Assembly (NCBI GenBank): GCA_903859705.1
Contig: CAIONQ010000077.1
Location: forward strand, 1-64,000
Length of the DNA stretch: 64,000 nucleotides
Direction: 5' to 3'
DNA from: an uncultured Chthonomonas sp.
Lineage (GTDB): Bacteria > Armatimonadota > Chthonomonadetes > Chthonomonadales > Chthonomonadaceae
Positions 1-64,000 of this stretch are shown here, piece after piece. The translations under genes and the position numbers were made by a program. Every line of letters begins with the position of its first letter. Positions within the stretch are counted from its first letter, which is position 1. Under the pieces are notes generated by a model that made no database searches, was not told the DNA's origin, and saw nothing but the letters and a program-made list of their open reading frames with translations.

Positions 1-9
1 CAGACAGGT

Positions 10-1665
10 ATGAGAACCAATCGTTTGGTAGCGGGTGCGGCGCTGCTTGCATGCGGCCTGGCGGCCCTGCTAAACACGGCACCCGTTGCAGCACAGGATG
101 ATGCTGGCCCACTTTCGGGGCTTGCAAAACCACAGCAGGGCAGAAGCATGCGGGCTACCTCCACGTTTCGGGAAGGGAAAGATGGGAAGTACGACCCCAC
201 GGCCCCACCGAAAGGCGATGGAGAAGAGAAGAGCAACTTCGACAACTTCCGCGTTGCGCCGGGCAAAACCCACGTAGTTATGGATGTAAAAGGGCCCGGT
301 GAGATAACGCATATGTGGTTTACCTTCCTTGGCCCCGAAAAGCAGGGATGGGCACCGAATGGCTCCGCAAGCCACCAGGACATGCTGCTGCGCATCTACT
401 GGGATGGTAGCGCAAAGCCGGGTGTAGAGGCGCCTCTGGGAGACTTTTTTGCCGGCTGCTTTGGCAAACGCAGCGAAGTGGTTAGCCTGCCGGTTGTGGT
501 AGAGGGCGGAGATAGCTACAACTGCTTCTGGCGCATGCCCTTCCGCAAATCGGCACGTATCGAGATTGTAAACCAGGGCACTCAGAACATTAATCTGCTG
601 TACTACAACATCGACTGGATTAAAAAAGACCGCATCTCAAAAGACACCCCCTACTTCTATGCACAGTACCGCCAGGAGTACCCTGCCCGCCATGGCAGCG
701 ACTACCTGATTTTGGATACAAAAGGCAAAGGGCACTATGTTGGCACCGTAATGGCGGTGCGCACCCGCAGCCCAATGTGGTTTGGGGAGGGCGATGAAAA
801 GATCTATATCGATGGCGAAGAGAAAGCGTCCATCTGGGGCACCGGCACCGAAGACTACTTCCTATCCGCCTGGGGCCTGAAGAAAACAAGCACCCCCTAT
901 TTTGGCGTTCCCTATTTTGATCAATGGGGAATAGTTGGCGGCCACACAAGTGCTTACCGATGGCATATCAACGATCCGATTGTGTTCAACAAAGGGCTGC
1001 GCGTAACGATAGAGCACATGGGTTGGATATCGCCAGATGAAAACCCGAAACGCCAGACCAACAGCTGGAATGAGCGCGAAGACGACTACGCCAGCGTAGC
1101 TTTCTGGTACCAAACTGGCACACCCACCTTTGCCGAGCGCGCGCCAGAAGGTAAAGACCGCAAGCTGCCCAGCCTTGAGCGCGAGATTGCATATGCCCGA
1201 GACTTCACTGATGCTAAGTACCACGGCGCAGGCGAAGTTAGTAAGCAGGATCTCTCCGTATATCCGGATGGCCCGCAGCTGTTCTTCAAAGCCGAAAACA
1301 AGGCAAACCGCTGGCTGGAAATACCCATAACGGTGCATAAGAAAGAGCCACTCCGCCTGATACTGAACATGACCAAAAGCTACGACTTTGGCAAGTTCCA
1401 GGTGTACCTCAACGGTATAAAGCTTGGAGACCCGGTGGACCTGTACAGCACGGATATCTCAAGCCAGGAGTTTCAATTGTTGGATTTTTGGCCCGAACCC
1501 GGTGAGTATAAGGTTCGGCTGGAGTGTGTCGGCCACAACCTTGCCAGCCAGGGAGAGTACCTCGGCATAGAGTCGGTTCGGCTTCGAGAACGCCGGCCCC
1601 GTGTAGCCGAATTCGGGTTTGAGAAGAACGATGATTGGACCAAGAACCCGCACGTTTATAACTGA
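10..1665 (+). CDS. Secreted DUF2961 protein (glycoside hydrolase family 172 type)
   Basis: Residues 1-28 form a signal peptide (basic start, Leu/Ala core, end at VAAQ), so the 551-residue product is exported. Residues about 70-390 match the DUF2961 fold, with its hallmark motif GTGTEDYF at residues 277-284 followed by an aromatic-rich stretch. DUF2961 is the basis of family GH172, which includes difructose-anhydride and arabinan-cleaving enzymes; the exact substrate here is unknown. Residues about 410-540 look like a C-terminal beta-sandwich (LFFKAENKANRWLEIPI onward), typical of accessory domains in these proteins. Only nine bases lie upstream, so the promoter and any operon partner are outside the window. 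The family call is firm; the activity is inference. Confidence 0.85.
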   Translation: MRTNRLVAGAALLACGLAALLNTAPVAAQDDAGPLSGLAKPQQGRSMRATSTFREGKDGKYDPTAPPKGDGEEKSNFDNFRVAPGKTHVVMDVKGPGEITHMWFTFLGPEKQGWAPNGSASHQDMLLRIYWDGSAKPGVEAPLGDFFAGCFGKRSEVVSLPVVVEGGDSYNCFWRMPFRKSARIEIVNQGTQNINLLYYNIDWIKKDRISKDTPYFYAQYRQEYPARHGSDYLILDTKGKGHYVGTVMAVRTRSPMWFGEGDEKIYIDGEEKASIWGTGTEDYFLSAWGLKKTSTPYFGVPYFDQWGIVGGHTSAYRWHINDPIVFNKGLRVTIEHMGWISPDENPKRQTNSWNEREDDYASVAFWYQTGTPTFAERAPEGKDRKLPSLEREIAYARDFTDAKYHGAGEVSKQDLSVYPDGPQLFFKAENKANRWLEIPITVHKKEPLRLILNMTKSYDFGKFQVYLNGIKLGDPVDLYSTDISSQEFQLLDFWPEPGEYKVRLECVGHNLASQGEYLGIESVRLRERRPRVAEFGFEKNDDWTKNPHVYN

Positions 1666-1706
1666 TCTTAAGCTCGAATTACAAGACGTTATGAACGGTG
1701 ATCCGC

Positions 1707-1737
1707 TGCATACCTTGAATTTAACTCAGGGTATGCA
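1707..1737. terminator. Weak hairpin between converging genes
   Basis: TGCATACCTTGA pairs with TCAGGGTATGCA (12 bp with one G-U pair) around a 7-base loop, between the stop of the DUF2961 gene and the stop of the converging NRPS gene. No T-run follows on either strand, so it may be only a weak terminator or mRNA 3'-end stabiliser. Confidence 0.35.
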
Positions 1738-1749
1738 ACGGCAATGGCA

Positions 1750-4700
1750 TTAATCTTTGAGTATCCCGCTAATCTGCCTATCCAGTTCAGAGGCCACTTC
1801 AACCACATTAGGATAATCCATCATCGTCAGGTGATCGCCAGTAACATTGATTACATTGATAGGCGACAGAATATAATCATCCCACCACAGCACCGGATGG
1901 TCGGTATAGAAGTCAGATAGGCGTTTTGCTCTAAATAGCGTTACACTGCAATCACACTTTGCAGGGTGATATTTCGTGTAAGCGATGTGATAAGCGTATT
2001 GGAGCTTGTATACCTGTTCTCTGTAGTCCGAATTTTCGAGTGCATCACCATCTCGGCCGAGCACGTCTTCAACTGTGGAAAGCCCGGCCGCTCCAGCCCC
2101 ATGGCTTAGTATAGACTTGAAGTAGAGTTTTTTCTGCGCTGCAGGCATCGATAATATGTTGCGGATATGCGCGGTTAGTTTTGCCATGCGCGATTTAGGT
2201 TTTCGTTTTGTTAAAAACGATGGGGCAAACGCATCAATAAGAGCAACTAGCTGCACATCTCTACCCTTAGCCTTCAACTGTATCGCACATTCTAGCGCCA
2301 GTACTCCACCAAATGACGAACCGGCAAGCATGTAAGGACCACTTGGGCATAGTCTAAGGATGTCTTTAACATATCGGGCAGCCATCTCCTGAATATTGGT
2401 ACAGGGTTCCGCCCCTGGCTCCAAATCAGGAGATTGAAACCCTATGACTGAGACGTCCGATTCGAGGATCTGTCCAAGCTCGCGATAACATATATCGAGC
2501 CCATCAATCCTGTGAAAACAGAACAGACTGTATGGTGATTGGTTTTGCCGAATGGTTGAAATGTACTGCCATTGCGTGATGGTACTATTTCTGCTGTCCA
2601 CAAGACGCGAAAGGAGGCGTATCGACGGCGCTTCAAATATCGATGCAACAGGCAGAGTTACACCGCTCTCGGTTTCAATGCCCTGAAGCATCTTGAGAAT
2701 TAGCAGTGAGTGACCTCCGGCATCAAAGAATGAGGTGTCTAGATCGAATTTACTGATTCCAAGCACAGTTCTCCAGATGCTTAAAACCATTGCCTCTGAT
2801 GCTGTTAACTGCGTTTCATCCAGATCGGTATCGGTGTGGTCGTCATTAAGAACAAGGTGCTGCAACGCGGCCCGATCGAGTTTTCCGTTGTTTGTCTGGG
2901 GCAATCGGTCTGCGGTAAAGTACTGTGAAGGAACCATGTAGGCAGGTAGGTGTTGCTGCAATTCTGCCCGTATTGTGGCAAAGTCTAAAGGCTCAGCAGC
3001 AATTATGATATATGCTGCCAGGCTAATATCGCCACGTACAGACTTTCTCGGTGCAACCGCAGCATCCGCCACGCCCGGGATGGATCTGAGAGCGCACTCA
3101 ACTTCATCTGTTTCAATCCTAAAGCCGCGGATTTTTAATTGTGTGTCCTTACGCCCCTCAACGATAAGCCGACCATCTTTACGAATCTTGCCTAAATCCC
3201 CGGTTTTATACCAGCGCATCTCAGACGAGTACAGGTTGGAGGTCACGAACTGTTGTTCGGTGAGATCCGAGCGCTTATCATAACCAACTGCAAGGCCATC
3301 CCCACCGATATATATCTCCCCCAACCCACCAAGCGGGGCCAACTTGCCAGCACAATCCACTACGGCGATCTGCGTGTTACGAATGGGCTTGCCTACAGTA
3401 ATATCTCCTGGATCCAGCACTCTTTCACATGTCGACCAAATCGTAGTTTCGGTTGGTCCATACATGTTCCACAGCTCTGCACCGGCTTCAAGCAATTCCC
3501 GGGCCAGGTCGGATGGCATCGCCTCACCACCACAAAGCAGTTTCTGATTAAAGCCCGGTTTCCAGCCAGTATCCAACAGAAGGCGGAACAGGGCTGGGCC
3601 AGTTTGCAGCACCGTATCTGGGTTGGCATCCAGCAGCTGTTGCCTATTGGCTTCTGTGGCCAGTAGCTTACTATCGCCAATTGTAACGGTACCACCAGAG
3701 ACGAGTGGCAGCCAGAGTTCCAGTTCTGAAATATCAAACGAGAGCGTTGTTACTGCAAGCAGCCTTTCTGTGCTGGTAAAACCTGGTTTCCGTTGCATCG
3801 ATAACAGGAAGTTCGACAAGGCTGTATGCGGAATTACTACACCCTTTGGCTGCCCCGTGGATCCCGATGTATAAAGTGTGTAGGCCACAGCACATCGTTG
3901 TCGGTTCCGCAACAGTGGCGATGAGCTTCCGACTGCAAGCAGGCTATCTACACCAGCGAGGGTGACTTTGATATCAGAGTAGGTGCTTTTTGTAAAGTCA
4001 TCACAAATAATCAGCACCGGTTCAGCATTGGTAAGCATGTACTCAATTCGGGATTGAGGATACTCAGGATCAATGGGCAGATAAGCTGCGCCGGCCAGCC
4101 ATACTCCAAGCAGAACCGGGCAGATAAAGCGCGAGCGCCGAATACTTACTGCTACCGTATCGCCCGGCTTAACACCGGCCAATGCTAAAGAGTTTGCAAC
4201 ACCAAATGCCAGGTCATTAAGCTCTTTGTATGAGATAGCCCCATCGAGATCTCTCACGGCAGGCTTATCTTGCTTTAGCAGGCACTGATCAATAACCCTG
4301 TCTGCGGTATCTGTATCCGCCGCAGTTTCTGTATGGGGCAGGTTAAATTCCGAACTGATCTGTTCTAGCTGCGCCGGGGAGCATGCACTAATTGCAGTTA
4401 AAGGCTGGTTGGCATCGGCTGTTAATTGCTGAAGTACCCAGATGAGGTTATCCAGAATTCCATCGATCGTTTCTGGGTCAAACAGCGATGTCATGTATTC
4501 AAGTTCTAAATCTATACCATCGCCAATTGGTTGAATAAGAAACACCAGATCGAACATGGAGGCGCGCGGCCGCATTCTCAGGTTTGTGGATTGTACACCT
4601 GGAAAGTTGATGCCACTGCGCTCTACATCCAGCTGGTTTACCAGCACCTGAAACAGTGGATTGCGTGTGCTATCTCGGGGAATATTCAGCGCTTCTACAA

Positions 4701-7515
4701 CGTGCTCAAACGGAAGATCTTGATTTTCGTAGGCAGAAAGCGCAACAGATTTGGTTCTGGATAGCAGTTCCGAAACTGTTGGGTTCCCCGCCAAATCCAA
4801 ACGCACAACCAGCGAGTTAATAAAACAACCTACCAGGGCCTCCAGTTCAGAGTGGCGCCTACCTGCTGCAGGCGTGCCAAGTGGCACATCTGTAACGCCA
4901 GCATAGCGGGATATTAATAACGCAACAGCACTTAAGAAAACCATGTGCTGCGTAACATCGCATTCTGAACAGAGCGCCTGGATGCCTGCCACCAGTTCCG
5001 GGGAAAGCGAGCGCACATGTGTGTTACCACAGTAATCCGGCATGGCGGAACGGCTATAATCTGTCGGCAGATTTAAGGTTGGCAGATCTTGCAGCTGCTT
5101 GCCCCAGAACGAGCGCTGATGTATTCCTGCGCCTTCAGTGGCCTCTTTTCGCTGCCAGAGGGAAGCCTGTTTGTAGCTGCATGGCAAAGGCAGAAGGCCC
5201 GGATTGCGGTTTTGCAACTGTGCACAAACTGTTTCTGAGAGTTCTCGTTCGATTACCCCGAGCGACCAGGCATCGACACATGCATGGTGGAACTCCAGCA
5301 ACAGGTATGCGTGATCTGAAGAAAGTAATAATAACCCGGAACGGAACGGGTTTGTATTGAGGCACAGCGGCTCGTTAATACGCACAGCGAGCCACGACTC
5401 TGCCGATGTACCCTCGGGGAGATCTGAGACATTTACCGAAGTGTGAAAATCATGAGGAACAGAATTCAAGCACTGGGTTAGCTGCCCGTTTATAACCTCT
5501 AAACTGGTGCGCAGTGGCTCATGCCTTGCAACAATCGCACCAATGGAATTGCAAATAGCATCAGGGCACAGGGCTCCCTTTAAATCGTAGGCAACCGTAA
5601 CTTTGAAAGCCGGGCTCGTGGGTGCCATCTGCTGCAGATACCAGAACGACTCTTGCGAATAGGATGCCGGAGTGCACACGGGTTCTGCCAACTGCGATGG
5701 CGCAACCCCAGCTGCCAGAGCGGTACAGGTGAAATCCTGTGCAGAAAGTGCCTGTAAACGTACAGTGTTTAACCGAAAAACATCGGTAAAACCCAGGGTA
5801 ATTGCCAGTTCATTGCGCAACCGCAAAATTAGCCGCCCGGCAAGCAACGAGTGGCCACCGAGGTTAAAGAAGCTCGTTTCTGGATCAATGAAAGGCAGCC
5901 GCAGGATGTCTCTCCAGATGGCTGCAATCTTTTCCTCTAATTCATTTTGATACAGCACATCTGAATTGATAACTACTGGCACCACTGGCGCCGGTAAGGC
6001 TTTGCGGTTCAGCTTACCATTAGATGTTACAGGCAGTTCGTCCAGTACAACCCAATGTGCCGGGGCCATGTATGCTGGCAGCTTCTCACCAATAACGTTT
6101 TTCAGGTTATTCAGAATATCTTCGGGGTCGGTAGTGCTGTCGGCTGTTAAATAAGCAACCAGTCGTTGATCGCCGGGCACATCTTCCCGGGCAATCACAA
6201 CACACGATTTTACATTGCCATGGGTGGCGATTACGGTTTCAATCTCACCCAGTTCAATGCGTTGCCCTCGGATCTTAACCTGAAAATCCAGGCGAGATAA
6301 GTACTCTATTGCTCCATCCGGGCGCCTTTTAACCAGGTCTCCAGTTCGGTACATCATTGCGCCAGCGGTGTTCGCAAATGGATCCGGCACAAAAACCTGG
6401 GACGTTAGCTCTGGCCGGTTTAGATAGCCTTTTGCAACACAAATGCCCCCGTGGTAAAGTTCTCCCGGCGTTTCTCCATTTACGGGCTTTCCATTCTCAT
6501 CAAGTATGTATGCAGTAACATTGGGTATTGCGTAGCCAATTGGTACAGCGTTTTCTTTCTCATCGCGGCTGCATTTCCACCACGTTGTTTCAATTGCTGC
6601 CTCTGTTGGGCCGTACATATTGTACAGATCACAGGTTGCGTGCATCCTCTCATAAAACCTGTCTCTAACGAAGGCAGGCAATGCTTCCCCACTACAATAA
6701 ACCCATTTTAGAGATGTGCACGCCGCAGCACCGTCTGTTTCAAGAAAAATGCTTAGCATGGAAGGAACGAAATGAGCGCCAGTTATGGAGTGCTCCTTAA
6801 TAAGTTCCGCAATATAATCTGGGTCCAGGTGTCCGCCGGGTTTTGCAATCACCATCGTAGCGCCCGAAATCAAAGGAACCAATAACTCCCAAACGGATAC
6901 ATCAAAGCTAAACGGAGTTTTGTGTAAGATAACATCCGCAGGAGTGATATTATAGGCATCCCGCATCCACAGAATTCGGTTGGCCACAGCGTTGTGCGGC
7001 ACCATTACTCCCTTTGGCTGCCCCGTAGATCCGGAAGTGTACATAACATAAATTAAATCGTCACAAGCAAAATTCACCCATGTGGCGTCCTGTTCATCAG
7101 CTACATCTTCAATAAGGCTCCATCGTTCCAGGTTGATGGCATGCGGTGCCAGTGATGTGGCGAGATCAATATGCTTTGTGCTTGTTAGAATGAGCTTCAA
7201 GCCGGCATCATTAGTAATATACTGAAGCCTACTCACAGGATAGTCTGGATCCAAAGGGACATAAGCACAGCCAGCTGCAACAATTCCAAGCACACCGATA
7301 ACAAGCTCAAACGAGCGTTCGGTACATAATCCAATCAACGAGCCAGTCGGCAAATTCTGATTTGAGATCCATAACCTCAGGCAATTCACGCGTGCCATGA
7401 GGTCGGCATATGTGAGGGTTGTATCCTCAAAGACCAACGCAGTTGCATCGGGCTGACGCTGCGCCACAGACGCAATTTCATCTATAAGTATTGGTAGCCT
7501 GGTCGAATTCGACAT
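1750..7515 (-). CDS. Two-module nonribosomal peptide synthetase, A(Ser)-PCP-C-A(Gly)-PCP-TE
   Basis: A 1921-residue NRPS. Order: adenylation 1 (about 10-508; YTSGSTGQPKG, YGPTE, NGKLNR), carrier 1 (GGHSL, Ser556), condensation (about 615-1045; HHACVDAWS at 743-751), adenylation 2 (about 1065-1550), carrier 2 (GGHSL, Ser1603), thioesterase (about 1660-1920; GSSFGG with Ser1734, Asp1761, His1895). Aligning by eye to GrsA gives specificity residues DVWHYSMIE plus K501 for A1, close to the serine code DVWHLSLIDK. A2 gives DILQLGMIW plus K1545, close to the glycine code DILQLGLIWK. With no starter C domain, A1 should initiate. The predicted product is Ser-Gly, released by hydrolysis or cyclisation. 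No MbtH, PPTase, tailoring or export gene is adjacent. It starts 46 bp after the glycosidase stop, so the two are probably co-transcribed. Confidence 0.95.
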   Translation of the reverse strand: MSNSTRLPILIDEIASVAQRQPDATALVFEDTTLTYADLMARVNCLRLWISNQNLPTGSLIGLCTERSFELVIGVLGIVAAGCAYVPLDPDYPVSRLQYITNDAGLKLILTSTKHIDLATSLAPHAINLERWSLIEDVADEQDATWVNFACDDLIYVMYTSGSTGQPKGVMVPHNAVANRILWMRDAYNITPADVILHKTPFSFDVSVWELLVPLISGATMVIAKPGGHLDPDYIAELIKEHSITGAHFVPSMLSIFLETDGAAACTSLKWVYCSGEALPAFVRDRFYERMHATCDLYNMYGPTEAAIETTWWKCSRDEKENAVPIGYAIPNVTAYILDENGKPVNGETPGELYHGGICVAKGYLNRPELTSQVFVPDPFANTAGAMMYRTGDLVKRRPDGAIEYLSRLDFQVKIRGQRIELGEIETVIATHGNVKSCVVIAREDVPGDQRLVAYLTADSTTDPEDILNNLKNVIGEKLPAYMAPAHWVVLDELPVTSNGKLNRKALPAPVVPVVINSDVLYQNELEEKIAAIWRDILRLPFIDPETSFFNLGGHSLLAGRLILRLRNELAITLGFTDVFRLNTVRLQALSAQDFTCTALAAGVAPSQLAEPVCTPASYSQESFWYLQQMAPTSPAFKVTVAYDLKGALCPDAICNSIGAIVARHEPLRTSLEVINGQLTQCLNSVPHDFHTSVNVSDLPEGTSAESWLAVRINEPLCLNTNPFRSGLLLLSSDHAYLLLEFHHACVDAWSLGVIERELSETVCAQLQNRNPGLLPLPCSYKQASLWQRKEATEGAGIHQRSFWGKQLQDLPTLNLPTDYSRSAMPDYCGNTHVRSLSPELVAGIQALCSECDVTQHMVFLSAVALLISRYAGVTDVPLGTPAAGRRHSELEALVGCFINSLVVRLDLAGNPTVSELLSRTKSVALSAYENQDLPFEHVVEALNIPRDSTRNPLFQVLVNQLDVERSGINFPGVQSTNLRMRPRASMFDLVFLIQPIGDGIDLELEYMTSLFDPETIDGILDNLIWVLQQLTADANQPLTAISACSPAQLEQISSEFNLPHTETAADTDTADRVIDQCLLKQDKPAVRDLDGAISYKELNDLAFGVANSLALAGVKPGDTVAVSIRRSRFICPVLLGVWLAGAAYLPIDPEYPQSRIEYMLTNAEPVLIICDDFTKSTYSDIKVTLAGVDSLLAVGSSSPLLRNRQRCAVAYTLYTSGSTGQPKGVVIPHTALSNFLLSMQRKPGFTSTERLLAVTTLSFDISELELWLPLVSGGTVTIGDSKLLATEANRQQLLDANPDTVLQTGPALFRLLLDTGWKPGFNQKLLCGGEAMPSDLARELLEAGAELWNMYGPTETTIWSTCERVLDPGDITVGKPIRNTQIAVVDCAGKLAPLGGLGEIYIGGDGLAVGYDKRSDLTEQQFVTSNLYSSEMRWYKTGDLGKIRKDGRLIVEGRKDTQLKIRGFRIETDEVECALRSIPGVADAAVAPRKSVRGDISLAAYIIIAAEPLDFATIRAELQQHLPAYMVPSQYFTADRLPQTNNGKLDRAALQHLVLNDDHTDTDLDETQLTASEAMVLSIWRTVLGISKFDLDTSFFDAGGHSLLILKMLQGIETESGVTLPVASIFEAPSIRLLSRLVDSRNSTITQWQYISTIRQNQSPYSLFCFHRIDGLDICYRELGQILESDVSVIGFQSPDLEPGAEPCTNIQEMAARYVKDILRLCPSGPYMLAGSSFGGVLALECAIQLKAKGRDVQLVALIDAFAPSFLTKRKPKSRMAKLTAHIRNILSMPAAQKKLYFKSILSHGAGAAGLSTVEDVLGRDGDALENSDYREQVYKLQYAYHIAYTKYHPAKCDCSVTLFRAKRLSDFYTDHPVLWWDDYILSPINVINVTGDHLTMMDYPNVVEVASELDRQISGILKD

Positions 7516-7561
7516 GATATGCGTGCCGCTCCGGGAGATGAGTGGACATTGCGAATAACAG

Positions 7562-9958
7562 TTACCTGCTATGGATTCGCGTTAATATTGCTGCTATATC
7601 CGTTTTTATGGATGGCAAACGGATCCTACAACCACTGCTTAATGCTGTTACACGTGCAGTTCCAAGTGAGTTTCCAGTTGAAGTATCAATCCATCGAATC
7701 TGGTATTGCCCCGCATTAAGCCCATGCAATACAGATTCCCCTCCCGAAATTTCAGTTGGAAGGTGGCCCATACTTCGATTTAACCAGGTGTTTACTGTGT
7801 TATGCACCCACAACACCGCCGAATCTGAACAGTGAATGCCATATATCTGAAGAGTAGAGCTTCGGCTGCTGCGGTAGCCCTGAAATGTAATTCCAGCTAA
7901 GCTTAGCCAATCACCACTCGTGTTGTCTAACGTTACGGTATGATCCCCGGCACTAACCGGCACCACTACAGACTTTTCGAAATTAGCCTGATAAACACCA
8001 TATTCTTTAAAGTACTTAGTACTCTCATACCCCGGCTTTAAAGAAGCTTCTTTTGGTGGAGACGCATCAAGGTCTGTTTCGGAAACCTTGTTCCCGTCTA
8101 TTGAAATTGACAACCGGCTGCGATCAGAAACCATGTTTAGCCGGATGGCAATAGAACCATCCTTAGTATACCTTAAGTGAATCTTAAGTGGAACCCGCAA
8201 TTCTGGTTTGGATGGTCCATATAGAAACTCTGGCATGGACCTGTGATCCCCAATACCAAGTGGCGTTACATCTATATCCGTATACGCCGATCGCCCCCAT
8301 CCTGCAGCTGCTGGCAAGTACATATCGCTGAAGGTCTCGATTGCATTGGGAAGCATAATGGGGTCCGACTTAAGCAAATTCCAAGAACTCTCGGTCCAGG
8401 CTACCTGATCCGTAAACTTACGTACCGCCGTAAACTGGCTATACAACTTTTTGGGCGCAACATAGCTATCCCAGTACCACAGCATCGCTGTTCCGGCATT
8501 GCCACTTGCAACGCCGGCCCAAAGGCCGTTGTGCAGGTTTATGCCATCACCGGCCTTATCGTACTGTTCGTCACCACCGCGCCAATCTATTCCAAATTCC
8601 GCAAGAAAGTGAGGTCTGGAGTATTTTGCATGGGCGAAGGCATCGTCTGCCTCAACGGGCGCTATGTCTGGCACATTCCCGGTGCCGTAGCTGTGCGTCA
8701 TTGTAAAATCGATTTGAGGCAGGTTCCATATGGCATCCGTACCATATGTGGTGGAAACCAGATGACGAAACGGATCGGCAGGCACACCGGCAAATTTGCC
8801 AGATCCTTTAAGGAAATCTGCCATTTCAGAAATCCAGGTAGTCGGTGCCTCTGCCTCGTTCCAGAATTCCCAGGAGTGAAGGTGCGGATCCCATCCATAG
8901 CGGGATGCAAAATATCTCAATTTTTGCTGATACTTCTTGCGGGCTGCCGGCAGCTTCCAGAAATCTTCAGGGGTTGCACATGGCCCACCGTTGGCAATGT
9001 TGTAAGGGTTTACTGGCCACTGGCCCTCGTTAAAATATCCGCCGGTCTTCAGGTCTCCATACGTTCCAAGGCAGAGCATGGTGTAAATGCCATTCTGCCG
9101 AGCGGCCTCCAAAATGCGATCTATTCTCCATGCATGATCAAGACTATAAGCTCCAAGGCCGTGGTATCCTGATGTAGCGGATTGCGACTGCCCTTTTTCG
9201 GGCATAGATTCAATCGTAGTGTTCCCGTTACTGCACCAGAGCCGAATAAAGTTGCCACCGTTCACAGCAAGGTCGTGCAGCCAGGTATCAAACTCAAAAG
9301 TACCTTTATTGCCACTCCAGCACATATTCTCGCCCACAAGAAATAGCGGTTTGTTTGAAACTGCCGCACTGGGGGCATGGGGTCGCAACTCAAATATTCC
9401 AGGCGCCTTATTGCTAACCTGTACATAGCCTGGTAGCTTAGAAGGCAACGCTGTAAAACTGCCCGGTTTGCCCGTGGCAATTCCCGTTCGATCTCGAACT
9501 TTTACGCTATATCGCCAAATTCCAGCCTGATCTGGGCTAAACCTAACTCGGAAACCTGGCTGCCCTAGCGGCGTAAGCTTTTCTGCCCCACCCGCTTCCT
9601 GGCCTCGCGTATAGTTCTGGTAGTAAAACCCGTTTATGTGAACCGATCTGCCGGTTGGAGACGTAAACGTACAGGATACGTCAACATCCTCGGGATCAAA
9701 CGGATTATCGTACGTTGCCTGAAGATCCACCGATAATTCAAACAAACCACAAACTAAAGCTCGCCGAGAGTTCGCTCTTATTTCGTCAATTCTTAGCGGC
9801 AAACGGGATGCAAACACAGTTGATTGTGCATCCGCCGTGCTTCCATATAGGAGTACCAGTAACAACACCAAAACAAATTGCCTGCACAGCTTGCCAACTT
9901 CTGCCTTGTTGGCGCTCGCCAATGCCAGAACAATAGGGTTAGATTTCATGATATGCAT
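7562..9958 (-). CDS. Secreted DUF5060/GH5-like glycoside hydrolase
   Basis: The start MHIMKSNP is chosen because AGGG and GGAGGAG lie just upstream; an in-frame ATG 24 bases earlier has no such site. The N-terminus has a long hydrophobic segment (LVLLLVLLYG) ending near DAQ, consistent with an exported or anchored protein of 798 residues. An Ig-like DUF5060 domain follows (CTFTSPTG, GFRVRFSPDQAGIWRYSV), then a TIM-barrel region with FIRLWC, WEFWNEAE (Glu368, candidate acid/base) and LAEFGI (Glu454, candidate nucleophile). The C-terminal part holds beta-sandwich domains, the last resembling the collagen-binding-like domain often attached to DUF4038-type enzymes. Substrate is unknown; plant or microbial polysaccharide is likely. 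It is followed by the NRPS gene on the same strand. Confidence 0.8.
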   Translation of the reverse strand: MHIMKSNPIVLALASANKAEVGKLCRQFVLVLLLVLLYGSTADAQSTVFASRLPLRIDEIRANSRRALVCGLFELSVDLQATYDNPFDPEDVDVSCTFTSPTGRSVHINGFYYQNYTRGQEAGGAEKLTPLGQPGFRVRFSPDQAGIWRYSVKVRDRTGIATGKPGSFTALPSKLPGYVQVSNKAPGIFELRPHAPSAAVSNKPLFLVGENMCWSGNKGTFEFDTWLHDLAVNGGNFIRLWCSNGNTTIESMPEKGQSQSATSGYHGLGAYSLDHAWRIDRILEAARQNGIYTMLCLGTYGDLKTGGYFNEGQWPVNPYNIANGGPCATPEDFWKLPAARKKYQQKLRYFASRYGWDPHLHSWEFWNEAEAPTTWISEMADFLKGSGKFAGVPADPFRHLVSTTYGTDAIWNLPQIDFTMTHSYGTGNVPDIAPVEADDAFAHAKYSRPHFLAEFGIDWRGGDEQYDKAGDGINLHNGLWAGVASGNAGTAMLWYWDSYVAPKKLYSQFTAVRKFTDQVAWTESSWNLLKSDPIMLPNAIETFSDMYLPAAAGWGRSAYTDIDVTPLGIGDHRSMPEFLYGPSKPELRVPLKIHLRYTKDGSIAIRLNMVSDRSRLSISIDGNKVSETDLDASPPKEASLKPGYESTKYFKEYGVYQANFEKSVVVPVSAGDHTVTLDNTSGDWLSLAGITFQGYRSSRSSTLQIYGIHCSDSAVLWVHNTVNTWLNRSMGHLPTEISGGESVLHGLNAGQYQIRWIDTSTGNSLGTARVTALSSGCRIRLPSIKTDIAAILTRIHSR

Positions 9959-10187
9959 TTTTCCCTGGCTCCTCCAGTTCATCCGCTGCGAACCCTAAAC
10001 AAAGATTGCTCGTCAAAAGGAACATCTGTAGGGTTAACCGAAACGTTATAGTGAATGATCATCCTCCCCGCACGATTACTCATTCTGTTCACTTTACTCA
10101 CACAATATACAGAGCCCTACTGCTGAAGTTTATCATAGAAACAGCTCTCTGCCTCACTCAGCATATTCTTCTGTCTGGAGACACAAC

Positions 10188-10826
10188 GTGTTGCTCAACT
10201 TGTTGCATAGGGCCGGATGGGTTGCCTTTCCGCTCGGGCTATTTTCGGTGCTGCTGCTTGCGATTGTGATGGAACGATTCTATGCACTAACTCAGTTTAA
10301 AAAGCTAGAATTGCGAGCCTTCGATTCGTTGATGGTGCGCCTAACGTACGGTAGCTCCCTGCCAACTATGGACCCGGCAGATGCCGATGCCCCTATCTAT
10401 CGAATACTGTGGGCAGCTTCTTCGTTGCCCTATGGCCCGCTGGAAGCACGCCAAACGGCGGCGGATATTGCCCTTGCAGCGGAGAGAATGCGCCTGCGCA
10501 GGTACATGAACCTGTTGGCTACCATCGGCAGCATTTCCCCCTTTATTGGCCTGTTTGGAACGGTGCTGGGAGTGCTTGAGTCGTTTCAAACCATGCAAAA
10601 CGCCGGGCTTGGTGGGCAGCAGATGGCCGGCGGAATTGGTGAAGCATTGAGCGCAACGGCCCTGGGGCTCGCAGTGGCAATACCGGCGGTAATGGCATAC
10701 AACTTTTTTGCCGGGCAGGTTCAAGGAATGGTTCTGGATATTCAGGGGCATGCCGCACAGCTTGTGCCGAGGCTGGGCATTGCTGCCGCTCCCAACGGCA
10801 ATACCGGAGGGCCAGGCAATGCATAA
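10188..10826 (+). CDS. exbB: MotA/TolQ/ExbB proton-channel protein
   Basis: A GTG start follows GGAG at a 7-base distance. The 212-residue protein has an N-terminal membrane segment (WVAFPLGLFSVLLLAIVMERF), a cytoplasmic stretch, then two more segments (LLATIGSISPFIGLFGTVLGVL and LSATALGLAVAIPAVMAYNFF). The conserved ExbB/TolQ motif region around PFIGLFGTVLGV and GGIGEALSATALGLAVAIPA is intact. ExbB forms the pentameric inner-membrane ring that couples proton flow to work on envelope partners through ExbD. Its stop overlaps the ExbD start by 8 bases, so the two are translationally coupled. Which subfamily it belongs to (TonB-energising, Tol or other) cannot be told from sequence alone; the third operon gene suggests a non-TonB partner. 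Confidence 0.92.
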   Translation: MLLNLLHRAGWVAFPLGLFSVLLLAIVMERFYALTQFKKLELRAFDSLMVRLTYGSSLPTMDPADADAPIYRILWAASSLPYGPLEARQTAADIALAAERMRLRRYMNLLATIGSISPFIGLFGTVLGVLESFQTMQNAGLGGQQMAGGIGEALSATALGLAVAIPAVMAYNFFAGQVQGMVLDIQGHAAQLVPRLGIAAAPNGNTGGPGNA

Positions 10827-11259
10827 ATCGCAATTCGGCGATTCGGATGAACCCATTGCCGAAATGAACCTCATTCCGCTTATCGATATTGCTCTTACAT
10901 TGCTGATTATCCTGATGGTAACAACAGCCTTCGTACGAAACCCGGGAGTGAACCTCAACCTTCCGAAGACAAACACGCGGGAGGGCTCACCTGAAACCGA
11001 AAAGGACATTACAATCTCGGTAACTACCGACGGCACCCTCTACCTGAATGGTAAAAAAACGGATGAAGCGGCGGTAAGAACTGCCCTATCGGATACGGCA
11101 TCCCATGCGCGGGATGCGCGAGTATTGATTAAAGGCGACCGGGCGGCCCCCTATGCGAGAATAATGGATGTTATGGACCTTGCTCGCTCTGCAGGGCTCA
11201 CTAAAATCACTCTGCCAACTGATCAGAAGGCTACCGGTAATACCAACAATGCCAGGTAA
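10819..11259 (+). CDS. exbD: ExbD/TolR biopolymer transport protein
   Basis: The start is the ATG of MHKSQFGD, which overlaps the exbB stop and has GGAGGG upstream; a longer in-frame reading upstream lies wholly inside exbB. The 146-residue protein has the family layout: a short cytoplasmic start with EMNLIPLIDIALTLLIILMV, whose membrane Asp in PLID is the proton-carrying residue, then a periplasmic domain of about 100 residues (VTTDGTLYLNGK, VLIKGDRAAPYARIMDVMDLARSAGLTKITL). ExbD dimers sit inside the ExbB pentamer. The stop overlaps the next start by 11 bases, giving a three-gene coupled operon. Confidence 0.93.
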   Translation: MHKSQFGDSDEPIAEMNLIPLIDIALTLLIILMVTTAFVRNPGVNLNLPKTNTREGSPETEKDITISVTTDGTLYLNGKKTDEAAVRTALSDTASHARDARVLIKGDRAAPYARIMDVMDLARSAGLTKITLPTDQKATGNTNNAR

Positions 11260-12454
11260 TCAAGAAATGCTGGTGCAGAAGGCAAGATATCAGCCGGCCC
11301 GAAGCTTTGTCTTCTTTCTAACAGTATCGATAATGCTGCATGGCGTATTTCTGATTGCTAAGGGCATCCACACCCGTATTCCGCCTCCTCCCGGGCAAGC
11401 CCGTAGCGGGGGAATTGAGATTACGCTAGAAAATTCGGCCCTTTTCAGCCGCAATAAGGGGTTAAGCCTGGAGCAACAGGCACATTCCATGCGCGGAAAA
11501 ACTCAGGAGCGAGTTTTTAGCGGAAGCACCTCTCCAAAATCAACGCATAAAGCCGCCGGCCGATCAAACAAACAGGCTGGCAGAGCCCGCACTGTTTCAC
11601 ATCCGCAGGGTGTTCATGCCTCTGGCCAACCACAGAGCATGCAACGTGCCCAAAATGGGAATTCTGGTGACAGCACCGCGAGAAGTACAAGCGATCAAAC
11701 AGCTGGTGGCTCACCTCCCACACCACAAACCGGCCCGGTAACTAACGCAGAGAACGATCCACGGCGAAAAGATGCTCAGGCACAAAATGGTGCTGTTAAG
11801 CCTGGCCCGCCGGCCGGTAACAGCGCTGGCGATGCTGGCGGAAGCGGTTCGCGCGGAGCCCAGGGCCGAACAAATGGCACAGGAGATGCCGACTCCGCTG
11901 GAAGAGGCGGTGTGTTTGGTGCCGCACCCGGCGTTGGCGCTGGCCCACTGCATGTTGTGTATGTGCTGGATTGCTCATCCAGCATGTACGATGGAAACAA
12001 AATTGGAAAAGCGAAAGCGGCCCTTAAGAAAGCGCTGCGAGAACTGAAGCCAGGAGACACATTTAACGTTATCGCATTTACGGGCCGTGCTTCAAAGCTT
12101 TCTCCCATTATGCTGCCAATGAATGCAGACATCATGGATGCGTGTTACCTGTGGATCGACAGACTCAGGCTGGGGCCATTCACTAACATCTCCGGCGCAC
12201 TATATGCCGCATTTAATTGCTCACCCATCAACTGCGTTTTCCTGATGTCTGATGGGGAACCAGAGGGCCCCAATACCATCCGAAACACAGAACAGCTAAG
12301 GCAGTTTGTTACGCGTTACAACACAGATAAAGCACGCATCAACACGCTTGCACTGTGCCTGGGAGAGCGTTACCCTGGCGAGGCGCTGATGAAAGGCCTT
12401 GCAGAAGATACCGGCGGAGATTACAATTATATTGATTTAACAAAGGTGAGGTAA
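11249..12454 (+). CDS. Membrane-anchored vWA protein with TonB-like N-terminus
   Basis: The start MPGNQEM overlaps the exbD stop; a longer reading would run far into exbD. The 401-residue product has one membrane segment (about 19-38, FVFFLTVSIMLHGVFLIAKG) followed by IPPPPG, the same plan as TonB. It then has a long Gly/Ser/Gln/Asn/Pro-rich linker (about 65-230), and lastly a von Willebrand A domain (about 232-401). The metal site is complete: DCSSS at 241-245, a Thr in FTNISG and Asp in MSDGEPE. There is no TonB C-terminal domain. By position it should be the working partner of this ExbB-ExbD pair, reaching through the periplasm and binding a ligand by metal coordination. That role is inference. 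Confidence 0.8.
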   Translation: MPGNQEMLVQKARYQPARSFVFFLTVSIMLHGVFLIAKGIHTRIPPPPGQARSGGIEITLENSALFSRNKGLSLEQQAHSMRGKTQERVFSGSTSPKSTHKAAGRSNKQAGRARTVSHPQGVHASGQPQSMQRAQNGNSGDSTARSTSDQTAGGSPPTPQTGPVTNAENDPRRKDAQAQNGAVKPGPPAGNSAGDAGGSGSRGAQGRTNGTGDADSAGRGGVFGAAPGVGAGPLHVVYVLDCSSSMYDGNKIGKAKAALKKALRELKPGDTFNVIAFTGRASKLSPIMLPMNADIMDACYLWIDRLRLGPFTNISGALYAAFNCSPINCVFLMSDGEPEGPNTIRNTEQLRQFVTRYNTDKARINTLALCLGERYPGEALMKGLAEDTGGDYNYIDLTKVR

Positions 12455-12502
12455 TTTCTGAGCCGCCCACTCAAACTGAAAACGGTTACCCCTAAAATTA
12501 AC

Positions 12503-12540
12503 AAATGGCCGCCCTCCCGGGGTTGGGAAGGCGGCCATTT
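12503..12540. terminator. Bidirectional intrinsic terminator
   Basis: AAATGGCCGCC pairs perfectly with GGCGGCCATTT around a C/G-rich inner part. It lies between the stop of the vWA gene and the stop of the converging oxidoreductase gene and can serve both. Confidence 0.8.
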
Positions 12541-12569
12541 GATCGATAGTACAGAGGATAGTCTCTGTG

Positions 12570-13859
12570 TCAGACTTTAAAGCCAGAACGGAAGTGAGGA
12601 TGCAGAATAAGATCTGCTTCCGGCACGCCCTTCGCCTTAATGTGCTTGTGGTCCCACTCAATTGTTTTGCCAGTGCGGTATGCAACGGCTCCAAGAAGAA
12701 CGGTTTCGGCAAGCGGGCCAGAGTAGTTGAAGTTGCACAGCGGTGTTCCGCCATGCTTGCAGGCTTCAATCCACTCCGCATGGTGGCCGATAGATTCCGG
12801 AATGGATGGCTTCGGCGCAACGTAGTCTTTGAAGTCAGTCTCAGGCAGCAGAACATAAGATCCATAGTCTGCCAGCAGCCAACCCTTGTCTCCAACAAAC
12901 AGAGAGCCATCGCCCCAGCGTGGTAGTTTGCCCTGTGCAAAGTAATCCGGGCGCTTGCCACCGTTGTACCAGTGTAGTTCAACCGGGGGCTTGGTTCCGC
13001 GGGCCGGGAAGGTGTACTTAACCTTAAGCCACTCCGGCGCAGTTTCAGGATCTACGGGCGGGCCCTCTGCGCTTATGGTTTCGGCATGGCTTAGTTCCAG
13101 AGCCCAGAACGGAAGATCCATGTGATGGCAGGCCATATCGCCAAGGGTACCGTTACCAAATGCCCACCATCCGCGCCACTCGCCGGGAATGTAAGCCTGG
13201 CTAAATGGGCGCTCGGCGGCAGGGCCAAGCCACAAATCCCAGTGGATGTTGGAAGGAACTGGTGTGGTATCGGTGGGGTGGCCAGCACCAGACCACACGC
13301 GATCTGCCCAGCTATGAACTTCTCGTACAGGGCCAATAGCTCCAGACTGGATTACTTCAACTACCCTCCGGTAGTTGCTCATCGCGTGAATCTGGGTTCC
13401 CATCTGGGAAACCTTCTTGTGCTTGTTCACCAGTTCGGTTACATGGCGTGCCTCCCACACAGAGTGTGCCAGCGGCTTTTCACAATACACATGGTGCCCG
13501 GAAAGAATGGCTGCAGAGGTTGCAGGCGCGTGGACATGATCAGGAGTACTGACAACAACTGCGTCAATACCCTTCATCTCCATCAATTTTCGGTAATCAT
13601 TGAACGTTTTCGCCTGTGGAAACTTTTCTTTGACGCGCGCCAGGTAGTTATCATCGATGTCGCAAATTGCAACGATATTCTCGTTCATTACGCCTTCGAC
13701 ATTTGCACTTCCACGGTTTGCAATGCCAACTACGGCAACGTTCAGCCGATCGTTAGCGCCAATAATCCGTGCCTTCGCGGGTTCGCTTGCCCAGAGCAAA
13801 CCGGCACCCGTAAGTGCCGCGCCCTTTAGCAGGCCACGTCTTGAAATCTCATTCGCCAT
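12570..13859 (-). CDS. Tat-exported Gfo/Idh/MocA family oxidoreductase
   Basis: The start has GGAGGATGTAA directly upstream. Residues 1-30 are a twin-arginine signal (SRRGLLKGAALTGAGLLWA), so a folded, cofactor-loaded protein is exported. A Rossmann domain follows (VAVVGIANRGSANVEGV, IVAICDIDDNYLARV), with the family's EKP motif in VYCEKPLAHSVWEA and a C-terminal alpha/beta domain including WDLWLGPA and GNGTLGDMACHHMD. Length (429) is normal for this secreted subgroup. Such proteins use NAD(P) on sugars or cyclitols; the substrate is unknown. A similar gene lies at 20065-21435. It is transcribed away from the DUF512 gene across a 161-bp divergent region. Confidence 0.88.
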   Translation of the reverse strand: MANEISRRGLLKGAALTGAGLLWASEPAKARIIGANDRLNVAVVGIANRGSANVEGVMNENIVAICDIDDNYLARVKEKFPQAKTFNDYRKLMEMKGIDAVVVSTPDHVHAPATSAAILSGHHVYCEKPLAHSVWEARHVTELVNKHKKVSQMGTQIHAMSNYRRVVEVIQSGAIGPVREVHSWADRVWSGAGHPTDTTPVPSNIHWDLWLGPAAERPFSQAYIPGEWRGWWAFGNGTLGDMACHHMDLPFWALELSHAETISAEGPPVDPETAPEWLKVKYTFPARGTKPPVELHWYNGGKRPDYFAQGKLPRWGDGSLFVGDKGWLLADYGSYVLLPETDFKDYVAPKPSIPESIGHHAEWIEACKHGGTPLCNFNYSGPLAETVLLGAVAYRTGKTIEWDHKHIKAKGVPEADLILHPHFRSGFKV

Positions 13860-14020
13860 TTACATCCTCCAACAGTCAGGAAGTCCCTGCTGTTCTGTAA
13901 TTGGATACAGGCCTTGCTTCTCCCTCCTGAATGTGAGTATGCGAATGCAATTTCCGATAACTGACCTCCGAAAGGTTCTCAAAGGCACCTGCCAATAGAG
14001 CATTACGGTACAATAAGTAC

Positions 14021-15433
14021 ATGTCTGAAATACCACTTAAACCTGTTAATGCTCTCATTGTTTCCGAAGTAGAGGCTGGCTCTGCTGCAGAGAGAGCGGG
14101 CATCCGTACAGGAGACCTTGTAAGGTCCATTAACGGACGCAGTATTCTTGATATCCTCGACTATCGGTATCACTCTGCAGCAAGCCGCCTTGCTATAGAG
14201 ATTGATCGTGCCGGTGAGCCTGTGCAGGTTTCTGTACGTAAGCGTATAGATGAAGATGCTGGCATGGAGTTTGAGTATGAACTTGGCGACAAGATCCATA
14301 CCTGTAAGAACAAGTGCGTATTCTGCTTTATTCATCAGCAGCCCAAGAAGATGCGTAAGTCTCTGTACTTGATGGATGATGACTTTCGCCTGTCATTCAT
14401 GCATGGTAACTATGTAACGCTCACAAATCTCAGCGATGAAGAGTGGGCGCGGATCCTGGAGCAGCGGCTTTCACCGCTATATGTATCCGTACATGCTACC
14501 GATCCAGAGTTGCGTGGCAGGCTGCTTGGCCGGCAGGCAGCAACCTCCATTTTGCCCCAGATCCGTGAACTTGCCGATAACCGAATTGATGTTCATGCAC
14601 AGATAGTGTTGTGCCCGGGCTGGAACGATGGCGATGCCCTGAATCAAACGCTGGATGAGCTTGCTGCAGAACATAGAGCCGTTACTGGAAAGCGCGCTGG
14701 TGTTCCATCCGTTGCCATTGTGCCGGTTGGGATGACAAGGTTTCGAGAACGCCTGCCCGAACTGGCCCATGTCGAACGCGATTATGCGCGCGACATGATT
14801 ACTTTTGTACGCAAGAAAGAACGCAAATTCCAGAAATTGGTAGGCAGCCGCTTCGCCTGGCTGGCAGATGAGTGGTACCACATTGCCCAACTTCCCTACC
14901 CCGGACGCGAGCATTACGAAGATTTCCCACAGCTTGAAGATGGAATTGGCACTGTACGCCTCTTCAAAGAGAGCGCCCGTTCCGTATCCAGAAGATTGCC
15001 TGTGCGCGTTGAAACACCCATTGCGGCCACACTTGTTACTGCCGAGATGCCTTCTAGCGTGGTTCAGGAGTTTGCCGATCGGCTTAACCAGATAGAGAAC
15101 GTTTCGGTAAACGTTTGCGTTGTAAAAAATAACTATTTTGGCGGCGATATACACATCGCTGGCCTCATGACCGCCGCTGATATCGTGGAACAGGTACTTG
15201 CCTTTGAGCAGTGCCACCCAACCGTGTATTTGCCACTCATCTGCTTGCGCGAAGATGGCCTCTTCCTGGATGATCTCACCCTTGAGGATGTGGCTGCCTC
15301 CCTTCAAAAGGATCTGCGCACCGTCGGCAACTCTCCGCGTGAACTTGCCGTGGCGATGGGGCTGGTTACAGGTGGTGCACCCACGGGTGGGTCTAATCGG
15401 TGGCTAATGGAACCGGAAGCAGCAGCCCTGTAA
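14021..15433 (+). CDS. DUF512 protein: PDZ plus radical-SAM-like iron-sulfur protein
   Basis: Residues about 8-70 form a PDZ domain (VEAGSAAERAGIRTGDLVRSING). Cys95, Cys99 and Cys102 in HTCKNKCVFCF form the CxxxCxxC signature of radical-SAM iron-sulfur clusters, followed by a TIM-barrel-like region and then the DUF512 domain (about 220-430; RKFQKLVGSRFAWLADEWY). The 470-residue length is typical. The family is widespread in Gram-positives, cyanobacteria and relatives, and its reaction is not established. No Shine-Dalgarno precedes the ATG. Instead a TACAAT box at 14009-14014 ends six bases before it, so the mRNA may be leaderless. The ppk1 gene follows after 51 bp on the same strand. Confidence 0.9.
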   Translation: MSEIPLKPVNALIVSEVEAGSAAERAGIRTGDLVRSINGRSILDILDYRYHSAASRLAIEIDRAGEPVQVSVRKRIDEDAGMEFEYELGDKIHTCKNKCVFCFIHQQPKKMRKSLYLMDDDFRLSFMHGNYVTLTNLSDEEWARILEQRLSPLYVSVHATDPELRGRLLGRQAATSILPQIRELADNRIDVHAQIVLCPGWNDGDALNQTLDELAAEHRAVTGKRAGVPSVAIVPVGMTRFRERLPELAHVERDYARDMITFVRKKERKFQKLVGSRFAWLADEWYHIAQLPYPGREHYEDFPQLEDGIGTVRLFKESARSVSRRLPVRVETPIAATLVTAEMPSSVVQEFADRLNQIENVSVNVCVVKNNYFGGDIHIAGLMTAADIVEQVLAFEQCHPTVYLPLICLREDGLFLDDLTLEDVAASLQKDLRTVGNSPRELAVAMGLVTGGAPTGGSNRWLMEPEAAAL

Positions 15434-15484
15434 AGGTGCAATGGTTGGCCTGTTCGACGATTGAAATGCTGGAGAATTCCTTAA

Positions 15485-17647
15485 ATGACAGACACGGCGG
15501 AAAAGGGTGGCTATTCAGCCCGTAAAGCTAATCATGGCAACGCAAAGGCAGCCAGCAATGGCCACCGGTCAACATCCTCTCCAACCGGTATTTCCTCCAT
15601 ATCGCGCCCGCAGGTTCGCTCTCGCTCAGATCTTTTCTTTATTCGGGAACTGAGCTGGCTCGAGTTTAATGCCAGGGTGCTGGCAGAAGCCGCCAACGAA
15701 CATACCCCCTTGCTGGAACGCGTTAAGTTTCTGGCGATTTTCGCCAACAATCTTGATGAGTTCTTTATGATTCACGTTCCCGGTATGCTTGAGAGGGCGG
15801 GCTCTGAAGCCGAAATCCCAAACCACGAAAAAACAATTGCAACTCTGCGCCAACTGCATTTGAGAATTGATCCGCTATTACAGTTTCAATTTCAATGCCT
15901 TCAGGATCTGCTGCCACAACTTGCCCGGCATGGGGTTCGGTTGGTGCCTTATGCTGAGCTGAGTTTGGAACAAAAGGCAGATCTCAAAAACTACTTTGAT
16001 ACGGAAGTGTTTCCTGTACTTACACCTCTGGCCGTAGACCCGGGCCATCCATTTCCCTACATATCAAATTTGAGCGTTAGCCTTGCTGTGGTTGTCCATG
16101 ATCCGCGCACTGGCAACGATCGATTTGCCCGAGTAAAAGTACCTGCGAAGGCTGTGCTTCCACGTCTCATTAAGATAGGCAATAGCTGGCAGTACGTGCT
16201 GCTGGAAGAGGTAATTTCTGCTCATATTGGCGCGCTGTTCCCGGGTATGGAAGTGAAAGATTGTTATCCGTTCCGAATAACGCGCGATGCAGACCTCGAA
16301 CTGCAGGAAGAATCTGCAGACGATCTGCTGGAAATGATAGAGGAAGAGCTCTCTAAGAGGCGGTTCGGAAATATCGTGCGCCTCGAGCTTGCCCGTTCCA
16401 TGCCAGAAGATGTGCGCCAACGCCTTATGGATGAACTGGAAGCTGATGAAGAGCAAGTGTATACCATCGATGGTCCGCTCAACATGTCGGATCTCTTTAC
16501 ACTTGCATCCATTGATATTCCAGAGTTGCGGGATTCACTTTTCACGGCCGGCAAACCCGCCTCACTTGCCCATTCTGGCGATGCATTCGCAGCTATACGC
16601 CATGGTGATATTCTGCTGCACCACCCCTATCAGGCATTTAGCTGTGTGAGTGATTTGTTGAGTGCTGCCGCCAGAGACCCACAAGTACTCACAATCAAAC
16701 ACACGCTTTACCGTTCCAGCGGTGACTCCCCCATTTTGAAAGCCCTGACGACTGCCGCAGATAATGGCAAGCAGGTTGCCTGCGTTGTTGAGCTTAAGGC
16801 ACGGTTTGATGAAGCGAACAACATTTCCTGGGCTCGGCAACTTGAAAAATCGGGAGTGCATGTAGTGTATGGCCTGATGGGCCTTAAAACTCACTGCAAG
16901 GTTACGCTTATAGTTCGCCGTGAGGGCGAGCACCTGCGGCGCTATGTTCATATTGGTACCGGTAACTACAATCCCAAAACAGCGGCACTTTACACCGATA
17001 TAGGCTTGCTTACTTGCAGAACGGATATCGGGGCAGATGCCACGGATCTATTCAATTACCTAACCGGGTATGCATATCAGGAACATTACCGAAAGTTTCT
17101 GGTTGCGCCAAATACTGCGCGTAAGAACCTTCAAACCATGGTGGAGCGTGAAGCTGATCTTCACACACCGGAGAAGCCGGGGCGCATTCTGTGCAAAATG
17201 AATGCCATTGTAGATCCGCAACTTATCAAAGCACTCTACAGGGCATCGCAGAAGGGCGTACAGGTCGACTTAATCATTCGCGGCATGTGTTGTTTACGGC
17301 CGGGCGTACCGGGGCTCAGCGATAATATCCGAGTTATCAGTATAATTGGCCGATTTCTTGAACACAGCCGAGTGTTTTGCTTCAACAATGGCGGCAATAC
17401 AGAAATCTACTTTGGCAGTGCAGACTGGATGACCAGAAATTTAGACAGGCGGGTGGAAGTCATTGCTCCGCTGGAAGACCCACACTTACGCGAAACCGTG
17501 CTTCAAGACTTGCAGGATCTCCTGCGAGACAACTGCCAGGCCTGGGATCTTGGGCCAGATGGGGCCTACACTCGGCGAAGCCCCGCGCCAGGCAGTACGG
17601 AGTTTAATGCACAGGTTGAGCTCTTAAAGAGGTACGCGCGGTGCTAA
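15485..17647 (+). CDS. ppk1: Polyphosphate kinase 1
   Basis: The 720-residue protein has the N-terminal helical domain (FFIRELSWLEFNARVLAEA), head domain, and the two phospholipase-D-like catalytic domains. The phosphorylated histidine equivalent to E. coli His435 is His489 in VHIGTGNYN, and the second conserved histidine (E. coli His592) is His627 in LEHSRVF. Ppk1 reversibly polymerises ATP gamma-phosphate into polyphosphate at the inner membrane. Residues 1-48 are low-complexity and not conserved. The stop overlaps the next gene by seven bases, so expression is probably coupled to the amidohydrolase. No exopolyphosphatase gene is adjacent. Confidence 0.96.
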   Translation: MTDTAEKGGYSARKANHGNAKAASNGHRSTSSPTGISSISRPQVRSRSDLFFIRELSWLEFNARVLAEAANEHTPLLERVKFLAIFANNLDEFFMIHVPGMLERAGSEAEIPNHEKTIATLRQLHLRIDPLLQFQFQCLQDLLPQLARHGVRLVPYAELSLEQKADLKNYFDTEVFPVLTPLAVDPGHPFPYISNLSVSLAVVVHDPRTGNDRFARVKVPAKAVLPRLIKIGNSWQYVLLEEVISAHIGALFPGMEVKDCYPFRITRDADLELQEESADDLLEMIEEELSKRRFGNIVRLELARSMPEDVRQRLMDELEADEEQVYTIDGPLNMSDLFTLASIDIPELRDSLFTAGKPASLAHSGDAFAAIRHGDILLHHPYQAFSCVSDLLSAAARDPQVLTIKHTLYRSSGDSPILKALTTAADNGKQVACVVELKARFDEANNISWARQLEKSGVHVVYGLMGLKTHCKVTLIVRREGEHLRRYVHIGTGNYNPKTAALYTDIGLLTCRTDIGADATDLFNYLTGYAYQEHYRKFLVAPNTARKNLQTMVEREADLHTPEKPGRILCKMNAIVDPQLIKALYRASQKGVQVDLIIRGMCCLRPGVPGLSDNIRVISIIGRFLEHSRVFCFNNGGNTEIYFGSADWMTRNLDRRVEVIAPLEDPHLRETVLQDLQDLLRDNCQAWDLGPDGAYTRRSPAPGSTEFNAQVELLKRYARC

Positions 17648-19056
17648 CATCTGCAATCCTCGCTTCCATTGCGTTCTGTTTCCCGCAAGCAGGCACGATA
17701 CCGCCTGCAGCATCGCCAGCACAAGCACCGAATGTGCAAGCAATTGTTGGCGCAAACCTTATTGATGGAACCGGATCCAAACCACTACTTTCCTCCGTTA
17801 TCGTTGTCGTCGATGGGCGCATTCAGGCTATTGGTAAGCTGGATGGCAACAAAACCGTTACGCTAACGGGTGAACCACTTTCTATACCCGCCGGCGCGCA
17901 CAGGTTATTTGCTAAAAACAAGTGGATAATTCCGGGCCTTATTGACTCTCACGTTCACATAGATGAGGTGCTGGATCCAGCCGAATTTACACAGTATGGC
18001 GTTACCTGTGTTCGTGATGTTGGCTCACGCCTCTCGTCCATTCAAAAGCTTCGTAAGCGTGCCTCATCAGATCCACGAGTGCCTCAGGTACTGTGGATGG
18101 GCAGAAACATCGATGAAGGCAAGGCGAGTTGGTGGGGTGCGGTTGCTGCAAAAAACACAGCAGATGTTCCACGGGTTATCGATGAAATGGAGCGCCAGGG
18201 AGTAGATGGCGTTAAGCTCTACGTTAATGCCGGCCCATCGGTAACCACAGAGGTAATCAAGCAGGCTCATGATCGGGGTTGGCCGGTAACGGCGCATCTT
18301 GGCAAAACAACGCCATTGCATGCCGTACTTGCCGGTATCGATAACCTGGAACACGTATCTACCCTCTTCTTGCAGTTTGCGCCGGCAGCCAACAAGAGCA
18401 CAGATGCCGATAGCTGGTATAAAGGCTATGCAAGTGCTGCGGGTGCCAATCCACATAGCCCTGAGGCGCTGGCGCTGCTAAAGTTTATGGCAAGGCGGGG
18501 CACCATAGTCACGCCAACTCTCATCTCCTCAACGCTTCCAGTTCTCGGAAAAGCAGCTGCAGACGATGCCTATGGTGATTGGGCGGAGATTTCGGATGCC
18601 TGGAGAACGGATTGGGCCAGGCCATACTGGGATTTTATGAAGACAAAGGGTTGGAAAAGATCCCAAATTGAGAATGCTAAACTTGCCATCTGGAACTACA
18701 ACGATTACGTTCACCAGATTATAAAGAATGGTGTGCCGGTGATTGCGGGAACGGACACTCCGGCTCCCTGGGTATTGCCCGGGGCCTCGCTGCTGGTAGA
18801 GCTGGAAATGCTGGTTAAGGCAGGGATGTCACCGTTGGAGGCCATTCATTCCGCAACTGGCCGGCCAGCAACACTCATGCACCGCGATGATGAATTCGGT
18901 ATTATTGCACCCGGCCGAGTAGCAGATTTCGTGATCCTGAATGGCAACCCACTCACCAGGTTTTCGGATATTCACCGAATTGCTGGTGTTTACCGCAGTG
19001 GCAACAAGGTGCCCAAATCCTCTGTCGCCGTGCAGCGCACTGAGAGTAAGAGATGA
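17641..19056 (+). CDS. Exported amidohydrolase-family metalloenzyme
   Basis: A GTG start overlaps the ppk1 stop. The first about 25 residues (MLTSAILASIAFCFPQAGTIPPA) look like a weak signal peptide. The metal-dependent hydrolase fold is evident: GLIDSHVHIDE (HxH), AHLGKTTPLHAVLAGIDNLEHVST (third and fourth histidines), IAGTDTPAPW (catalytic Asp) and the closing PGRVADFVILNGNPL. Such enzymes include imidazolonepropionase-like and prolidase-type members acting on amides or cyclic ureas; the substrate is not readable. The 3' end overlaps the ribokinase start by four bases (ATGA), giving a three-gene coupled run ppk1-amidohydrolase-rbsK. The family call is secure, the function unknown. Confidence 0.85.
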   Translation: MLTSAILASIAFCFPQAGTIPPAASPAQAPNVQAIVGANLIDGTGSKPLLSSVIVVVDGRIQAIGKLDGNKTVTLTGEPLSIPAGAHRLFAKNKWIIPGLIDSHVHIDEVLDPAEFTQYGVTCVRDVGSRLSSIQKLRKRASSDPRVPQVLWMGRNIDEGKASWWGAVAAKNTADVPRVIDEMERQGVDGVKLYVNAGPSVTTEVIKQAHDRGWPVTAHLGKTTPLHAVLAGIDNLEHVSTLFLQFAPAANKSTDADSWYKGYASAAGANPHSPEALALLKFMARRGTIVTPTLISSTLPVLGKAAADDAYGDWAEISDAWRTDWARPYWDFMKTKGWKRSQIENAKLAIWNYNDYVHQIIKNGVPVIAGTDTPAPWVLPGASLLVELEMLVKAGMSPLEAIHSATGRPATLMHRDDEFGIIAPGRVADFVILNGNPLTRFSDIHRIAGVYRSGNKVPKSSVAVQRTESKR

Positions 19057-20006
19057 GCAGCAGAGTGCCTGATATGAAACGCCCAACCGTAGTTATTGCG
19101 GGCAGTGCTAATATGGATATCGTGGTCAAAACACACCGCATACCCGCAGCAGGCGAAACGGTGCTTGGTGGCACATTGTATCAGCTGCCAGGTGGTAAAG
19201 GTGCAAACCAGGCGGTGGCAGCAGCTCGCCTTGGCGCCAGAGTAATATTTATTGGATGTGTTGGAGCCGACAATTTTGGAAAAGCCCTGAAAGCAGACCT
19301 CGAAAGTGAAGGGATCGACTGCACGCACCTGAAGGAGCTTCCGGGTATTGCTACCGGAGTGGCACTTATCGCAGTGGATGAACAGGGCCAAAACTCTATA
19401 CTTGTTGCGCCGGGAGCCAATGCGCAGGTAAGTATTGCGGATGTTGAAGGAGCTGCAGCAGAAATTCAGGAAGCCGATATCAGTGTTGCGCAGTTGGAGA
19501 TACCAGTTGCTACAGCGGCCAGGCTCTTTGAGCTTTCAAAAAATGCTGGAGTAACAACTATTCTTAACCCGGCTCCATTCCAATCTGCCACCGAGCTTGC
19601 AGTTCTTCTCAAAAACACGGACATTGTTACGCCAAACGAACATGAAGCAGCTGGAATTTTGGGACTTCCGCCAATAACAGCCGATAACTGCGATAGTTGT
19701 CTCGAGGCTCTGCTTGCTACTGGTCCAGGCACCGTAATCATTACTCTGGGGTCTGAGGGTTGTATCTCCAGTTGCGGCGATAACACCTCTCAACTGCATC
19801 CTGCATTTAAGGTTACGCCTGCAGATACTACCGCTGCGGGAGACTGTTTTACAGGCGCGCTTGCCGCAGCATTGTCACGTGGAGACAGCCTGCATAGCGC
19901 CATTCGGTTTGCAAGTGCTGCCTCTGCCATCTCAGTAACTCGGCTTGGAGCCCAACCGTCTCTACCGTCCCTGAGTGAAGTTACAGAACTCCTCGCAACA
20001 CACTAA
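19053..20006 (+). CDS. rbsK: Ribokinase (PfkB family)
   Basis: The 317-residue protein has both PfkB signatures: GGKGANQAVAAARLGA near residue 48 and DTTAAGDCFTGALAAAL near residue 258, the latter holding the catalytic Asp of AAGD. The substrate motif near the N-terminus (GSANMDIVV) and NPAPF/TPNEHEA segments match ribokinases rather than fructokinases or adenosine kinases. It phosphorylates D-ribose to ribose 5-phosphate in the cytoplasm. The ATG overlaps the upstream stop. A strong hairpin follows the stop, ending the operon. Start could also be the in-frame ATG eight codons later (MKRPTVV). Confidence 0.88.
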   Translation: MSSRVPDMKRPTVVIAGSANMDIVVKTHRIPAAGETVLGGTLYQLPGGKGANQAVAAARLGARVIFIGCVGADNFGKALKADLESEGIDCTHLKELPGIATGVALIAVDEQGQNSILVAPGANAQVSIADVEGAAAEIQEADISVAQLEIPVATAARLFELSKNAGVTTILNPAPFQSATELAVLLKNTDIVTPNEHEAAGILGLPPITADNCDSCLEALLATGPGTVIITLGSEGCISSCGDNTSQLHPAFKVTPADTTAAGDCFTGALAAALSRGDSLHSAIRFASAASAISVTRLGAQPSLPSLSEVTELLATH

Positions 20007-20011
20007 TTACA

Positions 20012-20053
20012 AAAACTGCCCGGCACCCCATGTTACTGGCGCCGGGCAGTTTC
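20012..20053. terminator. Bidirectional intrinsic terminator
   Basis: AAACTGCCCGGC pairs with GCCGGGCAGTTT; the + strand ends in TTTCTT and the - strand in TTTTTGTAATT. It separates rbsK from the converging oxidoreductase gene. Confidence 0.85.
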
Positions 20054-20064
20054 TTGGCGTATGG

Positions 20065-21435
20065 TTACAGCCGCCAACCTTTTCGGTATGGTGGGTTCAG
20101 CAGTGCATTTGCTCCACTATGGTTCTTGAATTTAACGGCTCGCTCATCCCATTGCAGGGTTTCGCCCGGGAACCGGAGCGCAATGGCCCCCAGGAGCGCT
20201 ACTTGAGTAAGGCGTCCGCCGTATGCAAAGTTGGATCCTGCCTGCCTGCCCGTTCGTATCGCTTCCAGCCAATCCCAATGGTGCCCTTTAATGCGCGGCA
20301 GTTTTTGAGCCGGTGCATTGGAACCACTCCATTTATCTCGTAGCGCTTCTGGCTGCAAGCGGCATGCACCGGCTCCATGCGATCCATGTACAATCATGCC
20401 TTTTGAGCCAAACAGAATGGCACCTGTACCAGGTACATCGTCATCTGCTGGGAAATCTGCCGGCTTGGGGATCTTCTTATCGCCATCATGCCATACCAAC
20501 TTCACAGGGCCCCGATTTTTATTGGCGGGGAATTCAAATGTGAGGCGTGTTCCAGGTGGATACGTTAGCCCATGAATTTTTGGATCCCAGCCGAATACTT
20601 CGGCGGTAACTGATGTAGGTGCACCGAGATCAAGTGCCCAGAAGGAAGGGTCAACTACATGGCAGAACCAGTCGCCAATGCAACCTGTACCATATGGCAG
20701 CCAGCCACGCCAGTTCCACGGAACCCAGAATGGAGCATAGTCGCGCTTCTCAACCGGACCAGTCCACAGGTCATAGTCCAGATCTGCAGGTACATCGTAG
20801 TGCTGCCCAATCTTATCCAGATTACGAATTTGTGAGTATACATCTCGGAATGCATCACAGCCGGCATGAACTTCGTGAACGTCACCAATGGCACCAGCCC
20901 ACACCCATTCACACAGTTTGCGGATACTGTCGTAGCTATGTCCCTGGTTGCCAAGCTGAGTTATAACGTTGTACCGCTTGGCTGCCGCCATTAGTGCGCG
21001 AACTTCGTGAACATTATGTGCAAGTGGCTTCTCGCAGTACACATGTTTGCCATGCTTCATGGCCTCCATCGCGATTACAGCATGTGTATGGTCCGGGGTA
21101 CCAATTACAACAGCATCTATCTCATCATGCAGCTCATTCAGCATCACCCGGAAGTCTTTAAACCGTTTTGCATTGGGATACTGATCAAACTTATGCTTTG
21201 CATATTTCTGATCTACATCGCAAAGGGCAACCAGCGTAGCGCCTTCGGCAACTACAGCATCAATATCCCCGCCACCCTGGCTGCCAATGCCAATGCCAGC
21301 GAAGCGGATACTGGCAAATGATGCGGGTTCCGTTTGCTGTGCTAGCACGGCCTCTGGCGTTAAATGCATTAGTACTGCGCCTGCGCCTGCCGCAGTTAGG
21401 AACTTGCGGCGATCGATCTTCAAGTTGTCGCTCAT
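20065..21435 (-). CDS. Tat-exported Gfo/Idh/MocA family oxidoreductase
   Basis: The start MSDNLKID is preceded by GGAG at a five-base distance; 47 further upstream in-frame codons lack signal-peptide or family character. Residues about 8-33 are a twin-arginine signal (DRRKFLTAAGAGAVLMHL). The NAD(P)-binding domain (IGIGSQGGGDIDAVVAEG, LVALCDVDQKYA) and EKPLAHNVHEV motif are present, then YDLWTGPVEKRDY and CIGDWFCHVVDPSFWAL as in the paralogue at 12570-13859. Length 456. It is likely a sugar or polyol dehydrogenase working outside the cytoplasm; substrate unknown. It lies 107 bp downstream of a large glycosidase-like gene on the same strand, which suggests linked carbohydrate use. Confidence 0.88.
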   Translation of the reverse strand: MSDNLKIDRRKFLTAAGAGAVLMHLTPEAVLAQQTEPASFASIRFAGIGIGSQGGGDIDAVVAEGATLVALCDVDQKYAKHKFDQYPNAKRFKDFRVMLNELHDEIDAVVIGTPDHTHAVIAMEAMKHGKHVYCEKPLAHNVHEVRALMAAAKRYNVITQLGNQGHSYDSIRKLCEWVWAGAIGDVHEVHAGCDAFRDVYSQIRNLDKIGQHYDVPADLDYDLWTGPVEKRDYAPFWVPWNWRGWLPYGTGCIGDWFCHVVDPSFWALDLGAPTSVTAEVFGWDPKIHGLTYPPGTRLTFEFPANKNRGPVKLVWHDGDKKIPKPADFPADDDVPGTGAILFGSKGMIVHGSHGAGACRLQPEALRDKWSGSNAPAQKLPRIKGHHWDWLEAIRTGRQAGSNFAYGGRLTQVALLGAIALRFPGETLQWDERAVKFKNHSGANALLNPPYRKGWRL

Positions 21436-21542
21436 AGTTGCTCCTGTTTCTCCGAAGTCACCAGCCGAGCATCGATGCATCTCAGCAGTGCCGCTATATT
21501 CCCCGTGTTGCAGATGGATTCCTGAAACTATATTATTTTGAG

Positions 21543-24500
21543 TTATGGTATTGAAACCTTGAGCGGAGCAAGCCACCCATTTCGGTATGCATCCAGGCGA
21601 GAAGGAGGAACAGCATCGCCACGGAAGAGGTATAGCATGCTGACAGTTTGCGCTGGGGATGCGTTATAACCTACCCCGCCCCAGTTTGAACCGGCATCCC
21701 AGTAAGTTATGTCGCTTACAGGAGTTAGCGCGATGCAGGCCATCCACCATTTTGCTCCTGTTACTGAGTACCATCTGGGCTTTTGCGATACACCGCTAAC
21801 TCCTTCCCCATCCCCAGTTCCATCTATCAAAGCCTGCACTCCCCCGCTATCCTGATACTCACCCTTCAGAGTAAAGTAGGCTCGGCTCATTACTCCATAA
21901 CCGCGATTTGCGGAGCCTGTTTCTACTACTCCGGCGGGATAGAACGTGTAGGTTCTATGAACAGTAACATCGCTCTGGAGGCGCTTCTGAATATATACTA
22001 CGGTGCGAACAGGGCCATCCTCTAAAACTCGCATGCGCGTTACAGTTCCGGGTTCATCGGTCCAACCCGTTGTGGCGGATGAGTACATGAGTTGCGAGAT
22101 AGCAGCATTAGAGTTCACACTTACATTGCGCAGAACGCCCGCATCCAGGTGAACACTGTAATGTGTGCCTGTATACATCGAAGACAGTTCATTCCACTGA
22201 CATCCGCTGGATGGCATCATACGATTAGAAGCGTTAGACATGTTGTAACGCGCTATGAGGCGAACCGACCCATTGGCTTCGTATGCCCCTGGCACGATAG
22301 TAATAACCGAGCGCTGATCCCCGGTGGGATCACACACCTGGGTTGGAAGAGCCTTCCCGGCAAGTGAGATACGAACGGAATTTAGATCAACTGCACGGTT
22401 TTCAATTGCAATTATTACCATTGGGTTCTGGCGAGGAATGGCACCCATGGGCACCTCTACATTGGTAGTGTATCGCCAACGTGACGGATTGTCTCCAAAT
22501 TCGGCGGATGCTATTGCCACATTATTGCTAGTGCATCGCTCCAGGCGCACAGGTACTGCATACGCTACGAGTTGGTGCCTTCCATCGAGGCGGGCAGTAT
22601 AGATTGGGATTTCCAGCAACACGTTCTGCCAGGCGGTGAGGTTCACCTTGGTTGTTCCCAGCCGTAAATCGTTCCGATTGTGATCTGCATAAATGCTAAC
22701 GGTAGTTGCAACTGGATTAGCCCCGTAGTTGCGGATCCGTAACCGTGCAATTCGCTTCGAATTGGCTGCGGTACCTGTTATATGAAATTCACTTACCTGA
22801 AGATCTGCCTGATTAAGCGCAGAACCAGTGACCAACTCGGCAGATTGCGGTCCACTAAAGTCAATGCTCTGTTCACCAGGCAGAAACGCACGGTCTCGTT
22901 GCCCTGTGTTATTCAACTTGTACAGAACAACCTTGCTGCTACCCCACCCTGCTGGCAAATCTGCTCTTGTGAACTTAACTGTTCTCCCACAGACATGGAT
23001 TTTAGAGTGGGTTGCGTCTATGGTGTGGATTGCAAGGCTGCCCGCCAGTGTTTCTACATAGCGAAATCCCGGTGCCTGGATGCGTGAAACCGTTTTTCCG
23101 TTCTCAATAATCCTGGTTTGTAATCTGCCCGGGCCATCTACAATCCAGCCATTTTGCGGAATCATAAATGTCTTGCCATGGAACGAGTATTTTTTGTCGG
23201 CTTCTCCAAAGTTGACAATGCAGGAAGTTCCATTCGCAAATTGGGTTCTCTGAAGAGCTCGGTCCGAGGTTAGGAATTCGTGGTCTATCATGGCACTTTC
23301 GGCAACAAGTGCCTGAACGCCGCAAACATTTCGAACTGTACTCAAGAATAGATCCCGTTGTTTTATCCACGCGCCTCCAGAATCTGCCCAGAGCATTGGC
23401 ATCGTTCCATACAGTACGTTGAACGCCATTTTCTTTTGTAAGGTGTCGGGGGCTGCATCCAGTAGATAGTCATTTGAATCCCCCCAATACCAGGTAGAAA
23501 CCACGCAATCATGAAACACGAGCTCCCATAGTGGAACTCGGCTCTCATGCCCCATGCTCCAGTTCCGGTATACGTCCCAAGTTTCGGTGCCATAGGGTCC
23601 TTCAAACTTCTCTTGCTGGTTTTTGGGGTGAATGAGATGCCCGGCCGGCCACGCAAAACGGTTGCCACTCATCATGCCTTCTATATAATCCAGGTACGGT
23701 ACTCCCCACCAAATCCCGTGTTCACCACCAACTACCAGATGATTGGATCGAACGGTTCGGAGCAAGTCTTCACCGGCCTCACGTTTTTGAGCCTTTACCA
23801 GCGGGTGAAGTGGGTCATAACATTCGTATAGCCCTTCGGCCGTAGTCACATCTATAAATCTACCGAGGTATGGGTATTGCTTCAGGACTGCAGGAATAAC
23901 GTTAGCGGCTGCCTTTGCCCATAACGCCGGGCACCTCTTCATGTACTGCGTTTTCTTATCGTATGTGAGCCAGGCTTCCATCCTCTTACCATCCGCCCGT
24001 ACGGCCGCAGCCCCAGGCAGCTCATCGTGGTTAGAGTCGGGGCCTTTGCCGGTGCCAACTGCAAGAATGTCCGTGTAGTTATCGTACTCAGAGCCCAGAT
24101 ATCCCAACGCCTGAATGCTGCGCAGTTCTTCGGGAGTTGTGCGACCGTGGATGAGCATCTTTTCTACACCCGCAGTACGTGCCTCTTTTGCGAAGCGCAA
24201 CGAAGCATCTCCCCATACATCTGGCGCCCCAAATAGGCGCCTAATCTCAGGGTTCGTCTCTAATTTCTCTGTAAATGTCTTCAGCCTTCCGTGTTCCCGC
24301 ATCCAATCTCTACAGGCAAGTGCCCCCGCAACATAGCCGCCACTGGGGCTAAAGCGTAACAGTACCGAGCGCGGTGGCCCAAATGCTCCCTTTACGGGCT
24401 GCCAGCCGAGCAGTGGAGCATAAATTTGCGTGCCATTCTCCCGGGGGCTTCTGCGGCACTCAATAAATGCGTCGTCGGAGCTTTCCAGAATTACGGCACA

Positions 24501-25058
24501 GTTCGGCCCATTTTCTCCGGAGCAGATGCTAACCAGTGGCAAATCGAGCCGCCCGCCGTCAAACCAGGTGCGCGGTAGCGATTCTCCTGTTAATTGATAG
24601 AGATGGCCGTCGCAGTAGTCGGCCACGGCCATATATATAACTGTGCTTCCAATGTTTGGTACAGGCAAGAACATCAATCCGCCGCCGTTATACCCGGCAT
24701 CATTTGCGGGATTCATCTCAACTGAGAAACGTAAGTCAGCTTTACCGGGCAAAAGGTCCAGGCGCACCTGCATTGCGCTCTGCTTAATTCCACGATCAGA
24801 CTGCAGCCACGATATTGATGACGGGCCCTCACTCTTAAGATCCATCAACGGACTATGGCCAGTGGCGGGTGCGGAAGGGCGCCAGAGCACATGTTTGCGA
24901 AGATCTTCAATAATTACCCCGGGAGGTGAAGAAGTTACCTGTACACGTAACAGGTTGTTCTGTACCACAACCGTTTGTGCAGGCACACTGACACAAGTGA
25001 GGAGAAACAGCACCCCATAAATTGCTGCAGCCAATGGCTGCACGAATGTGTAACGCAT
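21543..25058 (-). CDS. Large secreted glycosidase-like protein with CARDB domain
   Basis: The start MRYTFVQPL is preferred because GGAAGG lies 11 bases upstream and the next 27 residues make a clean signal peptide (AAAIYGVLFLLTCVSVPAQ); an ATG 42 bases earlier has no ribosome site. Residues about 30-260 are beta-rich, resembling the sandwich domain of GH101/DUF5696-like proteins. Residues about 270-640 look like a TIM barrel with several acidic motifs (FIDVTTAEGLYECYDP, VVGGEHGIWW). Around 750-850 a CARDB-type Ig-like domain is visible (ADLQVSEFHITG, RIRNYGANPVATTVSIYAD), and about 170 further C-terminal residues are unassigned. Total 1171 residues. A carbohydrate-cleaving role is inference; no catalytic pair is certain. 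Confidence 0.65.
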   Translation of the reverse strand: MRYTFVQPLAAAIYGVLFLLTCVSVPAQTVVVQNNLLRVQVTSSPPGVIIEDLRKHVLWRPSAPATGHSPLMDLKSEGPSSISWLQSDRGIKQSAMQVRLDLLPGKADLRFSVEMNPANDAGYNGGGLMFLPVPNIGSTVIYMAVADYCDGHLYQLTGESLPRTWFDGGRLDLPLVSICSGENGPNCAVILESSDDAFIECRRSPRENGTQIYAPLLGWQPVKGAFGPPRSVLLRFSPSGGYVAGALACRDWMREHGRLKTFTEKLETNPEIRRLFGAPDVWGDASLRFAKEARTAGVEKMLIHGRTTPEELRSIQALGYLGSEYDNYTDILAVGTGKGPDSNHDELPGAAAVRADGKRMEAWLTYDKKTQYMKRCPALWAKAAANVIPAVLKQYPYLGRFIDVTTAEGLYECYDPLHPLVKAQKREAGEDLLRTVRSNHLVVGGEHGIWWGVPYLDYIEGMMSGNRFAWPAGHLIHPKNQQEKFEGPYGTETWDVYRNWSMGHESRVPLWELVFHDCVVSTWYWGDSNDYLLDAAPDTLQKKMAFNVLYGTMPMLWADSGGAWIKQRDLFLSTVRNVCGVQALVAESAMIDHEFLTSDRALQRTQFANGTSCIVNFGEADKKYSFHGKTFMIPQNGWIVDGPGRLQTRIIENGKTVSRIQAPGFRYVETLAGSLAIHTIDATHSKIHVCGRTVKFTRADLPAGWGSSKVVLYKLNNTGQRDRAFLPGEQSIDFSGPQSAELVTGSALNQADLQVSEFHITGTAANSKRIARLRIRNYGANPVATTVSIYADHNRNDLRLGTTKVNLTAWQNVLLEIPIYTARLDGRHQLVAYAVPVRLERCTSNNVAIASAEFGDNPSRWRYTTNVEVPMGAIPRQNPMVIIAIENRAVDLNSVRISLAGKALPTQVCDPTGDQRSVITIVPGAYEANGSVRLIARYNMSNASNRMMPSSGCQWNELSSMYTGTHYSVHLDAGVLRNVSVNSNAAISQLMYSSATTGWTDEPGTVTRMRVLEDGPVRTVVYIQKRLQSDVTVHRTYTFYPAGVVETGSANRGYGVMSRAYFTLKGEYQDSGGVQALIDGTGDGEGVSGVSQKPRWYSVTGAKWWMACIALTPVSDITYWDAGSNWGGVGYNASPAQTVSMLYLFRGDAVPPSRLDAYRNGWLAPLKVSIP

Positions 25059-25229
25059 AGTAACCAGGACCTTCCCAATACTCTTAAAGATGGTTGGCAT
25101 CTAAGGTGTTAAGAACCACTTGCTGGAACTCCTGCACCGTCGAACCGACGGCAATGAATGCAACTAAAAAATAATTTCAAAATATTTGCTTTCTCATTTA
25201 TCACTTGTAAAGGTTCCGGCGATAGAGTT

Positions 25230-25258
25230 TTGATAGCACGAAAGAACTGTGTTATAAT
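25230..25258 (+). promoter_or_regulatory. Strong sigma-70-type promoter of a small-RNA/small-ORF unit
   Basis: TTGATA at 25230-25235 and TATAAT at 25253-25258 are separated by exactly 17 bases. This is among the best sigma-70 matches in the window. Transcription should begin near 25265, giving a leader of about 80 bases with two perfect small hairpins: CGGGAG-TTG-CTCCCG and CTGTG-CCG-CACAG. Confidence 0.75.
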
Positions 25259-25343
25259 GGTGGCAGAAGCGGGAGTTGCTCCCGGCCACTGTGCCGCACA
25301 GCTTTCGTAATATCCAATTTATGTGAAAGGAGGAGGGCGGAAA

Positions 25344-25484
25344 ATGTTGATATCCAGATTGCAAAACATCGCAGATGCTGTTGCGTGGGACCTTAGTGGC
25401 CGAAACGCAGCGCCAAATATGGCCCAGCATTGCGTCCGACCTCGTCCATCACACAGGAGAGTATCTCGAAACCCCGAATTGTAG
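25344..25484 (+). CDS. Possible 46-residue small protein of unknown function
   Basis: An ATG is preceded by AAAGGAGGAGGG, a very strong Shine-Dalgarno region, about 6-10 bases away. The reading frame begins MLISRLQNIADAVAWDLSG and ends RVSRNPEL; it is basic in its second half (about seven Arg) and has no membrane segment. It sits inside a short unit bounded by a strong promoter (25230-25258) and an intrinsic terminator (25568-25607). I do not recognise it. It could be a real small protein, or the RNA itself could be the product with incidental translation. It is not the N-terminus of the downstream sigma factor, because the terminator lies between them. Confidence 0.45.
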   Translation: MLISRLQNIADAVAWDLSGRNAAPNMAQHCVRPRPSHRRVSRNPEL

Positions 25485-25567
25485 CGGCGGTTATGTCGAT
25501 CTCTCGCAGTGATTGTGTTTCCTACTGCAGAGTTATGCGCACAGAATTAGCGCAGCTGAAGTTAAGG

Positions 25568-25607
25568 GAAGCCTCTGGTGGACAAAACCAGAGGCTTCTC
25601 TTTTTTT
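25568..25607 (+). terminator. Strong intrinsic terminator of the small-RNA unit
   Basis: GAAGCCTCTGGT pairs perfectly with ACCAGAGGCTTC (12 bp) around a 7-base loop, followed by TCTTTTTTT. It would end a transcript of about 340 bases begun at the 25230-25258 promoter. Confidence 0.9.
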
Positions 25608-25657
25608 ATTTCGCGGCAGCGCAGAAAGTATGCTGCCGCAGGGGATCGACACAAATA

Positions 25658-26185
25658 ATGTCTCATGTATACGAGCGCGCCAGAAATGGCGATAAGAGTG
25701 CAGCTGAAAGCGTTTGTACCCAGCTTCAGCCCCGCATTGAGAAGATGGCCGGTTATTTCGGCAAACAGTGCGGAATTGACTCCGATGATCTTAGGCAGGA
25801 AGCATGGGTAGCAGTGTTGGAAACACTTCCGGCACTTGATCTAACCATTGGTTCTCCAGAGCAGCATCTGCTGAAGCGCGCACGGTGGCGTATTCTGGAT
25901 ACTATTCGCTACCAACGCAGGCGCCAGCACCACGCACTGGAAGATGAAGAGAACAGCGCCGGAAGTTATCTTGATATCCACAGCACATTCGATATGGACC
26001 GCCTGCTGGCACGCCTATCTCCGATTCAGAACCGCATTTTGCGGTGCCTGATGGAAGGATATACGTGGCGAGAGGCCGGCGCGATTGTTGGATGCACATC
26101 TCCCAACGTTGCATACCATGTACGGAAGATCAGGGAAATCTACGTGGAGATTGAAGGGGTCGGGGTTGATGAACACACCAGGTAA
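25658..26185 (+). CDS. Small sigma-70-family RNA polymerase sigma factor
   Basis: The start MSHVYERAR is chosen because a longer upstream reading crosses a strong terminator and has no family character. The 175-residue protein has a region-2-like segment (DSDDLRQEAWVAVLETLPALDL, HLLKRARWRILDTIRYQRRR) and a region-4 helix-turn-helix (LSPIQNRILRCLMEGYTWREAGAIVGCTSPNVAYHVRKIREIY), with no region 3. This is the size and plan of ECF-like or phage-like sigma factors that direct RNA polymerase to a small regulon. No anti-sigma gene is adjacent. A hairpin terminator follows. The ribosome site is weak (AGGGGAT, 13 bases upstream). Confidence 0.8.
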   Translation: MSHVYERARNGDKSAAESVCTQLQPRIEKMAGYFGKQCGIDSDDLRQEAWVAVLETLPALDLTIGSPEQHLLKRARWRILDTIRYQRRRQHHALEDEENSAGSYLDIHSTFDMDRLLARLSPIQNRILRCLMEGYTWREAGAIVGCTSPNVAYHVRKIREIYVEIEGVGVDEHTR

Positions 26186-26218
26186 CCCGGAACAGATTGT
26201 CTTCAATTTCACAGTCTG

Positions 26219-26258
26219 CCAGGCGTCCGCCAATTTCGGCGGGCGCCTGGTTGCATTT
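26219..26258 (+). terminator. Intrinsic terminator after the sigma factor gene
   Basis: CCAGGCGTCCGCC pairs with GGCGGGCGCCTGG (one wobble or mismatch) around AATTTC, followed by TTGCATTTT. Confidence 0.85.
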
Positions 26259-26353
26259 TAGGGGCCCTTAACCCGGTGAGCAGTGGTACAATTGAGTGCT
26301 AAATCGTCTGCCCTTTGTGGATATCAGACCACCCAATTTATAAGGACTCAATC

Positions 26354-26734
26354 ATGACTGCCAACACCCCGAACCTGATGGATAGAGCGGAGCAGGCAAA
26401 GCTGCTGGAGCTTTTTCCGAACCCGGCACCGCAACGCGACTACACCATAGCTCATACCTGCCATGAATTTACTTCTGTTTGCCCAAAAACAGGCCAGCCA
26501 GACTTTGCTACTATTGTTGTGGAATATGTTCCGGATGAAACTTGCCTGGAGCTGAAAGCGCTTAAGTTCTTTTTTCAGGCGTTCCGCAATCAAGGGATCT
26601 TCTACGAGGCAGTTACTAACCGCATTCTGGAGGATCTGGTGGAAGCATGCAAACCGCGCTCAATGACGATTACCGGCAATTTTAATGTGCGCGGCGGTTT
26701 CTCCTCAATCATCACAGCAACCTACACACGATAA
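26354..26734 (+). CDS. queF: NADPH-dependent preQ0 reductase QueF
   Basis: The ATG is preceded by AGGA at seven bases. The 126-residue protein is a short, unimodular QueF. The catalytic Cys43 lies in FTSVCPKTGQPDF, and the QueF motif ELKALKFFF with the following FRNQGIFYE is intact. QueF reduces the nitrile of 7-cyano-7-deazaguanine to the amine preQ1 on the way to queuosine in tRNA. No other queuosine gene lies in the window, so the pathway is dispersed. A TACAAT box at 26287-26292 may be the -10 element, giving a leader of about 55 bases; no preQ1 riboswitch pattern was seen in it. Confidence 0.95.
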   Translation: MTANTPNLMDRAEQAKLLELFPNPAPQRDYTIAHTCHEFTSVCPKTGQPDFATIVVEYVPDETCLELKALKFFFQAFRNQGIFYEAVTNRILEDLVEACKPRSMTITGNFNVRGGFSSIITATYTR

Positions 26735-26757
26735 ACGCCAGAGGGCACCAACTATAG

Positions 26758-26797
26758 TGGCCCGGCTTCTACCATAATTGGTAAAAGAGCCGGGCCA
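26758..26797. terminator. Bidirectional intrinsic terminator
   Basis: TGGCCCGGCT pairs with AGCCGGGCCA, continued by an imperfect inner stem (TACC/GGTA). It separates queF from the converging transaldolase gene. Confidence 0.85.
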
Positions 26798-26820
26798 TTG
26801 GCATTTAACCAGAGTTCAAT

Positions 26821-28056
26821 TCAGAGGCCGATCATTGAACGGATATGGTCGTCAAATGCTTTTTGATCCACAATGAACGACTGCAGAGCTGATTCGGTCA
26901 TAAGGTCATCCAGTGCAGCACGGCCAGCCCAGCGAGCGGTATCTGGAATCTTTCCCTTAGTTCGGATTTCCGTCTGCTCGTCTGCATGGAAGTTTGAGAA
27001 GAGGTGTGTGTCATGCTCGTGGTCGGATGCCCGAAGATCATACCCTGTGAGATTGGCAGCTCCCCTCGCCGCAATGTCGTGTGCAAACTTCTTGAACTTA
27101 TCGTCAACTGTCCACAGTAGTGCTACGGCCGCATGGTCGGCATCCGCGTTTAGAGTTACAGGGTAATCCTCACCGGTTCGCAGAGTAAGAGAATCTGGGC
27201 TAAGGTTCTTAGTGTAGAACTCCGCAACGGCCTTTGGAGGAATGGTATACACATCCACACCCGCCAGAGATACCATTTGATCGGCATTCCTCATAGAAGC
27301 CGCAATCTGCCTGGTTGGGATACTGCTGTCCTGGGTGCGCAGTTCCACGAGAGCTGCCTGAGATGCCAGGGTTACCCTCTCGCCAACGTTTTTACCATCG
27401 CCAAGTTTGTTATCTGCAACAACAGCGTTTAACCGGCCAAGGAACACGTTTACGTAGTTTGGCTTAGATATGAGGGCAGCCAGATAGTTTTGCCGTGCAG
27501 AGAAACCAAGCGTGTAGTTTACAGGAATACCCAAATCACGGATTCGGGCAACTGCACAGTATCCTTCAGGTGTAAGCGGTACCTTTACAATGAAGTGCTC
27601 GGGATTTACTGCGTAGTAACGCTGGGCGTAGCGCACGCTTTTATCGATATTATGGGCAACTGCCGGGTGCAGTTCAACACTCACTAAGGCACCAAATGCC
27701 GCCACAAGGCGCTGAGCAATCTGGCAGTTCACAACAAAAACAATATCGAGAACCAGATCCTCATCCTCAATGTCGGGTTCCAGTTCTCGAATGCGCTTAG
27801 CTGCCCGAGCAATCACGCCATCCATAACGCCGGTTTGCACTACCTGGTTTGCAAGCGTGTTATTTGTAGTAAGTGCAGAAAAGTCGCTCTTCCAGAGTTT
27901 TGCTGCCTCTTCCAGATTGCCTGTATCCAGCCAGAGGGTGGTACCAAGGGCTTTTAGCTTATCCAGCCCTGGATCGCTGTCTGGCTGCGGAACACGCGCT
28001 GGAAGATCGTGCGCTTCCTGCGCAAGCTCCATCAGGAGTGCCTCTTTACGAGTCAT
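26821..28056 (-). CDS. tal: Transaldolase-family protein
   Basis: The start MTRKEALLMELAQ is chosen; 36 further upstream in-frame codons begin with TTG and look non-conserved. The 411-residue protein carries the transaldolase barrel: LGTTLWLDTGN, SALTTNNTLANQVV, HFIVKVPLTPEGYCAV (Schiff-base Lys in VKVP) and NYTLGFSARQNYLAAL. Transaldolase moves dihydroxyacetone units between sugar phosphates in the pentose phosphate pathway. At 411 residues it is longer than E. coli TalB (317) because of an N-terminal stretch of about 35 residues and a C-terminal part after residue 300. The ribosome site is poor (GTGGGA about 16 bases away), so the start is uncertain. Confidence 0.85.
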   Translation of the reverse strand: MTRKEALLMELAQEAHDLPARVPQPDSDPGLDKLKALGTTLWLDTGNLEEAAKLWKSDFSALTTNNTLANQVVQTGVMDGVIARAAKRIRELEPDIEDEDLVLDIVFVVNCQIAQRLVAAFGALVSVELHPAVAHNIDKSVRYAQRYYAVNPEHFIVKVPLTPEGYCAVARIRDLGIPVNYTLGFSARQNYLAALISKPNYVNVFLGRLNAVVADNKLGDGKNVGERVTLASQAALVELRTQDSSIPTRQIAASMRNADQMVSLAGVDVYTIPPKAVAEFYTKNLSPDSLTLRTGEDYPVTLNADADHAAVALLWTVDDKFKKFAHDIAARGAANLTGYDLRASDHEHDTHLFSNFHADEQTEIRTKGKIPDTARWAGRAALDDLMTESALQSFIVDQKAFDDHIRSMIGL

Positions 28057-28167
28057 AGCATGCACTGTAAATCCCACTTTGCTAATCCTGCCTTTCACGT
28101 TAAGGGCTGGCCCATGCTTGCGCCGGTTAACCTGCCCAAGGGTTGCTGCGTAAGTAACGCACAAAAC

Positions 28168-28788
28168 TCAGAGGCCATACCAGGCTTTAACCTGCGGCCT
28201 CGTCCACAAGGCTATGAACACTACACAGAAAGCCAAATACCCGGCTGCCAGCACATGAGAAAATGTTTCTGATGCCTTGAACAACATTATCGAGCGTATT
28301 GCAAACACGCCCACCACGGCAATCTGAACATTCCAGCACCATGTGCGTTGGCGATATACAAACCACGCATGGATGCACAAAGCCACGGCAATAGGTATGG
28401 CTATTAGCCCGGTAACAACCGCTCCAACAGCCCCGAATGCTGTTGAAAGCGTGTTCTGGTAAGCCATGTCCGGATCGTTGGTCACCTGATGTGGCAGGCT
28501 GTGAAGAAAAATGGCGATTGGCGTGAACAACGCAAAGAGCACGTCAAACACGGCTGCCACTGTTACCGCCGGCGGCCGCACATTCAGTGCCTTTACCTGA
28601 ACCGCCAGGCGGCCCTGATAAGTTTCTCCGTTTAACTGCCCGCTATAGGCCGTTAAAGGAGTAAGGCACTGCTGGCACATCGAGAAGCTCACGTCGTTGT
28701 CTAAGCCACAGTTCTGGCATTTAACGGTATCAGGCACAGGTGTTCTTTCCAGCTCATTCCCCTGAATACTACAGAGGACCGCACACAT
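28168..28788 (-). CDS. Zinc-ribbon membrane protein of unknown function
   Basis: The 206-residue reading has a zinc ribbon near the N-terminus (CQNCG then CQQC, 12 residues apart) and four hydrophobic segments: AVTVAAVFDVLFALFTPIAI, FGAVGAVVTGLIAIPIAVAL, WNVQIAVVGVFAIRSIML and VLAAGYLAFCVVFIALW. The zinc ribbon faces the cytoplasm if it is a normal four-helix protein. No named family is recognised. The start is uncertain: the ATG has no ribosome site, whereas a GTG 21 codons in (just before PDTVKC) has GGAAAG seven bases upstream. It is transcribed between an SDR gene and the transaldolase gene. Confidence 0.65.
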   Translation of the reverse strand: MCAVLCSIQGNELERTPVPDTVKCQNCGLDNDVSFSMCQQCLTPLTAYSGQLNGETYQGRLAVQVKALNVRPPAVTVAAVFDVLFALFTPIAIFLHSLPHQVTNDPDMAYQNTLSTAFGAVGAVVTGLIAIPIAVALCIHAWFVYRQRTWCWNVQIAVVGVFAIRSIMLFKASETFSHVLAAGYLAFCVVFIALWTRPQVKAWYGL

Positions 28789-28848
28789 ATGAAGTGACTA
28801 CTACATGATACCCGCCACTGCGAGGGACATATAACATCCCAAACGGCA

Positions 28849-30012
28849 TCAGGTGGTGTGCCCTTCCGCCTCCATCACTACCAGATCGCCATCCTTATCA
28901 TCATGAGCTATCAAGCCAAGTTGATTCATCTCGTAGTACAGAGTGCTGCGCAATCCCTCATACAAGGTTCTCGGTTTGAAGCTAAGGATTACTTCAGCCT
29001 TATCGTATTTGGCAAGGCTTGTTGTGCCAGCTATCGAACGCAGGAATTCTGCCGAGTAACCTTCCTCTACAGGTAGCAACCCACCGATAATGCTCATCAT
29101 TGCTGCTTCAAACCGCAATACTCCGGGGGGAAGGCTATGTTTTGGCATAGGAAGATGAGTAATACTACTTATCATCTTCAATACACCTTCGACAGTGCTG
29201 ATTGGGCCAGACAAAAAGTAGCTTTCACCTGGTGTTCCGCGTTTCATGGCCATCACATGGGCATCGGCAACATCATCAACATAAGACCAGCAATAGGCCG
29301 TTTTGCGTGGATAGGTGCGTAGCACACGATCCTGTGGATCGGAAAGGCCCCTGCGAAGGAAGTTATAAATAAGTTGATGAGCGTATCCAATATCACCAGG
29401 TCCGTACATCATGCCGGGTTGAAGAGTGAGTACGGGAAGACCTTCCTTCGCCATCTTCATCACAACGTTGTGTTGAGCCTTCCACATGGTGAATTCGTAT
29501 TCACTATTCCATGGCCCTGTGTATCTCGCTTCTTCCGTAAGTACCCTGTTGCGAGTGTCGGAATATACGGCAAGTGTACCGGTATACACTATGCGCTTAA
29601 TGCGCATTTCTTTCGCGGTTTCTAACAAGATACGAGTGGCTTCAACGTTGTTCCGTTCAGAAACCGAGATCCCGGAGTCCTTTGCCTCCTGGCGCGCTTC
29701 CTTCAGCTCTTTTACAGTCTCTTTGATATTCTTGCTAAAATGTACGCTTACGTTACGGTTCTCTCGTACCTCTTTGGTCTTGTAGTGATGGTAGGAGCTC
29801 ATGTGGAATATTCCGTCCACACCTTTCAGCGCATCAAATAGCGTGTTCTGCCATAGAATATCGCCATACACTACCTCTACCCCACCATCCAATTCATCCT
29901 TGGCACGCTCAGGCTTCCGGGCAACTGTTATTACTTCGTGCCCGGCATCTATCAGCCTTCTCGTAACTGCCCGGCCAAGGAAAGTTGCCGCTCCGGTAAC
30001 AAAATACTTCAT
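28849..30012 (-). CDS. Extended SDR (epimerase/dehydratase) with altered catalytic motif
   Basis: The 387-residue protein starts with the nucleotide-binding motif TGAATFLGRAV and continues as an atypical extended short-chain dehydrogenase (GVDGIFHMSSYHHY, NVEATRILLETAKEM, RIVYTGTLAVYSD, LQPGMMYGPGD). The YxxxK active site is not intact. The segment reads YEFTMWKAQ, so by the best alignment (to YxxTKxxAE) the lysine is methionine; by the other, the tyrosine is phenylalanine. It may still bind NAD(P) but act differently or as a regulator. AGGAAAG precedes the start. The neighbours do not suggest a pathway. Confidence 0.8.
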   Translation of the reverse strand: MKYFVTGAATFLGRAVTRRLIDAGHEVITVARKPERAKDELDGGVEVVYGDILWQNTLFDALKGVDGIFHMSSYHHYKTKEVRENRNVSVHFSKNIKETVKELKEARQEAKDSGISVSERNNVEATRILLETAKEMRIKRIVYTGTLAVYSDTRNRVLTEEARYTGPWNSEYEFTMWKAQHNVVMKMAKEGLPVLTLQPGMMYGPGDIGYAHQLIYNFLRRGLSDPQDRVLRTYPRKTAYCWSYVDDVADAHVMAMKRGTPGESYFLSGPISTVEGVLKMISSITHLPMPKHSLPPGVLRFEAAMMSIIGGLLPVEEGYSAEFLRSIAGTTSLAKYDKAEVILSFKPRTLYEGLRSTLYYEMNQLGLIAHDDKDGDLVVMEAEGHTT

Positions 30013-30249
30013 TTGAACTTTCCTGTTGCCTTTCTATTTCGAAATTCCGAGTAGCTGTAAAGCTGTAAGGAAGATTCATCGCCTATATTATGATAGACGG
30101 ACAGAGGTGGGCATAGTTACCCTGCCGCTGCCTGATCAGACTGCGTGAAATAGATCACAGACACTATATTTACGTATATTGAACCTCTGTGTTGTACTTT
30201 CCTATTTGCTTATCCGGTCAGGCTGTAGATACTTCCCACCGCAAAGGTA

Positions 30250-30278
30250 TTGACACAGAGCGGGTTCGGTTGTACAAT
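30250..30278 (+). promoter_or_regulatory. Consensus-like sigma-70 promoter for the membrane protein-regulator operon
   Basis: TTGACA at 30250-30255 and TACAAT at 30273-30278 with a 17-base spacer. The predicted start is near 30285, about 70 bases before the GTG start of the membrane protein gene. Confidence 0.75.
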
Positions 30279-30291
30279 CAAAATAACTTTG

Positions 30292-30321
30292 TGAAACAAA
30301 GCGCTTTTCGTATTTGTTTCA
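30292..30321. promoter_or_regulatory. Perfect inverted repeat, candidate operator
   Basis: TGAAACAAA at 30292-30300 and TTTGTTTCA at 30313-30321 form a perfect 9-bp inverted repeat with a 12-base gap, just downstream of the predicted transcription start. It is well placed to be the binding site of the winged-helix regulator encoded by the same operon (30971/31022-31387). Confidence 0.5.
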
Positions 30322-30357
30322 TTCGATAGTGTAATCGGTGTGGAGAGGCAGGGGTTC

Positions 30358-30984
30358 GTGCCGGATCAAGATGAGAATGCATCCGAGCCAGATGCTCGCG
30401 AGGCAGTCGCTAACCTGCGCGCGATCCGAGAGCTGATGGAGCGCTCCACAAAGCACTCCACGTTTTCCGGTCTTTCTGGCGTGCTGGCGGGCCTGGCATC
30501 TATCGCAGGATGCTGGCTCACACATGAATTGCAGAACCAGAGCGTAACCAACCAACAGTACAGCATCAACTTTGTATTGATATGGTCACTGGTGATTATT
30601 GCGGCCATCGGGTGCGACTATATCCTAACCAAGCGCAAGGCCGCGCTTGTCGGCAAGAAAATAGTATCGAGGCTTGGCAAGCAGATGGTAGCGGCTGCCG
30701 GACCTGGCCTCGGAACAGGGGCACTGCTCACGCTGAACTACCTTCAGCACCATATGCTCATGGATATATATCCCATGTGGATGCTGTGTTATGGCTGCGC
30801 AGTAAGCAGTGTTGGGCTATTTTCTCAGCGCGAGGTTCTGTATCTTGGTGCCGCGTTTCTTTTTACTGGTGCTGGCACGCTTGCGGTTGCACCGCAGGCA
30901 GGATTGATGATGATGGCAGTTACGTTTGGTGGCTTCCATATCATTTACGGATGTTGGTCTTCGAGGAGGGATGGTTGGCTGTAA
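30358..30984 (+). CDS. Five-helix membrane protein paired with a regulator
   Basis: The GTG at 30358 has GGAGAGG nine bases upstream; another GTG 18 bases earlier has none. The 208-residue protein has a short acidic, charged cytoplasmic start and about five hydrophobic segments, for example LSGVLAGLASIAGCW, FVLIWSLVIIAAIGCDYIL, MWMLCYGCAVSSVGLF, LYLGAAFLFTGAGTLAVA and MMMAVTFGGFHIIYGCW. I know of similar proteins encoded directly before a winged-helix regulator in many bacteria, but their function is not established. It may be the sensed or controlled partner of the regulator. It is driven by the promoter at 30250-30278. Confidence 0.75.
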   Translation: MPDQDENASEPDAREAVANLRAIRELMERSTKHSTFSGLSGVLAGLASIAGCWLTHELQNQSVTNQQYSINFVLIWSLVIIAAIGCDYILTKRKAALVGKKIVSRLGKQMVAAAGPGLGTGALLTLNYLQHHMLMDIYPMWMLCYGCAVSSVGLFSQREVLYLGAAFLFTGAGTLAVAPQAGLMMMAVTFGGFHIIYGCWSSRRDGWL

Positions 30985-31021
30985 CGCACTGTTCGCCGGT
31001 GCGAAAGGAAGTAACCGCGCT

Positions 31022-31387
31022 ATGAACGATATTATTGCCGCTCACCCAAATGCTGTTCAGGCATTTGAGGCGCTTGAGGCACTTGGAAATATAGACGATG
31101 CAATTCACCAGAAAGCACGCATGGGCATCATGTCTCTGCTGCTGGCGCTTGGTGAAGCTGATTTCAAGTTTCTGAAAGAGACATTGAACCTCTCAGACGG
31201 CAACTTGAGCACACATCTAACTCTGTTGGAGGACCGTGGATACCTTGAGGTGCAAAAGGAGTTTGTACGCAAGAAGCCGCGAACAACGTACCGCCCAACA
31301 GATACTGGCAGAAATGCCTTTCAACGCTACATCCTTGCACTTGAACGAATTGTGAAAGCATCCACCGAAAACGTGGAATCCGCATAG
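31022..31387 (+). CDS. Winged-helix transcriptional regulator
   Basis: The 121-residue product from ATG 31022 has a single winged helix-turn-helix: ARMGIMSLLLALGEADFKFLKETLNLSDGNLSTHLTLLEDRGYLEVQKEFVRKKPRTTYRPTDTGR, of the type found in compact ArsR/MarR-like regulators (winged helix DNA-binding domain PF13601). An in-frame ATG at 30971 would add 17 residues and overlap the membrane protein gene, but its GGAGG lies too close; AGGA before 31022 fits better. It ends with a helix (FQRYILALERIV) likely for dimerising. It is probably co-transcribed with the membrane protein gene and may act on the inverted repeat at 30292-30321. Confidence 0.88.
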   Translation: MNDIIAAHPNAVQAFEALEALGNIDDAIHQKARMGIMSLLLALGEADFKFLKETLNLSDGNLSTHLTLLEDRGYLEVQKEFVRKKPRTTYRPTDTGRNAFQRYILALERIVKASTENVESA

Positions 31388-31451
31388 TCCGCATTGCAGC
31401 CTAAACAATACACGCAAGGCTGCCTGATAGGATGAAATTGGAGAGTGGTAC

Positions 31452-31712
31452 ATGCCGTTCAGCTATCCAAAACTTGAAAACTGGGAAAAAGAGCAGCTAC
31501 CCAGGCTCCTTGATGAGTCGCCTGATTCCGTAGCCGAATCCAGCGCACCTATCCGTTCATCTGCAGCTGAGGGCATTATTCGCCTTGCGGTTGCATCTGC
31601 TGAACGAGCCATGCGAGTTAAGCGCCGCATTGCGGATGTTTCTGTTCTACAGGGCACTCGCCTTCCTGAAACTGCCCTGGAACAACGCCTTGTTGGGCTG
31701 TTTGCCGAATAG
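31452..31712 (+). CDS. Conserved-looking small protein, unknown function
   Basis: An 86-residue protein with GGAGAG just upstream of its ATG. The sequence is soluble and helical with a basic middle (VASAERAMRVKRRIADVSVLQGTRLPETALEQRLVGLFAE). No motif or family is recognised. It lies between the regulator gene and rqcH on the same strand, 31 bp before rqcH. The good ribosome site and spacing support a real gene. Confidence 0.6.
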   Translation: MPFSYPKLENWEKEQLPRLLDESPDSVAESSAPIRSSAAEGIIRLAVASAERAMRVKRRIADVSVLQGTRLPETALEQRLVGLFAE

Positions 31713-31743
31713 CAGATCAGCCTCTGAGGCAGTACAATAAGGC

Positions 31744-33588
31744 ATGACCGCAGCCACAGACACCTTACCGTCGCCCCGAAGTCGTGCCCTACCCTTTGAT
31801 GCTTTTGTGCTGAACCGCGTGATTGCGGAGATGCGACCACAAATTATCGAGGGGCTTGTACAGGATGTTCGGCAGCCCACTCACCAATCCATACAACTTC
31901 GCATTCATGCACGTGGCCACAGTCATCTGTTGCTGATTTGCCTGGATGCGAAGTGGTTCAGGATGCACCTCAGTGCCGCTCGACTGCCGAACGCACAAAC
32001 ACCATTTTCTTTTTGCACCGCATTGCGCCGGCATATTGAAGGCCGCAAACTGTCTTCTATCGAACAGATTGGCTTTGACCGTTTTGTAAAGCTCACGTTT
32101 ATCCCTACGAGTTCCGCACAGTCAGATGCGGGAGACAATGACGACATTGCAGGTGAGCGCTATCTGTATCTTGAGTTGATGGGTAAACATAGCAATGCCA
32201 TCCTTACAGATCAAAACAATAGGATAATCGACTCTGCAAGAAGAGTTAGCCACCGAATTAATCGTGTTCGTGAAACGCTTCCCGGGCTGCCCTATTTATT
32301 TCCGCCTGGTATTGACGCATCTGCCTTGCCTGCACCACGGCAATTTGCCACCGATGTGATGCACGCGCTGAGTGGCAACCTTACAACACACAACACTGCC
32401 AGTATTGCTAAGGCCATCCGCGCAGCTAGCCCAACAATTCCGCCGTTTTTAGCAGAGGAAATGGCGTTGCAGGCGTCTGGCGGTGACCCGAGCGATCAGC
32501 GGTGCTGGATTTCCCATTTGATGGAACCCGAAGATGCGCTTTGTGCTCTCTTCGAGGTGTATTCAGGCTCGGTATCATCCGCTATCGAAACCATTTCACC
32601 AGCGGGTGTGTCTGCATACCCAATGCCGCTATTCTCTCTCGCAGCCGCTTCACAAAGGTCTACAGCAAGCCTGAATGCTGCGATAGACCGTGGGACGGCG
32701 CTTTCAATTAAGCAAGAAGCTGCTTCACAGTCTACATCCAGACTGTTTGCTGATATGCAGGCTGAGCTGGCTCACCTCCAGCGAACCGCAGAATCAATGC
32801 TTCAAACAGCCGCAGAAGGTTCGCGAGCAGATGAATACAACCGAAGTGCAGACCTGATTTTCGCCTTCTTGGGCCGAATTCCGGAAGGTGCATCCGTTGC
32901 GGTAGTGCCTGATCTTTATGATTCAGAACAGAAGGACACCCAAATTAATCTGGATCCGCAACTTACACCGCAACAAAACGCGACTGCATACATGGAGAAG
33001 GCAAAACTGGCACGAGACAGGCAAAAGCGCGCAGAGGCACGCCTGGATGCGCTCATGCCACGAATCGAAAAGTTTGAAGAGGCAAAACAAAAGGCAACGT
33101 TGCAGCTTGAAGGCCCGGATGCAACAGCGAAGATGGCAGATGCTATAAGAGAAGAGCTGACAAGCGCGGGGCTATTGCGCAGGCCAGCTCTTATACATGC
33201 CAGTGGCGAGAACCCGTTTGCAGGCCACAAAATAAGAAGACTGCACTCACCACAGGGTTACGAGGTTCTGCTTGGAGAGACCGCCACCGCGAATGATTAT
33301 CTAACACAACGCATTGCGGCATCGGGAGATATATGGATGCATGTGCGTGCGTCTACCAGCGCACATGTTGTTATCCGCACTTCCGGCAAACCAGAACTGC
33401 TGCCCCACTCTGTTGTACTGTGGGCTGCCGGACTTTGCGCTCAGCACAGTGATCAAAAGCACTCATCTCTGGTGGCGGTAGATTATACTCAGAAGCGTTA
33501 TGTACGAAAACCAAGGGGATCTAAGGTAGGATTTGTACTTTACACTCATGAGAAAACGGTGCACGTCGCACCTGAAGATCAACTGTAA
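31744..33588 (+). CDS. rqcH: RqcH/NFACT family ribosome-quality-control protein
   Basis: The 614-residue protein has the NFACT order: N-terminal domain (about 15-180), helix-hairpin-helix and coiled-coil middle (about 220-460), and the C-terminal NFACT-R domain (about 475-610; NDYLTQRIAASGDIWMHVRA, HVVIRTSG). The Asp-Arg pair needed for alanine tailing in bacterial RqcH is present as Asp112-Arg113 in GFDRFVKL. RqcH binds stalled 50S-peptidyl-tRNA complexes and adds C-terminal alanine tails for degradation. No Shine-Dalgarno is near the ATG; TACAAT at 31733-31738 ends five bases before it, so the transcript may be leaderless. Confidence 0.92.
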   Translation: MTAATDTLPSPRSRALPFDAFVLNRVIAEMRPQIIEGLVQDVRQPTHQSIQLRIHARGHSHLLLICLDAKWFRMHLSAARLPNAQTPFSFCTALRRHIEGRKLSSIEQIGFDRFVKLTFIPTSSAQSDAGDNDDIAGERYLYLELMGKHSNAILTDQNNRIIDSARRVSHRINRVRETLPGLPYLFPPGIDASALPAPRQFATDVMHALSGNLTTHNTASIAKAIRAASPTIPPFLAEEMALQASGGDPSDQRCWISHLMEPEDALCALFEVYSGSVSSAIETISPAGVSAYPMPLFSLAAASQRSTASLNAAIDRGTALSIKQEAASQSTSRLFADMQAELAHLQRTAESMLQTAAEGSRADEYNRSADLIFAFLGRIPEGASVAVVPDLYDSEQKDTQINLDPQLTPQQNATAYMEKAKLARDRQKRAEARLDALMPRIEKFEEAKQKATLQLEGPDATAKMADAIREELTSAGLLRRPALIHASGENPFAGHKIRRLHSPQGYEVLLGETATANDYLTQRIAASGDIWMHVRASTSAHVVIRTSGKPELLPHSVVLWAAGLCAQHSDQKHSSLVAVDYTQKRYVRKPRGSKVGFVLYTHEKTVHVAPEDQL

Positions 33589-33601
33589 TTCAGCCAATAA
33601 T

Positions 33602-34693
33602 CTATGAAATGGCAAGCATTCTTTCTAACGCCAACTTCGCTTCTGCCGCAACCTCTGTAGGTACAGAAACCTGATTGCGGACCTCACCCTCTACAAGGCC
33701 TTCCAAAATCCACAACAGATAGTGCGGATGTATGCGATACATGGTAGAGCAAGGGCACACAACAGGATCCAGACAGAAAATCGTTTTCTCTGGCATTTCA
33801 TGCGCGAGCCGGCTCACCAGATTAACCTCTGTGCCTACTGCCCATGATGTTCCGGCAGGAGCATCCGATATTTTCTTCAGGATGTGCTCAGTACTCCCAG
33901 CACTATCTGCTGCTCGCACCACTTCCAGGCTGCACTCCGGATGAACAATAACGTGTATTCCCGGGTAATCTCGCCTGGCCTTTTCGATTTGATCTACCGA
34001 AAACCGAGCATGCACGGAGCAATGGCCCTTCCAGAGCAAGACCCTGCTATCTCGAACCTGATCTGCCGTTAGTCCACCGTCGGCCTTCGCCGGGTCCCAC
34101 AACGCCATATCCTTAGCCGGATCAAGGCCCAAATCGGCAGCAGTATTTCGTCCGAGATGCTGATCAGGGAAAAATAACAGCTTATCCCCACGCTCTAAAG
34201 CCCAGCTTACTATATTGCGCGCATTGGAAGAAGTGCAGGATGCACCCCCATGTTTGCCAACAAACGCCTTCAGGGCCGCTGTTGAGTTTACATAGGTAAT
34301 GGGAACAATCCGACTGGTATCTGTAACTGTAGACAACCAGCTCCAGCAAGCCTCCACCTGATCGATGTTGGCCATATCTGCCATAGAGCACCCGGCAGTC
34401 ATGTTGGGTAGGATTACCGCTTGATCTGAATTCGTAAGGATGTCGGCAGACTCAGCCATAAAGTGCACCCCACAAAACACGATGTAGGATGCTTCTGGAT
34501 GGTTGCCAGCTATTTGAGAAAGTTTGAGACTGTCTCCACGGAAGTCTGCCCATTTTATAATTTCGTCGCGCTGATAATGGTGACCGAGGATAACAAGCTT
34601 AGAACCGAGGGCGGTGCGCGCGGCACGTATACGGGAATCGGTGGCATCGGCATCCAACCCTCGGATGTCGGCCGGCAAAAGCTGCTGTAGCAT
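33602..34693 (-). CDS. nadA: Quinolinate synthase
   Basis: The start MLQQLLPAD has GGGAG eight bases upstream; longer in-frame starts near 34816 exist but add unlike residues. The 363-residue protein has the NadA signatures LGHHYQRDEIIKWAD, GVHFMAESADIL, MTAGCSMADM and HPECSLEV, with the cluster cysteines in FCGVH, HPECS and CPCST. It condenses iminoaspartate with dihydroxyacetone phosphate using a [4Fe-4S] cluster, giving quinolinate for NAD. nadB and nadC are not in the window. It converges with rqcH with only 13 bp between stops and lies downstream of tyrS-folB on the same strand. Confidence 0.96.
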   Translation of the reverse strand: MLQQLLPADIRGLDADATDSRIRAARTALGSKLVILGHHYQRDEIIKWADFRGDSLKLSQIAGNHPEASYIVFCGVHFMAESADILTNSDQAVILPNMTAGCSMADMANIDQVEACWSWLSTVTDTSRIVPITYVNSTAALKAFVGKHGGASCTSSNARNIVSWALERGDKLLFFPDQHLGRNTAADLGLDPAKDMALWDPAKADGGLTADQVRDSRVLLWKGHCSVHARFSVDQIEKARRDYPGIHVIVHPECSLEVVRAADSAGSTEHILKKISDAPAGTSWAVGTEVNLVSRLAHEMPEKTIFCLDPVVCPCSTMYRIHPHYLLWILEGLVEGEVRNQVSVPTEVAAEAKLALERMLAIS

Positions 34694-34861
34694 CACATTT
34701 ACTCCCGGGCGCGCAGCCTGCGCAGAGTAATCTTTGATTGCTCTGTGAGGCGGAGATGTTGAGTTCGCCCTATTGGTGGCAGCGAGCAAGTAACTACTGG
34801 TAAGAGTGGCTCGCATCACTCATACTTACGACGCTTACAAACCGATAGTTGCTTTGAGCGC

Positions 34862-35236
34862 CTACAGTGGCCGTGCACGAGATATTTCTACACCGACCGA
34901 CGCTGCAATTGCATTCATTGGTGGATACACCTTCACAACCCGGATCCGCATCTGCTCAACGGCAGGGTACTCTGCAAATATTACCGATACGAGCCTGGCA
35001 GCCAGTGCTTCCAGCAGGCGATACCTCTCGGAAGTACCAATCTCCAGAATACGACGAGCCACCTTGGAGTAGCTTACCGTATCTCCAAGTGCATCGGATA
35101 TACCTGCGGTTGCAGTGTTTACCTCCATGCGGAGGTCAACCTGATACCTGTGCCCTACGGTCTGTTCCTGATCAGATGCACCATGGTAGCCGTAAAACTC
35201 CAGGCCGTTGATCAGAATTCCATCACGCTCGTCCAT
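34862..35236 (-). CDS. folB: Dihydroneopterin aldolase
   Basis: The 124-residue protein matches FolB over its length: ILINGLEFYGYHGASDQEQTVGHRYQVDL, DTVSYSKVARRILEIG, LLEALAARLVSVIF and RIRVVKVYPPMN. The conserved tyrosine, glutamate and lysine of FolB are in place. It cleaves 7,8-dihydroneopterin to 6-hydroxymethyl-dihydropterin in folate synthesis. It starts 18 bp after tyrS with no clear ribosome site of its own, so it is probably translated from the tyrS message. Confidence 0.95.
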   Translation of the reverse strand: MDERDGILINGLEFYGYHGASDQEQTVGHRYQVDLRMEVNTATAGISDALGDTVSYSKVARRILEIGTSERYRLLEALAARLVSVIFAEYPAVEQMRIRVVKVYPPMNAIAASVGVEISRARPL

Positions 35237-35254
35237 GTTATTTACCAGGTACTT

Positions 35255-36544
35255 TCAGGAGGCGAGTATCAATCGGGCGAAACGCCGTGCGCCCACCTTG
35301 AGTACGGCATTGTCCACAATGGTGCGGCTGACGTTGGCTTTTGAATCTGTAACCTTATCGCCGTTTAACGATACTCCACCCTGTTGAACCAGCCGCATAG
35401 CCTCGCCATTGCTCTTAGCCATGCCTGCCGCTACAAGCAGTTTACAGATCCATATTGTATCATCGGCAAATAGATCATCCGAAAGCACTGTTTCCGGCAT
35501 GTCTGCGGGCGCCTGCCCAGCAGCATGCACCCGGTGCCACTCTTCGTCCGCACGGGCTGAAAGAGAAACCAGAGAACCATCTTCCGCTGTGAATGGTGGA
35601 TGATAGATATCGATGATTTCGCGGGCAAGGCGGCGCTTCACATCTTTTGGATTGACTTCGCCAGACTCCGCTTGCTTTATCAGCTTATCGATCTCTTCTA
35701 GCGAGACATCGGTGCAAAGCACAAAATAGTCTCGCATGATGGTATCCGAAATTGAGAGGAGCTTTCCGAACATCACATCTGGCGACTCGGCAATGCCAAC
35801 ATAGTTGCCTAGTGACTTGCTCATCTTCTTCACACCATCCAGGCCAACAAGCAACGGCATGAACAGAGCAATCTGTGGATCTTGCCCCTCTTTTTCCTGC
35901 AGATCACGGCCAGCAAGAATGTTGAATGTTTGATCAAGCCCGCCCATTTCAACATCGGCTTCAATAGCAACCGAATCATAGGCCTGGGCAAGCGGGTAGA
36001 GCAGTTCGTGTAAGCTGATGGGCAGGTGCTGGCTAAATCGGTTAGCGAAATCTTCGCGCTCCATGATTCGTGCCACGGTAAACTTGGAAGATAGTTGCAC
36101 CAGCTGAGCGAAATCCAGTTTACCAAGCCACTCGCCATTAAACCGCACGACGGTTTTATCTCGGTCTAAGATCCGTGCAAGCTGATCGACGTATGTCATC
36201 GCATTTGCATGCACTGCCTCGGCAGAAAGCATTGGCCTGGTGGCTGATCTACCCGAAGGATCGCCGATGAGAGCAGTATAATCCCCAATTATGATGATAA
36301 CCTGGTGGCCAAGATCCTGAAACTGGCGAAGTTTGCGCAACACAACAGCAAACCCAAGGTGAATATCAGGCGCAGTAGGATCCAAACCCAACTTAATCTT
36401 CAGGGGTTTTCCGGTGCTGGCAGATCGTGCGAGCTTCTGTTCCAGACCATTATCTGGCACTACGCTCTGCGCTCCGCGCTTCAAAAGTTTAACCTGCTCC
36501 AGCAACTCTGCAGATAGTGGAGCACTCGTGTTTTCATTCTCCAA
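35255..36544 (-). CDS. tyrS: Tyrosyl-tRNA synthetase
   Basis: The 429-residue class I synthetase carries HLGF at residues 62-65 (HIGH motif), IIIGDYTALIGDPSGR, and KKMSKS (KMSKS motif). A C-terminal S4 RNA-binding domain (AMRLVQQGGVSLNGDKV) closes the protein. The length and the HLGF/KMSKS forms resemble the TyrZ type rather than E. coli TyrS. It charges tRNA-Tyr in the cytoplasm. The ribosome site is poor: GGAG ends just two bases before the ATG. It is transcribed divergently from the D-aminoacylase-like gene across 85 bp and leads tyrS-folB-nadA. No T-box leader fits in that gap. Confidence 0.96.
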   Translation of the reverse strand: MENENTSAPLSAELLEQVKLLKRGAQSVVPDNGLEQKLARSASTGKPLKIKLGLDPTAPDIHLGFAVVLRKLRQFQDLGHQVIIIIGDYTALIGDPSGRSATRPMLSAEAVHANAMTYVDQLARILDRDKTVVRFNGEWLGKLDFAQLVQLSSKFTVARIMEREDFANRFSQHLPISLHELLYPLAQAYDSVAIEADVEMGGLDQTFNILAGRDLQEKEGQDPQIALFMPLLVGLDGVKKMSKSLGNYVGIAESPDVMFGKLLSISDTIMRDYFVLCTDVSLEEIDKLIKQAESGEVNPKDVKRRLAREIIDIYHPPFTAEDGSLVSLSARADEEWHRVHAAGQAPADMPETVLSDDLFADDTIWICKLLVAAGMAKSNGEAMRLVQQGGVSLNGDKVTDSKANVSRTIVDNAVLKVGARRFARLILAS

Positions 36545-36629
36545 AACGGTGTTTTCTCCGGCCGAGTCTGCGCGTTACGCCCGGCAAAAATGTGGTTTAT
36601 GGTAGCATGACACTCAGGAGGCTGTCAAA

Positions 36630-38243
36630 TTGGCGCAACACTATAACGTGCTTATTATGGGTGGTTCAGTCATCGATGGTACCGGTGCTCCAGCCCAAAA
36701 TGCAGACATTGGCATTGTTGGCGATACCATTGTAGACATCGCTATCAGACACGAAGCGGGGGCCTCTGGCCTATCCAATGCAAGTGCAGATACCGTGATT
36801 GATGCAGTTGGCCAGGTAGTATCGCCCGGGTTCATAGACATTCATACGCATGCAGATATTGCACTGCTGGCACGCCCAGAACACTTACCGAAAACCATGC
36901 AGGGAGTGACAACAGAAGTTTTTACTAACTGCGGGCTTGGTTTTGCCCCAATTACTGGCGAGGCACTGGAAATGCAACGCAAATATACCGCCGGCCTATT
37001 TGGCAGCGAAACCGGCGAGAATGGCGAAAGGGGCAGGGTTGACTGGGGCTGGCGATCGGTAGCTGATTTCCTGAGTAGGTATGAGCAGGCAGGCATCGGC
37101 ACAAATGTTGCTTACCTTATCCCTCATGGGGCGGTGCGGGTCTCCGTGCTCGGGATGCAAGAACGCGCCGCAACAGCTCTTGAAATCGAACAGATGCGTT
37201 CCATCGTGCAACAGGGAATGGAGGAAGGCGCCTGGGGCATGAGCACTGGCATATGGTACGCTCCGATGCGGTCTGCTGAAATGGCGGAGCTTAAAGCGCT
37301 ATTCAGTACTGCAGGTTTTTTTGCTACCCATCAGCGTGACTATGGAACATCACTATTTGAAGCCACCGAAGAAAGCCTGAACATATCCAGATCTGCCGGA
37401 GTACCAGTGCAGATTAGCCATCTACAAATGAATGGAAAGGGAAACATAGGCAGGGCTTCTGAGCTGCTAACGGTACTTGACCATGCTCGCCTAACGGGTG
37501 TTGACGTAACATGCGACACTTACCCGTATACAGCGGGATCAACATTTATGCAGTCTCTGTTGCCGTCCTGGGCTGTGGAAGGTGAACCGGAGCAAATACT
37601 CGTTCGCCTTGCAGACTTCGATACGCGCAACCGAATATGCCTGCACCTTAGTTCGTTGGATGTGGTATGGGAACAATACTGTTTGATAGGAGTTTCAAGT
37701 AAAGAGAATCGCTCCCTGGAAGGGCTATCGTTTCCAGAATGTGCGGCGGCAAGAGGACTGCAAATACCTGAATTCATTTGCGCAGTTCTTGCCGAAGATG
37801 AACTGAGAGCATGCTATGTGCATCATGCCGCACATGAAGCCAACATGCGTGAAATCTTAACATGGAGCGGGCAGATGGTAGGCTCGGACGGCCTGCATCT
37901 CTCTGGCAAAACGCACCCTCGCCTTTATGGTACATTTCCGCGCGTTCTTGGAAAATATGCTCGTGAGGAAAATGTAATTAGCCTTGAAACTGCCGTCTAT
38001 AAGATGACGGGCTTCCCTGCCGAGCGCCTTGGCCTAAAACGGCGAGGAACAGTGCAGAAGGGGTACTATGCAGATCTAACAGTCTTCAACCCTAACCGTG
38101 TACTGGATACAGGAACATATACAGACCCACTTCGCTACCCTGAAGGCGTAGAACATGTGTTTGTTAACGGTTTGGCGGTGAAGATAAACGGGAACCCAAC
38201 TCGGGCACGAAATGGGCGGGTATTGCGGAAGAATAGCCAATAA
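36630..38243 (+). CDS. N-acyl-D-amino-acid deacylase-like amidohydrolase
   Basis: A TTG start has AGGAGG eight bases upstream. The 537-residue protein has the D-aminoacylase layout: MGGSVIDGTGAPAQNADIGIVGD, GFIDIHTHAD (HxH metal pair), TTEVFTNCGLGFAPI (the zinc-binding Cys of D-aminoacylases), ISHLQMNGKGNIGRA (metal His) and MVGSDGLHL (catalytic Asp), closing with KGYYADLTVFNP. Such enzymes hydrolyse N-acyl-D-amino acids or related dipeptide and hydantoin-like substrates. The exact substrate is unknown. It lies alone, divergent from tyrS. Confidence 0.9.
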   Translation: MAQHYNVLIMGGSVIDGTGAPAQNADIGIVGDTIVDIAIRHEAGASGLSNASADTVIDAVGQVVSPGFIDIHTHADIALLARPEHLPKTMQGVTTEVFTNCGLGFAPITGEALEMQRKYTAGLFGSETGENGERGRVDWGWRSVADFLSRYEQAGIGTNVAYLIPHGAVRVSVLGMQERAATALEIEQMRSIVQQGMEEGAWGMSTGIWYAPMRSAEMAELKALFSTAGFFATHQRDYGTSLFEATEESLNISRSAGVPVQISHLQMNGKGNIGRASELLTVLDHARLTGVDVTCDTYPYTAGSTFMQSLLPSWAVEGEPEQILVRLADFDTRNRICLHLSSLDVVWEQYCLIGVSSKENRSLEGLSFPECAAARGLQIPEFICAVLAEDELRACYVHHAAHEANMREILTWSGQMVGSDGLHLSGKTHPRLYGTFPRVLGKYAREENVISLETAVYKMTGFPAERLGLKRRGTVQKGYYADLTVFNPNRVLDTGTYTDPLRYPEGVEHVFVNGLAVKINGNPTRARNGRVLRKNSQ

Positions 38244-38411
38244 CCCGGTATCAAAATCAGATTTTCCCGATTTTTAACTGCAGAGGCAGGATTTGATCGG
38301 GTTTGTGCCAAAATACACACGACATACCATGTATGTTGGGCGTGGAGCTGCACTGGAAACGTTCAGGGCGCAGTGACTTGCCGCCACCCCACGTCACAAG
38401 GAGGACACTCA

Positions 38412-38933
38412 GTGAAAAGACTTGGATCTCTTTGCAGCGCAGCAACGCTGCTGATGCTGGGCATCGGTATGCTTTCTGCGCCGGGCGCGGCGAAGGCTGA
38501 TGAAATGTCCAGCGAACTGTCCAAGGACTGGGCCATTCGCGTAGGAACATACATCTACCAGAGCAAGAATACCCGCACCCAGAACGGCGAAGTTGGCTTC
38601 AGCGGCTCCGTTGAGCGAACCGTTTACCGCGGCCTTAAGTATGATGTAACCGTTGGTATTGGATACCAGGGTTGGGATCGCGTTTACGCGGTGCCGGTTA
38701 CCGTTAACGGCATTATGCACAAGGACAACTTCCGCTATGGTGCAGGAGTAGGCTACGCATTTAACAAGCGACTGGATGGAACGGGCAGCAATGGCACCGT
38801 ACTCAGCCTGATCGCTGGTTACCAGTTTGGCGCTACTAAGAAACCGCTCAGCCTGGATGCTCGCTACTACTTCCTCGGCGGTTCTAGCAACGAACTCGAT
38901 GGTCTCAGCATCACCCTCGGCGGAACCTTCTGA
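38412..38933 (+). CDS. Small outer-membrane beta-barrel protein
   Basis: The GTG start follows AAGGAGG at eight bases. Residues 1-30 are a signal peptide (LGSLCSAATLLMLGIGMLSAPGAAKA) leaving a mature part of about 143 residues with alternating beta-strands (WAIRVGTYIYQS, YDVTVGIGYQGW, FRYGAGVGYAFNK, SLIAGYQFG, SLDARYYFLGG, LDGLSITLGGTF) and a terminal Phe, the usual outer-membrane insertion signal. This supports an 8-stranded barrel and a diderm envelope. No ligand is indicated. A strong hairpin terminator follows. A possible promoter, TTGATC with TACACA 15 bases on near 38294, is weak. Confidence 0.75.
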   Translation: MKRLGSLCSAATLLMLGIGMLSAPGAAKADEMSSELSKDWAIRVGTYIYQSKNTRTQNGEVGFSGSVERTVYRGLKYDVTVGIGYQGWDRVYAVPVTVNGIMHKDNFRYGAGVGYAFNKRLDGTGSNGTVLSLIAGYQFGATKKPLSLDARYYFLGGSSNELDGLSITLGGTF

Positions 38934-39599
38934 TTCCATAACCGTAAGGGAAACAAAAATAATGAGCTGGCTGCCTGTGCAGCCGGCTCATTTTTTGTTT
39001 TTCTCCTGTAGCATTCAGCAGATACTGCTCCCCGTAGTTAAACACAGTTGTGGCACGTGAGCATCGGACGATTTTGACTTATTAGATCCTAATGTCATAT
39101 ATGAGCTCGATTAAATGGATGTTCCGTGTGCGCCGCAGATAAACTGGCCGAGTATGGAACATCCAAACGGTTGAAAGGCGTCTTACCACACACAGGGGGA
39201 GACAGAAGACAGTAAACAATTTCCGAAATTTCCCCGTCTAATAGAGTGGTACTGGTCGCGATGTCATAACCGGGTGTTTTCCGAGGGATTCCGTGCTAAT
39301 ACAGTCGGTCCCAGCTATTCTCTATACTTAATCCGGATCTCCCGAATAATGTGTGTGGCTCCCATACACAACACAGTGAACGCGAACCTGAAAAGCCAGA
39401 AGGATTAGGCTTTCAAAAGGAGAAGCATACATTATCTCGATTACGAAACCTGACATTCAGTCTTCGTTGAAAGATGCGAAGATCTGAGGCGTCATTCGTA
39501 ACTCGGTTATCTCTCGCACAGGATTATCCGATGCAACGGGGGAAACCCTGTGCAGGGTCGTTGAGTTCGCCGATACCGGCGAACATTGAGCAAAGTGCC
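38934..39599. other. Long intergenic region upstream of the sigma factor gene
   Basis: It holds a terminator (38961-39000), a promoter-like pair TTGACT (39074-39079) and TATATG (39098-39103) with an 18-base spacer, and an inverted repeat of GGATGTTCC at 39117-39125 with GGAACATCC at 39156-39164. It also has a hairpin-prone GTGTGTGG...CATACAC near 39354-39370 and an orphan AAAAGGAG near 39415 with no good start codon. If the promoter is real, the sigma factor mRNA has a 5' leader of about 490 bases. Confidence 0.45.
38961..39000 (+). terminator. Strong intrinsic terminator after the outer-membrane protein gene
   Basis: ATGAGCTGGCTG pairs with CAGCCGGCTCAT around CCTGTG, followed by TTTTTTG. 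Confidence 0.92.
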
Positions 39600-40502
39600 A
39601 TGAATGACAAGAAGGACACTGATAAATCCTCTGGCAGCCGCACTGGGGAACCTGAGGATGAAGCTGAGCCTAAATTCAACCTGGAAGCGCTTTCGTTCAT
39701 TAATCGTCTCACAAGGCAAAAACTGCTGACGTTTGACGAGGAGGTGCGCCTCTCGGAGCAAGTTAAGGCAGGCAACACGCGCGCCAAGGACAGACTTGTT
39801 GAGGCAAACATGCGGCTGGTGATTAATATCGCCAAGAACTATCACAATCCACTTGTCCCCTTCGAAGATCTGGTTCAAGAAGGCGCAATCGGTTTGATGA
39901 CCGCTGCAGAAAGGTACGACCCTGGCAAAGGTTATCGCTTCAGCACATATGCTACTCACTGGATCCGTCAGGCTATAAGCCGTGCGATCGATAATAAAGC
40001 TAAGGCAATTCGCATTCCAGCCCATGTTTCTGAATCGTTACGGAAGCTGGAGCGAGTTCGAAGCGCTTTCATTAGAGAACATGGCGAAGAGCCTTCAGCA
40101 GAAACACTTGCAACGAGCCTTGGCCTTTCTGTTCGAAAGGTTAATTCGCTTATTCAAGCGGGCTTAGATCCAGTTAGCCTGGATATGCTGGTTGGAGATG
40201 AAGACAACACGACGCTTGCCTCTTTGATCCTCGACAAATCTGCAGCAAATCCTCAGGAAGCTGTGTTGGGTGCAGAAAAACAGGAGGAGCTAAACTCCCT
40301 TCTAAACATTCTCACCCCACGCGAGCGGGAGATAATGCAGAAGCGCCTTGGATTTGAGGACGAGTCGGCACAGGTCCTTCAAGAGATCGGTGAGAAACTG
40401 CATATCTCGCGCGAGCGAGTTCGGCAGATAGAGATGCAGGCCCTGCGTAAGCTTAAGTTTGCTGCCAAGCGGCGAAACTTGTTGGCTTACCTTGCCGATT
40501 AA
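39600..40502 (+). CDS. Group-2 (RpoD-like) sigma-70 factor
   Basis: The start MNDKKDTDKSSG gives a 300-residue protein; 42 upstream in-frame codons are not family-like. No good ribosome site precedes it. Region 2 (FEDLVQEGAIGLMTAAERYDP, YRFSTYATHWIRQAISRAI), region 3 (RIPAHVSESLRKLERVR) and region 4 (LTPREREIMQKRLGF, ISRERVRQIEMQALRKLK) are complete. It resembles primary sigma factors but lacks a large region 1 and differs from the dnaG-linked sigma at 58057-59229, so it is probably an alternative group-2 factor for stress or stationary phase. The long upstream region and the following terminator suggest a monocistronic, regulated gene. Confidence 0.9.
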   Translation: MNDKKDTDKSSGSRTGEPEDEAEPKFNLEALSFINRLTRQKLLTFDEEVRLSEQVKAGNTRAKDRLVEANMRLVINIAKNYHNPLVPFEDLVQEGAIGLMTAAERYDPGKGYRFSTYATHWIRQAISRAIDNKAKAIRIPAHVSESLRKLERVRSAFIREHGEEPSAETLATSLGLSVRKVNSLIQAGLDPVSLDMLVGDEDNTTLASLILDKSAANPQEAVLGAEKQEELNSLLNILTPREREIMQKRLGFEDESAQVLQEIGEKLHISRERVRQIEMQALRKLKFAAKRRNLLAYLAD

Positions 40503-40523
40503 AGAGATGTAATGTAAAAAGAT

Positions 40524-40562
40524 TTGGCCGCTCTGGATGGTATCCGGAGCGGCCAATTTTTT
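40524..40562 (+). terminator. Strong intrinsic terminator after the group-2 sigma gene
   Basis: TTGGCCGCTCTGGAT pairs with ATCCGGAGCGGCCAA (15 bp, one G-U) around GGT, followed by TTTTTT. Confidence 0.93.
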
Positions 40563-40582
40563 GCTTGCAATCTAAAGTTAGG

Positions 40583-43500
40583 TTACTCGTCGTCTCGTTT
40601 GTCCTGTTTCTGGCGGGCTCTCATCTTAGCCGCCATCAATCGGGACATGCCGTTTTGATCATCATCCTGGGTCGTTGCTGCTTCTGGCTGCGAAGGCGTT
40701 TCTGGCAGAGAGGCAATAGATGGCACAACCGGTGCGGCTGGCCTCGCTCTGGCTTCTTCAGATCGCAATGTGCGGCTGCTCGCTGTGCTTTCAGTATTGA
40801 CGCTGTTACCCTGAATTGTCGGCGGTCGAACAGGCTGAACTTCTTCTCCCGGTGATCCCCTATCAAGGCGCTCTGAGGCTACTGTAGCCTTCCTGCTCTT
40901 AAGACGATCCAGTTCAGGTGCTGACTGGGCTTTGGCTGGAGCAGCACCTTTTCGGCGAGATAGCCACCTTCGAACATCGTCTGGATCCACGCTGAGACGC
41001 CGCATTGCTACATCAATAGGCAAGAGTAGCATTGCAAGGAACAACAGCCGAGGAATCATGTCTGTTGGAGAAAGTACCCCTGGCCTATCCCCTCCAAACA
41101 CTGCCGCTGGCGCAGGATCTACTCTGCCAGAGCCACTCTGGGCCAGCTGAGCAAGAAGTGGCCTGTTAGGCTGCGTACTTCTGTATTCTGGCGAATATGC
41201 CGTACTGAGGCCCACTACAGTACTCTTGGATGGGCCACCGTCCATCGATTTTTGAACAACGTTTACAAGATACGTGCCCGTTTGCGGAGCATCGAACCAG
41301 CCTTCGTAGTGGCCCGGCCCTGTTTGCCTAACCGCTAGCTCCTCAGCAGGTGTACCCTTAAGACCACCTGTTGAGGGATTGGCAACTCTGGCGGAAAGCT
41401 GTAACTTGTTTACAAAGTGCCCCTGCTGATCAATAGCATCAACGGTGATGTGACCACGGCCGCCATCCATCGTTACTTGTGTGCTGTAATCCGAAGGTGC
41501 AAACGGTCGCAATGTGTAGCGAATGGCCTGTGCCCAGAACTTCGCATACCCTTGCCAGCCCATCCACTGTGCTGCCCATCGCGCACGATCATCAGACATA
41601 AAGGCTATGGAACGCCCCAGCCCATATCTCCAGCCGGCAAAGATCGGGTCTTTGCGGTGAGATAGAAGCGATAGCTCAGCGGTTGCCTTGAGGTTGCTTA
41701 CATTGTAACCAAGCAGCGGCGGCGCAGAGTTCCAATCAATTCCTTTAAACACCTCTTCGCCCTCTACTGGGCTCGCTCGGAACGGTTCTTCAATGATGGG
41801 CGGTTGGCTGATGGTCATCTGATCCTTCAGCAGCAACCGGGGAAGATCCTGAGGCCGCTCAGCCACATATGCCTGGCCACCGCCAAGATAGGCCAGTGTT
41901 GCCATAAACTTAACATCGTCTCCACCGTTTGCACCGGTTGCAATGGTTGAAATGGTTACACCCTGGTTGCGAATGCGCTGGATGGTTGCCGCGATTGTTC
42001 CCTGGTTTTGCTCCATCACAGCATCGCCATCTCCCAGGAAGATGATGTGTTTAACTTTGGCATCCGTATTTGCCAATACCCGCGCGCCCTCTAACAGGAA
42101 CGGAGTGTAGGAAGGCGGATCCCCCATTCCCTGAAGGTTCTGCATTGCGGACTTAAGGGCTTCCCTATCGGTAACATGCTGCATCGGAATTCGCCAGGTG
42201 CCACCCGGGGAATCCTGACCACCTCCAAATGAGAAACCGCCAGCGCCGTTGCAATCCAGAACCCCGACCTGGTCTATGGGCTCAAGGAGGTCCATCGTTG
42301 CTTTTGCAGCTTCAATAGACATATTGATCGTGGTAGGTATCTCAAGGTCCTCAATAACCAGAGCCACTGCAACGGATGGCAGGCGCTTATCAATCTTTAC
42401 GTCCATGGTTACTGGCAGCGTATCTTCAATGGGAGTGCCTCGCCAGCCGCCAGCACCAAAACTGTTTTCGCCGCCGATCATTCCAAAACCAACACCAAAG
42501 TCTCTACAACTTACCTGCAGCGCAACCATTTGCGCGCTGGAGAGATCCGAAGCCCGTACGTTGCTGAGTATCACACTATCGTAGCGCTGCAGGTCGGCAG
42601 CAGAACCAGGCAGAGCCTCTGGCGAGCAATAGTGCACTTCAATATTTTCACCGCGCAGTGCATTTTGAAGAAAGCCAGTTAGCGCCGGGCTATCTGCAAC
42701 ATACAGGATTGCTGGCTTACCCTGTACCTGCACAAGTCCCTCGCCTTTATTGTTTTCAGCAATCGTGTCGTCGGGTGCATCCAGCGTTGCAGTATAACGG
42801 GTGTTCCCAGCCCTATCAATATTCTCTTCGAACACTACAACGTTTTTGCCAGGGCGTAACTCAACCGCGCGAGTATTTCCCGTTGGCTTACCATCCCTGA
42901 ATAAAGAGACATGGGCAGTTTGTGCCGTGAGGCTACTGATCACAGCCCGTACAGAGAACGGCTCACCAATCTTAACCCGCGCCGGAATAACAAGCTTTTC
43001 AATCAGTGCCTCTTTCTTCAAAGAGCTCTGAACGGTGATGGTATCCAGAACAATGTGGTCGGCTGCAAGCTCCGGCACTTCTGCCAGCGCACGGCCCGTA
43101 GTTTCGTTGCCATCCGTAATCAAGACAATGCGCTTGCCGCTCTCTTTAGCGGTAGAGTCCAATTCACTCCGTGCTGATCTAAGCGCCTGTTCTATATCGG
43201 TAGAAGTGGTGGTTCCCTGATCACGCACGCGTGTTGGATCCAACGGCTGGCCTGGTGCCGATTGCGTATGCGGATCCTGGGCGAAAGTAATAACGCCCAC
43301 TTTGTCCACGGTGCGCATGCCACGACTGGCGTCATCGATATACTTGCGGATAGCTTCGCGCTGCTCATCTCGCACAGAACGAGATCCATCAACAACAAAC
43401 ACTACAGCCAGGCTTTCGCCTTTACGCACAATCTGAAAGCCTGCAAGCACAAAAGTTAACAGCGTTACAAGCAGCAGCCGCATACAGAGGGCAGCCCGTG

Positions 43501-43684
43501 ACCTTGTTGGGCTCATATCTGTATAGCTGTGCTGATTGAGCCAGAAAGAGTAGATAAACAGCGGAGGCAGTAACAACAAATACGGCCAACTCAAGAACCG
43601 TATCCACTCAAAATGCAGAAGAATTCCTAACACAGCGAGCGCTGGCAGGACTATCGCACACGTCAGTATGATCTGTTTTCGCAC
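40583..43684 (-). CDS. Large membrane protein with two vWA domains and a GATase-like domain
   Basis: A GTG start follows AAAGGG at eight bases. The 1033-residue protein begins with two membrane segments and a third near residue 70 (LCMRLLLVTLLTFVLAGFQI). A first vWA domain has an intact metal motif DGSRS near residue 100. A Rossmann/class-I amidotransferase-like domain follows (YDSVILSNVRASDLS, GFGMIGGENSFGAGGW), then a second vWA domain whose metal motif position reads VIEDLEIPT, so metal binding is probably lost. A final beta-rich part and a membrane segment near residue 890 (RLLFLAMLLLPIDVAM) lead to a charged, low-complexity tail. This is the plan of the BatA-like vWA/glutamine-amidotransferase proteins; role in envelope processes is likely but unproven. 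Confidence 0.8.
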   Translation of the reverse strand: MRKQIILTCAIVLPALAVLGILLHFEWIRFLSWPYLLLLPPLFIYSFWLNQHSYTDMSPTRSRAALCMRLLLVTLLTFVLAGFQIVRKGESLAVVFVVDGSRSVRDEQREAIRKYIDDASRGMRTVDKVGVITFAQDPHTQSAPGQPLDPTRVRDQGTTTSTDIEQALRSARSELDSTAKESGKRIVLITDGNETTGRALAEVPELAADHIVLDTITVQSSLKKEALIEKLVIPARVKIGEPFSVRAVISSLTAQTAHVSLFRDGKPTGNTRAVELRPGKNVVVFEENIDRAGNTRYTATLDAPDDTIAENNKGEGLVQVQGKPAILYVADSPALTGFLQNALRGENIEVHYCSPEALPGSAADLQRYDSVILSNVRASDLSSAQMVALQVSCRDFGVGFGMIGGENSFGAGGWRGTPIEDTLPVTMDVKIDKRLPSVAVALVIEDLEIPTTINMSIEAAKATMDLLEPIDQVGVLDCNGAGGFSFGGGQDSPGGTWRIPMQHVTDREALKSAMQNLQGMGDPPSYTPFLLEGARVLANTDAKVKHIIFLGDGDAVMEQNQGTIAATIQRIRNQGVTISTIATGANGGDDVKFMATLAYLGGGQAYVAERPQDLPRLLLKDQMTISQPPIIEEPFRASPVEGEEVFKGIDWNSAPPLLGYNVSNLKATAELSLLSHRKDPIFAGWRYGLGRSIAFMSDDRARWAAQWMGWQGYAKFWAQAIRYTLRPFAPSDYSTQVTMDGGRGHITVDAIDQQGHFVNKLQLSARVANPSTGGLKGTPAEELAVRQTGPGHYEGWFDAPQTGTYLVNVVQKSMDGGPSKSTVVGLSTAYSPEYRSTQPNRPLLAQLAQSGSGRVDPAPAAVFGGDRPGVLSPTDMIPRLLFLAMLLLPIDVAMRRLSVDPDDVRRWLSRRKGAAPAKAQSAPELDRLKSRKATVASERLDRGSPGEEVQPVRPPTIQGNSVNTESTASSRTLRSEEARARPAAPVVPSIASLPETPSQPEAATTQDDDQNGMSRLMAAKMRARQKQDKRDDE

Positions 43685-43839
43685 GAAAGAGACCCTTTTC
43701 AGCTGGCGTCAACTCGACAGCCCCGCAGACACTGATGCTGCAGGCATACACTCACTACGTTAATCTGGATTGCAGGTTGCATCAATCGTGGCAGAAATCG
43801 GAACTTTCTGCCGATATCTTATGCATACGGTGCATAAAT

Positions 43840-44997
43840 TTAATGCGCGTGATGCCCATTCGAGTAAACCTCGATAGCCGACTCATAGATCCGCCGCATT
43901 GCGGAAGCAACGCGCGGCCACGCAAAGCGATCTGCGTACTTCTGTGCCTTCTGTGCCAACACTGCTCTTTCCTCCGGGCTATCCAAAAGACGATTCACTG
44001 CCTTTGAGTATTCTGCAGCATCGCCGGCCTTAAACAGTGCAAGGCATCCAGAGCGATCATAGATTTCCTTGAAGCAGTCCATCGTAGAAGCCAATATTGG
44101 TCTGCCATGCGTGATAGGCAGCATAACTGAATAGGAACCTGTGGCTTCAGTATGCGGTGTTAAAACCAGATCGGATGCCGCCATGGCATCCGGCACATCA
44201 GAATCCGGTAAGAATCCCGTAATCACCACCCTGCCCTTGATTGAGGGTTCTTCTGATTGCCGCTTAATATCTGCCGCGTAGGGCTCCATATCTGACGTAC
44301 GCGGCCCACCAGCAATTACTACTTTCACATCCGAAGGCAGCTCTGGCAAAATCTTAAATGTAAGCTCATACCCTTTGTTTGGTGCCATATATCCAAACAG
44401 CGTCACAATCCGGCACCCTTCCAGATTGTATTTCTTTCTGAATGCAGTACCCCCATCCAGGGATGGCAGTGCCGGAGGTACCCCCGTCGGCACCACACTG
44501 ATATAAGAACCATTAACTCCACGCTGCATTAACTCTTCTCTCGCGGCCGTTGTATGAACAATCGTCCACGCCGAAACGAAGGGTGCTGTATCTACACTCT
44601 GCCTGTAGGCGGTGTTGCGCAGCAACAATTTCTTCACAAGCAACTTGTGAATGCGCTTTTCGGTTTCCACTCGCAGCATGTGCTCAAGAGAGTAAGTTGT
44701 GTGCGCTGTTAATACCACAGGCTTCTTGATAAGATAGCGCATCTCCCAGAATGCGGAAGCTCTGGGCATAATGCCGCCCCAAAAGCTATGCTCGTGCTGA
44801 ATGTGCACTATATCAATATCTGCCGCGTTTAACAGTTCAGCCTGTGTAACATAATGCTGAATAGGCTGCCGGCCCACAGATATGGGCACCACAACTACTT
44901 CAGTATCAGGTAGCGTGCGCAGACCATCCACAAGGGCAGCTGTATAAGCAGCAATTCCACAGCCACCACCTACTGATGTAAGCATCGCAATTTTCAT
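43840..44997 (-). CDS. GT4-family glycosyltransferase
   Basis: A 385-residue GT-B enzyme: N-terminal domain starting MKIAMLTSVGGGCGIAAYTAALVDGL, then IDIVHIQHEHSFWGG, and a C-terminal nucleotide-sugar domain with VTLFGYMAPNKGYELTFKILPELP, VVIAGGP and HTEATGSYSVMLPITHGRPILAS. It is the last of four genes whose stops and starts overlap (TAATG with the acyltransferase), so it is translated with them. It probably adds a sugar to a lipid-linked or surface glycan; donor and acceptor are unknown. Confidence 0.9.
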   Translation of the reverse strand: MKIAMLTSVGGGCGIAAYTAALVDGLRTLPDTEVVVVPISVGRQPIQHYVTQAELLNAADIDIVHIQHEHSFWGGIMPRASAFWEMRYLIKKPVVLTAHTTYSLEHMLRVETEKRIHKLLVKKLLLRNTAYRQSVDTAPFVSAWTIVHTTAAREELMQRGVNGSYISVVPTGVPPALPSLDGGTAFRKKYNLEGCRIVTLFGYMAPNKGYELTFKILPELPSDVKVVIAGGPRTSDMEPYAADIKRQSEEPSIKGRVVITGFLPDSDVPDAMAASDLVLTPHTEATGSYSVMLPITHGRPILASTMDCFKEIYDRSGCLALFKAGDAAEYSKAVNRLLDSPEERAVLAQKAQKYADRFAWPRVASAMRRIYESAIEVYSNGHHAH

Positions 44998-46142
44998 TAG
45001 GTTACGTTCGACTCCACGTTACTAACACCGGACTCAATCTTGCTACGCTTCAACCGCAGGCATGGTTCTTCCACAAACTTCCAGCTCAATATCGCCAGAA
45101 CAAATGATACTGGCAATGAAGCCAGAATTACCGCAATCGGGCCAATTCCGGGCACAAATCTTATAATAAGTTGCTCAACCGGGTACGCGTACAGGTACAA
45201 ACCATAGGATAGATCCATACCCTTCAACCAGGAGTTGATCTTCCATGGCTGCGCATATGCAGCGGTAAACAGAAGCCAGGTACCACATATTGCAAGCCAG
45301 GGCTCAAAACCGCGGCCAGTCAAACACGAAACAACTAAGATCCCCAACGACACACACGTACCCAATGAGCATCTTAGCAACCTGTTTCTTAGCTGATAAA
45401 CACAAACACCTGCAAAAAAATACGATAAGAAGCGCGGATAAACATTCGGTGCGCCAATTAGCCGAATTTCACGCCCCGCGAGCGGGTGTATGTGCCAGTG
45501 GTTTAATGCCAGATATCCCACAAAAGTTAAACTCCACGCAATTATCGTTACGCGCTTATCTCTGAGGATACCCACACCTGCCGCCGCCACCAGGATAACA
45601 TAACACCAGAATTCATACCGGAGAGTCCAAAGAGACCCGTTCAGGAAATTTGAGAAACGCTGGTGCTCAAAAACCACTGGTGGCCCCGGTATTGCAGGCG
45701 ATGCCAGAAACACCATCCACACAAGGTTCTTTGGCCCGAGAGTGAGCAGATAGGCGTGTACCGAATCGGTGCCCAGTGGGCCAACAACCAGCAAGCCGAA
45801 TAGCGTAGCCACAGCAAACCCCGGGTATATGCGCAGAAAGCGGCTCCGCAGAAAATTGCCTATTTCAGGGCGCCGCACCCAGCTGTTTGCAATTAAAAAC
45901 CCGCTTATAACAAAAAAGAGATTAACCGCAAACCCACCAAGATCCATCTGCCCGTGCGTTAACCAGAGCAACGGGTCAGATTTTTTGAACTGCCTGGGAG
46001 GCAAGCTCAACAGGTATGCATGTGATACAAGCACGAAAAATGCGAGAGCCAGCCGAATCATATCAAAGTTTGCAGTTCGGCCAGACCGCGTATCCAGTGG
46101 TGCCAGCAATTTAGCAATCTGTTTCGGCTGTTGTTGTGTCAC
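44997..46142 (-). CDS. Acyltransferase-3 family membrane protein
   Basis: The 381-residue protein starts with GTG in a GTGA overlap with the upstream gene. Around ten hydrophobic segments and the family motifs are present: NFDMIRLALAFFVLVSHAY (family His), VNLFFVISGFLIANSWVRRPE, FLRSRFLRIYPGF. OafA/NodX-type proteins transfer acetyl or other acyl groups from CoA to sugars on polysaccharides or lipids at the cytoplasmic membrane. Here it lies between two glycosyltransferases and near an acyl-CoA ligase, so O-acylation of the same glycan is the likely job. Confidence 0.92.
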   Translation of the reverse strand: MTQQQPKQIAKLLAPLDTRSGRTANFDMIRLALAFFVLVSHAYLLSLPPRQFKKSDPLLWLTHGQMDLGGFAVNLFFVISGFLIANSWVRRPEIGNFLRSRFLRIYPGFAVATLFGLLVVGPLGTDSVHAYLLTLGPKNLVWMVFLASPAIPGPPVVFEHQRFSNFLNGSLWTLRYEFWCYVILVAAAGVGILRDKRVTIIAWSLTFVGYLALNHWHIHPLAGREIRLIGAPNVYPRFLSYFFAGVCVYQLRNRLLRCSLGTCVSLGILVVSCLTGRGFEPWLAICGTWLLFTAAYAQPWKINSWLKGMDLSYGLYLYAYPVEQLIIRFVPGIGPIAVILASLPVSFVLAILSWKFVEEPCLRLKRSKIESGVSNVESNVT

Positions 46143-47050
46143 CGCAAAAGCCTCGCCTTACGCAGCAATCGCTTAACTGCTACACCAAAGTGAAGATACT
46201 CATTACGAGCAAACCCGGCAATATAAACCAAATGCGCAGCCAGCCGATCCTTAACGGTGCCCGTTTTTCGATAATAGATCAACATACTATCGAAAAGCCG
46301 AATCGTCATCTGCCTGCTTTGCTGGCGAACGCTCCCCATCCAATGGTGCTTTACCCGGGAAGCTGCCAGATACACAATCTTCTTGCCGTACCTTTTGATT
46401 CGCCAGCACCACTCAACCTCTTCGTAAAACATAAAGAAGGCATCATCCAACATGCCAACAGCTTTCATAACTGCTGCAGGCACCATAATGCATGCACCCG
46501 TTACAGAATCAACTTCAGCATCCACATCGAAATCCGTTCGGCCATACTCCCAGTCGGTGCCGTGTGAACCACGCATGTATCGCCGAAGATTGGTGTGCCC
46601 CAAAAACTCCCGGTACGGTGTTGGAAAAGAACGCCCATTGCGCTGCAGGGATCCATCTGTATTTAACAGCTTTGGCCCAACCGCACCAACCTCAGGATGA
46701 GTATCGAGGTATTGTGCAAGCATCGACAGAGAGCCGGGCTCTGCCTCGGTATCCGGGTTTAGCAACAGCATGTGCCTTCCCCGTGCATCCTCAAGCGCCT
46801 GGTTGTTGGCACCGGCAAAGCCCGGGTTACTCTTATTGGCAATAAGGGTTACTTCGGGAAACTCAGCAGAAACCATTTCAGCACTGCCATCCTGCGAGTT
46901 GTTATCCACCACAAATAGCTCATATGTATAAGGGGTTACTGCCTCCGGAATACTTCGCAGGCAGTCGCGAAGCATGCCTACAGTGTTGTAGCTAACAATT
47001 ACGATGCTGATATCTGGAATTGAGGCTGCACCGTTCCTTACATCGGCCAT
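46139..47050 (-). CDS. GT2-family glycosyltransferase (rhamnosyltransferase-like)
   Basis: A 303-residue GT-A enzyme with ISIVIVSYNTVGMLRDCL at the start, the aspartate region MLLLNPDTEAEPGSL, and the C-terminal FFMFYEEVEWCWRIKRYGKKIVY typical of WbbL/rhamnosyltransferase relatives. Its start and the stop of the acyl-CoA ligase share the TAATG junction. No membrane segment is present, so it works at the inner face of the cytoplasmic membrane. Donor is not known; dTDP-rhamnose is a family-based guess. Confidence 0.9.
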   Translation of the reverse strand: MADVRNGAASIPDISIVIVSYNTVGMLRDCLRSIPEAVTPYTYELFVVDNNSQDGSAEMVSAEFPEVTLIANKSNPGFAGANNQALEDARGRHMLLLNPDTEAEPGSLSMLAQYLDTHPEVGAVGPKLLNTDGSLQRNGRSFPTPYREFLGHTNLRRYMRGSHGTDWEYGRTDFDVDAEVDSVTGACIMVPAAVMKAVGMLDDAFFMFYEEVEWCWRIKRYGKKIVYLAASRVKHHWMGSVRQQSRQMTIRLFDSMLIYYRKTGTVKDRLAAHLVYIAGFARNEYLHFGVAVKRLLRKARLLR

Positions 47051-48855
47051 TAGCGACTCATCCCTGCAATTACATCGGCATATTTGGTAGCAACAAAGCT
47101 CCGCTTAACCTTAAGAGTTGGCGTAAGTTCGCCGGTATCAATACTGAATGGTTTGCCGAGAACGCGGAATTTTTTGATCTTCTCATAATCAGCCAGCGTC
47201 TGATTGACTGCATCAATTTGCGCCTTCAGCAGCTTCTGAACGTCTTGAGACTCAATTAATGCGGCTACGTCGTTGAATGCAACGCCGGTTTCCTTCGCCC
47301 ACTCCACTACCTTCATGAAATCTGGTACAAGCAGCGCCATTATTGTGGATTGCCCATCGCCAAGAAGTACTGCCTCGCCTATATATGGCCTTAATTTGAG
47401 CTGCGCTTCCAGCGGCTGAGGTGCAACTTTTTTGCCGTTGCTAAGCACTATCAGGTCTTTCTTACGGTCGGTAATCTTAAGGTATCCATCCGCAGACATT
47501 TCCCCTATGTCACCAGTATGGAACCAGCCATCCGAATCGATTGCCAACGCCGTGGCTTCCGGTTGCATAAAATATCCGTTCATCCGGCCTATCCCACGCA
47601 TTAAGATCTCGCCATCGGTGGCTATGTTCACCTCTACATCGGGCATAAGCACACCAACCGTACCGATCCGCTGGCGACCGGGGCGATTGATGGCCATGAT
47701 ATTTGTTTCAGATAATCCATATCCTTCAAGGATCTGTATGCCAATTCCAAGAAAAAACGTGGCAGTTTCCCGATTCAGAGGTGCGCCGCCGCTGACAAAG
47801 AACCGGATATTTCCGCCTGTCAGCTTTTCACGGACGCGCGGAAGTATTAGTTTTTCGGCGATAGCCTGCTTGATACTTAGCACAATGCCAGGATGCTTGC
47901 CATTAGAACGAGCCTGAGCAAATGCTATCCCAGTTTGCAGGCCCCACTCCACTTTGCGGCGCATACTGGGATCCATTTTAGGCAAAGACTCCAGGAATTT
48001 GCCGTGGATATTCTCAAAGATGCGTGGCACGCACAGCATACAGGTTGGCCGAACAACCTCCGTAAGCTCCTGTGCAATGTGTGCCAAACCAAGTGAAAAT
48101 ACTATGCAGCTTCCCACTCGAACAGGCAAGTAGTAGCCGCCAACACGTTCAGTTATATGGCTGAGCGGCAGAAACGACAGGAAGACATCGCCTGCGTTTA
48201 TATCTGCCACGTGCTCTCGCACAACCCCATCCGGAGTTTGCAATATGTTAGCGTGGCTCAGCATTGCCCCTTTGGGTTCGCCCGTGGTACCAGAAGTGTA
48301 TATGAGCAGTGCGGTTTTGTGAGGATCTACTGCTCGAGCAGCTTCATCCAGTTCAGAAAGAGCCGTGCCCTTCTCACTCCCGAGCGCAACAAATCCCGCC
48401 ATGCTCAGGATATTGGACTTGTCGGTAGGTGCCTCACCATCCAACACCACAAGCTTTTGCAGGTGGGGACAATCTGGCCAAAATTCCTGAGCCTTCTTAA
48501 CCTGTTTTAAGTCGGCGCAAACCAAAAGTTTTGCACCGCAATCGCGCACAATGTAGCCAGCCTGAGCCGCCGGAAGAGACGCATATGGTGAAGAGACCAG
48601 AATACCAAGTGAATGTGCTGCCATGTCAAAAAGCAGCCATTCAGCACAGTTCTCTGCCATGATCGAAAGGCAGTCTCCATTTTTCAGGCCGAGAGCATCG
48701 AGCCCCCTGCGAACTTCGTCTACATGGCCTGAGAACTCACGATAGCTCCAGTACTGAAACTCTGCCCCTTTGCCGGAACGAAAGCCAACAGCCCGCTTAT
48801 CGCCATGTGCATCCACGGTTTCACGAAACATCGTGTACAACGAACGTGCAGTCAT
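47050..48855 (-). CDS. Long-chain acyl-CoA synthetase (AMP-forming)
   Basis: GAGGAG precedes the ATG by three bases. The 601-residue protein has the adenylate-forming signatures IYTSGTTGEPKGAML, EGYGLSET and FHTGDIGEMSADGYLKITDRKKDLIVLSNGKKV, with a C-terminal domain ending TPTLKVKRS. These are features of FadD15-like long-chain acyl-CoA ligases, which activate fatty acids with ATP and CoA. It leads the four-gene coupled run with GT2, acyltransferase and GT4, so it may supply an acyl group to that glycan or glycolipid, or only share the promoter. A hypothetical anchored protein lies 42 bp upstream. Confidence 0.92.
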   Translation of the reverse strand: MTARSLYTMFRETVDAHGDKRAVGFRSGKGAEFQYWSYREFSGHVDEVRRGLDALGLKNGDCLSIMAENCAEWLLFDMAAHSLGILVSSPYASLPAAQAGYIVRDCGAKLLVCADLKQVKKAQEFWPDCPHLQKLVVLDGEAPTDKSNILSMAGFVALGSEKGTALSELDEAARAVDPHKTALLIYTSGTTGEPKGAMLSHANILQTPDGVVREHVADINAGDVFLSFLPLSHITERVGGYYLPVRVGSCIVFSLGLAHIAQELTEVVRPTCMLCVPRIFENIHGKFLESLPKMDPSMRRKVEWGLQTGIAFAQARSNGKHPGIVLSIKQAIAEKLILPRVREKLTGGNIRFFVSGGAPLNRETATFFLGIGIQILEGYGLSETNIMAINRPGRQRIGTVGVLMPDVEVNIATDGEILMRGIGRMNGYFMQPEATALAIDSDGWFHTGDIGEMSADGYLKITDRKKDLIVLSNGKKVAPQPLEAQLKLRPYIGEAVLLGDGQSTIMALLVPDFMKVVEWAKETGVAFNDVAALIESQDVQKLLKAQIDAVNQTLADYEKIKKFRVLGKPFSIDTGELTPTLKVKRSFVATKYADVIAGMSR

Positions 48856-48897
48856 AAACTCCTCGGATAGGATTCAGAAATAACAGAACTGATATCC

Positions 48898-49716
48898 TCA
48901 GTTCTGCTGGCTATTGTCTTGCTTCCCTGCAGAGTCACTCGGTTTAGTTGCTTGTAAAGAGCTGACGAGCGGAAAGGGTTCCGACTCGCCCAGCGCTTTA
49001 CCACCAATTACTACCGAACATCGATAAGTAACGCCCATCATGGCCGTAAACTGCTCTAATGGTGCATCCATGTACATATCCACTGCTGTGGGGTCACCGG
49101 TTATGTGCAACGGCATTGAGATCCGCATTTGATCACCTCCGGCCGAAGTTGGATCTCTTGTTGGCATGGGCGTTTTGTCTGGGTTGAAAAACGAAACTAC
49201 CACACCGCCATCGCCATTGCTTAGCCCTGAAACAGTGCCAGAGACATGAATTTTAAAAGCTTTCCCGTCGGTGCTGATGCCTACAACAGTGCCCTTTAAA
49301 TTCACTTTTCCACCAATCGGCCCACCTGGCATCATTGTTCCTGGCTTACGAGAGGGAGCCTCCGGGATAACTTCTGTCTGTGATGGAGATGGATCTGATG
49401 TGCCAGCTTCTGCAGGCAAACCAGTTGATCCTGAAGATCCAGGCGCCTGGCCGCTGCCTGGTGGTGCGGTACCGGGAACAAGTGTTGGCTCGCCAGCGGG
49501 CTCTGGTGTGGTGCTTGAAGTGCCAGGTGCAGGCGCTAATGTCGGTGTGGATTGTGTTACCGGACCTACTGCACCTGTTTCAATGGCCACCTTGCGAGCA
49601 TACACTGCTCCCACACCAATAAGGCATATGCCAAAACATACCACTGCTAGGCGCCCCCCACTCTGCGGCGACTTTGGTTTCCTCCCAGAAGGCACATCTG
49701 CAGTTGGATCAGGCAT
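48898..49716 (-). CDS. Membrane-anchored low-complexity protein
   Basis: A 272-residue protein with a basic start, one membrane segment (about 22-40, LAVVCFGICLIGVGAVYA), a Pro/Gly/Ser/Thr-rich linker (about 55-125), and a C-terminal beta-rich domain (about 130-255; GKVNLKGTVVGISTDGKAFKIHVSG, ITGDPTAVDMYMDAPLEQFTAMMGVTYRCSV). Likely type II topology with the C-terminal domain outside the membrane. No family is recognised. It lies 42 bp before the acyl-CoA ligase gene and may be in its operon. The upstream gap holds the oppositely transcribed SRP RNA gene. Confidence 0.7.
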   Translation of the reverse strand: MPDPTADVPSGRKPKSPQSGGRLAVVCFGICLIGVGAVYARKVAIETGAVGPVTQSTPTLAPAPGTSSTTPEPAGEPTLVPGTAPPGSGQAPGSSGSTGLPAEAGTSDPSPSQTEVIPEAPSRKPGTMMPGGPIGGKVNLKGTVVGISTDGKAFKIHVSGTVSGLSNGDGGVVVSFFNPDKTPMPTRDPTSAGGDQMRISMPLHITGDPTAVDMYMDAPLEQFTAMMGVTYRCSVVIGGKALGESEPFPLVSSLQATKPSDSAGKQDNSQQN

Positions 49717-49862
49717 CCACTAAATTCTCCACTACCATAAATCGTAATTCCAGGACACCGGCGAGATACCGATATGCGCTGTTGGGTAATGTTAACACAA
49801 TTCGCTTGATTTGAACAGAACTTACCTATCCCATACACTCCCCCATACGGTATAATAGGCGA

Positions 49863-49998
49863 AAGGATTAGCGGCGTTGAGAGCCGGGAAAGGCGTAACA
49901 GCAGGCTGGCGAACCGTGTCAGAGAGGAGACTCAGCAGCACTAAGTCAGTCCCCTGTGTACGCCCTACCCCCGGCTCTGAGCGCCGCTGATCCTTTGA
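49863..49998 (+). ncRNA. ffs: Signal recognition particle RNA (small bacterial type)
   Basis: The universally conserved SRP hairpin is readable: GTGT (49916-49919), CAGA (49920-49923), stem GAG with tetraloop GAGA (49927-49930) and CTC, AGCA (49934-49937), GCAC (49938-49941). This has the same order as E. coli GUCAGG...GGAA...AGCAGC. The ends pair in a long stem: AAAGGATTAGCGGCG near 49863 with CGCCGCTGATCCTTT near 49983-49997, continued by GAGAGCCGGG with CCCGGCTCT. A TATAAT box at 49851-49856 fits as -10; no good -35 was seen. The stem is followed by TTTTT, giving termination. The place just before dnaX-ybaB-recR matches the known gene order in Bacillus and many others. The exact ends are estimates. 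Confidence 0.88.
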
Positions 49999-50069
49999 CC
50001 TTTTTGCCGCTTAACTCCGGCACATTGCCTTCAGCTTCTTCTCGTAACGTAACATTTAAATAATATCCT

Positions 50070-51929
50070 ATGGCTTACGTAGCGCTTTACCGAAAATACA
50101 GGTCGCAATCGTTCGGTGAGCTCATGGGTCAGGACGCCGTTACTACCGTTCTGCAAAATTCTTTACGTACCGGTAAGATTGCGCACGCCTACCTGTTTTA
50201 TGGCGCACGCGGATGCGGAAAAACCTCTACCGCACGACTCTTATCGCGGGCTTTGAATTGCGAAGCTTCCGACGGCCCTACCCCTGAGCCTTGTGGAGTC
50301 TGCCGCCTTTGCGTTGCTATCCGCAACGGTGCCTGTATGGATGTTGTTGAGATTGATGCGGCATCCGAAACAGGCGTAGACAACGTGCGCGAGAAGATCA
50401 TTGAAAATGTACAGTACGTGCCTACTGAGGCGCGATACAAAGTGTACATCATCGATGAAGTTCATGATCTTTCCACCAAGGCTTTTGATGCACTCTTAAA
50501 AACGCTGGAAGAGCCTCCGCCTCATGTTGTGTTTGTGCTCGCAACTACCGAACAGCACAAGGTACCAATCACAATCCGATCACGCTGTACACAGTTTCAG
50601 TTTAAACGGGGTAGCCTTACCGATTTATCTGCGGCGGTACAGAGAGTAATTGACCAGGAAGGGTTTTCCGCTGAACCAGAAGCGGTGCGTGCTATAGCCC
50701 GATGTGCGGAAGGATCCTGGCGTGATGCCCTATCATTATTAGAGCAAGTGCTGGCATATAGTTCTGGGACAATACTGGAAGCCACCGTACAGGATGCTCT
50801 TGGTACCGTTGGCAGCGAAACGCTGGCACAAACAGTTGCCACTATTGCGGCAAACGATTGGGCCGCAACTCTTGCAGTTGCAGGCAAACTTATTGACAGC
50901 GGCAAAGATGTTAGGCAACTCATTACTTCACTTAGCGGGTATTTACGTGATCTACTACTGATAGCCTCAGGCGCTGTGAGGGCAGCTGAACAGGAACTTG
51001 GGCCAGAGCGTGTGCAGGCTCTTTCCACTCAAGCATCTCTTTTCACTTCAGGCAAACTTCTTACAATGCTTGGAATGCTTGCTGCTGCCGAAAAAGAAAC
51101 CAGACTAAGTAACCAGCACCGATGGCTACTAGAGCGAACACTTTGCAGCTTGATGCCGGTAAACATGGAGGCCGCTGAGGCACAACGCCAGCCAGCCATT
51201 ACTGCAAGGGCGGATGCCCCGCGGGTAAACCAGCACGCTTCTGCGCCTTCATCGGTTACATCGACCCCTGTTTCAGAAGGCACATCGCCATTCGCAGCAG
51301 TGCGCGAAGCGCTCCGTCAGTCGCCCACTGTTCCACCTAAGCCTACACCTGCTCCGCCGACTTCCGCTCCCCAACCTCAGTCATTGCAACCTGCTGTTTC
51401 CAGGCCAGTGGAGCCAACATCAGAGGATATTTCAGACGGGATTCCAGAACGCTTTGCTGGCGAGATAACTCTGGACGTGGTCCGCAGGGCCTGGCCCCGT
51501 GTACTGAAATTGATTGAAAAAGTAAGTCCCTCTGCGGCAGGTTATCTGAAACAGGCAGAGATTGCAGCCCTTGAACCCAATACTGTGGTGCTTGCGTGGG
51601 ACGATTCATTTCCACGAGAACGAATCATGGGACGTGGCAAGCCGCTTGTTGAAAAGAAACTGAATGAGGCACTCCAGGCGGAGGGATATCGTATTAGGGC
51701 AAGAGCCGATGGTGAGATATCTCCCAGGGCAGCGCCACCACCAGTTGACGTACCTGCAGACCCAGTTGCAGCTCCGCTAGAGTTGGTAGGTGCGATGCCA
51801 GACCCTATAAGAAGCGAAGCAGCACCTGTCGTGCCATCTGTACCATCGGGCCCCACAATGCTGGAAGAGGTACTGGATATATTCGGTGGCGAGGTAATTA
51901 AATCGGAGCCGAAGAAACCAACTCACTGA
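50070..51929 (+). CDS. dnaX: DNA polymerase III subunits gamma/tau
   Basis: The 619-residue clamp-loader ATPase has Walker A GARGCGKTS near residue 50, a zinc-binding cysteine group (CEASDGP, CGVCRLC), Walker B IIDEVHDLS and sensor-1 ATTEQHK, with domain III from about 230 to 370. A Pro/Ala-rich linker (about 385-455) leads to a tau-type C-terminal domain (about 465-560; LDVVRRAWPRVLKLIEKVSP), and the last 60 residues are again Pro-rich. It loads the beta clamp at the replication fork. No Shine-Dalgarno is near the ATG; an AATAAT box ends five bases before it. The SRP RNA gene lies just upstream. Confidence 0.95.
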   Translation: MAYVALYRKYRSQSFGELMGQDAVTTVLQNSLRTGKIAHAYLFYGARGCGKTSTARLLSRALNCEASDGPTPEPCGVCRLCVAIRNGACMDVVEIDAASETGVDNVREKIIENVQYVPTEARYKVYIIDEVHDLSTKAFDALLKTLEEPPPHVVFVLATTEQHKVPITIRSRCTQFQFKRGSLTDLSAAVQRVIDQEGFSAEPEAVRAIARCAEGSWRDALSLLEQVLAYSSGTILEATVQDALGTVGSETLAQTVATIAANDWAATLAVAGKLIDSGKDVRQLITSLSGYLRDLLLIASGAVRAAEQELGPERVQALSTQASLFTSGKLLTMLGMLAAAEKETRLSNQHRWLLERTLCSLMPVNMEAAEAQRQPAITARADAPRVNQHASAPSSVTSTPVSEGTSPFAAVREALRQSPTVPPKPTPAPPTSAPQPQSLQPAVSRPVEPTSEDISDGIPERFAGEITLDVVRRAWPRVLKLIEKVSPSAAGYLKQAEIAALEPNTVVLAWDDSFPRERIMGRGKPLVEKKLNEALQAEGYRIRARADGEISPRAAPPPVDVPADPVAAPLELVGAMPDPIRSEAAPVVPSVPSGPTMLEEVLDIFGGEVIKSEPKKPTH

Positions 51930-52090
51930 CTCGATCGTTCGTAGTGAAGGGCAGCAGTGTTGTTGAGGCGTACGGCATGCGGCACTGAAAATTGTTACGA
52001 AGTACGGCCTGTACACTGGCACGCGAATGCAGTGCCATAATATAGGCAGAACGCAGTTCACTCTGTCAATAAAAGAGGAGACATACAATT

Positions 52091-52453
52091 ATGGCAAGAT
52101 TTGGCGGATCCGGCGGCGGCTTTGGCGGCCTGGGCGACATGAAGAAACTGATGCAGCAGGCACAGAAGATGCAGGAAGACGCTGCAAAGCTTCAGCAAGA
52201 CCTTGAGCTTGCACGAATAAAAGCAGAAGCGGGCGGCGGCATGGTTACAGCAACCGTCAATGGCCACGGCCACCTGGTTTCCATCAAAATTAATCCCATT
52301 GTAGTAGACCCTGCAGATGTAGAAATGCTGGAAGATCTTGTACTCACGGCAGCACGGGAAGCAGCGGCACGTGCTAAAGCAGATCAGGAAAGCCGAATGG
52401 AAGAGATCACTGGTAAGATTGGCGACTTGCCACTGCCTCCCGGCCTTATTTAA
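52091..52453 (+). CDS. ybaB: YbaB/EbfC nucleoid-associated protein
   Basis: GAGGAG precedes the ATG by eleven bases. The 120-residue protein begins with a flexible Gly-rich tip (FGGSGGGFGGLGDM), then the family helix KKLMQQAQKMQEDAAKLQQDL, the strands GGMVTATVNGHGHLVSIKINP and the C-terminal helices. YbaB dimers bind DNA non-specifically. It lies between dnaX and recR in the conserved order. The Gly-rich start is longer than in E. coli YbaB but common in other phyla. Confidence 0.95.
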   Translation: MARFGGSGGGFGGLGDMKKLMQQAQKMQEDAAKLQQDLELARIKAEAGGGMVTATVNGHGHLVSIKINPIVVDPADVEMLEDLVLTAAREAAARAKADQESRMEEITGKIGDLPLPPGLI

Positions 52454-52486
52454 ACAGCAAACGCAGACTAACGGGATTTCCATTCG

Positions 52487-53083
52487 ATGCTACATTACGC
52501 AAGGCCCCTTGCACGGCTTGTTGCAGAACTTGAGCGGTTGCCCGGTGTAGGCCCAAAGTCTGCACAGCGCATGGCGTTTCACATTTTGCGACAGCCTGCG
52601 GACGAAGCACAGCAACTCGCCGAGGCGATTCTAAACGTCAAACTATCGATCCGGTTATGTGCAGAGTGCTCCAATTTTACGGATCAGGAGTACTGCGAGA
52701 TATGCCGCGACGTAAAAAGAGACAGAACTATTATGTGCGTAGTCGCTGAAACGCGCGACCTGATTGCCATGGAGAAAACCAACGAATTTCGTGGTATGTA
52801 CCATGTACTGCAGGGTGTTCTGAATCCGATGGAAGATGTAACGCCCGATAAGCTCAAGATCAAAGAGCTTTACCCACGTATTGCCAATGGCGTCAATGAG
52901 GTTATTCTTGCGCTAAACCCCACAACAGAGGGGCAAACAACCGCACTGTACCTGGCGCGCACGCTTAAGCCGCTGGGAGTGAAGGTTTCGCAGATTGCAC
53001 ATGGCCTGCCCGCGGGCGGAGATCTGGACTATGCGGATCAAGCAACGCTGATCTCAGCTTTACAATGGCGACGAGAGATCTAG
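52487..53083 (+). CDS. recR: Recombination mediator RecR
   Basis: The 198-residue protein has the helix-hairpin-helix (LERLPGVGPKSAQRMAFHIL), a zinc finger with four cysteines (CAECSNFTDQEYCEIC), and a Toprim domain (MCVVAETRDLIAMEKT, GVNEVILALNPTTEGQTTALYLAR). RecR works with RecO and RecF to load RecA onto single-stranded gaps. It follows ybaB by 33 bp in the dnaX-ybaB-recR cluster and is followed by pdxS after 33 bp. Confidence 0.96.
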   Translation: MLHYARPLARLVAELERLPGVGPKSAQRMAFHILRQPADEAQQLAEAILNVKLSIRLCAECSNFTDQEYCEICRDVKRDRTIMCVVAETRDLIAMEKTNEFRGMYHVLQGVLNPMEDVTPDKLKIKELYPRIANGVNEVILALNPTTEGQTTALYLARTLKPLGVKVSQIAHGLPAGGDLDYADQATLISALQWRREI

Positions 53084-53116
53084 GGCGGGATATATTTACA
53101 GGAGAACTGAGATACG

Positions 53117-54001
53117 ATGACAGATAGAGCTACATGGCGAACCCGCATTGGGCTCGCTGAGATGCTCAAGGGCGGCGTTATTATGGACGTCGCAAATGTT
53201 GAGCATGCTGTAATCGCTGAAGAAGCAGGAGCCGTTGCCGTAATGGCACTTGAGCGTGTTCCATCCGACATTCGCTCTCAGGGCGGTGTTGCCCGAGCGA
53301 GCAGCCCCAAAATGATCAAAGAGATCATGGCAAAAGTCAGCATTCCTGTGATGGCAAAGTGCCGTATTGGCCACTTTGTAGAAGCACAAATGCTGGAGGC
53401 CCTTGGGGTTGACTTCGTGGATGAAAGCGAAGTTCTGACTCCCGCCGACGAAGAAAACCATGTAAACAAGTTGGCCTTTAAAGTGCCGTTTGTTTGTGGG
53501 TGCCGAGACCTGGGTGAAGCGTTGCGCCGCATCAGCGAAGGTGCCGCCATGATCCGCACCAAAGGTGAAGCTGGTACTGGCAACGTTGTGGAAGCAGTGC
53601 GGCACATGCGTACGCTGATGCGCGATATTCGTCGCATACAGACCCTCCGCGACGATGAGTTGATGGTTGCTGCAAAAGAACTGCGGGCGCCATTCGACTT
53701 GATTGCGTACGTGCACGAAAATGGAAAGCTTCCAGTTCCCAACTTTTCGGCTGGCGGCATCGCTACTCCCGCCGATGCAGCTCTGATGATGCACCTTGGT
53801 GCCGAGGCAGTGTTTGTTGGATCTGGTATTTTCAAATCTGCAGACCCGCGTCAACGCGCGAAGGCTATTGTGGAAGCCACTACCTACTACGACGACCCAG
53901 CGCGACTGGTAGAGATTTCAATGGAATTGGGTGATGCAATGCCCAGCCTGGACATTCGTACTATGCCAGAATCGGAAAAATTGGCTACACGAGGCTGGTA
54001 G
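53117..54001 (+). CDS. pdxS: Pyridoxal 5'-phosphate synthase, PdxS subunit
   Basis: AGGAGA lies eleven bases before the ATG. The 294-residue barrel protein carries the PdxS signatures [46 protein letters not shown] (the catalytic Lys) and [15 protein letters not shown], and [19 protein letters not shown]. PdxS makes PLP directly from ribose 5-phosphate, glyceraldehyde 3-phosphate and ammonia. Its glutaminase partner PdxT is not adjacent or elsewhere in the window. Presence of PdxS implies the DXP-independent vitamin B6 route, which matters for reading the PdxA homologue at 60821. Confidence 0.97.
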
Positions 54002-54127
54002 TACCTGCCTCAACAGTGTCGAAATATCAAGTGTAATCTGGCCGCTGCGCCACAGGTAAGTAAAATCTGTTAAGCGGCGGCCATGTCTCTGTTCGGGCAG
54101 CATGCCGGGCAGTAAGAGGATAATCAA

Positions 54128-55633
54128 TTGGGAGAGCATCTGCAGCGGTACCGCGAACATACGGGCAAAATTTCCAGCCTGGGTCAGATAGCTGCGTTGA
54201 TAGACTGGGACCAGCAAACTTACATGCCCGCCGGAGCAGCAGGAGCTCGCTCCGAGCAGATTGGTGTGCTCTCAGAGCTCATCCATTCGCTATCTACAAG
54301 CTCGGAAGCCGGCGATCTGCTGAAGCATGCGGAAGACGAAGTTGCTGGAAGTGATCCGGATAGCCCCGAAGCGCGCATGGTAAGCGTGGGCCGCAAGAAC
54401 TACGATCGATCCATAAAATTACCAGCAGATCTGGTTTCAGAAATATCTCGCCACTGCGCTTCTGCAATTAGCGTGTGGGAAGAGGCTCGTGAGAAGAGCG
54501 ATTTCAGCCTCTTTGCTCCGGCTCTTAAAAAGACATTTGATCTAACAAAACAGGCTGCCGAATACCTTGGGTATACCGACCATATCTACGATGCGTTAAT
54601 TGACCAGTACGAGCCCGGGTCTACTCAGGCATCTGTAAAATCGATGTTTGCTAACCTTGTACCGCACCTTGTTAAGCTAAACGCGGGCATCGCTAATGCT
54701 CCACAGGTGGATGACTCGCCTATTCGTGGCAGCTTCTCGGTACCTCAGCAACGCGCGTTCACGCTTGACATTGCATCGCGCCTTGGCTACGACTTGAACC
54801 GAGGCAGGCAGGATGAAACGGCCCATCCATTCTGCACCAGCTTCTCCAAGTACGATGTTCGAATCACAACTAGGTACGATGAGCAGTTCCTGCAACAGGG
54901 ATTGTATGCTACCCTGCACGAAGCTGGCCATGCCATGTATGAACAGGGCGTGCCCGACGAGTGGCAAGGAACACCCATCGGCGGTGCCGCCAGCCTTGGC
55001 ATTCATGAAAGCCAGAGCAGGTTGTGGGAAAACCAGGTTGGTAGAAGCAGAGCCTTTGCCAACTGGATATTCCCGCACTTAAAGGCCGCTTTTCCTGGTT
55101 CATCTGCTGATACCCCGGAGGCATTCTATCGTGCGGTTAACAAATCTGAGCCTTCGTTCATAAGGGTTGAAGCAGACGAGGTTACATACAACTTACACAT
55201 CGCCCTGCGCTTTGAGCTTGAGTGCGCTCTACTGAGCGGTGAGCTAGCCGTTAAGGATTTGCCGGCAGCGTGGAATGAAAAGATGCAGGCGTATCTAGGT
55301 ATCACCCCACCAGACAACGCACTGGGAGTATTGCAAGACGTGCACTGGGCAATAGGCCTTATTGGCTACTTCCCTACGTACTCCATTGGAAACCTGGTTT
55401 CTGCACAGCTCTGGAACTCAGCGGAGACCGTCATACCGGACCTAACAGGAAAGATACAGCGTGGGGAGTTTGCACCGCTCCTTGCATGGCTTAACCAGAA
55501 TGTCCATGCCCATGCAGCCCGCTTCCTACCACATGAAGTAGTGCAGCTAGCTACTGGTGCACCCCTGGATCCAGCACATTACGTAAAATATCTGTTTGGC
55601 AAATACAGCGATATTTATGGTCTGAGTCTATAA
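54128..55633 (+). CDS. M32-family metallocarboxypeptidase
   Basis: A TTG start follows AAGAGGAT. The 501-residue protein is a thermostable carboxypeptidase 1 (Taq type): zinc motif HEAGH at residues 264-268 in TLHEAGHAMYEQG, then GIHESQSRLWENQVGRS and RVEADEVTYNLHI, and GYFPTYSIGNL near the C-terminus. M32 enzymes remove C-terminal residues (not Pro) from peptides in the cytoplasm; length is normal. It follows pdxS after 126 bp without an evident terminator. The alternative starts downstream would cut into the first helix, so TTG is preferred. Confidence 0.93.
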   Translation: MGEHLQRYREHTGKISSLGQIAALIDWDQQTYMPAGAAGARSEQIGVLSELIHSLSTSSEAGDLLKHAEDEVAGSDPDSPEARMVSVGRKNYDRSIKLPADLVSEISRHCASAISVWEEAREKSDFSLFAPALKKTFDLTKQAAEYLGYTDHIYDALIDQYEPGSTQASVKSMFANLVPHLVKLNAGIANAPQVDDSPIRGSFSVPQQRAFTLDIASRLGYDLNRGRQDETAHPFCTSFSKYDVRITTRYDEQFLQQGLYATLHEAGHAMYEQGVPDEWQGTPIGGAASLGIHESQSRLWENQVGRSRAFANWIFPHLKAAFPGSSADTPEAFYRAVNKSEPSFIRVEADEVTYNLHIALRFELECALLSGELAVKDLPAAWNEKMQAYLGITPPDNALGVLQDVHWAIGLIGYFPTYSIGNLVSAQLWNSAETVIPDLTGKIQRGEFAPLLAWLNQNVHAHAARFLPHEVVQLATGAPLDPAHYVKYLFGKYSDIYGLSL

Positions 55634-55764
55634 TTCGGTAAAGATCCAAACAGTTTGCACCACATCGCAGCTGGCGTGCCATACTGAACTGCCTTTTGAT
55701 GGCAACCAGAATGGCCTCGCCGGCTGCTCCGCATTGTATGGTTTGGTATGTTCCCCGAAAGTAT

Positions 55765-58008
55765 ATGGCGCTTAACGACCTTCAAGATATAAAAGAGGAG
55801 ATCCGAAGCCGCGTCGACATTGTCGAAGTGGTAAGTGCCTACACACGCCTAAAGCCTGCTGGCAAGAATTTTATGGGCCTTTGCCCATTTCATGCCGATA
55901 AGAAGCCCTCATTCAGCGTTACTCCATCTTTTCAGAGCTATAGGTGCTGGAGTTGCGGCGACAAGGGCGATGTATTTACATTTGTTCAGAAGAAAGAAAA
56001 CCTCACATTTATTGAGGCAATGGAGGTGCTGGCAAAGCGTGCCGGGATTCCCTTCGAACGATCCCGGGTTTCTGCAGAGCGGGCCAGCGAACGCGAAGAG
56101 ATGCATGCAATAAACTCTGTAGCCGTTCGGTTTTTTCAAGATAGGTTTACACGAAGCGCCGATGCACTGGAGTACTTGACGAAGCGATCCATTCTTAAGG
56201 AAACTCAGGCGCGCTTTGATATTGGATATGCCCCGCCGGACTGGGATGCGCTGGTAGGTTTTTTGCAGCGACAGCGACTAAGCCTGGAAATTGCAGAGAA
56301 GGTTGGCCTTATCCGGAGGCGCCGCGAGGGCGATGGTTATCTGGATATGTACCGAAATCGGCTGATGTTCCCCATTTACGATATGATGGGGAATGTTGCC
56401 GGATTTGGCGGAAGATCAATGGGCGATGAGCAACCGAAGTATATTAACTCTCCCCAGAGTGATATCTTCAATAAGTCTCGGCTGCTTTACGGGCTATTCT
56501 TTGCTCGTCAAACCCTGGGAGCCGATACTCCCCCAGTGTTTGTTGAGGGCTACATGGATGTGGTAACAGCCCACCAGGCGGGTTTTACGCAGTGTGTCGC
56601 TACCCTCGGCACCGCCATGACGGAGGAACATGCCAGAACACTTGTTCGCTACAACCGAAAAGTTATTCTGTGTTACGACGGCGATTCTGCGGGTATAAAC
56701 GCAACATTAAAGGGCGCCGCCGTTTGGGATGCAATGCAAGTGGATGGGGCAGAGCTGCTTGTGGCGGCACTGCCTGCAGGTGAAGATCCGGATTCCCTGC
56801 TCAAACGCGGGGATACGGCCCAATTTCAAAAGGCTCTCGATACTGCGGTGCCGCGCGTAGAGTTTGAAATTGAGCTCATACTTGGCCGGCACAACATCTC
56901 CCGGGATGATGGGCGGGATGCGGCGCTCCGGGAGATTATCCCCGTATTGGCAAGTGTTGCCGTTCGATCTACGCTCGATCGATACGTGCAGAGGATAGCC
57001 CGCCTCCATTCGATGTACAACTTCAATGTTACCCGTGCGCTGGAGAGCATACTTGCTGATGTACAGGCTTATAAGCAACATCAGCAGAGGAGTGCCCCTT
57101 CGGCCCGACAGCGAGGTTACGACACCATACAGGCACAGAACGGCGCCCCGTTACAGGAAACACCCCCACACCAAAATCACAACGCTGGAGAGGGGTTCAA
57201 ACGCACATTTAATCCCGGCACATCCAACTGGCAGCGCGCAACCAACAAATCTGGTGGTCAGTATTGGAAGAAGGAGAAGCAGGGGCCACCTTCGGACATG
57301 ACCCCTCCTGACCTCTCACTACCTGCCTTATCAGCAGCTGATAAGGCGGAACGAACCTTGTTACGCGCCATGTTTCTTGGAACATGGCGCCACACTGTTG
57401 CGTCTCGATTAGATGCATCGTGCTTTAACGACTCGTTAGGTGCAGACACCATGGCATGGCTGCTAAAGGCACCAACCGACAATGAGGGTGATATCGATCC
57501 CCTTGAACTGGTTAACCTGCTTGAGAGGAATGCAGAGGATGCGCCAGCAGGAACCAATAATCAACCGGGCGCGGCGGCCCCAGGTGGATCTACAGAGATT
57601 TCGGCTACAGAGTTAGACCCATTTGCACAGGATGCAATTGAATTGGATCCATTCGAACATGAGTCAATTCCGTTCCCGGAGGATCCGCCACCGGATTTAA
57701 TTGACACGAATGAACCTTACTCTGGACAGTATTTTGCAACATCTGGCAATCATTCCGCAAAATTGTCCGCGTTTATCCGCGAGTTACTGGAGGAGTCAGA
57801 CTCCATGCTGTCGAATGAACCGCTGAATGAGCAGACCATTGACGGATGCATTCGGCGGCTTCAAGAGAGAAAGACCACTCGATGCATACGCGATGTGAAA
57901 GCCGAGCTGGAACGCACAGACTTAACGCTTCAGCAGCGAAAAGACCTGATGGACCAGTTGATGTTTCTGATGCGAGCCCAGCGTGGATCGCCCCCGGGTG
58001 GAGCATGA
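55765..58008 (+). CDS. dnaG: DNA primase
   Basis: The start MALNDLQDIKEEIRSRVDIVEVV matches other primases; 23 in-frame codons upstream do not. The 747-residue protein has the CHC2 zinc-binding domain (CPFH, CWSC near residues 38-62), the catalytic Toprim core (FVEGYMDVVTAHQAGF, LCYDGDSAGINATLKGA), and a C-terminal region (about 550-747) with a divergent helicase-binding domain and an acidic, Pro-rich insertion near 595-665. It makes RNA primers for the replication fork. The ribosome site is weak. sigA follows after 48 bp, as in the classical dnaG-rpoD order. Confidence 0.95.
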   Translation: MALNDLQDIKEEIRSRVDIVEVVSAYTRLKPAGKNFMGLCPFHADKKPSFSVTPSFQSYRCWSCGDKGDVFTFVQKKENLTFIEAMEVLAKRAGIPFERSRVSAERASEREEMHAINSVAVRFFQDRFTRSADALEYLTKRSILKETQARFDIGYAPPDWDALVGFLQRQRLSLEIAEKVGLIRRRREGDGYLDMYRNRLMFPIYDMMGNVAGFGGRSMGDEQPKYINSPQSDIFNKSRLLYGLFFARQTLGADTPPVFVEGYMDVVTAHQAGFTQCVATLGTAMTEEHARTLVRYNRKVILCYDGDSAGINATLKGAAVWDAMQVDGAELLVAALPAGEDPDSLLKRGDTAQFQKALDTAVPRVEFEIELILGRHNISRDDGRDAALREIIPVLASVAVRSTLDRYVQRIARLHSMYNFNVTRALESILADVQAYKQHQQRSAPSARQRGYDTIQAQNGAPLQETPPHQNHNAGEGFKRTFNPGTSNWQRATNKSGGQYWKKEKQGPPSDMTPPDLSLPALSAADKAERTLLRAMFLGTWRHTVASRLDASCFNDSLGADTMAWLLKAPTDNEGDIDPLELVNLLERNAEDAPAGTNNQPGAAAPGGSTEISATELDPFAQDAIELDPFEHESIPFPEDPPPDLIDTNEPYSGQYFATSGNHSAKLSAFIRELLEESDSMLSNEPLNEQTIDGCIRRLQERKTTRCIRDVKAELERTDLTLQQRKDLMDQLMFLMRAQRGSPPGGA

Positions 58009-58056
58009 TGCTCTTCCGTTACCCCCAACACGCAAGCTGGCAGGAGGAGTTTGGCC

Positions 58057-59229
58057 GTGGCAGATGTCGTTAGAGCCATGATTCCTGAAACGGACTCAGT
58101 CCGTATGAGCATTGAGCTTCAGCGCTTACTTGAACAGGGTAAAGACCGCGGCTTCCTGACGTTTGACGAAATCCACGAATGCCTTAATTCCGAAGAACAT
58201 GAAATCCCGGAAGATGAGCTGATTGAAATGCTGGCCGGGCATGGCATTGAGGTTGTATCCAAGCTTGCCGTGGTGCGTGACTTTGCAGTTGCCAGTAATG
58301 CAGATGATATCCCCGTTGAACCTCTCGTTAAAGAAGTGGAGATCGCGGAAGAGGAGATCACTGCTCTTGAAGGATTGCAGCTCGACGATTCGGTACGCAG
58401 CTGGCTACGAGAAATAGGCAAAACTCCACTCCTTACCATGCAGGAAGAGATGATGCTGGCGCGCCGAATTGAACGTGAAGACGAAGACCCCTATCTGGCA
58501 AAACGTGCCAAGGATCGACTTACTCAGGCTAATCTCAGGCTAGTAGTTTCGATCGCAAAGCGGTACAGTGGACGCGGGATGTCCTTCTCAGATCTGATTC
58601 AAGAAGGCAACATTGGCCTTATCCGTGCGGTAGAGAAGTTCGATTACCGCAAGGGGTACAAGTTCAGCACGTACGCTACCTGGTGGATCCGGCAGGCGAT
58701 AACAAGGGCAATTGCCGATCAGGGACGAACGATAAGAATTCCCGTTCATATGGTTGAAACAATAAACCGGCTCATCAAAACGTCGTCTCAACTCCTTCAG
58801 GAACATGGCCGCGAGCCAACACTTGATGAGCTGGCGAAAGCTCTAGAAATGCCGGTGGAGCGCGTTTCCGAGATTATTCGCGTGGCTCCAGAACCCCTTT
58901 CACTCGAAACACCCATAGGCGAAGAAGAGGATAGCCACCTGGCTGATTTCGTGGAAGATCACGACGCACTCTCCCCGGCAGAAGCAGCATCTAACTTGAT
59001 ACTGCGAGAGAAGATTGAAGATGCGCTTAATCAGCTGACCACCCGAGAGCGTGAAGTACTTATGATGCGCTTTGGCCTGGAAGATGGTTGCCAGAAGACA
59101 CTTGAAGAGGTTGGCCGCCATTTCCGCGTAACTCGCGAGCGTATTCGCCAAATTGAAGCAAAGGCACTTAAGAAGCTACGCAATCCGCGGTGCAGCCGGC
59201 AGCTTAGAGCTTGCCTGGAGTGGCACTAA
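58057..59229 (+). CDS. rpoD: Primary sigma factor RpoD/SigA
   Basis: GTG at 58057 is preferred because AGGAGGAG lies seven bases upstream; a TTG six bases earlier would be too close. The 390-residue protein has a short region 1.1-like part, region 1.2 ([22 protein letters not shown]), region 2 ([44 protein letters not shown]), region 3 ([13 protein letters not shown]) and region 4 ([33 protein letters not shown]). All are near consensus, including the -10 and -35 recognition helices. Linkage to dnaG supports the housekeeping role. This agrees with the TTGACA/TATAAT-type promoters in this window. Confidence 0.95.
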
Positions 59230-59279
59230 ACTCTACACACATGACGAATATTATGGTGTTTAAAATTGCTGTTAACATT

Positions 59280-59312
59280 GGGGCTCCAGTTACCTGGAGC
59301 CTCTTTGTGTTG
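59280..59312 (+). terminator. Intrinsic terminator after rpoD
   Basis: GGCTCCAG pairs with CTGGAGCC around TTAC, followed by TCTTTGTGTTGT. The short T-rich tail makes it moderate. Confidence 0.65.
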
Positions 59313-59456
59313 TGGCTATCTGCAATGGCTGAGCGAAAAGTGCGAGCCTGGCACAGAGTTAATACCACGAGTGGTTTAGTTGAGCAGAACCACGACATCA
59401 TTTCGCCGATTGAGTATCACATTTAGCTGAATGTGCTCTATTTTAGGTGTCAATGT

Positions 59457-60824
59457 TCAGTCCCGAGATGCAGGAACTTTCTGGCTTAAATCAAGCGGAT
59501 GCCCGTCATCCATTACTGTAAGTGCCGGGTTTGCACGCGTTTCATTCAGCAGGGCTTCTGAAATCTCAAAGCATCGAGTATCTGCCGTATTTCTTATCCT
59601 CACGAACTTAACTTCACGGCTATCGCCCTGGCCACAGGTTGCGTATGCCGTCTTTACACAGTCATCAAACGTTGGCATTATTAGCGGCAGGCGCGCGCGC
59701 ATCACCCCACCCTCCCCGCTAGTCCGCATGTTAATAAGCATGGAATTAAAGTCAATCTTCTCTACCAAGGTACGAGTTGTGATATCTGCTAGCCCAAGTG
59801 CAGTAGCGTTGCCGTGAGATGCGTCTGTAAGATCCAATACTGCTAGCAAGCGGATGTTAGGCCCACCCCACGTGTGCTCAGGAATGCTTGGCATAAAACC
59901 ACGGCCAATAACATGTGTATCCATGCCACAGCCACTAATATTCTTTCCCATTTCATCAATTACCAATAAATCCAGATCTTTGTAAGGAATGCTGGGTGAA
60001 ATGGCTCGGGAGCGATTAAGCAATTCTCTCTCACGATCTTCGGCCATCTCATCATAACCTACTGCATGAATTTCAGCGGTTCTGCCAAGCTCATTCTCTA
60101 TCAATGCAACACCGCCTACAATATTGGTGTTGTGCGCAAGAAACCGCGCCACACGCGGCATTAATTCTCGTAGGCCGCGGGCTCCATAGTGGTGAATGCC
60201 TTCTGCACCCTGTTGCTTGCCGAGCCCGATAGCGGCCATTTTTCCAATGCCACTTTCGATTTCTGAGCTAAAGTCGGTATGTGGTTTAATTCTGTTCACA
60301 AGCAATACAGCGTCGGCTGAAGCAGCAATAGCGTCGTAGCACACCACGTGTCCCTCAAAAGGGCCAGCCGACATACCCGTTAGCCGCCCCGCCTCGATCA
60401 CATCCATCGTGGCGCGTATAGGTGCCCCAATGATTTCTGGAAGCAGGCCATAATCTTTTAGAAGAGCCTCTTGCCCCTCTTTAGTTGCGCCGCCATGGCT
60501 GCCCATGGCAGGGATAACAAACGGCAGCATCCCTGCTTCTTTCAGACATGACACCACCGTTTTTACCACTAAAACCAGGTTATCCAACCCACGACTTCCG
60601 GAACCAACCGCTACAGATGCGCCGGGTTTTAACCGTGCATCGCGGGCAATAAATGCACGTACCGCCTTTGCAGTAGCCTGCTCAACCTCGGCAGAACTAA
60701 GTGCAGGCGTATCAAATCGCTGTTCTACGCTCCACATGCGAGGCAGCGGCACTTCTGGATAGATAAACGTATCCATTGGAATAGAAACTGTCAGCAAATC
60801 ACGCCCCTGTGCTGTATGCGTCAT
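59457..60824 (-). CDS. LarA-like nickel-pincer racemase/epimerase
   Basis: The 455-residue protein matches the LarA_N (DUF2088) superfamily. Known LarA residues can be placed: Arg78 (GSRG, like Arg75), His110 (AMGSHGGAT, like His108), His182 (IKPH, like His174), Lys195 (SGIGK, like Lys184 that carries the nickel cofactor), His211 (GIHH, like nickel ligand His200; the 16-residue spacing is exact) and Lys294 (DEMGKN, like Lys298). LarA proteins racemise or epimerise 2-hydroxyacids at C2. The start shares ATGA with the PdxA stop. Being with an acid-sugar kinase and PdxA2-like gene, it may interconvert four-carbon acids such as erythronate and threonate; that is inference. LarB, LarC and LarE are not in the window. 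Confidence 0.78.
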   Translation of the reverse strand: MTHTAQGRDLLTVSIPMDTFIYPEVPLPRMWSVEQRFDTPALSSAEVEQATAKAVRAFIARDARLKPGASVAVGSGSRGLDNLVLVVKTVVSCLKEAGMLPFVIPAMGSHGGATKEGQEALLKDYGLLPEIIGAPIRATMDVIEAGRLTGMSAGPFEGHVVCYDAIAASADAVLLVNRIKPHTDFSSEIESGIGKMAAIGLGKQQGAEGIHHYGARGLRELMPRVARFLAHNTNIVGGVALIENELGRTAEIHAVGYDEMAEDRERELLNRSRAISPSIPYKDLDLLVIDEMGKNISGCGMDTHVIGRGFMPSIPEHTWGGPNIRLLAVLDLTDASHGNATALGLADITTRTLVEKIDFNSMLINMRTSGEGGVMRARLPLIMPTFDDCVKTAYATCGQGDSREVKFVRIRNTADTRCFEISEALLNETRANPALTVMDDGHPLDLSQKVPASRD

Positions 60825-61780
60825 TCTTTCTCTCCTCTGGCTCGTGCTAAATCTACCGCTGTGCGGATAGCCTGTACCATACTATTTGGCCGGGCAATCC
60901 CCCTGCCGGCAATATCAAATGCAGTGCCGTGATCTACCGACACCCGTACGATTGGAAGCCCCAGTGTGATGTTGATGCCGGTATCAAACCCGTGCAGTTT
61001 GATGGGGATGTGCCCTTGATCGTGATACATAGCTACAACCGCATCAAACTCACCCTGAGATGCACGGTAAAACACTGTATCGGGCGGATACGGACCGGAT
61101 ACATTGATTCCAGTCTCTTGAGCGCGCAAGATTGCTGGTAGAATTTCATCTCGGTCTTCTGTACCGAACAGGCTATCCTCACCTGCATGTGGGTTTAATC
61201 CCGCAACTGCAACGTGTGGCGATGCTATGCCAAGCTCTCTACAGCCACGCTCAGCCAGCAAGATGCATTCCAGCACTCTTGCTGCCTTGACACGCCGTAT
61301 CGCCTCCAACAGAGACACATGAGTACTTACATGCACCACACGGATGGTGCCCGATACAAGCATCATGCCAAAAGATGTGGTACCCGTACGATCTGCAAAC
61401 AACTCTGTGTGCCCCGCGTAGCTGTATCCCGCAGCAGACAGGGCCTTCTTGTTAATAGGCGCCGTAACCACGGCTTGAACGGCTCCCTCAACAGCATCGT
61501 TGATAGCATGAAAAATTGCCTCGGCTGCCAACAGCCCTCCAATGGCCTGCACCACACCAATTTCAATTGGTACAAGCGAATTGGAAGTTTCCTGAAAGCA
61601 TGTGCTATCCAGATCCATTCCCAGTTGTTGCGCCGTTGTATTGAGCACATGTATATCGCCATATATTACCGGACGGCAGATTTCCAAAACTTCTGGCATC
61701 GATGCGGCACGCATACAAATTTCCGGCCCAATACCGGCTGGGTCGCCCATAGTGATAGCAATGCGTGGCAGGTTGGTCAA
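60821..61780 (-). CDS. pdxA2: PdxA2-like 4-phospho-threonate/erythronate 3-dehydrogenase
   Basis: A TTG start at 61778-61780 overlaps the kinase stop (TTGA) and has AGGGGAGG ten bases upstream; a longer start would overlap the kinase by over 30 bases. The 319-residue protein has PdxA motifs AITMGDPAGIGPE, APINKKAL, GHTELFADRTGT, HVSTHVSLLEAI and AMYHDQGHIPIKLHGF, including the three metal histidines. Both PdxA and PdxA2 share these. Because the organism has PdxS (DXP-independent B6), and the gene lies with a DUF1537 kinase, the PdxA2 role in acid-sugar catabolism (oxidation and decarboxylation to dihydroxyacetone phosphate) is more likely than B6 synthesis. Confidence 0.88.
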   Translation of the reverse strand: MTNLPRIAITMGDPAGIGPEICMRAASMPEVLEICRPVIYGDIHVLNTTAQQLGMDLDSTCFQETSNSLVPIEIGVVQAIGGLLAAEAIFHAINDAVEGAVQAVVTAPINKKALSAAGYSYAGHTELFADRTGTTSFGMMLVSGTIRVVHVSTHVSLLEAIRRVKAARVLECILLAERGCRELGIASPHVAVAGLNPHAGEDSLFGTEDRDEILPAILRAQETGINVSGPYPPDTVFYRASQGEFDAVVAMYHDQGHIPIKLHGFDTGINITLGLPIVRVSVDHGTAFDIAGRGIARPNSMVQAIRTAVDLARARGEKE

Positions 61781-62955
61781 TGGCTTAACACCTCCCCTGA
61801 AATGTGTTTGCAAATCCGGCGAAGCAATTCTAAATCACCAAATCCACCCGATTTAAGCAGCAGCCTGTTACTGCTCGTCTGGGAGGGGTGTTCGGATTGG
61901 ATTTCGCAAATGGGTATGCCTGGAGCATACTCACCTAGAACCTTGAGATATTTAGCCTGCGGAATTCTGCTGAGCATATGCATCGCAGTATCTCCCCCGG
62001 TGGCAAACAACACAATATTCGCGTGGCAAAGAATCTCTTCGCTACCAGCCAGCATCTTCGCCAGTGTTGCACCGGCTTCCTGCTCTTTCATGTCTCCCAC
62101 AATAATGGCGCATCGTGCCCTTTGGGCACCTGTTAGTGCGTCAAGTGCATTTTGTATATTGGAATACGCGCTAACCTCATCGTCTAACATGGCATTGAAC
62201 GCTTGTTGCCTACTTACAGCGTTACGGCTACCTATCAGCGCTAATAGGTGCCCTACCGGCACCTGTGTACAGTTCGGTACTAATTCAGATACATTTGCGA
62301 TTGCCCGGGCCAAACCTCCAGAAGCAACAGGCAACACTCGGTGCATATTGTCGTCAACTGCAACGGCTATTTGCCTCAGATCTTCCGGTGTTTCTGTATC
62401 GCAGATCACAATACGTGAGCCATCTGAGTGATAGCGAGCAATTGTTGCAGAAGCCGCACCAGAGCGAATTTGCTCTGAAGTCAGATACACCGCGGTTTCC
62501 CCTAACCTTCCAAGGCGCTGGCCAACAGGCACATGTTCTGCATTTGGCAGGCGAGAGTTTATTAACTGTCCGTCTACAACGCATCGCCCCATCTCAGGAA
62601 ATGCGGGGCACACTACTAGAAGGCGATCAGGATACAGGTGTCTTAACGTGGTAAGTTCGCACTCTATATGGCCACGGAGAGTGCTATCAATTTTCTTGTA
62701 GACGGTATACGCAGGGCTAAGCACATTGTCGGCAGTTTCGATCAGCGCCTGAACAATATCTTCATACTCATAAACAGAAAGCGCGTCGGCATCCCGCGTT
62801 TCGGTGCTTACAGCAAGAACATCAGGATTGCCCTTGTAATTACCAAGTGGGGCTATCGCGGGTATCACAAGATCGACACTGCTACCCATAACGGCAAAAG
62901 GGGCCGCAGTATCTGCAGCCCCGGTTATGTCATCTGCAATGATAAGCATCTTCAT
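61777..62955 (-). CDS. DUF1537-family four-carbon acid sugar kinase
   Basis: The 392-residue protein begins with the family motif IADDITGAADTAAPFAVMG and continues with YKKIDSTLRGHIECEL, VVCPAFPEMGRCVVDGQL and the C-terminal nucleotide domain (LFATGGDTAMHMLSRI, GEYAPGIPICEIQSEH, LLLKSGGFGD). DUF1537 kinases (OtnK, DtnK, LtnK) phosphorylate erythronate or threonate at the 4-hydroxyl. It is the first gene of a coupled three-gene cassette with pdxA2 and the LarA-like gene. Its own start lies 27 bp after the ABC ATPase stop, so it may be transcribed with the exporter. Which stereoisomer is used cannot be told. Confidence 0.9.
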   Translation of the reverse strand: MKMLIIADDITGAADTAAPFAVMGSSVDLVIPAIAPLGNYKGNPDVLAVSTETRDADALSVYEYEDIVQALIETADNVLSPAYTVYKKIDSTLRGHIECELTTLRHLYPDRLLVVCPAFPEMGRCVVDGQLINSRLPNAEHVPVGQRLGRLGETAVYLTSEQIRSGAASATIARYHSDGSRIVICDTETPEDLRQIAVAVDDNMHRVLPVASGGLARAIANVSELVPNCTQVPVGHLLALIGSRNAVSRQQAFNAMLDDEVSAYSNIQNALDALTGAQRARCAIIVGDMKEQEAGATLAKMLAGSEEILCHANIVLFATGGDTAMHMLSRIPQAKYLKVLGEYAPGIPICEIQSEHPSQTSSNRLLLKSGGFGDLELLRRICKHISGEVLSH

Positions 62956-62982
62956 GCAGCTTGCCTGTTTCCCTATTCCAGA

Positions 62983-63783
62983 TTACTCAGCTGGTACTTC
63001 AGATGCCTTTCGGTAGGCATCCATAACTTCATGCGTAGGGCCATCCATTTGGATCACACCTTTGTTAAGCCAGATTATTCTGCTGGCAACACGCTCGACA
63101 ACCGCCAGGTCGTGAGATACAAACAGAATGGTTTTGCCCTGTTTCTGCATCTCAGCAATAAGCCGGTAACACTTATTCTGAAACGACTCATCTCCCACGG
63201 CAAGCACTTCATCCACAAGCAGTATATCGGGCTCAGTGTGTACTGCGATGCTGAAACCAAGGCGGAGCTTCGCTCCGTCGTTCCAACCTCTCATCTGCGT
63301 ATCTATCTTCTCTTCCAGCTCTGCAAACTCGATGATCTCTTTCGCCCGCGACTTGATGTATGCAGAGCTCATACCTAGAACAGACCCATAAAACTCGATA
63401 TTTTCCAGGCCAGTAAGATCCGGGTGAAAGCCTGCATCGAGTGCGAGCAGTGGAGCAATCCGCGCGGGTTCATCTGTGCGCCCCTGCAATATCGCAACGC
63501 CGTGCGTAGGTCGGTAAACGCGAGCAATTATCCCGAGTAGGGTCGACTTACCGGAGCCATTGCGACCGATTACGGCAACAGTTTGCCCATGGGGAACTTC
63601 GAAAGATACATCGTTAAGAGCAGTGAACTCTTCTCTAGATGTTCCACCACGCATCTTCTTAACAGCACCAAGAAGTTCCCGTTTGAGGGAGCCTCCACGA
63701 TGCATCAGAATAAAGTGCTTTGTCAGATCCTGAACCGATATTGCGCTATTAGGCGGAACAACACGGTTAATATGTTTCTGCAT
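62983..63783 (-). CDS. ABC exporter ATPase of the Wzt/TagH polysaccharide type
   Basis: GGAGAGG seven bases before the ATG fixes the start; the 30 earlier in-frame codons are inside the permease gene. The 266-residue ATPase has Walker A GRNGSGKST, Walker B ILLVDEVLAVGD and H-loop VSHD. The stretch GRTDEPARIAPLLALDAGFHPDLTGLENI is characteristic of polysaccharide or teichoic-acid exporters. The signature loop is unusual: WNDGAKLRLGF instead of the usual YSSGMxxRL, so Asn and Asp replace the two serines. There is no C-terminal carbohydrate-binding domain. It works with the permease gene that ends one base earlier. Confidence 0.9.
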   Translation of the reverse strand: MQKHINRVVPPNSAISVQDLTKHFILMHRGGSLKRELLGAVKKMRGGTSREEFTALNDVSFEVPHGQTVAVIGRNGSGKSTLLGIIARVYRPTHGVAILQGRTDEPARIAPLLALDAGFHPDLTGLENIEFYGSVLGMSSAYIKSRAKEIIEFAELEEKIDTQMRGWNDGAKLRLGFSIAVHTEPDILLVDEVLAVGDESFQNKCYRLIAEMQKQGKTILFVSHDLAVVERVASRIIWLNKGVIQMDGPTHEVMDAYRKASEVPAE

Positions 63784-63784
63784 C

Positions 63785-64000
63785 TTATGGCCTCTCCACA
63801 AACTGCCACTTACGATAGTTGAAATACGTAAGGCCAGACCAGAAAATGAAGACGCAGATAAGGGAGGAGCCAATGAACGTTGGCCAGTTCATATACAAAG
63901 GCACCAGATGCGGATTGTTGTATGAGCCTCTTGGGATAGGTTGCAGAAGCGTTTTGCGGTATCCCTCCATAATTGCGGCTGGCGGGAGCAGCATATATAG
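63785..64000 (-). CDS. ABC-2 type exporter permease (C-terminal part, runs off the window)
   Basis: The last 71 codons of a membrane protein are present and open to the window edge; the gene starts beyond 64000. Visible motifs are LLPPAAIMEGYRKTLLQP, an external stretch, and a membrane helix (WPTFIGSSLICVFIFWSGLTYFNYRKWQFVERP), as in the C-terminus of Wzm/TagG permeases. With the ATPase directly after it (stop TAA at 63785-63787, next ATG one base on) it forms a polysaccharide-type exporter. Confidence 0.8.
   Translation of the reverse strand, partial: LYMLLPPAAIMEGYRKTLLQPIPRGSYNNPHLVPLYMNWPTFIGSSLICVFIFWSGLTYFNYRKWQFVERP

Follow-up and report, generated by a model that had tools for sequence, protein, structure and literature searches.

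The window analyzed here, a 64,000-nucleotide stretch of DNA from an uncultured Chthonomonas sp. of the phylum Armatimonadota, carries on its plus strand the gene of a small ECF-type sigma factor of 175 amino acids (positions 25658-26185) and on its minus strand a gene for a GH129-like protein (21543-25100), with a compact plus-strand unit between them. A first-pass annotation had described this unit as a near-perfect promoter, two 5' hairpins, a very strong Shine-Dalgarno (SD) site, a 46-codon open reading frame and a terminator, set between these same two genes, and each part was located. The sigma-A-type promoter P2 (TTGATA-17-TATAAT, 25230-25258), a putative basal promoter, matches the consensus at 11 of 12 positions and has a TG preceding its -10 element. 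It is followed by two short 5' hairpins (25270-25301), CGGGAGTTGCTCCCG (25270-25284) and CTGTGCCGCACAG (25289-25301), each hairpin-capable by sequence and fold, by the SD sequence AAAGGAGGAGGG (25326-25337), and by the upstream ORF (uORF) of 46 codons, MLISRLQNIADAVAWDLSGRNAAPNMAQHCVRPRPSHRRVSRNPEL (25344-25484). The unit ends in an intrinsic terminator (25564-25606), a proposed attenuator, in which a 12-bp perfect core lies within a 16-pair stem (25564-25602) and a T tract runs to about 25606; its folding energy is -28.4 kcal/mol, compared with -17.5 for the best of 20 shuffles. The first-pass annotation did not include a second promoter, P1 (TTTATCA-N16-CGATA, 25197-25224; phylum consensus TTTAGCA-N16-C[G/T]ATA), which is better conserved than P2 and which we propose to be the autoregulated promoter of the sigma factor. 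As P1 lies just upstream of P2, the unit starts about 33 bases earlier than had been thought.

The 342-nt RNA folds far more stably than its shuffles (z -5.05). Its minimum free energy fold includes pairing of the SD with a segment inside the uORF, GTCCGACCTCGTCCATCAC (25434-25452; duplex energy -19.6 kcal/mol), which is modest when this leader is taken alone (z -2.2). From the terminator to the start of the sigma gene there are some 50 bases, which hold no promoter match; a second hairpin, GCGGCAGC...GCTGCCGC (25613-25639), lies here and adjoins the ribosome-binding region of the sigma gene. Elsewhere, the window holds a bacterial small SRP RNA (49882-49979; Rfam RF00169) and an ORF that looks NFACT/RqcH-like by eye, a ribosome quality control function (31744-33588).

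The sigma factor has sigma-70 regions 2 and 4 only, the ECF-type arrangement: it matches Pfam Sigma70_r2 above the cut-off (E 7.7e-9), Sigma70_r4_2 slightly below it (E 2e-4) and TIGR02937, for which the orthologue at L017 is above the cut-off. Phmmer matches to designed armadillo proteins were judged spurious. An adjacent anti-sigma factor is typical of ECF sigma factors, though not obligatory; there is none beside this gene in the window, where the neighbors are the GH129-like gene and a QueF-like gene. Orthologues of the sigma factor occur in 65 of 291 Armatimonadota genomes, as one copy in most of them.

Conservation of the leader

The first-pass annotation had held that a lack of conservation in relatives would refute its reading, and here the answer is divided: its nucleotide sequence is not conserved, a DNA search finding no match in 100 relatives, the same genus included, but its architecture is. 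In aligned regions upstream of sigma orthologues the parts follow one order, common to many Armatimonadota families: TTTAGCA-N16-CGATA, a strong SD, a short ORF (15 to 58 codons) with its stop codon ahead of the sigma gene, often a terminator, and then the sigma gene. The exact promoter, TTTA[GT]C[AG]-N16-CGATA, stands upstream of 32 of 59 non-redundant sigma loci, and one-mismatch variants, mostly CTATA, at about ten more. Two loci of the family f15 (Armatimonadaceae, to judge by one named member), L404 and L405 in genomes G068 and G108, have the CTATA form some 750-860 bases ahead of the sigma gene, which implies a much longer leader. P2 has a counterpart as well, TTGAAG-16-TATACT at the same position in the congener L003, so that two promoters are likely, a basal P2 and the conserved P1.

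The SD and the ORF stay in place while the leader sequence around them drifts; in L003 the terminator stem differs on both sides. Inverted repeats can be seen by eye soon after the promoter in many relatives. On the loop side of the terminator hairpin, GGTGRA is conserved in the Chthonomonadaceae (window 25568-25598; L003, L005, L010, L008 and L009) despite changes in the stem. The uORF may be translated. The encoded peptides are weakly conserved (pN/pS 0.5-0.95 in informative clades), a hint that its translation as such counts for more than the product. A recurring SPR/GS motif in the peptides may simply mirror the RNA element that pairs with the SD, since the frame in which GCCTCGTTTCGGC is read varies with the clade. 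The leader peptides contain about twice the Arg and twice the Ser expected from assumed background frequencies, and the macrolide stall motif R/K-x-R/K does not exceed what their composition predicts (20 observed, 16 expected, p 0.16).

These comparisons bear on two other accounts of the unit. That a metabolite riboswitch or another structured RNA family controls the sigma gene, with the ORF incidental, would fit the G+C-rich 5' hairpins and the excess of folding over shuffles, which holds across leaders (Stouffer -7.4) as it does in the window. An Rfam covariance-model search of the unit, with 6S RNA and riboswitches included, gave nothing meaningful at gathering or permissive thresholds, in agreement with the first-pass verdict of no known family. 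A ligand pocket, moreover, would not be expected to lose its primary sequence even within a genus while an SD and an ORF are kept, and we consider this account very improbable. The second account is the one that the first-pass annotation had placed beside control of the sigma factor, namely an independent gene for a small RNA or small protein, with transcription stopping at the unit's own terminator and the sigma gene having a separate, later promoter. The unit does have its own promoter and a strong terminator, and f15 genomes contain similar units (L205, L211, L217, L237 and L245), with promoter, SD, 14-17 codon ORF and terminator, that have no conserved downstream gene. At the window locus, however, an independent peptide-encoding RNA is unsupported, given that units of this kind keep appearing before the sigma gene throughout the phylum; the short promoterless interval before the sigma gene and the poor conservation of the peptides also speak against it. 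We therefore retain the other half of the earlier suggestion, a leader that controls the sigma factor, and think an independent unit unlikely here. The f15 orphan units are possibly a trans-acting or decoy version of the leader; their SD hairpin covaries, being GGAGGC/GCCTCC in general and GGGGGC/GCCCCC in L217.

Leader RNA structure

The SD region can pair with the 3' portion of the ORF that it serves: over 33 leaders the duplex energies are stronger than with dinucleotide-shuffled ORFs (Stouffer Z -9.3, and about -8.4 by a hand calculation with one leader per clade), and the window shows the same arrangement. The flanks of the helix change between clades while the pairing is kept, as in L098, where TCAGAAAGGAGGCGAGC pairs with GCTCGCCTCGTTCTGA, and in L083, where CCGAAAGGAGGTAC pairs with GTGCCTCGTTTCGG. 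Counted without gaps, the helices exceed shuffles only slightly (11.0 vs 10.5 pairs), so the SD helix must be bulged and the claim for it rests on the duplex energies. In some 14 leaders, about 12-18 bases separate the end of the uORF's pairing arm from the end of the ORF itself. No excess is seen for pairing of the topAI type, between the uORF and the SD of the sigma gene (Z -0.6).

A clear intrinsic terminator is present in about 14 of the 33 leaders, with strong examples in the window, L003, L005, L010, L017, L019, L021, L090, L091, L092, L098 and some others. As this is less than half, the remaining leaders must work differently, through Rho or through translation. No excess complementarity to the 5' arm of the terminator, as an antiterminator would need, was found in 12 leaders (mean z 0.06), which weakens the claim of a classical attenuator, but not that of a uORF-controlled leader.

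Promoter motif and candidate regulon

Within the window, the promoter of the sigma leader is the sole match to the motif with at most one mismatch. Among the 65 genomes that carry the sigma gene there are 121 exact matches, compared with 19 for a reversed-pattern control, whereas the 226 genomes that lack it have 45 matches and 46 for the control. About 30 of the 121 precede the sigma gene itself, and the others lead to a candidate regulon. The excess is moderate in the window's own genome (42 matches with at most one mismatch, 25 for the control). This correlation between motif and gene suggests that the sigma factor reads P1-type promoters. Since the link is one of co-occurrence, the motif might instead be that of some other sigma factor or regulator which these genomes also contain. 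We think this improbable, as the motif precedes the sigma gene in most carriers and falls to background level where that gene is absent, and as autoregulation is usual for ECF sigma factors.

The genes immediately downstream of the motif were listed and checked against Pfam. Those confirmed include HflX in three genera, RsgA in three families, Tpt1/KptA in two distant genomes, and MutS2, NFACT/RqcH, RtcB, a T4-type RNA ligase, TROVE/Ro60, the RIO kinase RIO1 and YceD; GNATs, AAA ATPases and ABC transporters also follow the motif. The functions represented are ribosome splitting, rescue and silencing, and the repair of cleaved RNA. With up to one mismatch allowed, the matches in the window's own genome include sites before Tpt1/KptA, HflX, RtcB and RsfS. 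A directed test considered only named orthologues, with the motif allowed one mismatch and expectations taken from permuted motifs. The motif precedes HflX in 11 of 27 genomes that carry the sigma gene and in 0 of 29 that lack it (Fisher p 9e-5), MutS2 in 6 of 26 carriers and RsgA in 4 of 29 carriers, where about 0.03 were expected in each case.

At a number of sites (L158, L195, L198, L199, L203, L204, L207, L210, L216 and L234, among others) the start codon comes about 8-13 bases after CGATA. The mRNAs that start so close to the promoter look leaderless, as would be fitting for messages translated while ribosomes are under stress. Proteins encoded directly after the promoter at L223, L226, L219, L220, L239, L207 (353 amino acids) and L374 have no Pfam match and no NCBIfam match over the cut-off, and are candidates for new rescue or repair factors.

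In f15, the same promoter also precedes clusters of tRNA genes, with a short ORF and a terminator between the promoter and the tRNAs (L199, L204, L207, L216, L222 and L231, in genomes G042, G101, G106 and G107). The leader before tRNA-Tyr and tRNA-Pro reads MNTFFYQPSNPPPPPALS; that before two tRNA-Gly and a tRNA-Ala has Gly or Ala at 16 of the 32 residues after the start; that before tRNA-Ile and a CAU tRNA has five Ile; and that before three tRNA-Leu has four Leu. The leader of L216 is an exception to this pattern. Over the six clusters the leader ORFs are enriched in the cognate amino acids (p 0.004 on shuffling leaders among clusters, for a small set with assumed background frequencies).

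These tRNA leaders bear on what the uORF would sense. A variant of the leader model, compatible with its other features, holds that the uORF acts purely through masking of the SD and translational coupling or Rho, that the terminator is secondary, and that the signal is ribosome availability or initiation, not stalls in elongation. The pairing of the SD is the best-supported structural element and is present where no terminator is seen, its uORF arm lies close to the end of the ORF in the leaders noted above, and several regulon mRNAs, with a start some 12 bases or less from the promoter, look leaderless. Very strong terminators nevertheless stand directly before the sigma gene in the window and in several relatives, and in the tRNA operons a terminator separates the tRNAs from uORFs, several of them rich in matching codons, which points to elongation stalls. 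We regard the variant as possible, though the less likely form of the model.

Discussion

We suggest that 25197-25657 is probably the regulatory leader of the gene of an autoregulated translation-stress sigma factor (25658-26185), and that this leader senses impaired translation through its uORF. P2 would supply basal transcription and the sigma factor, as the co-occurrence of motif and gene indicates, would drive its own promoter P1. In the unstressed cell, the 3' part of the uORF would, by the predicted structures, cover some of the uORF's SD, and transcription would end at the terminator. Stalled ribosomes or abnormal initiation on the uORF would relieve termination, so that the sigma factor is made; the trigger would be ribosome-targeting drugs or damaged tRNA. 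The sigma factor would then amplify itself and turn on the genes for ribosome splitting, rescue and RNA repair with which the same promoter is statistically associated. For the phylum as a whole we offer a broader proposal, on which we are evenly divided: that in the Armatimonadota a sigma factor, whose uORF leader reads ribosome trouble, governs a regulon of rescue (HflX, MutS2/RqcU, RqcH, RsgA and RsfS) and repair (RtcB, Tpt1/KptA, RNA ligase and Ro60), joined in some members by tRNA operons with their own leader ORFs, several of which are rich in matching codons.

The open papers that our searches covered describe neither this sigma factor nor its promoter nor its leader, but systems of similar logic exist. 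The regulator gene of WhiB7 is under positive feedback. It has a leader with a uORF and a terminator, and its regulon includes hflX (PMC10727445). The proposed working of the Armatimonadota leader resembles that of WhiB7/WblC of the Actinobacteria in the uORF and terminator of the window's leader and in the presence of HflX in the candidate regulon (motif in 11 of 27 genomes). It differs in that WhiB7 leaders are described with an antiterminator overlapping the uORF, of which none was found in the Armatimonadota leaders, and in that the Armatimonadota regulon adds RNA repair and tRNA operons. Membership of the WhiB7 family is excluded, as WhiB7 is an iron-sulphur WhiB-family activator that acts with sigma-A/B, whereas the regulator here is a different protein, a sigma factor.

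Ribosome-targeting antibiotics induce the TrcR regulon of Anabaena, which resembles the candidate regulon in content: it holds a tRNA operon, rtcB, rsgA and GNAT, ABC and AAA genes (PMC10272220). TrcR, however, is a ribbon-helix-helix repressor, and the text of that paper mentions no uORF or leader (PMC10272220). As a multi-drug sensor in E. coli, the toiL uORF of topAI-yjhQP responds to several kinds of ribosome stress by means of premature termination and of base pairing between uORF sequence and a ribosome-binding site (PMC12121999). The Armatimonadota uORF likewise pairs with a ribosome-binding site, but with its own SD and not that of the sigma gene, whereas toiL pairs with the site of the downstream gene; termination at toiL is Rho-dependent, while the window has an intrinsic terminator. 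RtcR of enterobacteria places the RtcB RNA repair operon under stress control (PMC9879122; PMC10272220), and in this is like the stress control of RtcB proposed here; RtcR is a sigma-54 enhancer-binding protein, unlike the Armatimonadota sigma factor.

If the proposal is correct, we know of no earlier sigma factor dedicated to rescuing ribosomes and repairing RNA, and this one would come from a phylum in which genetics is little developed. Two problems that are usually studied apart, the stalling of ribosomes and damage to tRNA, would be joined in one regulon, and the uORF-sensor logic of WhiB7 would have arisen again with a different protein. The leader ORFs matched to tRNA operons would be ready sensors of individual tRNAs, and the poorly characterized genes of the regulon would be places to look for new rescue or repair factors.
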